A stretch of 44,494 nt of DNA from Treponema sp. GTDB taxonomy: Bacteria; Spirochaetota; Spirochaetia; Treponematales; Treponemataceae. The stretch lies in contig JAILBH010000066.1 of NCBI GenBank assembly GCA_024681195.1, forward strand, positions 1 through 44,494, given 5' to 3'. A program made the position numbers and the translations under genes. Positions 1 through 44,494 of the stretch are shown here, in pieces. The notes under the pieces are model-generated. The model was not told the origin of the DNA, did not search any database, and was given only the letters and a program-made list of their open reading frames with translations. The first letter of the stretch is position 1. Each line of letters begins with the position of its first letter.

Positions 1-477
1 CCGCAGCATAGAAGAAACAAAATTATAGGCAGACACAAGAATAAGATTAAAGCACATAATCTTCATATATGCCGAAGAATCTGCAAGAATTGATTCAGGA
101 GTTTTTAAGAATTTAAGAATTGGTTCTGCTGCAAAAAAAGCGATTGTACCTATTACAAGCGGTACCACAATCATGATAAACGCGGTGTTTACAATACAAT
201 TCTTTACTTTGCTGTCGTTGCCTTCTCCAAAGAAATGAGAAGTAATAATTCCACCGCCGGAACCAATTCCATTGCACAACGCAAAAAAGAAAAAAGTAAT
301 TGATCCTGTAGCTCCAATTGCAGCAAGGGCATCTGCACCAATTATCTGACCAACAATTACTGAGTCTGCCAGATTGTACAGCTGCTGGAAAATGTTTCCT
401 ATGAGCATTGGAACTGAAAAAACAAGCAGCAGGCGAACAGGATTGCCTTCTGTCATGTTCATCATATTGGACTTCAT
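1..477 (-). CDS. MATE family efflux transporter, partial (N-terminal 159 residues)
   Basis: The reading frame opens with ATG at 477 and stays open to the left edge, so only the N-terminus is present. The start of the protein carries the MATE hallmark TEGNPVRLLLVFSVPMLIG followed by NIFQQLYNLADSVIVG (about residues 8-42), then hydrophobic helices and a glycine-rich GIGSGGGIITSHFFGEG stretch. This is the antiporter family that exports cationic drugs or metabolites using Na+ or H+ gradients across the inner membrane. The substrate cannot be told. It lies downstream of mtaB on the same strand after a 102-base gap that holds a hairpin and a possible own promoter. No Shine-Dalgarno is visible before the ATG. 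Confidence 0.9.
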   Translation of the reverse strand, partial: MKSNMMNMTEGNPVRLLLVFSVPMLIGNIFQQLYNLADSVIVGQIIGADALAAIGATGSITFFFFALCNGIGSGGGIITSHFFGEGNDSKVKNCIVNTAFIMIVVPLVIGTIAFFAAEPILKFLKTPESILADSSAYMKIMCFNLILVSAYNFVSSMLR

Positions 478-486
478 GTTAATTTA

Positions 487-492
487 ATTATA
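487..492 (-). promoter_or_regulatory. Candidate -10 box for the MATE gene, nine bases before the ATG
   Basis: On the minus strand TATAAT (492 to 487) lies nine bases upstream of the ATG at 477. No convincing -35 hexamer is found 16-19 bases further up. The predicted transcript would start within a few bases of the ATG and there is no Shine-Dalgarno, so the mRNA might be leaderless. This is inferred from sequence only. Confidence 0.3.
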
Positions 493-563
493 ATGAGCGG
501 ATTGATGAATAAATTGTATGAAAATATATAGTTATGATATGAATTTTTATACGTGGATTGGAC

Positions 564-579
564 GCACGCATTCGCGTGC
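564..579 (-). terminator. GC-rich hairpin directly after the mtaB stop codon
   Basis: GCACGC (564-569) pairs perfectly with GCGTGC (574-579) around a 4-base loop, and the stem touches the mtaB stop codon (582-580). No T-run follows on the minus strand, so it is not a classic intrinsic terminator. It may protect the 3' end of the message or give partial termination before the MATE gene. Confidence 0.35.
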
Positions 580-2040
580 TTACCGACGTTTTGCTTCGCA
601 AAAGTCGCTTAATGAATGGTAGTATGCAACAGCTTCTATATCGCCACCCTTCTTGATTTTTTCTTCCAGCGGGGCGATAATTTTTACCTTTACTGCCTGG
701 TTCGGCTCAAGCTCTATGTCTGATTCAAGCTCGCAGTGAATAAAATTTTCTGTCATACAGTGATAACGCAAGGTGCCATCAGCAAGAGTTGAGCTCATTT
801 TTTCTACAACTGCACTAAGCTCTTTGCCGGCAAATCCATCAATATATGCAATCTTATTTTTTATTGCAAGTTCTGTAAGCTTACGCGCTCTCTCCCCGCT
901 CACACTCTGTGGAATTTTTGGCTTCATGCTGCAGGCTGGAGTTCCGGGTCTTTCCGAAAATGGAAAAGCGTGAATCCAGCTAAAAGCACATTCAGAGCAT
1001 AAATCCATAGTCAGCTCAAAGTCTTCCTCTGATTCGGCAGGAAATCCTGTAATTATATCACAGGCAATAAACGCCCCGGGTTTTGCATCACGAAGCTTTT
1101 TACATACAATAATAACTTCTTCCCTGCTGTAATGTCTGTTCATAAGTTTTAAAATCTTATTGCTTCCGCTTTGAACCGAAATATGAAAGTGCGGCCTTAC
1201 CCGGCTATTGGTAATCACACGGCAAAAGTCATCTGTTACAACCTCGGGATAAAGACTTGAAATTCTAAAATTGATTTTTGTAGTCTTTTCCAAAAGAAGA
1301 GCTAAAAGCTGAACAAAGTTATAATATTCAATAGAGCCATCCTCTTTTTGGAACTCCCCTTTATACTGAGCAATATTAATTGAAGTAAGAACAACTTCGT
1401 CGTAGCCGGCCTTTTCCAAAGCCTTAACACGTTCAACGGCTTTATTAACTTCAAGCGAAACACTGTATCCCCGTGCAATATGAATTGTACAAAAAGCACA
1501 AGAATTATTGCAGCCGTCCTGAATCTTTAAACTTGCTCTGGAATGAGCCAGCATTGTAGTTGTAGAAAGCTCAAAGGAATTTTCTGGAAAGCCCGGTTTT
1601 TGCGGAGGGGTTACAGTCAAATTCTTTTTAATATATTCGCTGAATGAAACAGGTTCAAACCCGCTTTGAATAAAACTTTGTAACAGCTCTGGAATACGTA
1701 CAATACGGCTTTTAATCTGTCCACCAAGAACAGCAATACGGTTATCTATTTTTTCTATCTGACCTTTTGAAAGCTGCGCATAGCAGCCTGTTACAAGCAC
1801 ACAGGCAGACTCATATTTTTTTAAAACAAGCCTTAGAATTCTTCTTGCCTTTTGTTCTGCCTTTTGAGTAACTGCACATGTATTGATTATAACTAAAACT
1901 GTTGAAGAATCGCTTTTGGAAGAAGCCGAAACACCTTCCATAGAAACTTCAAAACCAGAATCAAGAAAAATACGGGCAGCAGCCTCGCTTTCTATCTGGT
2001 TAAGACGACATCCAAGTGTTTCAATTCTGACGGTTTTCAA
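580..2040 (-). CDS. mtaB: tRNA t6A37 methylthiotransferase MtaB (radical SAM)
   Basis: This 486-residue protein has the methylthiotransferase layout. The N-terminal domain carries the auxiliary 4Fe-4S cluster cysteines C11 (TLGCRLNQ), C55 (INTCAVT) and C86 (VTGCYAQ). The radical SAM domain has C177-x3-C181-x2-C184 (DGCNNSCAFC), and a TRAM-like RNA-binding tail follows. The GCRLNQ and NTCAVT motifs place it in the MtaB branch, which converts t6A to ms2t6A at position 37 of ANN-decoding tRNAs, rather than MiaB. The start codon is TTG at 2040, needed to keep the KTVRIETLGC opening. There is no clear Shine-Dalgarno, and the stop of the upstream TPR gene lies two bases away, so translation is probably coupled. 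Confidence 0.92.
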   Translation of the reverse strand: MKTVRIETLGCRLNQIESEAAARIFLDSGFEVSMEGVSASSKSDSSTVLVIINTCAVTQKAEQKARRILRLVLKKYESACVLVTGCYAQLSKGQIEKIDNRIAVLGGQIKSRIVRIPELLQSFIQSGFEPVSFSEYIKKNLTVTPPQKPGFPENSFELSTTTMLAHSRASLKIQDGCNNSCAFCTIHIARGYSVSLEVNKAVERVKALEKAGYDEVVLTSINIAQYKGEFQKEDGSIEYYNFVQLLALLLEKTTKINFRISSLYPEVVTDDFCRVITNSRVRPHFHISVQSGSNKILKLMNRHYSREEVIIVCKKLRDAKPGAFIACDIITGFPAESEEDFELTMDLCSECAFSWIHAFPFSERPGTPACSMKPKIPQSVSGERARKLTELAIKNKIAYIDGFAGKELSAVVEKMSSTLADGTLRYHCMTENFIHCELESDIELEPNQAVKVKIIAPLEEKIKKGGDIEAVAYYHSLSDFCEAKRR

Positions 2041-2042
2041 TT

Positions 2043-2675
2043 TTATTTAATTTTTTCTTTTACACGATCTCGACCGCGGGAGGCATCAACAGAAGAAGGA
2101 TTTAATCTTAATGCTTCATCGTAGGCTTCGAGAGATTCCAGATAGTTACCAGCCATTTCGCGGGCATAACCAAGTCTTATCCAATAGTTATCAATAAGAG
2201 GTTCTTTTTTTACTGCAGAAGAAATTGAAATATCTGCATGCTGATAGCGGCCCTGACGGATATAGATTTCTCCCATATAATAATAGGCAGCACCAACTCT
2301 GGATCCACTATCCTGTGCACTTGCAACATATTTCTGGAACTGTTCCATTGCACCTGCATTTTTTCCAAGAAAATATCGGGCTTCACCAAGAATCTCTATA
2401 AGACGAAGGTCAAAAGCACTGATTGCAAGTCCTTCGGTAGCACGCTGTTCTGCTTCGGCATACTGCTTGTTTTTTACAAGTGACCAGCACATAACTACAT
2501 AAGCTTCGATTCTGTTAGGATTTTCCTGAAGCTCTTCCTCACAAACCTGTACAGATTCTGTATATTTTCCGTTGTGATATAAAACCAGAGCATCCTTTTT
2601 AGGAGTGGCTTGAGAGAATAACTGTGTGCCCAGCATGCAGAAGAATAATACAAAACCAAAAACTGCTTTTTTCAT
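2043..2675 (-). CDS. Exported tetratricopeptide repeat protein
   Basis: This 210-residue protein has a signal peptide (KKAVFGFVLFFCMLGTQLFSQA, cleavage probably after about residue 21) and then roughly five TPR-type helical pairs. The repeats are clearest near ALVLYHNGKYTESVQVCEEEL and near NYLESLEAYDEALRLNP. There is no cysteine at the cleavage site, so it is not an obvious lipoprotein. TPR proteins are scaffolds for protein-protein contacts; this one should act in the periplasm. It sits between the bactofilin (3-base gap) and mtaB (2-base gap) and is surely co-transcribed with them. A link to bactofilin-based envelope shaping is possible but inferred only from position. Confidence 0.75.
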   Translation of the reverse strand: MKKAVFGFVLFFCMLGTQLFSQATPKKDALVLYHNGKYTESVQVCEEELQENPNRIEAYVVMCWSLVKNKQYAEAEQRATEGLAISAFDLRLIEILGEARYFLGKNAGAMEQFQKYVASAQDSGSRVGAAYYYMGEIYIRQGRYQHADISISSAVKKEPLIDNYWIRLGYAREMAGNYLESLEAYDEALRLNPSSVDASRGRDRVKEKIK

Positions 2676-2678
2676 TTT

Positions 2679-3038
2679 TTACTTCACCATTGTACATTTT
2701 CCGGAAAAGTCGCTGCCCGGTTCAAGGACTACCTTTTGAGTAACAATATCACCATCAAGAGAACCTGTAGAAGTAACAAAAATAAGCTTTTCGCCGCGAA
2801 CATTACCCTTTACCTTTCCACGGATAAGAACTCGTGAAGCATTGATATCTGCTTCAACAACAGCGTTTGTATCTATAACAAGGTCACTCTGAGTATCTAT
2901 TTTTCCTGTGATTTTTCCTCTTATTAAGAAAGGCTTTTGAATCTTGATATTACCTGTAAAACTGATATCATTTTCAACGATTGTATCAAAAGCATCATCT
3001 TCCATATCAAAAAAATCTGAATCTTTTACATCAAACAT
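2679..3038 (-). CDS. Bactofilin (polymer-forming cytoskeletal protein)
   Basis: This 119-residue protein is a typical small bactofilin. A short disordered acidic N-terminus is followed by the DUF583 right-handed beta-helix with regularly spaced hydrophobic and glycine positions (FLIRGKITGKI, DLVIDTNAVVEADI, VLIRGKVKGNV, LDGDIVTQKVVLEPGS). Bactofilins polymerise without nucleotide at the inner membrane and recruit cell-wall enzymes; in spirochaetes they are linked to cell shape and motility. It is the first gene of a unit running into the TPR protein and mtaB. A well-formed sigma70-like promoter lies in the gap after rluA. Confidence 0.88.
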   Translation of the reverse strand: MFDVKDSDFFDMEDDAFDTIVENDISFTGNIKIQKPFLIRGKITGKIDTQSDLVIDTNAVVEADINASRVLIRGKVKGNVRGEKLIFVTSTGSLDGDIVTQKVVLEPGSDFSGKCTMVK

Positions 3039-3046
3039 ATTAATTT

Positions 3047-3075
3047 ATTTTAACGGTAATATGGGAAACGGTCAA
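3047..3075 (-). promoter_or_regulatory. Sigma70-like promoter for the bactofilin gene
   Basis: On the minus strand TTGACC (3075-3070) is separated by exactly 17 bases from TAAAAT (3052-3047). The ATG at 3038 follows only eight bases after the -10 box and no Shine-Dalgarno lies between, so the transcript would be leaderless or nearly so. The -35 box begins three bases beyond the rluA stop codon. Confidence 0.6.
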
Positions 3076-3077
3076 TA

Positions 3078-3704
3078 TTAGGTTTGAGTGGTAATTTCAA
3101 AAGAACGGAGCCCTTCTTTAAGAGGAATTGTAAGTTTTACAGAAAACAACTGCAGATGTCTGATTCCAGCGGCTTTTTTTAAAAGCTTATTCAATTTAAA
3201 GTTTCCATGCTGGTCGTCACCGGCAATCGGGCAGCCCTGCTTAGCAAGATGAATACGAATCTGGTGCATTCGTCCGGTTTGTAAAATAAGACTTATTTTG
3301 GAAAGAATAATCTTCTGCCCTTCCCATTCAATCTCACTTTCTTCCAGAACTTTATAATGAGTTACAGCGTTTTTTTTCTGCCCGTGTTGAACCAATTCTT
3401 CGTTAATTGTTCCCTGTTTTTGAGCAAGCCTACCTATACACAGAGCAACATATTCTTTTTCAACTTCCTTACTGCCAATAAGCTTAGTCCATTTATTTGC
3501 CGAAGATGGAGTCTTAGCAACAATCATAAGTCCCGATGTATCCTTATCAAGACGATGAACAAGATAAACCTTTTGGCCTGTCTGTTTTGCAAGCTCTTCA
3601 TCAAGCGGATGCGAAATTTTTTCTCCGCCCTGTACAGGCATTCCGGCACGTTTATTTATGATGTAAATTTCTGAATTTTCGTATATAATAGGAATACAGT
3701 CCAT
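3078..3704 (-). CDS. RluA-family RNA pseudouridine synthase
   Basis: The protein converts a uridine in rRNA or tRNA to pseudouridine. It has the family signature HRLDKDTSG with the catalytic aspartate at D53, then IRIHLAKQGCPIAGDDQHG, which matches the conserved RIHLA...G.P..GD block. With 208 residues it is a short RluA type with no N-terminal S4 domain. I start it at ATG 3704 (MDCIPIIYEN). The frame can be extended to a TTG at 3740, but the added residues are encoded by promoter-like T-rich DNA and are not family-like. Which uridine is modified cannot be decided from sequence. Confidence 0.85.
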   Translation of the reverse strand: MDCIPIIYENSEIYIINKRAGMPVQGGEKISHPLDEELAKQTGQKVYLVHRLDKDTSGLMIVAKTPSSANKWTKLIGSKEVEKEYVALCIGRLAQKQGTINEELVQHGQKKNAVTHYKVLEESEIEWEGQKIILSKISLILQTGRMHQIRIHLAKQGCPIAGDDQHGNFKLNKLLKKAAGIRHLQLFSVKLTIPLKEGLRSFEITTQT

Positions 3705-3711
3705 AAAAAAA

Positions 3712-3740
3712 AATATAATCGAGGTTATATAAAATGACAA
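3712..3740 (-). promoter_or_regulatory. Sigma70-like promoter for rluA, overlapping the divergent gene start
   Basis: On the minus strand TTGTCA (3740-3735) is spaced 17 bases from TATATT (3717-3712), and the rluA ATG at 3704 comes seven bases later without a Shine-Dalgarno. The -35 box overlaps the ATG of the divergent gene at 3734. A plus-strand TATAAT (3714-3719) overlaps this -10 box, so the two divergent genes may compete for RNA polymerase. Confidence 0.5.
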
Positions 3741-4930
3741 GTCATAAATTACAAAAACTGTTTACATCACTGCTGTTTATTCTTTTTTGTTCTACCCTTG
3801 CTTTTGCAGAAAATATTTCTGACTCTGTTTATAACTATTCCCTGGATGTGCCCGAAGGTTTTGAACTTGCAGAAATTTCGGACGATCAGATGTCCTATCA
3901 TTTTACACATCCAAATTATCCGGTTCAGTTTATTTTAAAAGTATATGATAGGGCTGTTACCGGAAACACAGGCTCTACAGCAGATGAAGTACTTCGAACT
4001 GCCCTTAAAAAGCTTTCTGCCTCCATGGAAATTGATACTTTTGCCTGGAATAAAAACCCGATTTGTGCAATTTCTGATTTTTCGATGACTTTGGACCAGC
4101 AATATTCCGGCTGGGCAATTTGTGCTCCGCTTGAAAAACAGGGAGCTTTTGTTGTTGTGCTTGCCTACACTACAGCCGATGCAAGACAAAGCTGCAATCC
4201 CTTTATCATGTCAATCTTGAACTCACTGTGTACAGATGAAAACTTTTACTGCTATCCTGGAATTATTGCAACCTACGCTTTTCCTTATGAAGGCTACCGC
4301 GAAATTTCTCTGAACATCCAGAATAATCTAATTACCACCGAAATTGATAAATCTGACATAGACGCTGCTCAATTTGTCCTTGAAATGGAATACAACGTTC
4401 TTCTTCTATATTCAAAACATAATCTTTGGAAAGAAGCCTGGCAGCGTTATTACAGAATGGTTTACCGGGACAGTTATGGACGCCTTATACCAGTTTCGGC
4501 TGCCGTAATAGAAAAGCTTTATCCTTTATGTGAAAAGGCTAACCCTTCAAATCCATCGCTTACTTATGCACAGACAATCCTTTCCTGGGTACAAACCTTT
4601 GATTATAAGAGGGATAATCAGTCTGCCTCTACAACAGACTTTACAAATCTACCTGCAGTCTTATGCGGAAAAGGTAATGACTGTGATTCTCGAAGTATGC
4701 TTGTCTGCGTTCTTTTAAGGGCTGCGGGTTTTGAATCCTTTATGCTGATTTCCAGAGAATACAGCCATGCAATGACAACTTTTGAAAATCCTGCACCAGG
4801 ACAAAAATATGAGGTTGAAGGAACTGGAAGAGAATTTTTAATGGGAGAAACAACTGCTAAGGTAACCTGGGGTACAATTGCTCAGGAGCATGCAGACCGT
4901 AGCAAATGGATCCCGGTATTTTTACCTTAA
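3734..4930 (+). CDS. Exported transglutaminase-like domain protein
   Basis: This 398-residue protein has a signal peptide (hydrophobic LFTSLLFILFCSTLAFAEN, cleavage about residue 25). The N-terminal region is PsbP/DUF-like and of unknown role. The C-terminal papain-like fold carries a transglutaminase-type triad: C317 in GNDCDSRS, H345 in YSHAM, and an acidic residue near 360-362 (YEVEGTG). Bacterial members are usually proteases or peptidoglycan/protein-modifying enzymes in the periplasm, so hydrolysis or transpeptidation is possible; the substrate is unknown. A GAGG ribosome site lies ten bases before the ATG. It ends nine bases from the stop of the convergent EIIA regulator gene with no visible terminator. 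Confidence 0.72.
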   Translation: MTSHKLQKLFTSLLFILFCSTLAFAENISDSVYNYSLDVPEGFELAEISDDQMSYHFTHPNYPVQFILKVYDRAVTGNTGSTADEVLRTALKKLSASMEIDTFAWNKNPICAISDFSMTLDQQYSGWAICAPLEKQGAFVVVLAYTTADARQSCNPFIMSILNSLCTDENFYCYPGIIATYAFPYEGYREISLNIQNNLITTEIDKSDIDAAQFVLEMEYNVLLLYSKHNLWKEAWQRYYRMVYRDSYGRLIPVSAAVIEKLYPLCEKANPSNPSLTYAQTILSWVQTFDYKRDNQSASTTDFTNLPAVLCGKGNDCDSRSMLVCVLLRAAGFESFMLISREYSHAMTTFENPAPGQKYEVEGTGREFLMGETTAKVTWGTIAQEHADRSKWIPVFLP

Positions 4931-4939
4931 ATTTAAACT

Positions 4940-5581
4940 CTAAGCCAGCAAAGAAAAAACTTCTTCAGGAGTTTTAGCAGCAATAATAGAACTGTGAAGA
5001 CCTTCTACCTTAAGCTTTCCGCAGAAATGAGAAAGAGTCTTAAGGTATAAAGAATGCTGATTATAAGCTGCAGCAATCATAAATAACAAATCTACAGGCT
5101 CATCATCAATTGTCTGATAATCGTTTATAGGCTTTTTACAAACTCCAACAGCCATTACTAAATCGGTTACAGAAGAAAGACGTACATGAGGAATTGCAAT
5201 ACCCTTTCCGATTGCTGTAGACATAAGTTCTTCACGCTTTAAAATTTCGGTAGTAAGTTCGGAAGCATTTTTAATTTGTGGGGCTGTAGAAAGAACATCT
5301 GCAAGCTGAATAATTGCATCGTGTTTTGTGCTGTGATTAATAAAAACAATCCTTTCAGGCGACAGGATATTTCTAAGCTGAACTTCTGAATTATCAGATT
5401 TAAAGGCACTTGAAGAAAGTCTTGCATTAACCCAGTTTTCAATCTCTGTTTTCTTAAAACGCCATACAGTTCCGATTTTTCCTGCCGGGATTTCACCTTT
5501 TTGTGCCCAGTCATATACGGTTCTGTCAGAAACTCGAAGATATTTTGCTACTTCTTCGATTGTAAGGATGTCATCTGTCAT
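4940..5581 (-). CDS. Excisionase-type HTH / PTS fructose-family EIIA fusion regulator
   Basis: Two domains are seen in 213 residues. Residues 5-53 (ILTIEEVAKYLRVSDRTVYDWAQKGEIPAG) are a MerR/excisionase-like helix-turn-helix. Residues 72-210 are a PTS EIIA type-2 (PtsN-like) domain with the phosphorylatable histidine H132 in GIAIPHVR. HTH-EIIA fusions of this kind are known in treponemes, some of which lack sugar-transporting PTS permeases, so the EIIA domain is thought to be regulatory. Phosphorylation by HPr would then alter DNA binding. The gene has a good AGGTGG ribosome site and its own promoter. It is divergent from the phosphohexomutase operon, a plausible but unproven target. The stop codon is TAG. 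Confidence 0.87.
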   Translation of the reverse strand: MTDDILTIEEVAKYLRVSDRTVYDWAQKGEIPAGKIGTVWRFKKTEIENWVNARLSSSAFKSDNSEVQLRNILSPERIVFINHSTKHDAIIQLADVLSTAPQIKNASELTTEILKREELMSTAIGKGIAIPHVRLSSVTDLVMAVGVCKKPINDYQTIDDEPVDLLFMIAAAYNQHSLYLKTLSHFCGKLKVEGLHSSIIAAKTPEEVFSLLA

Positions 5582-5634
5582 AATCAGCCCACCTTTAATA
5601 CTTTTTTGTTTAATCTGTTTGAAATCTATGTAAT

Positions 5635-5663
5635 ATTTTGCATATTCTACGCTTTTTTGTCAA
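5635..5663 (-). promoter_or_regulatory. Promoter for the HTH-EIIA gene
   Basis: On the minus strand a perfect TTGACA (5663-5658) is followed after 17 bases by CAAAAT (5640-5635), a moderate -10 match. The transcript would have a leader of about 47 bases containing the AGGTGG ribosome site before the ATG at 5581. Confidence 0.45.
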
Positions 5664-5697
5664 GTAGATATATTAACCGCCTCAAATCTTGCTTTTT

Positions 5698-5727
5698 TTG
5701 ACATTGATTTTTACCTTTATATACAAT
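5698..5727 (+). promoter_or_regulatory. Promoter for the 5741-11316 operon
   Basis: A perfect TTGACA (5698-5703) is followed after 18 bases by TACAAT (5722-5727); TATACA (5720-5725) at 16-base spacing is an alternative -10. The ATG at 5741 is only 13 bases beyond, so the leader would be very short and no Shine-Dalgarno is present. It lies back to back with the promoter of the divergent regulator; the two -35 boxes are about 35 bases apart. Confidence 0.5.
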
Positions 5728-5740
5728 AATATGGATATAT

Positions 5741-6805
5741 ATGAAAACAAAAAAACACATCAGCTTATATATTCTTCTTACTCTGCTGTTTTTACTTTTA
5801 TATATCTTTCTTGCTGCAAAGCCCCTTGGAAAAGAATATCATTTTGTACCAGAATGGAAAAAAAGTATTATGGTTTCACCCGTACAAAAAGATTTAAGCA
5901 CTGCTAAGCCTGTATATTTTAAGCTTGGACAGAATGCAGGTTATTTTACCGAAGACGGCTATATTACAACTTCAATTACCTACCCTTCAAAAGCAAGCAT
6001 TTCGTCAGATTATTATGCAGTTTACAATACAGAAGATTCCAGAATCAATTTTTATGATTACAAGAATCAGGAAAAGGGTGTTTTAGGAGTTCCCGGTTAT
6101 CCTTACTTTGAAGATGACAGAATTTTTGTTTTTATGCCGGGCGGAGCTTCATTTGCAAAATGTAATTCAAACGGAACAGTTCTTTGGACAAACGAAAACA
6201 TAACCCCAATTACTGCCTTCAGTTCAAAAGCCGAATACACCGCATCAGGTTATGCAGACGGAACAATCCGCATTTTATACAACGAAACAGGCATAGAAAA
6301 AACAAGCTTTGCGCCAGGTGGAAGCGATTATAAAGTAATACTTGGACTTGATATTTCAAACGATGGAGTTTTCTGTGCTTCAATTTCCGGTCACAATAAA
6401 CAGCGTTTTGCACTTACAAAGATTGAAAATAACCAGGCTAAAATTGTTTATCACCAGTATCTTGATTCAGATTTAAACCGAAGGACCGTTGTATGCTTTT
6501 GTGATAATGATAAACAGATTATTTACAATTATGACGGTTATCTTGGTATTTATAATATTGAAACCCAGAAGAATACACAAATCAAAATTGATACTTCTAT
6601 CATAAGTGTAGAAGAAACCGATACCCTTTTCTTTGTCCTTGGTAAAAAAGACAGAAGCTATACAGTATATATAATTGAAAAAACTCAGACGCTTGAAGGT
6701 TCTTTTACCTTTGAGGCAGATTCTGCATTTATAAAAACAAAAAATAATGCACTTTATGTTGGGCAGGATACAACAATTTCAAAGATGAAGATTTCAAAAG
6801 AATAA
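5741..6805 (+). CDS. Membrane-anchored propeller-like protein of unknown function
   Basis: This 354-residue protein begins with an uncleaved-looking hydrophobic anchor (about residues 7-25, ISLYILLTLLFLLLYIFLAA). The rest is a series of beta-rich repeats of the WD40/PQQ-propeller style, such as YYAVYNTEDSRINFYDYKN, GTVLWTNE, YTASGYADGTIRIL and YLGIYNIETQ. It should face the periplasm. No catalytic motif is visible, and propellers of this type usually serve as binding scaffolds. It is first in a plus-strand unit, 16 bases before the degenerate LytM protein. I do not recognise a named family. Confidence 0.65.
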   Translation: MKTKKHISLYILLTLLFLLLYIFLAAKPLGKEYHFVPEWKKSIMVSPVQKDLSTAKPVYFKLGQNAGYFTEDGYITTSITYPSKASISSDYYAVYNTEDSRINFYDYKNQEKGVLGVPGYPYFEDDRIFVFMPGGASFAKCNSNGTVLWTNENITPITAFSSKAEYTASGYADGTIRILYNETGIEKTSFAPGGSDYKVILGLDISNDGVFCASISGHNKQRFALTKIENNQAKIVYHQYLDSDLNRRTVVCFCDNDKQIIYNYDGYLGIYNIETQKNTQIKIDTSIISVEETDTLFFVLGKKDRSYTVYIIEKTQTLEGSFTFEADSAFIKTKNNALYVGQDTTISKMKISKE

Positions 6806-6821
6806 CGGGTGGGATAAGCTT

Positions 6822-7691
6822 ATGAAAATTAGAAAATCTTTTATTAGTGGTTTGATATTAGTTTTTGTAGCTGTAGGTTTTGGCTTTGGACTTGACTGGC
6901 CTCAGGAAGAAAAAGGTCCCGATTCAATTGTTTCATTTTTTGGGCAGAACATTGGTGGTAAAATAAGCAAATCAATTATATTTACAGATCCTGCCCAGGT
7001 AAATGCAATAAAAGATGGAACTCTTTTGATTGTAATGTCTGATGTTGATGATGATTCAGATTTCTTTCCTTCTTCTCTTGGTTCCTGCGTTATTCTTTCA
7101 CACGATGATGATATGATTTCTGTTTATGCAAATCTTGATGAAGATTCCATTAATTTAAAAAAGAATTCTTATACTGAAGGCGAACTTATTGGAGAAACAG
7201 GAAATTCCGGCTGGCAGCAGACCAGAAGCAGTCTTGAATTCCAGCTGCTTGATAATCAGAAATCTGCAGCCATCAATCCTAAAATTCTTTTACCGCGTAT
7301 TGAAAATGAAACGGATTATAATCTTTCGGGCATAATGCTTCAAAACAAAGAAGGCAAATTTTTTGATATAAAAGAAACAAAGATTTTTCCTTCCGGTACA
7401 TACAAAATCTATCATACAAGAAACAAAACCATAGTTCCTTATAAAACTACATGTACTATTAATGGTGTTATCATTGATGAAATTTGTTTTGATACTATAA
7501 ATATGCTCAACGGCCGTTTATATATTGACGGAAGCACAAAGCAATATACAGCCGACATTCTATACCCTGATCAAAACCTTATTTTAACCGGTGAAGTTAT
7601 GTTTCCGTCTGGCCAATCCACACTTGGTATTACTGTAGAGAATTATTTAGGAAAAACAAAGCAGATAAGTTATATTCTTTCAATTTATTAA
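6822..7691 (+). CDS. Exported M23/LytM-like protein lacking catalytic residues
   Basis: This 289-residue protein has a signal peptide (about residues 5-24) and an N-terminal half resembling an M23 metalloprotease fold. LGSCVILSHDDDMISVYANLD matches the H..G...YAHL region, and EGELIGETGNSG followed by SSLEFQLLDNQ and NPKILLPR matches the G..GNTG...HLHFE..P..YL region. The zinc ligands of the family (HxxxD and HxH) are not preserved: HLHFE has become SLEFQ and YAHL has become YANL. It is therefore probably a non-enzymatic binding or amidase-activating module like EnvC/NlpD-type LytM factors; that role is inference. The C-terminal 120 residues are beta-rich and unassigned. The ribosome site is GGGTGGGAT. 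Confidence 0.68.
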   Translation: MKIRKSFISGLILVFVAVGFGFGLDWPQEEKGPDSIVSFFGQNIGGKISKSIIFTDPAQVNAIKDGTLLIVMSDVDDDSDFFPSSLGSCVILSHDDDMISVYANLDEDSINLKKNSYTEGELIGETGNSGWQQTRSSLEFQLLDNQKSAAINPKILLPRIENETDYNLSGIMLQNKEGKFFDIKETKIFPSGTYKIYHTRNKTIVPYKTTCTINGVIIDEICFDTINMLNGRLYIDGSTKQYTADILYPDQNLILTGEVMFPSGQSTLGITVENYLGKTKQISYILSIY

Positions 7692-7697
7692 TTTTAG

Positions 7698-7706
7698 TGG
7701 TAAAAT
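7698..7706 (+). promoter_or_regulatory. Extended -10 promoter element before the first phosphohexomutase gene
   Basis: TGGTAAAAT forms an extended -10 (TG at 7698-7699, TAAAAT at 7701-7706), and the ATG at 7714 follows after seven bases with no Shine-Dalgarno. A clear -35 box is not seen. An internal, possibly leaderless promoter would let this gene be expressed apart from the two upstream envelope genes. Confidence 0.35.
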
Positions 7707-7713
7707 TATTATT

Positions 7714-9477
7714 ATGGAAACAAATATGATTTTATCTGCAAGCGGCTGGCGCAAAGTCTTTGCCGCTTCTGGTGAGGAACAGGATCGTAGTCCCCAGATT
7801 ACTCCTGAGGACAAGGCACTTAGTATTGCCTGCGCTTCAGTTTTCTTTGATTATATTTCTGAACTTATAGGACAGGAAACACCCGTAATTGCCGTTGGAA
7901 TGGATTCAAGGCCAACAGGAGCTGCAATTGCAGATGCTGTCTTACATGCCCTTGTAAAAAAAGGAGCTGTTGTCCAGTTTTCGGGCATAACCTCGGCTCC
8001 AGAAATCATGGCTTATGCAAAGAAGCTTGACGGCTTTATTTATATTTCTGCAAGCCATAATCCGATCGGACATAATGGAATAAAATTCGGTACGAACAAT
8101 GGAGGAGTTTTAGAGGCAAAGGAAAATGCAAAGCTTGTCTCTGCCCTTCTTGAAATTACCGGTGATGACAATAAGCTGAACAATCTTGTAAAAGAGGCCG
8201 ATGCCTGCAGTTCTTCTGAACTTAAAGAAATTTATAAAACAGAACAAAGTTCAAAGTTTAATGCTCTTAAAGCATATGAAGATTTTATCTGCCAGACAAT
8301 TACAGACTCCGAAAACAAAGAACATCAGAAAGATTTTTTTGCAATGCTTGATGAACAGATTCGAAGCCATGGCTTTGGAGTTCTTTGTGATTTTAATGGA
8401 AGCTCACGTTCACGCTGTATAGATAAAGATTTCTTTACAAGCCATGGAATTGATTTTTATTCAATGAACGAAGATTCTATTGAACACGAAATAATTCCAG
8501 AAGCAGAAAACCTTACTTATGTTGCAGATGCAATGGAAGAGCTTCACAAACGTAAAAACTGGAACGTAAAGCTGGGCTATATGCCGGACTGCGACGGAGA
8601 CCGTGGTAATATTGTTTACTGGGATGAAAGGCAGGAAAAATCAATCATTCTTAGGGCACAGGAAGTTTTTAGTCTTTCTGTGCTTGCAGAACTTACCTAC
8701 AGCATCTGGAAAAACAGTGGAGATGCAAGCTTTAAACCAGCTGTTGCAGTAAACTGCCCTACCTCCATGAGAATTGAAGAAATCTGCAGTATTCTTGGAG
8801 CTCAGGTTTTCCGTGCAGAAGTTGGTGAAGCTAATGTTGTAAACCTTGCACGAGAAAAACGTGAGGAAGGCTATAATGTACGAATACTTGGTGAAGGCTC
8901 TAACGGAGGAACAATCACATATCCATCGAGTGTAAGAGACCCTCTTAATACTGTATTTGCAATCATTAAGCTTTTAATGATGCGGGAAGACGGTTTGTTT
9001 AAAATCTGGTGTGAAAAAGCTGGAATTGAATATAATCCGGATTTTACACTTACAGATATTCTTGCAACCCTTCCTGTTTACACAACAACAGGTGTTAGCG
9101 AACCAAGAGCTATTCTAAAAATAAAGAACAAAGATCACGCAGCCCTTAAAGCAAGTTTTCAGAAGGTGTTTGAAGCTGAATGGAAAGAAAAGGCTGATAA
9201 GCTTAAAAAGGATTATGGAATCTGCAGTTACGAGGCTGTAATCACAAACGGAACCAAAGAAACCCGTAACGTAACTGACTACTCCCTTTCCGGTAAAGGA
9301 GGCCTTAAAATCATCTTCAAAGACAAAGATGAAAATTCTGTAGCCTTTATATGGATGCGTGGCAGCGGCACAGAACCAGTTTTCCGCATTATGTGTGATG
9401 TAAAAGGTGACAATGCCGAAGAAGAAAAAGCATTATTGGCATGGGAAACGGAGTTGATTAAAAAGAGTGATTCATAA
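7714..9477 (+). CDS. Alpha-D-phosphohexomutase (phosphoglucomutase/phosphomannomutase family)
   Basis: The protein moves a phosphate between C1 and C6 of a hexose through a phosphoserine intermediate. All four family blocks are present in 587 residues: the catalytic serine S114 in SASHNP; metal-binding D292, D294 and D296 in PDCDGDRG; the sugar-binding loop at 393-399, which reads GEGSNGG; and the phosphate-binding loop RGSGTEP at 549-555. The sugar loop differs from the usual GEKSGH/GEQSGH forms, so the substrate (glucose, mannose or other hexose phosphate) cannot be assigned. It is followed after a hairpin by a second phosphohexomutase of another subfamily. Confidence 0.88.
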   Translation: METNMILSASGWRKVFAASGEEQDRSPQITPEDKALSIACASVFFDYISELIGQETPVIAVGMDSRPTGAAIADAVLHALVKKGAVVQFSGITSAPEIMAYAKKLDGFIYISASHNPIGHNGIKFGTNNGGVLEAKENAKLVSALLEITGDDNKLNNLVKEADACSSSELKEIYKTEQSSKFNALKAYEDFICQTITDSENKEHQKDFFAMLDEQIRSHGFGVLCDFNGSSRSRCIDKDFFTSHGIDFYSMNEDSIEHEIIPEAENLTYVADAMEELHKRKNWNVKLGYMPDCDGDRGNIVYWDERQEKSIILRAQEVFSLSVLAELTYSIWKNSGDASFKPAVAVNCPTSMRIEEICSILGAQVFRAEVGEANVVNLAREKREEGYNVRILGEGSNGGTITYPSSVRDPLNTVFAIIKLLMMREDGLFKIWCEKAGIEYNPDFTLTDILATLPVYTTTGVSEPRAILKIKNKDHAALKASFQKVFEAEWKEKADKLKKDYGICSYEAVITNGTKETRNVTDYSLSGKGGLKIIFKDKDENSVAFIWMRGSGTEPVFRIMCDVKGDNAEEEKALLAWETELIKKSDS

Positions 9478-9485
9478 AAAACAAT

Positions 9486-9525
9486 TATGAAAAATTGCGG
9501 TTCCGCACGTGAGCAATTTTTCATA
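9486..9525 (+). terminator. Perfect 13-bp hairpin between the two phosphohexomutase genes
   Basis: TATGAAAAATTGC (9486-9498) pairs perfectly with GCAATTTTTCATA (9513-9525) around a 14-base loop. A-runs on one arm and T-runs on the other give it the look of a bidirectional intrinsic terminator, although the T-run is inside the stem. It lies nine bases after the stop of the first mutase and ahead of a likely separate promoter for the second. Confidence 0.55.
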
Positions 9526-9543
9526 TTGCTAATTATTTTAGGT

Positions 9544-9549
9544 TATAAT
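9544..9549 (+). promoter_or_regulatory. Candidate -10 box for the second phosphohexomutase gene
   Basis: TATAAT lies 24 bases before the ATG at 9574, and an AGGAG ribosome site (9563-9567) fits between a predicted start near 9556 and the ATG. No strong -35 hexamer is seen at 16-18 bases, and the spacer region overlaps the preceding hairpin. Confidence 0.4.
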
Positions 9550-9573
9550 ATTTTAATATAAAAGGAGTTTTAC

Positions 9574-11316
9574 ATGGAAAAATCAGAAATCTTAGAAAAA
9601 GCAAAAGCATACATTGCTGCTGAACAGGATGAAAGATTTAGAAAAGAAATTGAAGACCTTATTGCAAAGGAAGACTATACAGAGCTTGAAGACCGCTTTT
9701 ATCAAACTCTTGAATTTGGAACTGGTGGACTTCGTGGAATTATGGGTGGCGGAACAAACCGCATGAACACTCTCGAAATCAATCTTGCAACCCAGGGATT
9801 GGCAAATTATTTTATTAAGACCTTCCCAGACAAGGCAAAGGCCGGAACCTTGAGTGCTGTAATTGCTTATGACAGCCGATTGAATTCTGATGTATTTGCA
9901 GAAGCAACCGCCCTCATTTTTGCAGCAAATGGAATCAAGGCTTACTTATTCTCAAGCCTTCGCCCTACACCGGAGCTTTCTTTTGCAATCAGAACCCTCA
10001 AGGCAGATACTGGTGTTGTAGTTACAGCAAGTCATAACCCACGCATGTACAATGGTTATAAGGCATACTGGAACGATGGTGCACAGGTAATTGAACCTCA
10101 TGATGTAGGAATCATTGAAGAAGTAAACAAAGTTAAAGATGTAAAAACAATGACCAGGGTAGAAGCAATTGCTACCGGCAAGCTTGTAATAATCGATAAA
10201 GAAATTGATGAAAAATTCTGGGATATGTGTAAGGCACAGCTTTTCCGTCCAGATTTAATCAAGGAAAAGGCAAAGGATGTACGTATTGTTTATACACCAC
10301 TGCATGGAACTGGTGCAATGCACGTAGAAAAAGTTCTTGGTGACCTTGGTCTTAATATCATCACAGTTCCTCAGCAGCGCGAACCAGATGGAAACTTCCC
10401 TACTGTAGAAAAACCAAATCCGGAAGAAAAGCCTGCCCTTAAAATGGCTGTTGAACTTGCAACAAAAGAAAAGGCAGACGGTCTTATGGCAACTGACCCT
10501 GATGCAGACCGCTTTGGTACGGCATTCCCAGACAAAGACGGAAACTTTGTACTCCTGAGTGGAAACCAGATGGGTGCTCTTCTTATGGAATATGTTTTCC
10601 TTAGCCGTAAAGAACTTGGAAAAATGCCTGCAAATCCTGCATGTATCCGTTCTATTGTAACCTCTCCATTCGGGGACTACATCTGTAAAAAGTATGGAGT
10701 TACAATGCTTGATTGTCTTACAGGCTTTAAGTGGATTGCAAACCGCGAAGCAAGCTTTGAAAAGGACGGAAGCTACAATTATGTATTCGGTCTGGAAGAA
10801 AGCTACGGATACAAGATTGAAAAAGAAGTAATGGATAAAGATGGTGTTTCTGCAGCTGCAATGTGTGCCGAAATGATTCTGTACTGGAGAAGCAAGGGTA
10901 AGAGTCTTCTTGAACACCTTGACGATATGTATAAGGAATATGGTTATTTTGAAGACAGAGCAATCTCTCAGAACTTCCCTGGCATGAGTGGGGTTCAGAC
11001 AATGAAGAACATGATGTCTGGACTTCGCTCAAATCCTCCGGTAACTCTTGGCGGACAGAAGGTTGTTAAGGTTCGTGATCTTATGAATGATCCAGATCTT
11101 CCTAAGAGCAATGTACTTCAGTTCTATCTTGAAAGCGGAACTATTGTAAGTGCACGTCCATCTGGAACAGAACCAAAGATTAAATTCTATATCAATTCTA
11201 TGATTCCAGCTGGAGACGGCAGCGACGCCTGGTATGCAGACGCAAAGAAAAAAGCCGCCGCTTTGTGCGACGGCATTGCTGCTGATATTCAGAAAACTAT
11301 TGACGCTGCAAAATAA
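9574..11316 (+). CDS. pgcA: Phospho-sugar mutase, PgcA/PGM2-like phosphoglucomutase
   Basis: This 580-residue enzyme belongs to the PGM2/PgcA branch of alpha-D-phosphohexomutases. It has an N-terminal FGTGGLRGIMGGGTNRMN segment, catalytic S153 in TASHNP, metal-binding D308, D310 and D312 in TDPDADRFG, the branch-typical sugar loop GLEESYGY at 406-413, and the phosphate loop RPSGTEPK near 528. Family members interconvert glucose 1- and 6-phosphate; some act on pentose phosphates or make glucose 1,6-bisphosphate. Glucose-1-phosphate supply for glycan or glycogen synthesis is the likely role. The ribosome site is AGGAG. Its stop codon directly abuts the stop of the convergent LysM gene. Confidence 0.92.
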   Translation: MEKSEILEKAKAYIAAEQDERFRKEIEDLIAKEDYTELEDRFYQTLEFGTGGLRGIMGGGTNRMNTLEINLATQGLANYFIKTFPDKAKAGTLSAVIAYDSRLNSDVFAEATALIFAANGIKAYLFSSLRPTPELSFAIRTLKADTGVVVTASHNPRMYNGYKAYWNDGAQVIEPHDVGIIEEVNKVKDVKTMTRVEAIATGKLVIIDKEIDEKFWDMCKAQLFRPDLIKEKAKDVRIVYTPLHGTGAMHVEKVLGDLGLNIITVPQQREPDGNFPTVEKPNPEEKPALKMAVELATKEKADGLMATDPDADRFGTAFPDKDGNFVLLSGNQMGALLMEYVFLSRKELGKMPANPACIRSIVTSPFGDYICKKYGVTMLDCLTGFKWIANREASFEKDGSYNYVFGLEESYGYKIEKEVMDKDGVSAAAMCAEMILYWRSKGKSLLEHLDDMYKEYGYFEDRAISQNFPGMSGVQTMKNMMSGLRSNPPVTLGGQKVVKVRDLMNDPDLPKSNVLQFYLESGTIVSARPSGTEPKIKFYINSMIPAGDGSDAWYADAKKKAAALCDGIAADIQKTIDAAK

Positions 11317-12237
11317 TTAATTTCTAGGAGCCTTGGCTGGATCTATTGGCTGTCCATTCTGGAATACCATAAAGGTTATGCCAGGCTTATTAGAAATTGG
11401 ATCTATACCGGCAGTTCCAAGCTGCTGGTTATAGACTACATAATCACCTTTTTTAACACTCACAGAGCCAAGACCGGTGTAAGTATATATTACACCGGTT
11501 TTTGATTGTACAAATAAAACCTGACCAAAACCACGATAAACTCCAACATACATTACAGTTCCTTCGCGGATACATACAACAGGTTCATTTACCTGAGCAC
11601 TAAGCTGTACACCACCAACTTTTCCTTTTACCTGAGTAACTGTTGGATTCTTAACAGGCCATACTGTATTTTTATCTGCAGTGACTGTAGTACCATAAGT
11701 TCTTGTATCTGGAGTTGTAGTAGTTGTTGTGCTGGTAGTGGTTGTTTCAGGACTTGTTGTCGAAGCTGCAGCTGTAGTACCTGTTGAAGCTGCAGCAATC
11801 TTAAGCTTTTGACCAACCTTTATAACAGAAGAATTATCAAGCCCGTTTAAGGCCATAAATTCTGCAAGTGTCATTCCATTCTTTTTGGCAATACTATACA
11901 TTGTATCACCTTTTACAACAGTATAATCCTTTGTAGGTGTAGAAGCCGAAAGTGTTGCTCCACCAGGATTTGTTGTAGCCTTATTATCTGTTGCAAGTGC
12001 TGCAGCTGCACTAATGTCTGCACTTGGGATTTTAAGCTTTTGTCCAACCTTTATAACGTCATTTTCCGAAAGATTATTTGCTGCCCTAAGCTCTGCTACT
12101 GTAATCTGATATTTACGGCTGATTGAGTAAAGAGTATCGCCCTTTTCTACCTTATAGGTAGTATCTGCCAGTAATAATGCTGTAATAAAAGTGAAAATTA
12201 AAACAAAAATATATTTTTTACAAGATGAAAGTCTCAT
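11317..12237 (-). CDS. LysM-LysM-LytM envelope protein with degenerate M23 domain
   Basis: The domain order in 306 residues is a signal peptide (1-24), LysM 1 (about 27-70, YKVEKGDTLYSISRKY), LysM 2 (about 104-147, YTVVKGDTMYSIAKKN), a Thr/Ser-rich linker (150-182) and an M23-like domain (188-303). LysM modules bind peptidoglycan GlcNAc. The M23 domain lacks the zinc ligands: the expected HxxxD is GGVQLSAQ, YAHL is YTYT, and HLHFE is TFMVF. Like EnvC and NlpD it is therefore more likely an activator or anchor than an endopeptidase. From memory a homologue (TP0444) occurs at the same place in T. pallidum. It is the last gene of the long minus-strand block. Confidence 0.85.
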   Translation of the reverse strand: MRLSSCKKYIFVLIFTFITALLLADTTYKVEKGDTLYSISRKYQITVAELRAANNLSENDVIKVGQKLKIPSADISAAAALATDNKATTNPGGATLSASTPTKDYTVVKGDTMYSIAKKNGMTLAEFMALNGLDNSSVIKVGQKLKIAAASTGTTAAASTTSPETTTTSTTTTTTPDTRTYGTTVTADKNTVWPVKNPTVTQVKGKVGGVQLSAQVNEPVVCIREGTVMYVGVYRGFGQVLFVQSKTGVIYTYTGLGSVSVKKGDYVVYNQQLGTAGIDPISNKPGITFMVFQNGQPIDPAKAPRN

Positions 12238-12264
12238 AAATTAATTATCGGCAATAGAAGGCCT

Positions 12265-13482
12265 TTAATTTACAAGTTCATGAAATAATTTATTAACATC
12301 AATTCCGCTTATGAGGCTGCCCTCTTTGTAAAGCTGAAGCATGCCGTCTTTTCCACCCTTAAGGTGACTGGAAGTAATTCCATGTTTAATTGAAATATCT
12401 GCTTCCATAAGTGCCGAAAGATGATCACAAATGCGGACAAGCTTTCCGTCAACAGGATTAAACTCTTCCTGATTGTATTTTGTGTTAAGCTCTTCCCAGC
12501 TTACAGGTTTTATTTTGGAACCTTCTTTTATTCTGTCGGAAAACTCATCAGAAGTATAAAAAATTACTTCATCCAGATATGCATTATCCATTAACGGGAC
12601 AAGTTCCTTGCTTACAATTTCGTCTTCAATCTTTTTTACAATCTGCGGTAATGCATCTGTAGCCTGCTTTACAGGAGAAATAATATCTCGGGTAACAGAT
12701 TCAGGTAAATCATGGAACAAAGCAGAAAAATAATTATTTACAACGCGGCGGGCACACATATTCGGATTTGTTTCGCGTCCCAAAAGCAGGCTCATTATTG
12801 CAACAAAAAAGCAGTGTCCAAGAACTGAGGTTGCAGGAACACGCGGAGTCTGATTCCATCTTGTCTGAAAACGGAGCTGTTCAATTTTTAAAAGAAAATC
12901 AAATTCCTTCTGTCGGGTCATGAGCTTTTGGAGCCCTTCCAGATCAAGATAAGGCTGAAGCTCTGCCTTTAGCTCTGTATCAATTTTTGAAAGCCGCTCT
13001 TTTTCGTTTACAACCGAAAGCATTTCGAGCTCACGCATTGTCGAGTATTTATGAGCTGCATTATATACATGAAGGGTTTTTCTAAGCGGAGTCGGCAGAT
13101 TAAGAGAACCTGCTTTTTGTCCTACATAAATTGTAAATGCCGAAAAAAGACTATCATCTGTAATGAGCTGACGGTACTGGTTTAAAACCCATTCATCAAG
13201 ACGCATATATTCTCTTGGAAACTCCTTTTTGAGCATCTGCTGAACAGGAGCTTTTATATCGCACAAAGCAATTTTTTTAAGAAGATCAAACAGCGAGGCA
13301 TAAATCATCCACTGCCAGTCAAGCTTTTCGCCCTTCTTTTCTTCATGTTTTCCAAGGATATAGGCTATTACCATTTTTTCGCCGGCCTTATCCATTTCTA
13401 CAAGGTCAAATGGACGTATTAAATCATTCCAGCGTTGAATTGAAAAGCCTTCGAATATTTTGAGAATAAGATTTTTATCCAT
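12265..13482 (-). CDS. HD-domain protein with YfbR-like nucleotidase motif
   Basis: The C-terminal half of this 405-residue protein carries an HD phosphohydrolase domain. H223 lies in TSVLGHC, H257-D258 in LFHDLPESVTRDIISPVK, and D353 in ICDHLSALMEA. The HD..E..T.D...P.K spacing matches the YfbR-like 5'-deoxyribonucleotidase group, so metal-dependent hydrolysis of a nucleotide is the best guess; cyclic-nucleotide substrates cannot be excluded. The first 200 residues are helical and unassigned, which makes the protein about twice the size of YfbR. It is cytoplasmic, with no signal or membrane segment. It lies six bases after the helical unknown gene and 27 bases before the LysM gene. Confidence 0.78.
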   Translation of the reverse strand: MDKNLILKIFEGFSIQRWNDLIRPFDLVEMDKAGEKMVIAYILGKHEEKKGEKLDWQWMIYASLFDLLKKIALCDIKAPVQQMLKKEFPREYMRLDEWVLNQYRQLITDDSLFSAFTIYVGQKAGSLNLPTPLRKTLHVYNAAHKYSTMRELEMLSVVNEKERLSKIDTELKAELQPYLDLEGLQKLMTRQKEFDFLLKIEQLRFQTRWNQTPRVPATSVLGHCFFVAIMSLLLGRETNPNMCARRVVNNYFSALFHDLPESVTRDIISPVKQATDALPQIVKKIEDEIVSKELVPLMDNAYLDEVIFYTSDEFSDRIKEGSKIKPVSWEELNTKYNQEEFNPVDGKLVRICDHLSALMEADISIKHGITSSHLKGGKDGMLQLYKEGSLISGIDVNKLFHELVN

Positions 13483-13487
13483 GATTA

Positions 13488-14291
13488 CTAGTTACTTAAG
13501 CCCTTCTTCTGGTCGGCATCCATTTTATCCTTCCAGACCATAGCTTTTTTCTTTGTTTCTTCTGCCTCGTTGTTGCGGCCAAGGACAATATATACACGGC
13601 GCAAAGCTACAAGATATTTAATGGCATTTCGCATATCATCAATACGTCTGGTAGAAAGCTCATAACGGTCGCGATAACCATTTGCAGCCTTTTCCAAAAG
13701 CTTTTGAATCATGCGTACATAAGTTACGGTAGTTTCATAATCTTCAGAACGAGGATCAAAAAAGTCTGCACCAGCAGCCTTCATATCAATGAGGTTTTTA
13801 GCAACAGTAGCAAAGCGTCCTTCAAGTTCTACAAAAGACCACTTCCATTTACTGTTGTCTCCAAAAGCATCTTTAAGAATCTGAATTGCAAGACCAAGCT
13901 TGCGGATAATAAGATAGCGTTTAACAATATTAATGCTCTTAATAGCTTCGTGACATTCATTTAATTCTGAATACTGGCAGTCAATTACGCTTGTTACAAT
14001 TTCTTCAAGATAGATGATTGCCTTATAAAGCATTTTTCTTGCTTCGTTAAGAGCATCATTATTTTTAACTTCCATGAGCTTGAGAGAAAGACTGTTTTGA
14101 GCCATATACAAAGAAGCAACATAAATCATGTCTTCGCAGAGGAGAAGCTTTTTATATTCAAGACCTATATCGCCCTCATGCATGGCGTTGCGCATAGTTT
14201 TTTCTTTTTCTAGAGTCTGATTAACCTTATCCTTATAAGGCTGGATACATTCATTAAAATGAAGCCTTGTCTCCTCTGAAATCTTAGCCAT
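13488..14291 (-). CDS. Helical cytoplasmic protein of unknown function
   Basis: This 267-residue protein has no signal peptide, no membrane segment and no motif that I recognise. It is almost entirely predicted alpha-helix, with charged heptad-like stretches (near residues 5-45 and 205-265), and reads like a helical-bundle or coiled-coil adaptor. Its ATG overlaps the recN stop by one base (TAATG), so translation is probably coupled to recN, and the HD protein follows after five bases. From memory T. pallidum has a conserved unknown gene at this position, so it may be a treponeme-specific partner of RecN or of the HD protein; that is only inference from position. Confidence 0.7.
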   Translation of the reverse strand: MAKISEETRLHFNECIQPYKDKVNQTLEKEKTMRNAMHEGDIGLEYKKLLLCEDMIYVASLYMAQNSLSLKLMEVKNNDALNEARKMLYKAIIYLEEIVTSVIDCQYSELNECHEAIKSINIVKRYLIIRKLGLAIQILKDAFGDNSKWKWSFVELEGRFATVAKNLIDMKAAGADFFDPRSEDYETTVTYVRMIQKLLEKAANGYRDRYELSTRRIDDMRNAIKYLVALRRVYIVLGRNNEAEETKKKAMVWKDKMDADQKKGLSN

Positions 14292-16030
14292 TAGAATCCT
14301 CCGCTATATTTTTCAAGCATCGTTTTTGCATGTACCAGAGACTGCTGGGTATCCGAATCACCGGACAGCATTCTTGCAATTTCTGCTACTCTTTCTTCTC
14401 CCTTTACAGTATGAACATTAGAAGAAGTTATTCCTCCCTCGACAGCCTTTTCTATCTTAATTTGATTATCGGCATAAACTGCGATACTGGCTAGATGTGT
14501 TATGCAAAAAATTTGACGATTTTTTGCAAGGTTTTTCATGTGAGATCCGACCGCTACAGCAACCTCTCCGCCAATTCCTGTGTCAATTTCATCAAAAATT
14601 AACGTTTCTACACTATCATTTTGTGCAAAAATTGTCTTTAAAGCAAGCATTACACGCGAAAGCTCACCACCAGAAGCAATTTTTGCCAGAGGCAGCAGCG
14701 GAGTTCCCGGGTTTGCACTAATAAGGAATTCTATATTGTCTTTTCCATAAGGTCCGCATTTTTGAGCAACATCACTACCCTCTTTTTCCTGGATAGAAAC
14801 GCCAAAATGGGTTCCATTCATTCCAAGTTTTGCAAGAATTGCATCAACTTCTTTAGAAAGCTGATCAGCACAGGCCTTACGTTTTGCAGATATAATCTGA
14901 GCCTGAGCGAGGATATCCTTTTCCAGAACCTTTATTTGTGCTGTAAGAGCATCCTTTTTATTTGCACCATCTGAATTTTCATCAATATATTTTTGTGCAT
15001 TTTCGCAATACTCAAAAAGCTCAGATAATGGTGCGTTTGGAGAAGAAGTATATTTTTTCTTAAGATTATAAATTAATGAAAGGCGTTCCTGAACCTGTGC
15101 AAGCCGAGCCGGATCAAAAATCAGTGCATTTTTATATGAATTAAATTCTGCACAAATATCAGAAAGCTCATAAAAAGCAGATTCAACGCGCTCATCCAAA
15201 GCGGCAACAGATTTATCCATTCCGGCAATATGAGAAGCGTTTCTCCTCACTTTTTTAAGAATATCAATTACAGAGCTCTCGCCTTCATCAAGCATTTTGC
15301 AGATTTCATCTGAATCTGAATATATTTTTTCGAACGAAAGTAAACGGGCTTCTTCATCTTCGAGCTGTGTGTCTTCATCTTTTTTGAGTTTTGCTTCTGT
15401 AATTTCTTTTACGGCAAAATTACACATATCAAGCTTGCGAAGTCGTTCACTTTCGGACATTGAATACTGATCAAGCAAGCGTCTTTTTTCTACAAGCTCC
15501 GCATATTTTTGTGTAAAAGCCATAACTTCAGTAGTTATGCCGGCTCTGTTATCCAGAAACTTTCTGTGCTCCGGAACTTTCATAAGCGACTGATGTTCAT
15601 GCTGACCATGTATATCTACAAGAAAAGAAGAAAAAGCAGCCAGATCGCCGCGTGTTACAGGAGTATCGTTTATCCAGGCTCCAGATTTACCTGAATCGCG
15701 GATAAAGCGGCGAAGCAGTACACGATTATTTTCTATTGAGATTCCATGCTGATTAAGCCATTCATTTGCGTTAAGAGGCTCTTCATCATCATTCAGATTA
15801 CGAACTTCATTACAAGGAGGCAGAACAAAGGTTCCGCTTACAGAAGCTTCATTTTTTCCGGTCCTAATTTGATTTACATCTGCTTTACCGCCAAGCAAAA
15901 AAGAAAGTGCTCCAATCAGAATTGATTTTCCAGCCCCGGTTTCCCCGCTTAAAACAGTAAAGCCTTTTTCGAATTCAAGATAGTCATTTTCAATAAGTGC
16001 AAAATCCTTAATGTTTAATTCTTCAAGCAT
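14291..16030 (-). CDS. recN: DNA repair protein RecN
   Basis: RecN is an SMC-like ATPase that acts early in double-strand break repair. The 579-residue protein has Walker A GETGAGKS at 29-36, a long central coiled coil (about 150-370), the ABC signature SGGELSR near 453 and Walker B TLIFDEIDTGIGG near 478. The length is close to the usual 550-570. I start at ATG 16030 (MLEELNIKDFAL), eight bases after a GAGAGG ribosome site, rather than at the GTG three codons upstream that overlaps that site. The ATG lies inside the end of nadK (8-base overlap), and the gene runs directly into the helical unknown gene. Confidence 0.95.
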   Translation of the reverse strand: MLEELNIKDFALIENDYLEFEKGFTVLSGETGAGKSILIGALSFLLGGKADVNQIRTGKNEASVSGTFVLPPCNEVRNLNDDEEPLNANEWLNQHGISIENNRVLLRRFIRDSGKSGAWINDTPVTRGDLAAFSSFLVDIHGQHEHQSLMKVPEHRKFLDNRAGITTEVMAFTQKYAELVEKRRLLDQYSMSESERLRKLDMCNFAVKEITEAKLKKDEDTQLEDEEARLLSFEKIYSDSDEICKMLDEGESSVIDILKKVRRNASHIAGMDKSVAALDERVESAFYELSDICAEFNSYKNALIFDPARLAQVQERLSLIYNLKKKYTSSPNAPLSELFEYCENAQKYIDENSDGANKKDALTAQIKVLEKDILAQAQIISAKRKACADQLSKEVDAILAKLGMNGTHFGVSIQEKEGSDVAQKCGPYGKDNIEFLISANPGTPLLPLAKIASGGELSRVMLALKTIFAQNDSVETLIFDEIDTGIGGEVAVAVGSHMKNLAKNRQIFCITHLASIAVYADNQIKIEKAVEGGITSSNVHTVKGEERVAEIARMLSGDSDTQQSLVHAKTMLEKYSGGF

Positions 16031-16865
16031 AAGGCTCACCTCTCCAATTCAATTTAGATCGAAGGGCATTGAAAAACTTTTCCTGAGTACAGCAGATAAG
16101 TTTTATTTTTTTATCATTTATTTTAATTTCAATTTTATCACCTGCCATAAGCGAAACAGGCTCCTGACCATCAACAATCATACAGATTTCTTTTGTACGG
16201 CAAGGTTGAATATTAATTGAAAGCACTCCATCCGCTCTTAAAACAATTGGTCTGCTGGAAAGCGAAAACGAATTGATTGGAGTCATAACAATTGCATCCA
16301 GCACAGGATCCACAATTGGTCCGCCTGCAGAAGCAGAATATGCAGTTGAACCAGTTGGAGTACAGATAATTACACCATCAGACTTAAGGCGGCAAAGCCG
16401 GTCATCATCAAAAAAGACATCCATAGCTACAGTGCGGGCTGTATGTTTTGCGCTGATCACCACATCATTTAGACCAATAAATTCTGCAATCTGTTTAGAA
16501 TCGCGTATAAGTTGTGCCTTAAGCATGCTCCTGTATTGAAATTCATTTTTATTTTGAAGAAGGAGCTCCAGACTCTCCTGCCATTCTGATTGTTGAACCG
16601 AAGCCATAAAACCAAACTGTCCAAGGTTTACAGGAAAAACCGGTACATCATATTCAACACAGTTTCGGGCTGCAAAAAGAACGGTGCCGTCGCCACCAAG
16701 TGTAATTACAAATTCATAATCCAAAAAAGGAGTATTTTTATTAAAACCGTCAAAATTCAATAATTCACATTCCACTTCCTTTTCTTTTAAGAAAGCCGAA
16801 ATCTTTTGTGAAAGAGAAAGAGATTCTGGTTTTTCGGTATTAATGATTATCAATACTTTTTTCAT
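16023..16865 (-). CDS. nadK: NAD kinase
   Basis: This protein phosphorylates NAD to NADP. It has 280 residues with the GGDGT motif at 57-61, the GQFGF loop near 82-86 (LGxLGF in many homologues), NDVVIS at 133-138 and the TPTGSTAYSASAGG NAD-binding block at about 169-182. These four blocks define bacterial NadK (PpnK). The start ATG at 16865 is preceded by AAGGTGG. It sits 16 bases after the DegT-like gene and overlaps recN by eight bases; nadK-recN coupling is common in bacteria. Confidence 0.95.
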   Translation of the reverse strand: MKKVLIIINTEKPESLSLSQKISAFLKEKEVECELLNFDGFNKNTPFLDYEFVITLGGDGTVLFAARNCVEYDVPVFPVNLGQFGFMASVQQSEWQESLELLLQNKNEFQYRSMLKAQLIRDSKQIAEFIGLNDVVISAKHTARTVAMDVFFDDDRLCRLKSDGVIICTPTGSTAYSASAGGPIVDPVLDAIVMTPINSFSLSSRPIVLRADGVLSINIQPCRTKEICMIVDGQEPVSLMAGDKIEIKINDKKIKLICCTQEKFFNALRSKLNWRGEPYA

Positions 16866-16881
16866 TATTCCACCTTATAAC

Positions 16882-17937
16882 TTAAGGAAGAGTTCCAAGA
16901 ACCTTTACAACCTTTTCTGTCTGAACATGTGTGAGACGCGGATAAAGCGGAAAATGAGCTGTTCTGAGTAAAAGAGATTTAGCATGAATACAAGTTTCAG
17001 AAAGCTCGTCCTTTAATGCAATTACAGAGCCTTCAAAAGCAAGACTAATTTCTATATCCTTTCTTGCAGTATAGCTTTTTACATCTTTAAATGAGCTGCT
17101 CAAAATCAGAGGAAATGAACACATTGTTGAACCACCTTCCATATCGCGTGCAAAGGTTTTGTGTCTTCCAATCATACTGGCATGCTGATACATATTAAAG
17201 ATTTCTTTTCTAGTTGTTTCGTTACGGTTAAATTCCTTGAGCTGAACCCATGCAAGGGCACAGTTGATATCAGGAAGAAGATCTGTAAGAGGAGCTTCGT
17301 CGGTAAACTTTTTAAGAACAATCCATTCACGGCGGCCCGGAGCCATCAGGACAGCACCACCACCAGCTGTAATTACATCATGTTCTTCGAGTCCCATAAT
17401 AGTAAATACACCATAAAGACCAGCTTTTTTTCTTTCTTCTGTTACATTTCCGTTTTCATCTTTAAGGGCTACAGAAGCACCGGCACTTTGAGAAATATCT
17501 TCTACAACAGGAATCCCTAAAGCAGCAATTGCTTCAAAATCAGGGAGGATACCTTCTGTTTCATGCAGCAAAAGAAGCCGGCCACCCTTTTGAATGCCAG
17601 ATTGAATCTGCTCTACAGGAACAAGCCCGTCTGTTTCTGAAACATCAAGGACTAAAGGCTCATAACCAAGAGACTCTATTACCTGATAGTGCCAGGCAGG
17701 AGCAAGGGCCGAAATCATTATTTTAGAAGCTTTTTCTAAATCCAGACTCATAAGAATATATTTAAGGGCAATAGCCGGACTGCGCAATGCTACCGCACCG
17801 TCGCACTTAAAAAATTCCTTAACCTGCTGGATTAATCTTGCATTTAACTCGCCGGGACCAATTTTTTCATCCACCATGCAAGTTAGAACTGCATCCATTT
17901 CTTTTCTACGAATTGTTGAACTGTATGTTTGTATCAT
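16882..17937 (-). CDS. DegT/DnrJ/EryC1/StrS-family protein with histidine at the PLP-lysine position
   Basis: This 351-residue protein has the type I aminotransferase fold of the DegT family: the N-terminal GPGELNARLIQQVKEFF block, then VVEDISQSAGA (D147 and Q150 as in active family members), then an ITAGGGAVLM strand. Family enzymes have a Schiff-base lysine seven residues before the GGAV motif. Here the gapless match puts H186 there (LEEHDVIT), with no lysine nearby. ColD and E1 sugar 3-dehydratases also use histidine here, so it may be a PLP/PMP dehydratase-like enzyme or an inactive relative. T. pallidum annotations call the homologue a spore coat polysaccharide biosynthesis protein (from memory). 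Its ATG overlaps the cheW stop by one base. Confidence 0.8.
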   Translation of the reverse strand: MIQTYSSTIRRKEMDAVLTCMVDEKIGPGELNARLIQQVKEFFKCDGAVALRSPAIALKYILMSLDLEKASKIMISALAPAWHYQVIESLGYEPLVLDVSETDGLVPVEQIQSGIQKGGRLLLLHETEGILPDFEAIAALGIPVVEDISQSAGASVALKDENGNVTEERKKAGLYGVFTIMGLEEHDVITAGGGAVLMAPGRREWIVLKKFTDEAPLTDLLPDINCALAWVQLKEFNRNETTRKEIFNMYQHASMIGRHKTFARDMEGGSTMCSFPLILSSSFKDVKSYTARKDIEISLAFEGSVIALKDELSETCIHAKSLLLRTAHFPLYPRLTHVQTEKVVKVLGTLP

Positions 17938-18410
17938 TAATTTAAATCGATTATCTTTTGTAATTCTTTTGCATCAAATAACTTCCGAATATTAAGCATA
18001 ATAAGATAACCACTATCTTCACGGATTACACCTTTAATATATTCAGAACCAATACCAGTGAGCATCTGAGGAGGCTCTTTTACGTCTTCGGCTTTTACAA
18101 CTACAACGCGGGCAACCTTATCAATAATAATTCCAATTTTGTTATTATCGATATTCAGAATTATAAATCCACCTTCAAAATCAGTCTCGCTTTTATCCAG
18201 AGCCTTAATTCTAAAACGTTTGTGCAAATCTATAATCGGAATAATTTCACCACGAAGATTGATAATTCCTTCTACATAGTAAGGAGCATTTGGTATAACA
18301 CGAACATTCTGCAAACGAACAATTTCTTTTACATCCATGATGTTAACACCGTATAATTCATCGCCTAGCTGAAAGGTTACCAACTGGAACTGTGTATCTT
18401 CTGTAGCCAT
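17937..18410 (-). CDS. cheW: Chemotaxis adaptor CheW
   Basis: CheW couples methyl-accepting chemoreceptors to the CheA kinase. The 157-residue protein spans the usual single CheW domain: QLVTFQLGDELYGVNIMDVKEIV, then the conserved VEGIINLRGEIIPIIDL, a VVVKAEDVKEPP segment and a C-terminal helix. I start at ATG 18410 (MATEDTQF), directly behind a strong GGGGGAA ribosome site. A 15-codon longer frame exists but would begin inside the promoter. Its short length shows no extra domain. The DegT-like gene follows with a one-base stop/start overlap. Confidence 0.95.
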   Translation of the reverse strand: MATEDTQFQLVTFQLGDELYGVNIMDVKEIVRLQNVRVIPNAPYYVEGIINLRGEIIPIIDLHKRFRIKALDKSETDFEGGFIILNIDNNKIGIIIDKVARVVVVKAEDVKEPPQMLTGIGSEYIKGVIREDSGYLIMLNIRKLFDAKELQKIIDLN

Positions 18411-18442
18411 ATTTCCCCCAAAGAATAAATCTCTATCTCTAT

Positions 18443-18471
18443 ATAATACCCCCAAAAGCGTAAATTTGCAA
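18443..18471 (-). promoter_or_regulatory. Sigma70-like promoter for cheW
   Basis: On the minus strand TTGCAA (18471-18466) is separated by 17 bases from TATTAT (18448-18443). A start near 18436 gives a leader of about 25 bases that ends in the GGGGGAA ribosome site. It probably drives the cheW-degT-nadK-recN run. No flagellar sigma28 motif is apparent. Confidence 0.55.
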
Positions 18472-18494
18472 TATAAATGTCTTGGTTCAAAATG

Positions 18495-19268
18495 TCAGTC
18501 AACTATAAAAAGAGAGACTGCATTAACCTTTTTTATTCCCACCTCCTTTAAAACCTTGGCACAGCTTTCTATTGTAGAACCTGTTGTACACACATCATCC
18601 AGCAAAACTACTGATTGTGGATAAGTTGAGCCGTACGGTTTTAAGATTCTGGCCGTTTCTGCCTCCGAAACACATGAATAAGCCCGCCCAATCTGCTGTA
18701 AACGCCCTTCTCTGTCGAGTTTTTTCTGTTGTTCCGAGGTTTTTCGTTCCAGAATCCTCAAAATCTTATAGCCGTACCTGAATTCCAGCAAATTACATAG
18801 TTCATCAATCTGATCCCAGCCTTTTTTCTGGATTTTTCCTTTTCTTGGCGGGACCGGAATAATGAATTCTGCCTCCATTGCTTTTAAAACCTGATTAAGT
18901 ATCTTTGCGAATAGATTCGAAAGTACCCTAACCTCCTGTGTTTTCCATAAAAACATAAGCTCCTTGTTCCATAGCCTGTATGGGAACAAAGGCAGCATTG
19001 AATCTGTATTCTTGAGAATGTGGTTCTCCCTGCAGTTTGAACAGCTCTCATTTGTTCCAAGCAGCAGTTTGCCGCAGGTTTTACATCTTCCGCCGTACAA
19101 ATCCCCTGTATTTATAAAAAACTTTGTCTTGAGACAATTCTTACACACAGGATAAAGAAAACTATTCTTTCCACAAACAACACAAGATTCTCCACCATTT
19201 ATTCCGCTAAAAATACAGCGTAGAGAAAACTTGGCTGCCTGTTTACAAAGAAAAAGAATTCTTTTCAT
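18495..19268 (-). CDS. comF: ComF-family phosphoribosyltransferase-like protein
   Basis: This 257-residue protein has the ComFC layout. Eight N-terminal cysteines in CxxC pairs (C29/C32, C42/C45, C62/C65, C76/C79) should bind zinc. A phosphoribosyltransferase domain follows, ending in the PRPP-binding motif VVLLDDVCTTGST near residues 225-240. ComF proteins assist uptake and integration of single-stranded DNA in competent bacteria and are also linked to DNA repair; they are widespread in species with no known competence. It lies between mutS and cheW, with a 71-base AT-rich gap upstream. No other competence gene is visible in the window. Confidence 0.88.
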   Translation of the reverse strand: MKRILFLCKQAAKFSLRCIFSGINGGESCVVCGKNSFLYPVCKNCLKTKFFINTGDLYGGRCKTCGKLLLGTNESCSNCRENHILKNTDSMLPLFPYRLWNKELMFLWKTQEVRVLSNLFAKILNQVLKAMEAEFIIPVPPRKGKIQKKGWDQIDELCNLLEFRYGYKILRILERKTSEQQKKLDREGRLQQIGRAYSCVSEAETARILKPYGSTYPQSVVLLDDVCTTGSTIESCAKVLKEVGIKKVNAVSLFIVD

Positions 19269-19339
19269 CTACTATAGTTAACAAATTATTTTGCAAAAAA
19301 GGGAAGTTTTTTTGAGGATTTTTTAAAAAAAAGTGAAAA

Positions 19340-21940
19340 TTATTGTCCCGAAAGCGCTTTTTTCCATTTTGCAACAAATTTTAAAGCGTCCATTGGGGTA
19401 ATATTATCTGTATCGCAGGACAGGATTTCTGAAATAATTATTTCTTCATCGCTAAAAAGCCCCGGAGTTGAAGGTTTGACAGAAAGAGAGGGTATTTCGG
19501 CTTCCATAACAGGTTTTCCTAAAGCTACAGCCTGAATATGAGCAAGAATTTCGTTTGCACGGTCTATTACTGCAGGAGGAATTCCCGCAAGCTTTGCAAC
19601 ATGAATACCGTAGGAATTTTCTGTAACACCTTCTATAACTTTTCGCATAAATACAACTGTTCCGTTCTGCTCGTTTATCTGAAGGCACAGCTTTTTTAAG
19701 GAAGGATGCTCCATTCTTGTAAGCTCGTGATAGTGTGTAGCAAAAAGGGTTTTACATTTTATTGAATCAAGCAAAAATTCCGAAACAGCACGTGCAATGG
19801 CAAGTCCGTCCTCGGTAGAAGTTCCGCGCCCTACTTCATCCATAATTACAAGAGAACGGCTTGTTGCAGCACGCAGAATATTTGCTGTTTCTGTCATTTC
19901 TACAAGGAAGGTTGACTCGCCCTTTGCAAGATTATCGCTGGCTCCAACACGACAGAAAATTCGGTCTACTATGCCAAGCTTAGCCTTTACGGCAGGAACA
20001 TAAGAACCGGTTTGTGCAAGCAATGCAATAAGGGCATTCTGACGTAAATAAGTACTCTTTCCCGCCATATTTGGACCGGTAATCAGATTAAAGGATGGAA
20101 TTCCGTCATTCTGCTCTGCACTGATCTTTGTGTCATTTGGAATAAATTCTCCGGTTGGAAGATGAGCTTCTACAACAGGATGACGCCCGTCCGTTACTTC
20201 AAAAACTGTTGAAGTCAGAAGCTGAGGGCGGACCCAGCGGTTTTGAATGGCTGCAGCTGCAAGCGAAGCCGAAACATCAGTAATTGCAATTTCGTCTGCA
20301 ATCTGAAGAAGATATTTTATATGTTTTTTGAGTGATTCACGAATTTCAAGGTATAAGTCTCGTTCAAGCTCAAGAATTTTTGTTGAGGATTCATTAAGCT
20401 GCACCTCCAGAGACTGCAGTTTTTCAGTAGTATATCGATCCTGATTTACAAGAGCGCGACGCATAATAAAATGTGGTGGAACCGAAGAAAGCTTACCCTT
20501 GGTTACTTCAATAAAATAACCGGAAGCATTATTATACTTTATTTTTAAATTCTGAATTCCGGTCTTTTCTTTTTCCTCTGCTTCGTATTCAGCCAAAACC
20601 TTATTAAAGTTGTTGTGAATATCGCGCCAGTGATCCAGGTCTTTTGACCAGCCGGCTTTTATAATTCCACCATCTGTAATCGAAGTAGAAGGATCTTCCA
20701 GAATTGAATCGCCTATCAGCTGAATTATAGAAAGTGAAGTATCGGATTCTATAAATGAAAAATCAGATTCACCAAGATATTCTTTTATATTTACCCAGGA
20801 AGAAAGACTGGCCCGCAAAGCCTGTAAATCTTTTGGATGCGCTCTGTCCATTGCTATACGACCGGCAAGGCGTTCAACATCAAGAATCTGCGACAAATCT
20901 GTCTGGACTTTCTGAAGCATATCCTTATCTTCATAAAAAAGCGCAATTCTGTTCTGACGTTCGTAAATTGCATTATAATTAGTAAGCGGAAAAAGCAGCC
21001 AGTTTCGTAAAAGGCGTGTTCCCATTGCAGTTTTTGTATATGAAACGCATTCCAACAGTGTATAGCTTGAAGTTCCATCACGCATGTTTTCTGTAATCTC
21101 AAGGTTTCTGCGTGAAGAATCATCAATAATAAGAAAATCATTATCAGAATATTTTACCAGCTCCGAAATGTGCGGAACCTTTGAATTTGTAGTTTTATCA
21201 AGATAATCAAGCAGGAAGCCGGCTGGTGCAATTTCGGCATCAGTTTCTTCAAGCTCAAAAGGTTTTAGAGAAAGAGTACCAAACTGTTCAAGCAGCCGCT
21301 TATAAGAAAGCTCAATATTAAAATCCCAGTCAGGATAGTAAGAAACAGATATATTTGTTTTGGATGCCAGAACAGTCTGAATGTCTTCATTGGTTTTAAG
21401 AGAAAGAGGAAGCAAAAGCTCTCTAGGACCAGCCCTATTCAGTTCCTTTGCAAAATACTCATTCATTTTTACAGCAGGCCAGGAGGTTGCCTTAAAAGAA
21501 GAAGTTGTAACATCAATAAATGCAAAGCCTGCCCTTCCCTTTACAACCGAAAGAGCAGCAAGATAGTTGGCGTTATTACCTTCCAGATATTCTGCTTCCA
21601 TAGCAGTTCCTGGTGTAATAATTTCTACAACCTTTCGTTCTGTAATACCCTTGCCACCACGAGGGATTTCTCCAACCTGTTCACAGATGACAATTTTTTT
21701 TCCAAGGCGTAAAAGACGGGCAATATAAACCTTTGCAGCATGATAAGGGATTCCGCACATCTTTTGAGATGCACGGTGTGTTAATGTTAAATTTAAAAGC
21801 CTGGAGACCTCAACTGCGTCTTCATCAAACATTTCGTAAAAGTCACCCAGACGGAAAAATAAAACTTCGTTTTGATACTGCTGCTTAACCGACCGATACT
21901 GAACCATCATCGGTGTAAGGTTCTGCTGGTCATCCATCAT
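19340..21940 (-). CDS. mutS: DNA mismatch repair protein MutS
   Basis: MutS recognises base mismatches and small loops and starts repair with MutL. The protein has 866 residues, the usual MutS1 length. The mismatch-wedge motif is FYE at 34-36 (GDFYEMFDEDA), Walker A is GPNMAGKST at about 621-629, Walker B is VIMDEVGRGTSTEDG, and the ATPase tail ends in FATHYHELT. The start is MMDDQQ or the next ATG; the first is taken. It lies three bases after the skp stop, so it is transcribed with the outer-membrane assembly genes. mutL is not in this window. Confidence 0.97.
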   Translation of the reverse strand: MMDDQQNLTPMMVQYRSVKQQYQNEVLFFRLGDFYEMFDEDAVEVSRLLNLTLTHRASQKMCGIPYHAAKVYIARLLRLGKKIVICEQVGEIPRGGKGITERKVVEIITPGTAMEAEYLEGNNANYLAALSVVKGRAGFAFIDVTTSSFKATSWPAVKMNEYFAKELNRAGPRELLLPLSLKTNEDIQTVLASKTNISVSYYPDWDFNIELSYKRLLEQFGTLSLKPFELEETDAEIAPAGFLLDYLDKTTNSKVPHISELVKYSDNDFLIIDDSSRRNLEITENMRDGTSSYTLLECVSYTKTAMGTRLLRNWLLFPLTNYNAIYERQNRIALFYEDKDMLQKVQTDLSQILDVERLAGRIAMDRAHPKDLQALRASLSSWVNIKEYLGESDFSFIESDTSLSIIQLIGDSILEDPSTSITDGGIIKAGWSKDLDHWRDIHNNFNKVLAEYEAEEKEKTGIQNLKIKYNNASGYFIEVTKGKLSSVPPHFIMRRALVNQDRYTTEKLQSLEVQLNESSTKILELERDLYLEIRESLKKHIKYLLQIADEIAITDVSASLAAAAIQNRWVRPQLLTSTVFEVTDGRHPVVEAHLPTGEFIPNDTKISAEQNDGIPSFNLITGPNMAGKSTYLRQNALIALLAQTGSYVPAVKAKLGIVDRIFCRVGASDNLAKGESTFLVEMTETANILRAATSRSLVIMDEVGRGTSTEDGLAIARAVSEFLLDSIKCKTLFATHYHELTRMEHPSLKKLCLQINEQNGTVVFMRKVIEGVTENSYGIHVAKLAGIPPAVIDRANEILAHIQAVALGKPVMEAEIPSLSVKPSTPGLFSDEEIIISEILSCDTDNITPMDALKFVAKWKKALSGQ

Positions 21941-21943
21941 CTT

Positions 21944-22489
21944 TTACAATCCAAGCTTTTGAATTACCTGCTCTGTAATATCTACAGAATTACTGTACCA
22001 CAAAATTGAATTGGAAGCCTGCAGACTTAAAATCATACTGTAGCCGCCGCTTTCTGCAATCTGTCCTAGCGTGTTATAAAGCTTTTTATAAAAATCATCA
22101 GAAGATTCAAGAGACTTAAGCATTGAATCCAGTTCAACGTTCTTTGCATTTGTATATTCAGTAAGATAGTCTGTCTTTTTTGTAATCTCGGCTTCGAGCT
22201 TTAAGGCCTGACTATCATTTCCATTCTTTTCATATTCAAGCTTTTTCTGCTGCAGAGATTTTAACTCTGAAGTACGCTTTTCAATTTCTTCCTGAAACTC
22301 TGCCTTTTTCTTTTCATAATTACGGATTGGCGCAGAGTTCTTAAAGTAAACACTGTAAACCTTTGAAGTATCTACTACTCCAAATTTTGTAATCTGCTGT
22401 GCAGCTGCATTTGCAACTGTGAGCAAAAATAAAGCACTAATAGCAATTGCGATTTTCCAGGATTTTTTCATTGTCATTTTATACCTCAT
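21944..22489 (-). CDS. skp: OmpH/Skp-family periplasmic chaperone
   Basis: Skp holds unfolded outer-membrane proteins in the periplasm and delivers them to BamA. The 181-residue protein has a signal peptide (about residues 6-31, ending AAAQQ), then the family opening FGVVDTSKVYS, then the long charged coiled-coil tentacles (about 55-125, EKKKAEFQEEIEKRTSELKS) and a closing helix/strand. It sits 15 bases after bamA, as is typical. Its presence beside bamA supports outer-membrane protein assembly as the shared job. Confidence 0.88.
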   Translation of the reverse strand: MRYKMTMKKSWKIAIAISALFLLTVANAAAQQITKFGVVDTSKVYSVYFKNSAPIRNYEKKKAEFQEEIEKRTSELKSLQQKKLEYEKNGNDSQALKLEAEITKKTDYLTEYTNAKNVELDSMLKSLESSDDFYKKLYNTLGQIAESGGYSMILSLQASNSILWYSNSVDITEQVIQKLGL

Positions 22490-22504
22490 ATTCCTAGCTA
22501 TATT

Positions 22505-24934
22505 TTATCTGTTTACAATATTAAATGAAAGTACGAACTGATAAGAATCTAAGCCGTATTTTCCACCCAAACGAACCTTTCCATCAACAATCTGATAACG
22601 CCAGGTAAAAAGCAGGTGGAGCGGGAACTGCTGCATAAGAAAGCGGATTCCAGGTCCCATACTAAAGTAGAAGTCACTGATAGAAAGCTTGTTAAACATC
22701 TGTTTGATCTCAGGCTTAACAGCAACAGCATCGTGGAAGAAATCTATACCAACAACCCCCTGAATGATTGGGAAGCGTAATTCAATCTGTGTATTCCACA
22801 AAACCTTACCTTTTGCTTCGGCAGAACGATAAAGCTCCGGCCATCCGCGTCCTGTAATCATACCGTCAATATAAGGTTTGTTGGAATCACTGATAACGGA
22901 ATTGTTAAGCGGGAAGAGCATTGTAAGTCCCGTATAACCGGCAAGGATTCCTTTAAATGCGAACTTCTCTCCTATAGGGAAATTAAATAATGTAAGATAA
23001 CCTTCAAGCTTTGTATCTGAACTTATAAAGAATTCTTTTTCGAGCACCGGAACAAGTCCGTTAAAGGCAATTTTCTGGCTTGCGAACCATCCTTTTGAAG
23101 GATCATAATTAATATCACGGTTATCCATAGAGAAGCTTGTCCAGATTGAGTTTGACAAACCTACACGATTTGCATACATAGAAAGATTTGAATCTACAGG
23201 TACAAAGGCGTTTTCATTAAATTTATATTTTGTAACTGTGTTGGTAATACCGCCGGACAAAGAAAGAATTGCAAAATTAGGATACCATCTGCGCCCAAGA
23301 GAAGAGCCAAGAGTTGCAGAAAAACCTTCATAGTTTACATAGTAACTGTAAAGGTCAAGCGTTCCATTTGGCTGGTACATCATAACAGGTGAATTACTAT
23401 CTGTATGAGATAAAGAAAGGGATTCACTAAAGGCAATCGGATAATCTCCAATCCAGTTCTGCGAATAAGAAAAATCTATTGTCTGGGATTTTTTTGCAAT
23501 ATTAAGAGTGCTCGAAATTCCCTTACCTTCTCCAAAAAGATTTGAATTTGAAACAGTTGCATTAAGAGAAATTGGAATATCATTAGGTTCTGTAATTCCA
23601 GAGAAAGCCATACCAAGATTAAGAACAACTGTACTTGTTTCTTCTACCGAGAATACTACATCTACAAGATTTTCTTCTGAACTGCTTAGAACATCAGGAA
23701 CTACGTTCGAAAAATATTGAAGATTATAAAGATTACGCATTGCAGCAATAACCTTATCACGTGTAAAGACATCTCCAGATTGAATTGGGATTTCTCGTGT
23801 AATTACATAATCCTTGGTTTTATTATTTCCTTTAATGATTATGTTTTCTACATGACTTCGTGCGCGCTCTTCGATTACAAGACTGTAAGAAATTTCGCGT
23901 CTGTCTGTATCTCTTGTTGGTACAGGATAATAGCCGTTTGTAATATAACCGGAATCATAATAAACATTTGTGATTGCAGTAATTCCTTCTTCAAACTTAA
24001 TCAAATTAAAAATCTGACCTTCTTTGAGCTTCATAAAAGAAGAAAGATATTCTGAAGTATAAATTTCATTTCCTGTTATTGTAAGACCGGCAAAAGTATA
24101 TTGTGAACCCTCCTGAATGATGAAGGTTATGACAAGATCGTTTCTCTGTTTTTCTTCGTTTACACTGGATTCGATTTTAACATCCATAATGCCGGCATCA
24201 ACATAACCGCGTTCATTATAATAACTTATGATTGTCTTTTTATCCTGTTCCAAAGCCGCACTCTGATAAGCTCCGTCTTTTAAGAAACCAATTTCTTTGA
24301 GAGAGATTTTATTCTTAAGGGTACGCTCAGAAACAATTGTGTTACCCAGCATGTGAATTTCGCTGATAACAGTATTACGTCCTTCTTCAATTGTAAATGT
24401 AACTTCAATTCCTTCTTCTGTTACTTCAATAGAGTGAGTTACAATTGAATCCTGATAGCCTTTTTCAATATAAAATTCACGGATAAGACGTTCATCATTT
24501 AAAACCTGATTTTCTACATAAATTTCTAAAACCTTTGATTTAATCTTATCGTCTAATTCTGCCTTTCGGATTTTTTTATTGCCTTTAAATGTAATTTTAG
24601 AAATTATTGGAAATTCTTTTACCTTAAAAACAAGAAGTACATTATCCGGATTTTTATCATGTTTTGCATAAGGTTCAATATCTTCAAACAAATCAAGAGA
24701 GTAAAGCTTATCAAGAATGTCGTTATACAATTCTTCGGTAAAAGGTTTTCCTACAAAGGAACCTGTAATACCGGTAAGCTCTGATTTTTTTATAGTCTTA
24801 AGCCCATCAAATTCAATTTTGGTAACCGGCTGATTCCAATACCAGTCGCTATCCTCTTCCTGTGCAAACAATGAAGAAAAGCTTCCGGTAAATATAAATA
24901 AAATTAAACATATGCCAAAAAAACGATGACGCAT
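22505..24934 (-). CDS. bamA: Outer membrane protein assembly factor BamA
   Basis: This is the Omp85 insertase that folds beta-barrel proteins into the outer membrane. The 809 residues hold a signal peptide, five POTRA-type repeats (about 30-420, for example VTKIEFDGLKTIKKSELTG and SKITFKGNKKIRKAELDD) and a C-terminal 16-strand barrel (about 430-809). The lid-lock motif region reads ITGRGWPELY where most homologues have VRGF/Y. I start at ATG 24934, eight bases after GGAG; the TTG four codons upstream overlaps that ribosome site. The homologue TP0326 is a studied surface antigen in T. pallidum. tamB lies upstream and skp downstream. Confidence 0.96.
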   Translation of the reverse strand: MRHRFFGICLILFIFTGSFSSLFAQEEDSDWYWNQPVTKIEFDGLKTIKKSELTGITGSFVGKPFTEELYNDILDKLYSLDLFEDIEPYAKHDKNPDNVLLVFKVKEFPIISKITFKGNKKIRKAELDDKIKSKVLEIYVENQVLNDERLIREFYIEKGYQDSIVTHSIEVTEEGIEVTFTIEEGRNTVISEIHMLGNTIVSERTLKNKISLKEIGFLKDGAYQSAALEQDKKTIISYYNERGYVDAGIMDVKIESSVNEEKQRNDLVITFIIQEGSQYTFAGLTITGNEIYTSEYLSSFMKLKEGQIFNLIKFEEGITAITNVYYDSGYITNGYYPVPTRDTDRREISYSLVIEERARSHVENIIIKGNNKTKDYVITREIPIQSGDVFTRDKVIAAMRNLYNLQYFSNVVPDVLSSSEENLVDVVFSVEETSTVVLNLGMAFSGITEPNDIPISLNATVSNSNLFGEGKGISSTLNIAKKSQTIDFSYSQNWIGDYPIAFSESLSLSHTDSNSPVMMYQPNGTLDLYSYYVNYEGFSATLGSSLGRRWYPNFAILSLSGGITNTVTKYKFNENAFVPVDSNLSMYANRVGLSNSIWTSFSMDNRDINYDPSKGWFASQKIAFNGLVPVLEKEFFISSDTKLEGYLTLFNFPIGEKFAFKGILAGYTGLTMLFPLNNSVISDSNKPYIDGMITGRGWPELYRSAEAKGKVLWNTQIELRFPIIQGVVGIDFFHDAVAVKPEIKQMFNKLSISDFYFSMGPGIRFLMQQFPLHLLFTWRYQIVDGKVRLGGKYGLDSYQFVLSFNIVNR

Positions 24935-24950
24935 ATAAATCTCCAATCTG

Positions 24951-24964
24951 GTGTTTTAAAACAC
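24951..24964 (-). promoter_or_regulatory. Perfect 14-base palindrome between tamB and bamA
   Basis: GTGTTTTAAAACAC is a perfect palindrome placed between the tamB stop (24970) and the bamA ribosome site. It could be a DNA-binding site, or a weak RNA fold affecting the tamB-to-bamA read-through. No T-run follows, so it is not a clear terminator. Confidence 0.3.
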
Positions 24965-24969
24965 ACTTT

Positions 24970-27900
24970 TTAAAATGTAAATTTCCAGGAAAGTGATACC
25001 GTCGTAGCCGGAACAAAAGATTGGAGTTGTACTCCCGGAGTCAGCTTCCAGGCCATATCCCACCTTATGTTTATAACAGGCAGCTCAAGTTCAAGACCAA
25101 ATTCAGGTTGAAAAAGAATGCTGCTGGCAGACAGATAATCAACATCATGGTAATCCGATGCCGACATATTTAACATTGCATCTGCATACAACGCACTTCC
25201 CAGGTACTTACCTATATAAACAGTTGAATTATCAAAAAAGTTACCGATTGTAAGTTCTTTTGTTTTATTTCTTTGATCATTCAATTGAATAGTATTCTGT
25301 AATATATTAGTACGTACTGAAAATATATCAAAATTCAGGAAATCTCGCAACTTGTTTTCAAAATTACGTACCAGAGTAGACTGCAAATAGTATTCACCTG
25401 CCGAAACCATGAGTTTTCCAACCGAATCTGAGTCGGCAAGCACAATCTGACCAAGTAAAAGCTTAATATCGTTCTCTGATTTAGGTGGAACTGAAGAGAA
25501 AACAGGATTAAAATCAAGCAGATATTGGTTTTCGGCAGAAAGAATGATTCTTATCATGTCTCCGTTTGTATCTCTTTCGCGGGTTTCGGCTCTGATTGTT
25601 ACCTGAGGATTGGCAATATCAAGCGGATTGAACTTGATTGCTCCTTCCTTAATATAGAAGTTTCGGCTCAAATATGCCACATCACCGGATTTAAGCAAGA
25701 GTGAACCGTCAATCAGGTAAGTATTTGAAGCAGTGTTAATTTTACATGACAAAGAAGTATGAGGAACAAAAATACAGCGCAGCAAAGGATTAAAATTCAA
25801 GGCTGCATGAGTTCCAAGCGAAAGTTTTATATCAGAAGTTAATGAAAAATTATTCATTGTGCCATTATCTGCTTCTTCGTTATTCAGATTTGTAAGATCT
25901 GAAAGATTTGATTCAATATTCATATTTTCTACAAAAAATGAACCGCTGAAATCCAGATTGTTATTTTCAAAAGTCAACGAAAAATCACACTCAGTGTCAC
26001 CTTCAATCTTCATTACAGGAGTTTTAAAGCTAACAGGAACAAGCTGTTTTGAAAGAGAAGTAAGCCTCATTTCAAAACGATCCATTGCCCATTTGTTCAT
26101 ATAAACTCTTGAACTCATTTTGAATTTTGGAGTGTTTTTCAGGTTATAAACTGTTTCGGAAACAGAGAATTCATTATTGGCAGCTGTAATAAGAATCTTT
26201 TCTGTAGAAATTCTCTGATCAAAAACCGTCGGCATCTGGAACAATGGTGTAGAAATAGAGAACGCACCTTTAAAATCAGGTGTATCTGCTGGATTTCTTA
26301 TTGTAAGACTTCCTTTAAGAATACCCTGCTCTATTATAACAAAATCATCAAATGTAACATTTTGAAGAAGCTTTTTGAGGTTTACGTTTACATTTGAAAT
26401 TTTTATAAACTCGGATCCCTTTTCAAAGCTTCCGGTAAGTTCGGCAGACATTATATCTCCGGTTTTTAATGAGGCATAAAGTCCATCCTGTTTATTAAAA
26501 TTTCCATAGAAGCCTACATTGTCCGAAGAATAAAACGAAAGGAAATCCTTAGAATAATTAAAGAACAGATCAAAAGACAATGGCTTTTTAAAGAGTGTTC
26601 CCGAAAGTTCAGGACAGGAAAGCTTTGCCGTAAAATATTCAGGGAGCAGTGAATTTTCCGGAATATAAGAATCTTCGACAGTAAGCACCAGCGGCATTCT
26701 TATATTTTTTTCGCCACTCGTAGTCATTGTAGCCTTCATCTTTCCGGTAAAATCATTTAAAGAGAAATTACCGCCGGCATCAGAGAATTTCCAGTTAACG
26801 CCGGATAAGGTTAAATCATTTAAGGTAATATCTTTTTCTTCGAGAATAAGCGAACCGTTTGCAGAAACAATTTCATTATTAAGCAGGAAGGACATTTTTT
26901 CTATGGAAGCTGTTGCATACGGATGTTCCATGGTTCCCGAAATATAAAAGCTTGCAGAAATTTCATTATCATTATTTCTTATTGCCATAAATCGGTTCAA
27001 GCTAAAGTGTGAAGCCTGAATCATAGCATTTACATAAAGAGAATTCATTACGTTGTCTTTATTCAGTTCAACATTATCCGGATTTGAAACATTTGCATCT
27101 ATAACAAGAGCTTCTTCGGTCAAATCATCACGAATATTCATTTGAATGCCGGCTGAGTTTAAAATACCGTTTTCAAAATTTACTGTAAGATCTGAAGTTC
27201 CGCGTAAAGAAGAATACAAATCGGTATAAGAAATATCATTAATCTGAGCACCATATTTTGTTCCGCTGCCCGAAAGCTCAAGTCTTGGATTTACAGAGGA
27301 ATCCGGATCATCCTTTTCTACCTGTAAATGCTGGAGTGTAAGTTCTGGACCAGATTCTTTTTTGTAATCAAACAGAGTATCTAATGAAAGGATATAAGTA
27401 GCATCATTTATTATGAGAGGAAGATTTGCAAATGTTACAAAACCTTCAATTGAGTTATTGTTACCTAATCTTATCTGGGCATCGGTACCATAATCTCCGG
27501 TAACGGTTATAATTTCGGGCATAATGCTTCCCGAAAAATTATAAGGAATTGAAGATGAAATTATTTCTATTGTATAGAATTTGTCGGTTGTTCCAGGCAT
27601 TGTATCTAAAGATGCAGTAGCATCCAGAGCAAACCCGCCGTAAATTAAATTAAATCGGTTCAGCTGAATTGACTGTTCATTTCCGTTCAACGAAAGCATC
27701 AGGAACTGATTATCTTTTTGAGTATTAGCAATTACAAGGTACGGAAGATTAAATGAAACAGAACTAAAATCTGTAGAGGCATAACCTTCTCCGGAGAACA
27801 TGTAATCAGAAATTGCCGGGAGCATTGAGGTGACAGCCTCTGCTTCTTTTTGATTCAAAACTTCTCCCACAAGAGAAAGAATTGTTTCCAGATAAATACT

Positions 27901-29376
27901 TTCAAGCGAAACGCTGGACTGAATGTAATTTGATTCTGTAAGATAGCTTCCGTCAATTTTTATTATTCCCTGATTGTTCTGATCAATATGAGAATAATCG
28001 TTTACTTCAAATTCAAAATCAATTGAATCCTTTTGAGGCATTACCATAGCCTGAAGAGCAGTAAGAACTTTTTCTCCAATAAATATCTGTGGAGAAAAGA
28101 ACATAAAACCTGCATCTGTAAGAGGATCAAAATAAACTTCCGTAGAAATTGTTTTTCCGTTAGGCAGAACAAACTGCTGTAAATCTACAAGACCACTCAC
28201 CTGAAGCGTTTTGAATATAAGCGAAAGATTTATATCGCCATTAATATTATTGCCGTGCGCACTTAAGTTTTGAAGGATTAATTCTTTGTCATCACCCTTA
28301 AATTTTAAATTTACAACAGCCCCTTCCCTGAACAAAGCTTCGCCAACATTCACATTACCGTCTGCATAATATGAAATACTATTGTCATTGATATTATAAG
28401 AAAAACCGGCCTGCATCGAAACCGAAAGCGCATTTAAGGCCTGTTTAATTTTTTGATTTCCGGCTTGAGAAAGCAAGGCAGATGGAATAAGGTTTTCTGT
28501 CTGCAGTAAGATTTGGGTTTCGCCGGATGAAAAATCATAGTTGGCAGCAAGGTCTACAGGAATTACATTTTGAACGGTATGAACATCAAGCTTCTTATTA
28601 TTGTAAGAAATAAGAAAATTGAATTTATTAAATCTGTAATCGGCAACTGCAAGGTTGGAAAGATTTATATATGTAAATGAGTTTTCTATATCTCTTGTAA
28701 TTCTTCCATTAAAAGAAGCACTACCATTTGCCTGAATGCTTTTTGAAAAACATGCGTTAACTTCGCTTTTTACATTAAAGCTTATATAATCGCGGTTTTC
28801 GGAATTAACAACCTTGATTTCTTTTACAAGTAAGGAAGTATCAATTGGTTTATTCTGATAGTTAAGCGACAGATTTTTGAGGGTAATATTTTTTGGAATA
28901 TAATCAATTGCAGTATTAATTATAGAATAAACATCAGCAGGAGCTTTTTCTTCCTGATTTTCTGTAAGAACATTCTGCTGTTCTTGAAGCTGCTGTACAA
29001 AATCTATTAATGGAACAGCGTCTATGACAACTCCATCAATTACAATTGATTTAAATATGGAATCAAAATCTCGTTTTAATAATGGAAGAATTTTATATTT
29101 TACCTTTGTATTTTTAACCTGAGCTAACACACGGTTTTGCGAATCTGTTACTTTAATTCCTTTAATTCCAAGATAGGCAAAAATAGAAGGAGAAATCGAT
29201 TCATAAGAAATTGTTAGCCCCGAATAACTTGTAAGCTGGTTTGAAAATTTTTGAGTATAAGAATCTAAAACCTTTTCCAGCCTGAAAAACACAGGAACTG
29301 ACACGGCCAAAACCACTGTCAGTATGAAGAGAAAAACCGCACTGCTTATTTTTGTCACTAGGGACAGTTTTTTCAT
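24970..29376 (-). CDS. tamB: TamB-family inter-membrane bridge protein (AsmA-like)
   Basis: TamB proteins form long hydrophobic grooves spanning the periplasm. They are linked to phospholipid transport to the outer membrane and to assembly of some outer-membrane proteins. The 1468-residue protein has an N-terminal membrane anchor (about 8-28), an AsmA-like start (GLTISYESISPSIFAYLGIKGIKV), very long beta-taco repeats, and a DUF490/TamB C-terminal domain (about 1150-1468) ending in TTVSLSWKFTF. The closing segment LELPVINIRWDMAWKLTPG matches the conserved TamB tail. It is directly upstream of bamA and eight bases after the second Lol permease; no separate tamA is seen, so BamA may be its partner. 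Confidence 0.9.
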   Translation of the reverse strand: MKKLSLVTKISSAVFLFILTVVLAVSVPVFFRLEKVLDSYTQKFSNQLTSYSGLTISYESISPSIFAYLGIKGIKVTDSQNRVLAQVKNTKVKYKILPLLKRDFDSIFKSIVIDGVVIDAVPLIDFVQQLQEQQNVLTENQEEKAPADVYSIINTAIDYIPKNITLKNLSLNYQNKPIDTSLLVKEIKVVNSENRDYISFNVKSEVNACFSKSIQANGSASFNGRITRDIENSFTYINLSNLAVADYRFNKFNFLISYNNKKLDVHTVQNVIPVDLAANYDFSSGETQILLQTENLIPSALLSQAGNQKIKQALNALSVSMQAGFSYNINDNSISYYADGNVNVGEALFREGAVVNLKFKGDDKELILQNLSAHGNNINGDINLSLIFKTLQVSGLVDLQQFVLPNGKTISTEVYFDPLTDAGFMFFSPQIFIGEKVLTALQAMVMPQKDSIDFEFEVNDYSHIDQNNQGIIKIDGSYLTESNYIQSSVSLESIYLETILSLVGEVLNQKEAEAVTSMLPAISDYMFSGEGYASTDFSSVSFNLPYLVIANTQKDNQFLMLSLNGNEQSIQLNRFNLIYGGFALDATASLDTMPGTTDKFYTIEIISSSIPYNFSGSIMPEIITVTGDYGTDAQIRLGNNNSIEGFVTFANLPLIINDATYILSLDTLFDYKKESGPELTLQHLQVEKDDPDSSVNPRLELSGSGTKYGAQINDISYTDLYSSLRGTSDLTVNFENGILNSAGIQMNIRDDLTEEALVIDANVSNPDNVELNKDNVMNSLYVNAMIQASHFSLNRFMAIRNNDNEISASFYISGTMEHPYATASIEKMSFLLNNEIVSANGSLILEEKDITLNDLTLSGVNWKFSDAGGNFSLNDFTGKMKATMTTSGEKNIRMPLVLTVEDSYIPENSLLPEYFTAKLSCPELSGTLFKKPLSFDLFFNYSKDFLSFYSSDNVGFYGNFNKQDGLYASLKTGDIMSAELTGSFEKGSEFIKISNVNVNLKKLLQNVTFDDFVIIEQGILKGSLTIRNPADTPDFKGAFSISTPLFQMPTVFDQRISTEKILITAANNEFSVSETVYNLKNTPKFKMSSRVYMNKWAMDRFEMRLTSLSKQLVPVSFKTPVMKIEGDTECDFSLTFENNNLDFSGSFFVENMNIESNLSDLTNLNNEEADNGTMNNFSLTSDIKLSLGTHAALNFNPLLRCIFVPHTSLSCKINTASNTYLIDGSLLLKSGDVAYLSRNFYIKEGAIKFNPLDIANPQVTIRAETRERDTNGDMIRIILSAENQYLLDFNPVFSSVPPKSENDIKLLLGQIVLADSDSVGKLMVSAGEYYLQSTLVRNFENKLRDFLNFDIFSVRTNILQNTIQLNDQRNKTKELTIGNFFDNSTVYIGKYLGSALYADAMLNMSASDYHDVDYLSASSILFQPEFGLELELPVINIRWDMAWKLTPGVQLQSFVPATTVSLSWKFTF

Positions 29377-29383
29377 TTCTTCT

Positions 29384-30730
29384 CTATGCTTTCCTCAAAA
29401 TATCAAGTGGTTTTTCTTTTCCGGCTTTTACGGAAGGAACTATAGAAACTAAAAGGGCTAGAAGAACTGTAGCTATGGAAATTAACAATACCTGTGATAT
29501 AGGAAGATTTACAGGAATTGTCTGAAGATAATAAGCTGGATCCATAAGCTTTATAATTTTAATTTCCTCAACAGGGATTCCTTTAATTAAATAACCGACC
29601 TTTGCAAAAAAGTTCACAGCCTTTTCTATAAAATGAACAATTTCATTTGCATTTACAGCAGCAAGAAGTCCAAGCGGGAGTCCAACGGCAAGACCTCCAA
29701 GAGCACAGGAAACTCCTGTAAGAATAAATGAAAATGTAATTCCCGAAGGTGTTGCACCAATACTTTTTAAAATTGCAATTTCTTTGCGTCGTTCCATTAC
29801 CAGCATAACTATTGCAGAAGAAATATTTATAGAAGCAACCAGAACAATTAAAATCATTACAAAAACAAGCATTACTTTGGTAGAAGAAAAGTTTTCAAAT
29901 TCAGCTTCGTGCACCTGGTCCCAGCGGTAAAAGTTTGCATATTTTCCATATTTTGTTTTTAAGGCTTTTTGTATACGTACAAGGTCGGGCGAATAGGAAT
30001 TTCCTGTTCCAATCATAACTGTAAAGCTTGCATTTGAAAGTGAAACAAAATCATAAACAGTTTCTAACGGAATAAAAATCCACAGTGCATCCAGCTCCTG
30101 ATAGCCGGATGATACAATTGCACTTACTTTAAATGAAGTGAGCTTTGGAGACTGCTTGCCATTTACAGTCTTTATTGTAACAATTCTAAAGGTATCTCCC
30201 GAATGAAGGTCCAAAAGCTCGGACATTTTTTGTCCTATCACCGCCTTCTTTTCTACCTGGTCATCTGTAGTGGCGCCTGCAAAATCATTAATATCACCTT
30301 CTGTTATTGTAAAGAGATCCTTAAAAGCCTGGTTTTTTATAAAAATGTCTGTATTTACCGCACGAAGCTGAGCACCAGTCCTCATCTTTTTTCCTGCAGC
30401 AAGAGCTGTTATTCCAATTTCTGGATGAACTTCTTTTACACCATCTATATTAAAATAATTTTTTACATATTCTCTATAAGTATCTGCCTGTGCTGTTTCT
30501 GGAAGTTTTGGAGAAATATAAGCCTGTATATCACTGGAAGAAAGTCCTATAATTCTATCTGTCATTCCCTGTATCATTCCGTTAGTAACAGACAGAACTA
30601 CAATAAGCGGCACAATACTTAACCCTATGCATAAAAGAGCTCCCCACAGGCTTCTTCTGGCAGAAGACTTTTTTTCGGCACGAGGAAAAATCAGACTTTT
30701 TGCAAATAGAAGCGACGCTCCAAAAGTCAT
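29384..30730 (-). CDS. Lipoprotein-releasing ABC transporter permease (LolC/LolE type), second copy
   Basis: This 448-residue protein has four membrane helices in the FtsX/MacB arrangement. The first helix is at about 30-50 (LWGALLCIGLSIVPLIVVLSV), followed by a periplasmic MacB-like domain (about 55-265). Three C-terminal helices lie near 280-300, 330-365 and 410-435, with the family coupling motif MERRKEIAILKSIGAT. With LolD and the other permease it should extract lipoproteins from the inner membrane for transfer to the outer membrane. The stop/start distance to lolD is two bases. Whether it corresponds to LolC or LolE cannot be settled by eye. Confidence 0.87.
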   Translation of the reverse strand: MTFGASLLFAKSLIFPRAEKKSSARRSLWGALLCIGLSIVPLIVVLSVTNGMIQGMTDRIIGLSSSDIQAYISPKLPETAQADTYREYVKNYFNIDGVKEVHPEIGITALAAGKKMRTGAQLRAVNTDIFIKNQAFKDLFTITEGDINDFAGATTDDQVEKKAVIGQKMSELLDLHSGDTFRIVTIKTVNGKQSPKLTSFKVSAIVSSGYQELDALWIFIPLETVYDFVSLSNASFTVMIGTGNSYSPDLVRIQKALKTKYGKYANFYRWDQVHEAEFENFSSTKVMLVFVMILIVLVASINISSAIVMLVMERRKEIAILKSIGATPSGITFSFILTGVSCALGGLAVGLPLGLLAAVNANEIVHFIEKAVNFFAKVGYLIKGIPVEEIKIIKLMDPAYYLQTIPVNLPISQVLLISIATVLLALLVSIVPSVKAGKEKPLDILRKA

Positions 30731-30732
30731 TT

Positions 30733-31428
30733 TTACTTACTCCTCAAATCTGTGCTTTCAAGATGTCCGTTTGAAATTTTATAACAGATATCACCGTTTT
30801 TTGCGATTGAATAATCGTGAGTTACAAGCAGCAAAGTCTTATTGTATTTTTCTACCATAGAAAAAAGAAGTTCACCGATTAAAGAAGCATTTGCAGGATC
30901 CAGGTTTCCGGTAGGTTCATCTGCCAGAATTAAGGAAGGATCATTTATAAGAGAACGCGCTACAGCAACCCTCTGTCTCTCTCCTCCCGAAAGCTGGGAT
31001 GGAAGATGATCCTTTCTGTCATATACACCTACATCCTGCAAAAGCTGTTCAGCCTTTTGAGCAGCTTCTTTTTTTGGAACACCGGCAATTAAAGCGGGCA
31101 TAGATACATTTTCGAGCGCAGTAAAATCCTTAAGCAGATAATGGAATTGAAAGATAAGTCCTAAAAACTTTGAACGATATTCCGATATTGAAGATTCGCT
31201 CATTTTTGCAAGATTCCACTTTCCTGCAATAACAGAACCCGAAGTAATTTTATCTATTCCGCCAATTATATTTAACAGTGTACTTTTTCCACTGCCGCTT
31301 TCTCCAACAATTACAATCTTGCTGCCCTGAGCGACTGTAAGATTAAGTCCCTTAAGGATTGTGAGCTCTTCACTATCAGAGAAATAAGTTTTTTCAAGAT
31401 CCTTTATTTCGATTATTGTATCACTCAT
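30733..31428 (-). CDS. lolD: Lipoprotein-releasing ABC transporter ATPase LolD
   Basis: This 231-residue ABC ATPase has Walker A GESGSGKST at 43-51, a Q-loop in FQFHYLL (Q94; LolD proteins typically have FQFHHLL), signature LSGGERQ at 146-152, Walker B LILADEPTGNLD from 167, and the H-loop VTHD with H204. It powers lipoprotein release by the two flanking permeases. Its start overlaps the upstream permease gene by eight bases, and the downstream permease begins two bases after its stop, so the three proteins are made together. A MacB-type assignment is less likely because the permeases carry Lol-type motifs. Confidence 0.9.
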   Translation of the reverse strand: MSDTIIEIKDLEKTYFSDSEELTILKGLNLTVAQGSKIVIVGESGSGKSTLLNIIGGIDKITSGSVIAGKWNLAKMSESSISEYRSKFLGLIFQFHYLLKDFTALENVSMPALIAGVPKKEAAQKAEQLLQDVGVYDRKDHLPSQLSGGERQRVAVARSLINDPSLILADEPTGNLDPANASLIGELLFSMVEKYNKTLLLVTHDYSIAKNGDICYKISNGHLESTDLRSK

Positions 31429-32728
31429 GATGAAGAACCTCCGCTATAGTCATTTTAAGAACATTTTTGCTCGCCGCCCACGAAGCCAGGAGAGGAGAAG
31501 CAATTCCAAAAAGCGCAATCATTACAACTTCCCTGAAGAAGATTCTTGCAGGAATGTTTGCATACACCATATAGGAAGAATTTTCCTGTATGTACATAAG
31601 ATTTTCATGGTTAAAAATCGCAGTAACTGTGTATTGTAAAAAATACATCAAATGTGATGCCGCATTAAACATAAAGTTTGTATTAACGCTTATAAAAAGT
31701 CCAAGGACAACTCCAAAAAAGGAGCCTATTGCACCGGTTGTAAAGCCCCGTACAATAAAGATTGACTTTATGTCTTTATTTTCGGCACCAATAGCAGAAA
31801 AGATTGCAATTTCGCTGCGACGTTCAAAAACAAGACGGCGCATTCCGTTGTAAATATTTATACCTACAACAACAAAAATTAAAGCCACAAGCAGCAGCAG
31901 CATGTTTTTTTCTATTCTAAGTGCGCCAAAAAAAGATTTATTATAATCACGCCATGACTGTACATTTATTGAAGGAAGTCTGCTTTGTAAGGCAGCGGTA
32001 ATTCTACTGTCTTCCTGCGAATTCTTAAGCTTTATACCATAAATTTTTTCGGAATCTTTACCAAAGTATTTTTCTGCAGCCTGCTGATTAATAAAACAAT
32101 AAGCACTGTTAATATCAGAATAATTTGTCTTAAAAAGCCCTTTTACTACAAAGGTTCTGTCATTACTCAAAAGAGTCACATCGCTTCCACCGCTTAAAAC
32201 AAGAAAGTTTACAGTTTCTCCAACCATGACCCTAAGCTGGCGCGCAAGAGTATATCCAAGTACAATTGAATCGCTTTCAGAAAGATCAAAGCTTCCGTCT
32301 ATAATCTGCAATTCCCGTCTGAAGCCTTCATCCTTTTCAAACACATCTTTTTCTACAGCCCTTACTATAGCCGCACTCTCTTTTCCATATTGATCTGTCA
32401 TAAGAGTCTGTGCTTCATAAAAAGAAGTTACCGATAAAATACTTTTATTTTCTTCGCAGAGCTTATAAAAGTCATCTTCATGTTCCTTTTGAACATCTGT
32501 TACCCTAAGGTGATAGGAAGAAACTTCCATAATTGCGTCTATAAAATTCATTTGAAATCCGTTCATTATGCTTATAACGGTAATAAGAGTCATAACTCCA
32601 AAACAGATTCCAAGCGTAGAAAGCATGGAGGTAACCGCAGAACGTCCCTTGCGGTCTACACGGGCAAATCGGTTTGAGACAGTCTTAATCCAGTTAATTT
32701 TAGAAAATAAAGTCTGTTTTCTATTCAT
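31421..32728 (-). CDS. Lipoprotein-releasing ABC transporter permease (LolC/LolE type), first copy
   Basis: This 435-residue permease has the same layout as the second one: a first helix near 33-55 (AVTSMLSTLGICFGVMTLITVIS), a periplasmic domain (about 60-270) and three C-terminal helices. Between them lies the Lol motif FERRSEIAIFSAIGA. The two permeases are clearly different in sequence, which fits a LolC/LolE heterodimer rather than a LolF homodimer. It overlaps lolD by eight bases and the upstream unknown secreted protein gene by eight bases. Confidence 0.87.
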   Translation of the reverse strand: MNRKQTLFSKINWIKTVSNRFARVDRKGRSAVTSMLSTLGICFGVMTLITVISIMNGFQMNFIDAIMEVSSYHLRVTDVQKEHEDDFYKLCEENKSILSVTSFYEAQTLMTDQYGKESAAIVRAVEKDVFEKDEGFRRELQIIDGSFDLSESDSIVLGYTLARQLRVMVGETVNFLVLSGGSDVTLLSNDRTFVVKGLFKTNYSDINSAYCFINQQAAEKYFGKDSEKIYGIKLKNSQEDSRITAALQSRLPSINVQSWRDYNKSFFGALRIEKNMLLLLVALIFVVVGINIYNGMRRLVFERRSEIAIFSAIGAENKDIKSIFIVRGFTTGAIGSFFGVVLGLFISVNTNFMFNAASHLMYFLQYTVTAIFNHENLMYIQENSSYMVYANIPARIFFREVVMIALFGIASPLLASWAASKNVLKMTIAEVLHHE

Positions 32729-33842
32729 AAACCTTTACCCTTGTTTCTACCCCATTTGCCATATAAATATCGCGGATTTTGGTGTAGTTTTTATATTCGG
32801 TTTTTACACTGTTTACTGCATCAAAATAGATGGTGCTTGTGTAATAACCCTTTTGCTTTGTATATTCTGTCTTAATCTTAAGACTTCCATTTTCATAATA
32901 TTCGTAAATATCGCCATTTTCATTATAAATGAATTTTTGAGTTTTTACAGTTTTATTGGCACTTATTTTTTCTTCAATAACACGCTTTTCGGAATCATAC
33001 TTCCAGGTTGTTGTAGATAATGGCTTGGCTTCATATTCCCCAAGGTCATCAAATTCCAGTTCGTCATCCGGTTTTATTGAAGCATATTTTTTTGCCTCTA
33101 TAACTAAACCATCCTGATTGTATTTGGAAACAGTTTTATAACTTTCATTTTGAATAATTTTTGTATGCACTAAATAAGAGTTTTCCATATATTCAAAGCT
33201 TTCAAGCCCTGTAATTCTTGCATCATATACAGAATTCATTTTCCAAAGTTCTTTTTTTATGAGCCTGTATTTTGAATCATAAAAAAGTCTTATTGCAGCC
33301 TTATTTGAATAATGAGTCAGGACAGAGGATTCGGAATTTTCTTGAGGAATAAAGATTTCATTTCCAATTTCCATAAATTTAAGGCGATTGGAAGAATCCA
33401 TTATTATTTTTTCCTGCTCAGTTTCGGAAGTCTGCTCAATTTCTTCAATGACTGGAGGAGCTATAAGGGTTTCATCTTCAAGGAGAGAAAGGATTTCTTC
33501 GCCCATTCTTTCTTCTTCAATCGTAAGAAGTACAGAATCTACCCACGAACCGTCATCACAGGCTTCACTGTAAAAAAATGATGAATCATAAACACCTTTA
33601 TATACCGGAGCTATTACTTCAAAAAGATAACCCGAAAAACCCTTTTGATAACATTTTCTGAGCATTATATTATCAAAACTTTGCGGAGTCTTTTTTTCCA
33701 GAAAAGAATTAAATACATATTCCTGCGCTTGCGTACCCTTTGCCAATATTAAATAATCCGGCTCTTCATATTCATCAATATGAAACTGTGCGAAACAAAT
33801 CGAAGTTGTCAGCAAAAAAATTGCAGGAATAAGTTTTTTCAA
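32721..33842 (-). CDS. Exported protein of unknown function with YD-like repeats, coupled to lol genes
   Basis: This 373-residue protein has a clear signal peptide (about residues 1-18, ending CFAQ) and a glutamate-rich middle (about 110-150). The C-terminal half consists of repeats resembling YD/RHS or MORN-like strands, such as LTHYSNKAAIRLFYDSKYRLIKKE, YNQDGLVIEAKKY, YDSEKRVIEEKIS and YNENGDIYEYYENGSLK. It should be periplasmic or outer-membrane associated. The start is TTG at 33842 behind AGGTAGGGG, and no ATG gives a better signal. Its end overlaps the first Lol permease by eight bases. I cannot assign a function; context suggests a role in lipoprotein or envelope assembly. Confidence 0.7.
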   Translation of the reverse strand: MKKLIPAIFLLTTSICFAQFHIDEYEEPDYLILAKGTQAQEYVFNSFLEKKTPQSFDNIMLRKCYQKGFSGYLFEVIAPVYKGVYDSSFFYSEACDDGSWVDSVLLTIEEERMGEEILSLLEDETLIAPPVIEEIEQTSETEQEKIIMDSSNRLKFMEIGNEIFIPQENSESSVLTHYSNKAAIRLFYDSKYRLIKKELWKMNSVYDARITGLESFEYMENSYLVHTKIIQNESYKTVSKYNQDGLVIEAKKYASIKPDDELEFDDLGEYEAKPLSTTTWKYDSEKRVIEEKISANKTVKTQKFIYNENGDIYEYYENGSLKIKTEYTKQKGYYTSTIYFDAVNSVKTEYKNYTKIRDIYMANGVETRVKVYE

Positions 33843-33851
33843 AACCCCTAC

Positions 33852-34721
33852 CTATAATCCTAAAAACTCATCAATATATTCTTCGGGATTAAAAACAGCA
33901 ATATCGTCATATTTTTCTCCCGTACAGATATAAGAAACCGGAATCCCCAGTTCCCTTCCAATTGAAACTGCTACTCCACCCTTTGCGGTAGAATCATATT
34001 TTGTCATTATTATTGCATCAACACCAACTGCATCATTAAAAACTTCTGCCTGGCGAAGAGCATTCTGCCCTGTTGTTGCATCTATTACAATTATTTTTTT
34101 ATAGCAATCATGATCTGCCTTAAGTTCACAGGTCTTATTTATTTTTTGAAGCTCGCGTACAAGATTTTCTTTGTTGTGAAGTCTTCCGGCTGTATCTGCA
34201 AGCACAAGGCCGGAGCCTTTTGCACGAACTGCGTCTGCTGCATCAAAAACCACAGCACTTGGATCTGAACCATGCTGATGGCTTACAACACGAACACCTG
34301 TTTTTTCTGCATGCATTGCAAGCTGTTCAATTGCAGCTGCACGGAATGTATCTGCCGAAGCAAGAACAACATTTGTTCCGTTTGCAGAAAGCAGCTTTGC
34401 AAGCTTTGCAACCGAAGTTGTTTTTCCAACACCGTTTACACCAAGAATCATCCAGATGTTAGTCTTACCTTCCTGAACCTTAAGTTCTACAGCTTTTACA
34501 TATTGCAAAAGAAGCTGGCGTAATTCCTGAATAATTTCTTCCTGAGAATTAATTTTCTTTTTGCTGCAGATTTCTTCAAGTTCATCTACAATTTCAAAAG
34601 CAGTCTTTGCTCCAATATCTCCTTCAACAAGGATATCTGTAAGCTCTTCGTAAAAGTCGTCAGTCAACGCAGACTTCTTCTTAAAAAGAGCAAGAAATTT
34701 TTCTCCAAATGTTTTTTTCAT
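33852..34721 (-). CDS. ftsY: Signal recognition particle receptor FtsY
   Basis: FtsY docks SRP-bound ribosomes at the inner membrane. The 289-residue protein holds only the NG domains: a helical N domain (1-80), G1 GVNGVGKTT from 94, DTFRAAA at 124-130, DTAGRL from 176 and the G4 region TKYDSTAKGG from 240. The long acidic A domain of enterobacterial FtsY is absent, as in many bacteria. G4 reads TKYD where TKLD is usual, and the next residues are ST instead of GT. The ribosome site is AAGGAG seven bases before the ATG. The ffh gene is not in the window. Confidence 0.94.
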   Translation of the reverse strand: MKKTFGEKFLALFKKKSALTDDFYEELTDILVEGDIGAKTAFEIVDELEEICSKKKINSQEEIIQELRQLLLQYVKAVELKVQEGKTNIWMILGVNGVGKTTSVAKLAKLLSANGTNVVLASADTFRAAAIEQLAMHAEKTGVRVVSHQHGSDPSAVVFDAADAVRAKGSGLVLADTAGRLHNKENLVRELQKINKTCELKADHDCYKKIIVIDATTGQNALRQAEVFNDAVGVDAIIMTKYDSTAKGGVAVSIGRELGIPVSYICTGEKYDDIAVFNPEEYIDEFLGL

Positions 34722-34749
34722 TCATGTACTCCTTAAGGTTAGTTTATCC

Positions 34750-36387
34750 TTACAAAACTTCAACTACATTCTCTGTCACATCTTCAGATACAGTCTCTTC
34801 TTCAGACTCAGCAGCCGCTTCGGAGTCTGGAACTTCTTCTACAGGTTCCGGCGGTATGTAATCAGTGGTAGCTTTTGTACTTACAGGAAGCACACTGTTT
34901 GCAGCACTAAAATATCTATAAAGCTCAAACACAAACCACACACCACATGCAATCGATATTCCCGAAGAAATATTAGAAGCCAAAACCCATTTATTTGCGG
35001 TATTAATTTTTTCGTTAAGATTTTCTATATTTTTTTGTTTTGCCGGATCTCCCAAAACGTTTCTGTAGCTTTGAACAGTTCCGCTTAATCCGATTGTAGA
35101 AACTAAAGAGGTAACAAGAATACTATAAGAAAGATACATTTCTCTTCGACGCTTTTCTATAAAATCACTGTGATCCAATGGTTTTACCTTTGAAACATAA
35201 AGAGAATCTTCTTCAAGCTTTTTTTCCGGAATATATATATAAGCACTCTTGTTATCTTCTGTAATAAATTCTGCCAGCACAGAACTTCCGTTTATGACAA
35301 TTTTGCTTTTGCCATCAGAAAGCTTTTCGGCAGGGCGTCCATTTACAAGAAACTTTCCATCAATTTCTTTTTTTGGAGTAATATAGATTGTCTGTTCTTC
35401 TGTCTTTTCCAAAGTTACTTCGATCTTATAATTATGTCCGCCGCCAAAATAATAATTTGTTCCTGCGTTTTTATACCCTGCAGCTGTAAACTGAATAAAG
35501 TGAACACCTGAATCTATTGTAAGCACCGACTCAATATTGGTATACAAAACATCGTCTATATAAGTATTAACGCGGATATTTTCTTCCATGTCTAAAACAC
35601 CTATTTGAATAGTACAAGGCATGGAATTTGTAATATCGGGCGAAAGCCTGCTCGCAATATTTGTAGCCATTAAATCGGCGTCGTCAATAGAACCAATTTC
35701 CGTAATTACGGCAATCTCTTTTGCACCCGGATACACAAGCGCTTTTACAGTTAAAGACATATACTGGTCGTAAGCAGTTATGGTTCCTGTAAGGAGACAG
35801 TTTATTTTTGCAGCTGTAACTTCATCTTCAAAAACTGAACTTTTGATTCCGGCTGCGGCACTTTCGTTAGTCGGGACAAACAGAGCCGATATATCTGTCT
35901 GATAGAATTTTATTTTTTCGAGAGCCTCTTTATCTTGAGGAGCCTCTGTTGTATTACTGTTGATTAACTCCTGCTGTTTTTTAATATCATTTGCAAGGTC
36001 ATCCTTTATCTTCTGGATTTTTGCATCTTCTTCCGAAAGCTTTTTTTTAAGCTCGCGCTCTTTATAATTTGCCGTAACAAGACTGTCTCTTTTTTTTATT
36101 TCGGCCGAAAGCTGAAGAAACAAAGACCGCTTTTCCTGTTCGATTCTGTAAATCTCACGCTGGATATTTTCATCCTGAGGAATAGTTCTGTACAATCCGG
36201 AACTGAGCTTTTCAAGAATCCGTGCCGGAAACATTTTTGTAATTCCTTCCGAAACAGAATCATCTTTGCTTTCTGAGTAGGCAAATTGTTGGGCACCTAT
36301 GATCCAGTCCGACTGAGTGGCAGCAGAAATTTTAAATGAGAAAAATATCAATATTAAAAATATAATACTAAACTTCTTCGTCATCAT
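34750..36387 (-). CDS. Exported PEGA-like domain protein of unknown function
   Basis: The protein has about 545 residues. A signal peptide (KKFSIIFLILIFFSFKISAATQ) leads into a charged coiled coil (about 65-135), a region of unknown fold, and then two beta-rich PEGA-like segments (about 270-400), including VNTYIDDVLYTNIESVLTIDSG and IDGKFLVNGRPAEKLSDGK. Two hydrophobic helices (about 430-450 and 480-505) and an acidic tail close it. PEGA domains are common in treponemal surface and sensor proteins. The start is uncertain: ATGATG at 36387/36384 behind GGGAG, or ATG 36399 upstream. All options overlap the end of prfB, so the two genes are translationally coupled. Confidence 0.68.
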   Translation of the reverse strand: MMTKKFSIIFLILIFFSFKISAATQSDWIIGAQQFAYSESKDDSVSEGITKMFPARILEKLSSGLYRTIPQDENIQREIYRIEQEKRSLFLQLSAEIKKRDSLVTANYKERELKKKLSEEDAKIQKIKDDLANDIKKQQELINSNTTEAPQDKEALEKIKFYQTDISALFVPTNESAAAGIKSSVFEDEVTAAKINCLLTGTITAYDQYMSLTVKALVYPGAKEIAVITEIGSIDDADLMATNIASRLSPDITNSMPCTIQIGVLDMEENIRVNTYIDDVLYTNIESVLTIDSGVHFIQFTAAGYKNAGTNYYFGGGHNYKIEVTLEKTEEQTIYITPKKEIDGKFLVNGRPAEKLSDGKSKIVINGSSVLAEFITEDNKSAYIYIPEKKLEEDSLYVSKVKPLDHSDFIEKRRREMYLSYSILVTSLVSTIGLSGTVQSYRNVLGDPAKQKNIENLNEKINTANKWVLASNISSGISIACGVWFVFELYRYFSAANSVLPVSTKATTDYIPPEPVEEVPDSEAAAESEEETVSEDVTENVVEVL

Positions 36388-37505
36388 CTCCCGAGCCATC
36401 CATTGGAAGCCCCTTCCACTTGGCAACAAGATAAGAATTCATAAAATCATCAAGATCTCCGTCCATAACAGCCTGAATATTTCCTACCGAAAATTTTGTT
36501 CGATGATCTTTTACCATTGTATATGGACAGAAAACATAAGAACGAATCTGGCTTCCAAAAGAAATATCCTTTTTTTCTGCCGCAAATTTTGAGTTCTCTT
36601 TTTCTTTCTGTTCTCTGTAATATTCATAAAGTCTTGCCTTGAGCATATTCATACAAGACTGTCTGTTCATAATCTGACTGCGCTCTGTCTGACAGGCAAC
36701 TACAATTCCTGTCGGAATATGGGTAAAGCGAACAGCCGAATCTGTTTTATTTACATGCTGGCCACCCTTACCTCCGGCACGATATGTATCTACACGAAGA
36801 TCTTCAGGTTTAATATCAACTTCGATTGTATCATCCAGAACAGGATATACATAAACCGAAGCAAAAGATGTATGGCGTCTTGCATTTGCATCAAACGGGC
36901 TTATCCTTACAAGACGATGAATTCCACCTTCTCCCTTAAGATAACCGTATACAAAATCACCAGAAATCTGAATTGTTATAGATTTAATTCCACCTTCGGC
37001 TTCGAGTTCATCCATAACTTCTGTCTTATAACCATGACGTTCTGCCCATCTCAGATACATTCTGCTAAGCATAAAGGCCCAGTCACAAGCCTCAGTTCCA
37101 CCAGCACCTGCATGAACTGTTAAAAAGGCATCGTTTTGATCAACCTCACCAGAGAGAAGATTTAAAATATTAAGCTTTTCAAATTTCTGCTTTGCGTTGT
37201 CATACATTGACCTTACTTCTGCTTCATCTTCTTCACTGCCAGATTCTTCGGCAAGCTCAAACATAGCATCAAGGTCATCCATTTCGGCGAGGAGCTCACG
37301 CCAGGGTTCAACACGGTTCTTTAATTTACGAACCTGTGACATAACCTTTTCGGCAGCCTCATGGTCATCCCAAAAGCCGGGAGCTTCGGACTGCTTCATT
37401 TTTTCTGCAATTGACTTATCTATTGCAGCAGAGTCAAAGACGCCCCCAAACATTCATAATTTCTTCACGTAATTGTTCAATTGGTATTTTGATTTCTTCT
37501 AACAT
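36368..37505 (-). CDS. prfB: Peptide chain release factor 2 with programmed +1 frameshift
   Basis: RF2 releases proteins at UGA and UAA codons. Translation starts at ATG 37505 (MLEEIKIPIEQL), runs 23 codons to an in-frame TGA (37436-37434), and continues in the +1 frame to the stop at 36368, giving a protein of about 378 residues. The slip site is CTT TGA C, with GGGGG (37447-37443) three bases before it, the same geometry as in E. coli. The protein carries the stop-reading SPF motif at 202-204 and the peptidyl-hydrolysis GGQ at 247-249. An ATG in the second frame (37453) gives a shorter frame that lacks the true N-terminus. Confidence 0.95.
37434..37447 (-). promoter_or_regulatory. RF2 programmed +1 frameshift site
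   Basis: On the minus strand the order is GGGGG (37447-37443), three bases, then CTT (37439-37437) and TGA (37436-37434) followed by C. Low RF2 makes termination at this UGA slow, and the ribosome slips from CUU to UUU, restoring the main frame. High RF2 terminates at codon 24. This is the classic autoregulatory circuit. Confidence 0.95.
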
Positions 37506-37511
37506 TCTTAC

Positions 37512-37540
37512 AGAATATCAGTTATAAGAGAATTTTACAA
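37512..37540 (-). promoter_or_regulatory. Candidate promoter for prfB
   Basis: On the minus strand TTGTAA (37540-37535) is separated by 17 bases from TATTCT (37517-37512), both partial matches. The prfB ATG at 37505 follows after six bases, with no clear Shine-Dalgarno. Confidence 0.3.
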
Positions 37541-37564
37541 TAATTGAAGGAAAAGACCAGCTTA

Positions 37565-38455
37565 TTACTCAGGAATTGCAATTCTATCCAGAGTATAATT
37601 CATCCAGATTTTGGTCTGCAGCGGATACTGCTGGGCAACCTTTACAAAGTATTTTGCAGCTTCTTCAAAGTCACCTGTAAAGAAATAAGCTTCACCTATA
37701 TAGAAGTAAACTCTGTTTCTTACATTTTCGCTTATATTTCGACCATTAAGCTTGATTAAAAGCTCTATAGCTTCTTCATATTTTTCCTGAATAAAGGTTG
37801 TTTTGAGTATATCAAACAAAAGAAAATCATCTCCGCTGTCTGGAGAAACAAGGTCTTCTTCAAAAAAGTATGGACTCACCCGTGTTCTGGCTGCTTTTTT
37901 AACCGAAGAAAGCGAAGAAATATCCTGCATAGCCTCATTCGAAAGACTAAGTTCATCTTCTTTTCCCTGACCTTCTACATAATTAATAAACGGCAACGGA
38001 GTTTCACGCATTGCACCATCTGTATAAAGCTTTTCTTCGTCTTTTTTCTTAGACTCAATATCTTTTTCGGCAGGAGCAATAAGATGTACCCCGTCTACAG
38101 TAGAGTTCATGGAAACAAAAATCAAATCAAAAGGCTTGTCAGTAAATGCAATTACCGCATAATAATAATCGTTATAATCAAAAACCTGATCTGTATAAGC
38201 TGTAGCTAATGGAGAAAGCTCTGCAAGAAACTCTGCTCCTGCAAGCTGATTATAAGAAGAAACTGGTCTTGTATCTCTGTAAATTAAAAGCTTTGTGATT
38301 TGTGGCTCTGGATTTTGAGGCAAAGTCCATGAAATATTGATTCTAGTCCCTTTAGAAGCCTTTGCCTGAATATCCTGAACAACAGGACGGTTTTGAGCAG
38401 ATAAAAATATTGCCGTAGAGAATAAAATGATTATTATAGAAAGTCTCTTTTTCAT
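37565..38455 (-). CDS. Exported fibronectin-III-like / TPR protein of unknown function
   Basis: This 296-residue protein has a signal peptide (about residues 1-20, IIIILFSTAIFLSAQN). A fibronectin type III-like domain follows (about 22-125, GTRINISWTLP near the start and YTDQVFDYNDYYYAVIAF near the end). A charged, low-complexity middle comes next, and then a TPR-like helical pair at about 215-285 (EKYEEAIELLIKLNGRN, VYFYIGEAYFFTGDFEEAAKYFVKVAQQYP). It should lie in the periplasm. The ribosome site is GGGGGAT. It follows the large TPR protein by 19 bases, and the two probably work together, but no function can be named. Confidence 0.68.
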   Translation of the reverse strand: MKKRLSIIIILFSTAIFLSAQNRPVVQDIQAKASKGTRINISWTLPQNPEPQITKLLIYRDTRPVSSYNQLAGAEFLAELSPLATAYTDQVFDYNDYYYAVIAFTDKPFDLIFVSMNSTVDGVHLIAPAEKDIESKKKDEEKLYTDGAMRETPLPFINYVEGQGKEDELSLSNEAMQDISSLSSVKKAARTRVSPYFFEEDLVSPDSGDDFLLFDILKTTFIQEKYEEAIELLIKLNGRNISENVRNRVYFYIGEAYFFTGDFEEAAKYFVKVAQQYPLQTKIWMNYTLDRIAIPE

Positions 38456-38474
38456 AAAAATCCCCCGTTAGCCC

Positions 38475-40601
38475 TTAATAAATATTGCGAAGCAAGTCAA
38501 GAATAGAAGGTCTTTCTACAGCCTTCCTGATTTCATCAACAAGCTCTTCGCCCTTTACCTCATTTTTAACAACTGCCTTACCCTTTTCGTCTGCGGCAGG
38601 AACGTTATCAATTGCATTGCCGTTGGCATCATTATTTGTTTTTGTGTCAGGCATTGCAGCAAGCACAATCTCATCATCAATATTTATCTTATCATAAAAA
38701 CCATGATTTTCGATAACTGCTTCAGAAATCTCTTCACCTGCATTTGTAATTACTAAAGTTCCAAGAACATCGGCATCTTTATAATAAAGTCCTGAACCGG
38801 AATCTGCAGTCTTAACCTGTCCCTTCTTAATAATCTTAAAGCTTGCATCGGCAACAATATTTTCTGATTTTCCAAGATCTACAAGAACAGTTTTTCCGTT
38901 ACGGGCAATGATTTTTCCACGAACAGTAAGCTTTTCCAAAACAGAATTACGGAAGCGGCGTAAAACTGTACTAAAGCGGTTGTTACCTGTGCAGTAAAAC
39001 GAATTCTTTATTATTTCCAATCCTGTGCGTCCGGAATACATTGTGCTGTTTAAAGTCATATCGTTTTCGCCTTCACTAAGCGAAAGAACAATAAAGTAAT
39101 CAAAATTACCGGCTCGGGCATTTTTAAAAGCTTCGCCAAAACCACTGATTGGAGTTACCTGGGTTTTTACAGAAGTAATTGCAACACCGGAGAAAATATC
39201 TGCTGCGGCAGTTGCAGCCAGGCGGTTCGTATCTGCATGAATAAAGGAATTATTGTTTTCTTCATAGAAGATTGCAATACTCCAGCGGGTTTTATCAAGA
39301 TAGAAAGGATCTACATTCCATCTTTTTCCAAGATTGTCTATTAGAAGAGACTCAAAAGCTTCTATCTTGTCATTTACAGAAGTCTTTTGCTTGGCTGTAA
39401 GGCCTTCATAATTATGTTCTTTTATAAATTTGAGCTGCTCAAGATAAAGTTCGTACATTCCGTTTATTTCAAGAATATTTGCATAGGCAGCACGGGCTTC
39501 GTAATTCATAGGATCAAGCAAAAGTGCCCTCTGATATTCATAAACAGCCCCGGAACCATCGTAACGTGAATTGTACTGCTTTGCATTATCAAGATGATAC
39601 TGAGCATAAGAACGGCGGCGGTTATCTTCAAGAGAAAGCGTATTGCGGATTTCATTTTCCATCGCACTGCGCATAAGTTCATCCTGAGGATTAATTGAAA
39701 GCCCCGAAGTCCAGGTCTGAATTGCAGAAGCTGAGTTTCCAAGTTTATTCTGCGCAACGCCCTTGATAAACCAGGCATTTGTATTTTTACGATTACGGCT
39801 AATCAAATAATCGCTTATATCAATTACTTCTGAATATCTTCCCTGCTGATACAATACTGTAGAAAGCATATCGTAAGCCTTGTCGTAATTACTGTTTACT
39901 TCTACTGCAATCCGGCAATGCTTTTCGGCTGTAATGTAATCTCCCTGCATGGAATAAATTATGGCAGCAAGATAATGAACTTCCGGATCTCCAGAATAAT
40001 AAGAAAGAGCCTGTCTTAAATAATTAACTGCCTGAGTATGATTTTGTCGTTCGGCATTTACTAAAGCAAGGGAAAGCAAAGCCTTTCTGTTTGTATTGTT
40101 TCGCTTAAGAGCTTCCAGATACTGATTCTGTGCCCCGGAAAACCTTCCTTCATAAAGTTCAATTTCTGCAAGACCAAAATGAGCATCTATATCATTTGGA
40201 TATTTTTTAAGGATATCATTAAAAATCTGCTTTCCTTCTTCTATTTTTCCAAGAGAAACATAAACCATTCCCTTAAGGTTCTGGATCTGATTATTATTCT
40301 TTTCGTATTTTTCGGCATTCTCAAGATACTGAAGAGCTAAATCAAATTCGCCAAGCTTATACGAACATTCTGCAAGCTTAAACCAGGCTTCGGTAAAGGC
40401 AGGATTATCGGCTACAACTTCAAGATAATACTGCGATGCAGCATAAAAGTTTTCATTATTCTGCAGCTCCAGTCCTGTATTATAATTCTGAAGTACAGAA
40501 GCAGAATTCTTACTTTCTGCTGCCATTAATGGTGAAAAAAGAGTCAATAATAAAACTGCAGTAACAAACCTTTTATTCCTGTTCATTTTCTTCATCTTCA
40601 T
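38475..40601 (-). CDS. Large exported TPR protein with FlgT-like C-terminal region
   Basis: This protein of up to 708 residues has a signal peptide (hydrophobic VTAVLLLTLFSPLMAA, cleavage near 27). About nine tetratricopeptide repeats follow (about 38-390, for example AWFKLAECSYKLGEFDLALQYLENAEKY). A C-terminal beta-rich module (about 430-650) includes GKIIARNGKTVLVDLGKSENI, which resembles the C-terminal fold of FlgT and related outer-membrane-associated proteins; this likeness is tentative. The acidic tail is rich in N, D, A and K. The start could be ATG 40601, 40595 or 40586, all inside the end of the corC-like gene. It is probably a periplasmic scaffold. Confidence 0.72.
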   Translation of the reverse strand: MKMKKMNRNKRFVTAVLLLTLFSPLMAAESKNSASVLQNYNTGLELQNNENFYAASQYYLEVVADNPAFTEAWFKLAECSYKLGEFDLALQYLENAEKYEKNNNQIQNLKGMVYVSLGKIEEGKQIFNDILKKYPNDIDAHFGLAEIELYEGRFSGAQNQYLEALKRNNTNRKALLSLALVNAERQNHTQAVNYLRQALSYYSGDPEVHYLAAIIYSMQGDYITAEKHCRIAVEVNSNYDKAYDMLSTVLYQQGRYSEVIDISDYLISRNRKNTNAWFIKGVAQNKLGNSASAIQTWTSGLSINPQDELMRSAMENEIRNTLSLEDNRRRSYAQYHLDNAKQYNSRYDGSGAVYEYQRALLLDPMNYEARAAYANILEINGMYELYLEQLKFIKEHNYEGLTAKQKTSVNDKIEAFESLLIDNLGKRWNVDPFYLDKTRWSIAIFYEENNNSFIHADTNRLAATAAADIFSGVAITSVKTQVTPISGFGEAFKNARAGNFDYFIVLSLSEGENDMTLNSTMYSGRTGLEIIKNSFYCTGNNRFSTVLRRFRNSVLEKLTVRGKIIARNGKTVLVDLGKSENIVADASFKIIKKGQVKTADSGSGLYYKDADVLGTLVITNAGEEISEAVIENHGFYDKINIDDEIVLAAMPDTKTNNDANGNAIDNVPAADEKGKAVVKNEVKGEELVDEIRKAVERPSILDLLRNIY

Positions 40602-41367
40602 TATTTCTTATTACCTTAATTACGTTTATTCTATGTCCTTCCATGTCCTGAACTATAAAATCATAGTTATTCCATGAAGCCTTCTCATATTTTACAGGTA
40701 CTTTACCAAATAAATCAAATACAAAACCGCCAAGAGAATCAAAATCTTCATTAGGGAACTGGGCGCCTATTACTTCGTTTAAATCATCCAGATCTACGCG
40801 GGCTTCACAAAGCCATACGTTTTCGTTAATTGTGATTATATCTTCTCTTTCCTTATCAAACTCATCCTGAATATCACCAACAATCTCTTCAATAATATCT
40901 TCCATTGTAACAATACCCGAGATTCCGCCGTATTCATCAATGGCCATAGCAATATGAAGGTGATGACGCTTAAATTCACGCAAAAGAGAGTCAATTCTTT
41001 TGCTTTCTGGAACAAAATAGGGCTTACGGATTATTTTAAGCAGGTCTACATTCTGATTTTCGGCAAAGGATTTTAAAAGATCCTTTACATAAAGCACACC
41101 TACTACATTATCAATTGAATCTGTATATACAGGAAAGCGTGAATGGCCGCTTGCCATGATTTTTGCAACAAGCTCCGGCTTTGGAGTATCAGAAGAAATA
41201 AAGTCTACGTCAATACGTGGAACCATTACTTCCTTTACAGAAGTTATGGAAAGGTCTTCTACCCCCTGAATCATATCTTTTTTTTCTTCATTGAGAATTT
41301 TCTGCTCTATTATATCGTTTTCATCAGCAGTTTTTGCAGTCTTTTTCTTGTGTCCAAACAAACTCAT
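40573..41367 (-). CDS. CorC/HlyC (TlyC)-type CBS domain protein
   Basis: This 264-residue protein lacks membrane helices. A short charged N-terminus leads into a pair of CBS domains (about 44-165, VMVPRIDVDFISSD and the second start IDSLLREFKRHHLHIAMAIDEYGGISGIVTMEDIIEEIVGDI) and a CorC_HlyC domain (about 180-255, NVWLCEARVDLDDLNEVIGAQFP). CBS pairs bind adenine nucleotides or Mg-ATP; homologues are tied to Mg2+/Co2+ homeostasis and were once called haemolysins. It overlaps ybeY by four bases (ATGA), the common ybeY-corC arrangement in bacteria. Haemolytic activity should not be assumed. Confidence 0.88.
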   Translation of the reverse strand: MSLFGHKKKTAKTADENDIIEQKILNEEKKDMIQGVEDLSITSVKEVMVPRIDVDFISSDTPKPELVAKIMASGHSRFPVYTDSIDNVVGVLYVKDLLKSFAENQNVDLLKIIRKPYFVPESKRIDSLLREFKRHHLHIAMAIDEYGGISGIVTMEDIIEEIVGDIQDEFDKEREDIITINENVWLCEARVDLDDLNEVIGAQFPNEDFDSLGGFVFDLFGKVPVKYEKASWNNYDFIVQDMEGHRINVIKVIRNNEDEENEQE

Positions 41368-41843
41368 TTTATAATTATTTCATCCTCTAATTTTTGTAGT
41401 ATCTTTTCCTGCAGAATAAGCATCTGCGACTGGGGCTCCTTGCCCTTTTCTATGTGTTCTTCTCCGTGATCCATTCCATTCAAATGAAGCAGACCGTGTA
41501 CTAAAAGTCTTTTAAGCTCTGAGTTTTTATCCTCATTAAAATATTCGGCATTTACGGGCAATGTATCAAGGCTAATTGCTACGTCGCCGACACATTTCCA
41601 TTGTCCTTCTTCGTCCTCATATTCTTCGTCGCTTTCAAAAGATAGAACATCTGTAGGTGCATCTATGTTACGGTACTCACGGTTGAGTTCTTTTATATAT
41701 TCATCATTACAAAAAAGCACAGAAACTTCTTCTCCATCAAAACCAAGCTCCTTTGCCGCCTTTTGAAGAAAATTTTCTGCATTTTCGATCCATTCAGGTT
41801 CTTTTATCCCCTCCTGAACCGAAGTGTAAATCCGGTTTGCCAT
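41364..41843 (-). CDS. ybeY: Endoribonuclease YbeY (16S rRNA maturation)
   Basis: YbeY is a zinc-dependent RNase involved in 16S rRNA 3' end maturation and 70S ribosome quality control. The 159-residue protein has the diagnostic zinc motif HGLLHLNGMDH with H116, H120 and H126, preceded by the conserved YRNIDAPTDVLSFE and GDVAISLDT blocks. Length and order are normal. It lies one base after the 7TM-HD gene and overlaps the CBS protein gene. The order phoH - 7TM-HD - ybeY - corC is widely conserved. Confidence 0.95.
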   Translation of the reverse strand: MANRIYTSVQEGIKEPEWIENAENFLQKAAKELGFDGEEVSVLFCNDEYIKELNREYRNIDAPTDVLSFESDEEYEDEEGQWKCVGDVAISLDTLPVNAEYFNEDKNSELKRLLVHGLLHLNGMDHGEEHIEKGKEPQSQMLILQEKILQKLEDEIIIK

Positions 41844-41844
41844 A

Positions 41845-43527
41845 CTATTTGGTTTCCTTCTTTACATCATCAGGATCCTGCTGATCAGGATATTCAATAC
41901 GGCTGTGATAAAAGCCTGCAAGGACCTGAACAAATGAATCCTTAATTCTGGTAATATCTCTGTATGTTAATTCACAATTATCCAGCTGATGAGCTTCTAT
42001 TTTTGCATTTACAAGAGTTGTAATAAAAGCCTCCAGACGTGGAATTGAAGGATTTTTTAATGTATGACAGGCAGCTTCTACAGTATCAGCAAGCATTACA
42101 ACTCCACTTTCACGGGTTTTAGGAATTGGTCCCGGATAAGCAAAATCTTCCGGAGAAAGAGACGGATCCTTTTCTTTTGCTTCATTATAAAAATACTGGA
42201 TTACGCTGTTGCCATGATGTTCCGCAATTACATCTATAATCACTCTTGGAAGATGCATCTGTGTAGCTTTTTCTACACCCTTTTTTACATGACTTTTGAT
42301 TACAGTAGCATAAAGTGTCGGATTTATATCGCTATGCTTTTCTGTATCGCCCTGTTTGTTTTCTACAAAGTATTCGCTCTGATCAAGCTTTCCTATATCG
42401 TGATAGTAACCGCCAACACGTGCAATAAGAGGATTTGCTCCAATTTCGCGGCAGGCAAATTCTGCAAGCTGAGATACCATCATAGAATGCTGATAGGTTC
42501 CGCTCGCAGTAATACACATCTTTTTAAGAACAGCTGCATTTGTATCACTCAAATCCATAAGACGGAAAACAGAAGCTGTATTAAGCATGTATTCGAGCGG
42601 GGTCAAAAGACCAAGTGTTAGAATTCCGGAAAGGAAACCGTTGCAGAAGATTCCAAGGAAGGCCTTATAATTTGCAACAAAGGTATCATTAAATACAACA
42701 ATAAGAAGTACAAAGAATACAATATCGCAAAGCGCAAGCATGATAGCTGCAAACACAAGGTCAATTCGTCGTTCTACCTTGCGCACAATTGCAACCGAAG
42801 CCATAGACGAACCAAGCGTAAACAGGAATGGAACTATGTCCCAGGAACCTGAGCCGAATACTGCAAATGAAACTATAAATGAAAATAAAACCGCAGAATT
42901 CTGTCCGTACAAAATTGTAATAATCATTGTAAAAAGACTGGCCGGAATGAGCATACAAAGCGAATACTGGTTCTGGCAGATTGGCAGCTTTGAAGCAAAG
43001 GATGCAGCAAAGAAAATTATGATAAGAAATATTGTCTGCAGCAACGGCTCCTGAAGACGGATTTTGCGCCCGAACGGCAGAAGCGAAAACAGCAGATAAT
43101 ACATAATTGCAATTACAAACAAATAGATGATTTTATTTGCAAAAGATCTGTAATCAATATACAAAGGAGACGCAATCATCTTTTCGAGTTTTGCGTAAGC
43201 TTCTTCTGTAATCTCAAAACCTTTCTTTATAATTTTTTCACCGGCAACAATCGAAAAAGGATTTGTTTCGTCGGCAGGAATATTTCGTTCTGCAATAATT
43301 GTTCTGTCCGAAATCTGTCCTATTTCAAAATCAGAAATAGAAAAGCTTGCTACTGTTTCACTTGTAGTTACCTTTGCAAAAACTAATGCTGTAATTGCCA
43401 TATAACCAATCAGCAGCAATAATAAAAATGGGTATTTGGTTTTTATGTACTGTCCAACACATTTAAAGAAAACAGAAATTGCGTTTTCCTTAGGTGTCTT
43501 CTTGTTAGTTTTCTGTTTGTTTTTCAT
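41845..43527 (-). CDS. 7TM-HD phosphodiesterase (PgpH-like, shortened extracytoplasmic domain)
   Basis: In Listeria the homologue PgpH degrades c-di-AMP. The 560 residues give a first membrane helix (33-51), a short extracytoplasmic segment (52-130) with RTIIAERNIPADETN and KGFEITEE as in the family, a membrane domain (about 132-310) and a cytoplasmic HD domain. The HD domain has H347 in TYQHSM, H376-D377 in YYHDIGK and a later EHHGNSVI. The extracytoplasmic part is much shorter than in Firmicute PgpH (over 700 residues). The substrate is inferred, since no cyclase gene is in the window. It overlaps phoH by 23 bases. Confidence 0.87.
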   Translation of the reverse strand: MKNKQKTNKKTPKENAISVFFKCVGQYIKTKYPFLLLLLIGYMAITALVFAKVTTSETVASFSISDFEIGQISDRTIIAERNIPADETNPFSIVAGEKIIKKGFEITEEAYAKLEKMIASPLYIDYRSFANKIIYLFVIAIMYYLLFSLLPFGRKIRLQEPLLQTIFLIIIFFAASFASKLPICQNQYSLCMLIPASLFTMIITILYGQNSAVLFSFIVSFAVFGSGSWDIVPFLFTLGSSMASVAIVRKVERRIDLVFAAIMLALCDIVFFVLLIVVFNDTFVANYKAFLGIFCNGFLSGILTLGLLTPLEYMLNTASVFRLMDLSDTNAAVLKKMCITASGTYQHSMMVSQLAEFACREIGANPLIARVGGYYHDIGKLDQSEYFVENKQGDTEKHSDINPTLYATVIKSHVKKGVEKATQMHLPRVIIDVIAEHHGNSVIQYFYNEAKEKDPSLSPEDFAYPGPIPKTRESGVVMLADTVEAACHTLKNPSIPRLEAFITTLVNAKIEAHQLDNCELTYRDITRIKDSFVQVLAGFYHSRIEYPDQQDPDDVKKETK

Positions 43528-44449
43528 TTTCGTAAGCCCTTACAATTTTTTTAACAAGACCATTTCTTACAACATCCTCTGCTGTAAGTTCCATAAATCC
43601 TATATCTTCAATTTTATATAAAAGACTGATTGAATGAATCAGACCTGAATTTGTTTTTTTGGGAAGATCAACCTGAGTTGTGTCTCCTGTTATAAATACT
43701 TTTGAATTTTCGCCCATACGGGTAAGGAACATTTTCATTTGTGAACAGGTTGTATTCTGTGCTTCATCCAGAATAATAACCGCATTATTAAGAGTTCTAC
43801 CCCTCATATATGCAAGCGGTGCAACTTCAATAATTCCGGCTTCTGTAAGCTTTTTGACAGTTTCTATAGAAGTAACAGTTTCCATTGCATCACGCAGCGG
43901 ACGCAGGTATGGATTGATTTTCTGCTCAAGGTCTCCAGGTAAGAAACCAAGACTTTCTCCGGCTTCTACAACAGGACGTGTAATGATAAGCTTGCTTTTT
44001 TTATGAGAAAGAATCAGCTGCATTGCCTCTGCAACTGCAAGAAAAGTTTTACCGCTTCCGGCGCTTCCGGTACAGAACACCATATCCTTTGTCTGCAAAA
44101 GATTAATATATTCTGCCTGATGCTGAGTTCTTGGATAAATCTTTTTTGGGTAACCCGGAATCTGAATTGAAATTTCGTCGGCATTAATTTTCTTTTGTGT
44201 ATTCAAAACAGAAAGCACAATATCATCATAATTTATGCTGCCGTCATATATTTCATCAACAATTCTGTCAATTATAAACTGGAATTTTTGACATATCTCT
44301 TTGTCACTACAGTCAATCGACAGTTCATTTCCTTTTGTAAAAACGGATACACCAAGACATTCTTCAATGAGTTTAAGATTACTGTCATTCGTTCCACATA
44401 CACATGAAATAATATCGTTATCTGGAACAACTATTGTATATTCGCTCAA
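43505..44449 (-). CDS. phoH: PhoH-family ATPase
   Basis: This 314-residue protein has an N-terminal KH-like region (about 1-90) and a P-loop ATPase domain with Walker A GSAGSGKT at 128-135 and Walker B VIILDEA at 224-230 followed by QNTT, as in PhoH/YbeZ. YbeZ partners YbeY in rRNA processing and may act as an RNA helicase; ybeY lies two genes downstream. The start is TTG at 44449 behind AGAGGA; the conserved-looking N-terminus and the ribosome site both support it. It heads the long minus-strand gene block within the window. Confidence 0.93.
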   Translation of the reverse strand: MSEYTIVVPDNDIISCVCGTNDSNLKLIEECLGVSVFTKGNELSIDCSDKEICQKFQFIIDRIVDEIYDGSINYDDIVLSVLNTQKKINADEISIQIPGYPKKIYPRTQHQAEYINLLQTKDMVFCTGSAGSGKTFLAVAEAMQLILSHKKSKLIITRPVVEAGESLGFLPGDLEQKINPYLRPLRDAMETVTSIETVKKLTEAGIIEVAPLAYMRGRTLNNAVIILDEAQNTTCSQMKMFLTRMGENSKVFITGDTTQVDLPKKTNSGLIHSISLLYKIEDIGFMELTAEDVVRNGLVKKIVRAYENEKQTEN

Positions 44450-44494
44450 ATATTCCTCTATATATTATATATTTTATAATGCAAGCTGATTATG
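44450..44494 (-). promoter_or_regulatory. Leader and possible promoter of phoH (partial, at window edge)
   Basis: This 45-base AT-rich stretch holds the AGAGGA ribosome site just before the TTG start and a TATAAT-like sequence in the middle on the minus strand. A -35 box would fall at or beyond the window edge, so the promoter cannot be confirmed. Confidence 0.3.

Follow-up and report, generated by a model that had tools for sequence, protein, structure and literature searches.

A lysine-less branch of the DegT fold spread through Spirochaetota, with a cofactor site that appears rebuilt in Spirochaetia

Overview

In spirochaetes, one branch of the DegT/DnrJ/EryC1 fold appears to have lost all function as a PLP or PMP enzyme and to carry a rebuilt pocket that serves in binding or structure. 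We give this reading a probability of about 0.6. The branch lacks the Schiff-base lysine and is spread through Spirochaetota, and the alignments indicate that its cofactor site is rebuilt in the class Spirochaetia. The member described here is encoded in a 44,494-nucleotide stretch of DNA from Treponema sp. (contig JAILBH010000066.1), which is referred to as the window. Judged by its residues, the window protein could not use the usual sugar-aminotransferase mechanism, and it probably has a role other than the annotated chemistry. A Pfam match would label such genes across Spirochaetota as sugar aminotransferases. A search of the open-access literature found no paper on the spirochaete lysine-less DegT protein. 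The finding is broader than that of a first-pass annotation of this DNA, which was right about the missing lysine and wrong about the residue that replaces it and about the analogy with dehydratases.

The gene, its fold and its operon

The gene (16882-17937, minus strand) encodes a protein of 351 amino acids, recognized from its open reading frame and profile match as a lysine-less member of PF01041. The profile match reaches 68.5 bits (E 8e-19) against a curated cut-off of 19.8. The open reading frame, the DegT homology and the VEDISQSAGA segment reported in the first-pass annotation were all found as described. An AF2 model of the window protein has a pLDDT of 93.8 and a pTM of 0.91. Compared by VIA-align, the model matches ArnB (8sng) with Z 42.0 at 2.2 A over 337 aligned residues, and it matches E1 and ColD with Z about 38. 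The input alignment for AF2 consisted of 8 orthologues and 48 lysine-bearing viral DegTs, and part of the fold similarity therefore stems from that alignment; AF2 supplied with only the 8 orthologues gives a poor model (pLDDT 48). A DegT-type fold is predicted to span the whole length of the protein, in a model whose alignment included other DegTs. The dN/dS of the gene against close relatives is about 0.1, which shows that strong purifying selection acts on the protein and that it is not decaying.

Gene order and open reading frames place cheW (17937-18455, minus strand) immediately upstream, where its stop codon overlaps the start of the DegT-like gene (TAATG). Downstream lie nadK, encoding NAD kinase (16023-16865, minus strand), and recN (14291-16039, minus strand). 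The cheW-nadK-recN block proposed earlier is confirmed by this order, and no sugar-nucleotide gene is present among the flanking genes examined. A 267-residue open reading frame downstream of recN (13488-14291, minus strand) has no Pfam match and recurs as a conserved member of this operon across Spirochaetia and outer classes.

The genomes searched for further members were drawn from Spirochaetota. A match is present in 96 of 98 relatives and, at E 1e-20, in 207 of 247 genomes of the phylum, with ordinary lysine-bearing DegTs among the weakest of these matches. The gene is found in Treponema parvum ATCC 700773 (locus L015). The arrangement cheW-degT-nadK-recN-(ORF 13488-14291) is shared by Treponemataceae, other orders of the class and three outer-class loci (L154, L157, L159). 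Another outer locus (L167) has degT-nadK-recN, and nadK-recN synteny was not seen in outer loci L156, L158, L161-L166 and L168-L173. The most constant neighbours of the DegT-like gene are nadK and recN. Long open frames in five loci (L055, L058, L062, L070, L083) were considered as fusions and rejected, because the N-terminal part of each lies over cheW in a different frame and is unlike CheW.

The position of the missing lysine

Ungapped alignments place the Schiff-base lysine of DegT aminotransferases (Lys188 of ArnB) at Asp187 (17377-17379, minus strand). Motifs of the SFYATKTLTTGEGG type, present in 13 spirochaete DegT paralogues and 48 viral DegTs, align ungapped to MGLEEHDVITAGGGA with their lysine over Asp187. 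The viral-contig sequences were retrieved by a pattern that contains the lysine, and the register is fixed by the whole alignment. Searches of viral sequences with one paralogue or with the A2 profile turned up no relatives. The HMM alignments to BtrR (SCQQGKVLTAGEGG) and 7b0m (SFNGNKIITTGGGG) are gap-free through the motif and also put the lysine over Asp187. The HMMER alignment to ArnB has a one-residue gap before the motif, yet Lys188 again falls on Asp187. Three proteins of this branch that retain the lysine (L270, L272, L277) agree in having it at position 187. One of them, L277, reads SFSATKMITSGGAGG beside SLSATRMITSGGAGG in its arginine-bearing relatives, and this pairing settles the register. 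A different anchor, in which F178-T179-I180 is taken as the F-S-F motif and the lysine falls at Glu184, was rejected because paralogues, viral DegTs and outer members align gap-free with S-F over G182-L183.

The first-pass annotation had counted back from GGAV to His186, whose codon (17380-17382, minus strand) it gave correctly. The count is one residue off, and the alignments show that His186, the residue before the lysine position, is not conserved. Position 186 is R29 H13 K10 F6 N3 and others in Treponemataceae and is equally mixed elsewhere (G, R, A, D and others). Because the position varies among homologues, which the annotation itself had named as grounds for abandoning the idea, the proposal fails for the histidine.

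The absence of the lysine is a property of the family. In an alignment of 155 members, comprising 116 Spirochaetia sequences and 39 more distant ones, lysine at position 187 is found in 0/116 of the former and is replaced in 36/39 of the latter. The loss is far beyond chance, as 152 of the 155 members have another residue, and the earlier claim of a missing PLP lysine stands. The replacements are diverse (D, S, G, N, M, E, R, Q). The 67 Treponemataceae have D64 N3, the rest of the order has D15 S15 G3 and others, and other Spirochaetia have G, S, D or N. No lysine or histidine is conserved in at least 90% of Spirochaetia sequences, and hence no substitute lysine is evident.

A tree of 97 rows, built without the motif columns, separates 73 family rows from 24 ordinary DegT rows with an SH-aLRT of 99. 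Three of the family rows have the lysine. Their position inside the family branch indicates that the lysine was once present in relatives and then lost, with R, M, S, E, D, G or another residue now in its place. Parsimony counts 3 changes between lysine and other residues over all 97 rows, paralogues included. Lysine-bearing, arginine-bearing and fully rebuilt relatives coexist in one phylum, and since such relatives survive, stepwise loss of a cofactor and retention of the protein for another use can be followed.

Two features of the outer branches can be added. In family f22 the lysine position is arginine in most members (L169, L170, L271, L273) and lysine in L277, and the phosphate cup is largely intact, a pattern that reads as a recent substitution at the catalytic site within a close-knit group. 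In L285 and L286 the lysine is replaced by arginine, and the active-site loop has a large insertion, with 124-130 residues separating G194 from D223.

Remodelling of the former cofactor site

Loss of the lysine is accompanied by loss of most of the phosphate cup (features in this section are all on the minus strand and are placed by alignment). Gly182 (17392-17394) stands in place of the phosphate-binding serine of the S-F motif (Ser183 of ArnB), and serine is found here in 17/116 Spirochaetia compared with 24/24 ordinary DegTs. Ala55 (17773-17775) stands in place of the phosphate-binding threonine (Thr64 of ArnB). Threonine occurs at this position in 2/116 Spirochaetia, with serine in 24-25 more, compared with threonine in 20/24 ordinary DegTs. 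In more distant family members these two phosphate-cup residues are partly retained. The active-site loop is also shortened (residues 203-222, 17272-17331). From G194 to D223 it comprises 30 residues in the window protein and 27-30 across Spirochaetia, as opposed to 40-67 in DegT paralogues. In ArnB-type enzymes, residues of this loop extend into the adjacent active site.

New invariant residues have appeared in the same region. Glu184 (17386-17388) is invariant in Spirochaetia (116/116) and absent outside, and Arg52 (17782-17784), where the former phosphate-cup loop begins, is invariant together with it. The two occur jointly in all 116 Spirochaetia orthologues and in 0/63 of the other aligned rows. 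Arg52 aligns with Ser61 of ArnB, three residues before Thr64, and Glu184 with His185 of the same enzyme, two positions past Ser183. One part of the old site persists. The aspartate that contacts the pyridine N1 (Asp160 of ArnB) is kept as Asp147 (17497-17499) in 115/116 sequences. The PLP-pocket glutamine, which had been described as kept along with this aspartate, is Q150 and is only partly kept.

The window protein has the N1 aspartate of a DegT aminotransferase and lacks the lysine, the phosphate-cup Thr/Ser and the full-length loop. ArnB (UDP-Ara4N aminotransferase, 1mdo and 8sng) is a close known relative, with which it has in common the fold over the whole length, the N1 aspartate and a D-x-N motif. 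It differs from ArnB at Lys188 (Asp), Thr64 (Ala), Ser183 (Gly) and His185 (Glu), and in its shorter loop, at about 20% identity. The PseC/LegC-type aminotransferase profiles (TIGR03588, TIGR04181) rank first or nearly so among curated profiles for most of the members scanned, but all family scores lie far below the curated cut-offs and the family lacks the lysine.

Interpretation and alternatives

The sequence shows that the Schiff-base lysine has been lost to Asp187, that the phosphate cup has been dismantled and that the active-site loop has been shortened, in a fold that is predicted to be intact. In the reading that we prefer, the protein would remain a DegT-type dimer. Arg52 and Glu184 may form an ion pair in the former space of the PLP phosphate, beside the kept Asp147. 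This contact is suggested by their neighbours in the ArnB alignment, as each of the two adjoins a phosphate-cup residue. The role of the rebuilt pocket would be to bind some other ligand or simply to hold the fold, and the protein, expressed from the cheW-nadK-recN operon, would be a non-catalytic binding, scaffold or regulatory protein. As Asp147 and the general fold are kept, weak cofactor binding may persist. The repurposed pseudoenzyme suggested in the first-pass annotation gains support from the loss of the lysine, most of the phosphate cup and part of the loop, from the low dN/dS and from the conserved operon.

Catalysis of another kind is the main competing idea. It is conceivable, though rather unlikely, that an old Spirochaetota family of the DegT fold abandoned PLP and that Spirochaetia then built a new ligand-binding or catalytic site from Arg52, Glu184, Asp147, Asp223 and Asn225 in the place of the cofactor. 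The more specific proposal that these residues form the active site of a PLP-independent enzyme, which binds or turns over an unrelated substrate, is likewise rather unlikely. The invariant charged residues new to the clade are Arg11, Arg52 and Glu184, of which the last two adjoin the old cofactor site in sequence, and the gene is kept in a reduced genome of 1,139,633 bases in one contig (G153); both points agree with an enzyme. However, a buried salt bridge acting as a structural element explains the invariance equally well. There is also no candidate substrate, and among metabolic genes only nadK recurs as a partner in the conserved neighbourhoods.

A role as a sensor or carrier, with PLP or PMP bound non-covalently, is improbable. 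The near-invariant Asp147 and the phosphate-cup residues left in distant members would suit such a role, but Spirochaetia have lost most of the phosphate-binding residues and have a shortened loop.

Fold-type I subunits that lack the lysine and are kept by selection are known, namely SPTLC1, which pairs with SPTLC2, and the A subunit of the split glycine decarboxylase. By analogy, the spirochaete protein could be the non-catalytic partner of an active, lysine-bearing DegT aminotransferase. DegT enzymes form dimers in which the active sites are shared, and many of these genomes also encode lysine-bearing DegTs. Whereas the known subunits act beside an active paralogue, the DegT-like protein is the sole PF01041 match at E 1e-15 or better in five genomes that are 93-99% complete (G066, G072, G080, G314, G323). 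This speaks against obligate pairing, and the conserved neighbours include no DegT partner. The subunit role is accordingly quite improbable.

A PMP-dependent 3-dehydratase like ColD or E1, which the first-pass annotation had offered, is very improbable. ColD and E1 have the same fold and naturally lack the lysine, but they have histidine at its position, where the window protein has Asp187. The histidine on which the idea was based is out of register and unconserved, and histidine at the true position is found in 1 of the 152 members without lysine. The phosphate cup is mostly gone in the spirochaete family. The E1-type, histidine-bearing paralogues encoded in these same genomes (L180, L182) sit on a different branch of the tree and have the S-F serine and a 67-residue loop, neither of which is found in the spirochaete family.

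A chemotaxis accessory protein that works with CheW, as the overlap of the two genes in the window and the adjacency of cheW in most loci might suggest, is just as improbable and is largely refuted by the distribution, since eight genomes at least 93% complete keep degT-nadK-recN without any CheW match (G312, G314, G315, G323, G327, G089, G069, G080) and Borrelia-like genomes have cheW without the gene. In three such Borrelia-like loci (L298, L300, L301; genomes G331, G324, G172) cheW, nadK and recN are adjacent and the DegT-like gene is cleanly missing. Its absence from an otherwise intact operon provides a natural comparison.

Observations on individual loci

An rRNA operon lies directly upstream of cheW in one genome (G068). 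Many draft contigs of the order (genomes of families f3-f5) end about 1 kb or less upstream of the gene, as expected from assembly breaks at rRNA. Positions L047 5967-10001 and L060 6590-6660 belong to these two observations. Two draft genomes (G074 and G083; L080 1189-2237 and L082 107-925) have the gene either truncated or divided between two frames, which is a frameshift or an assembly error.
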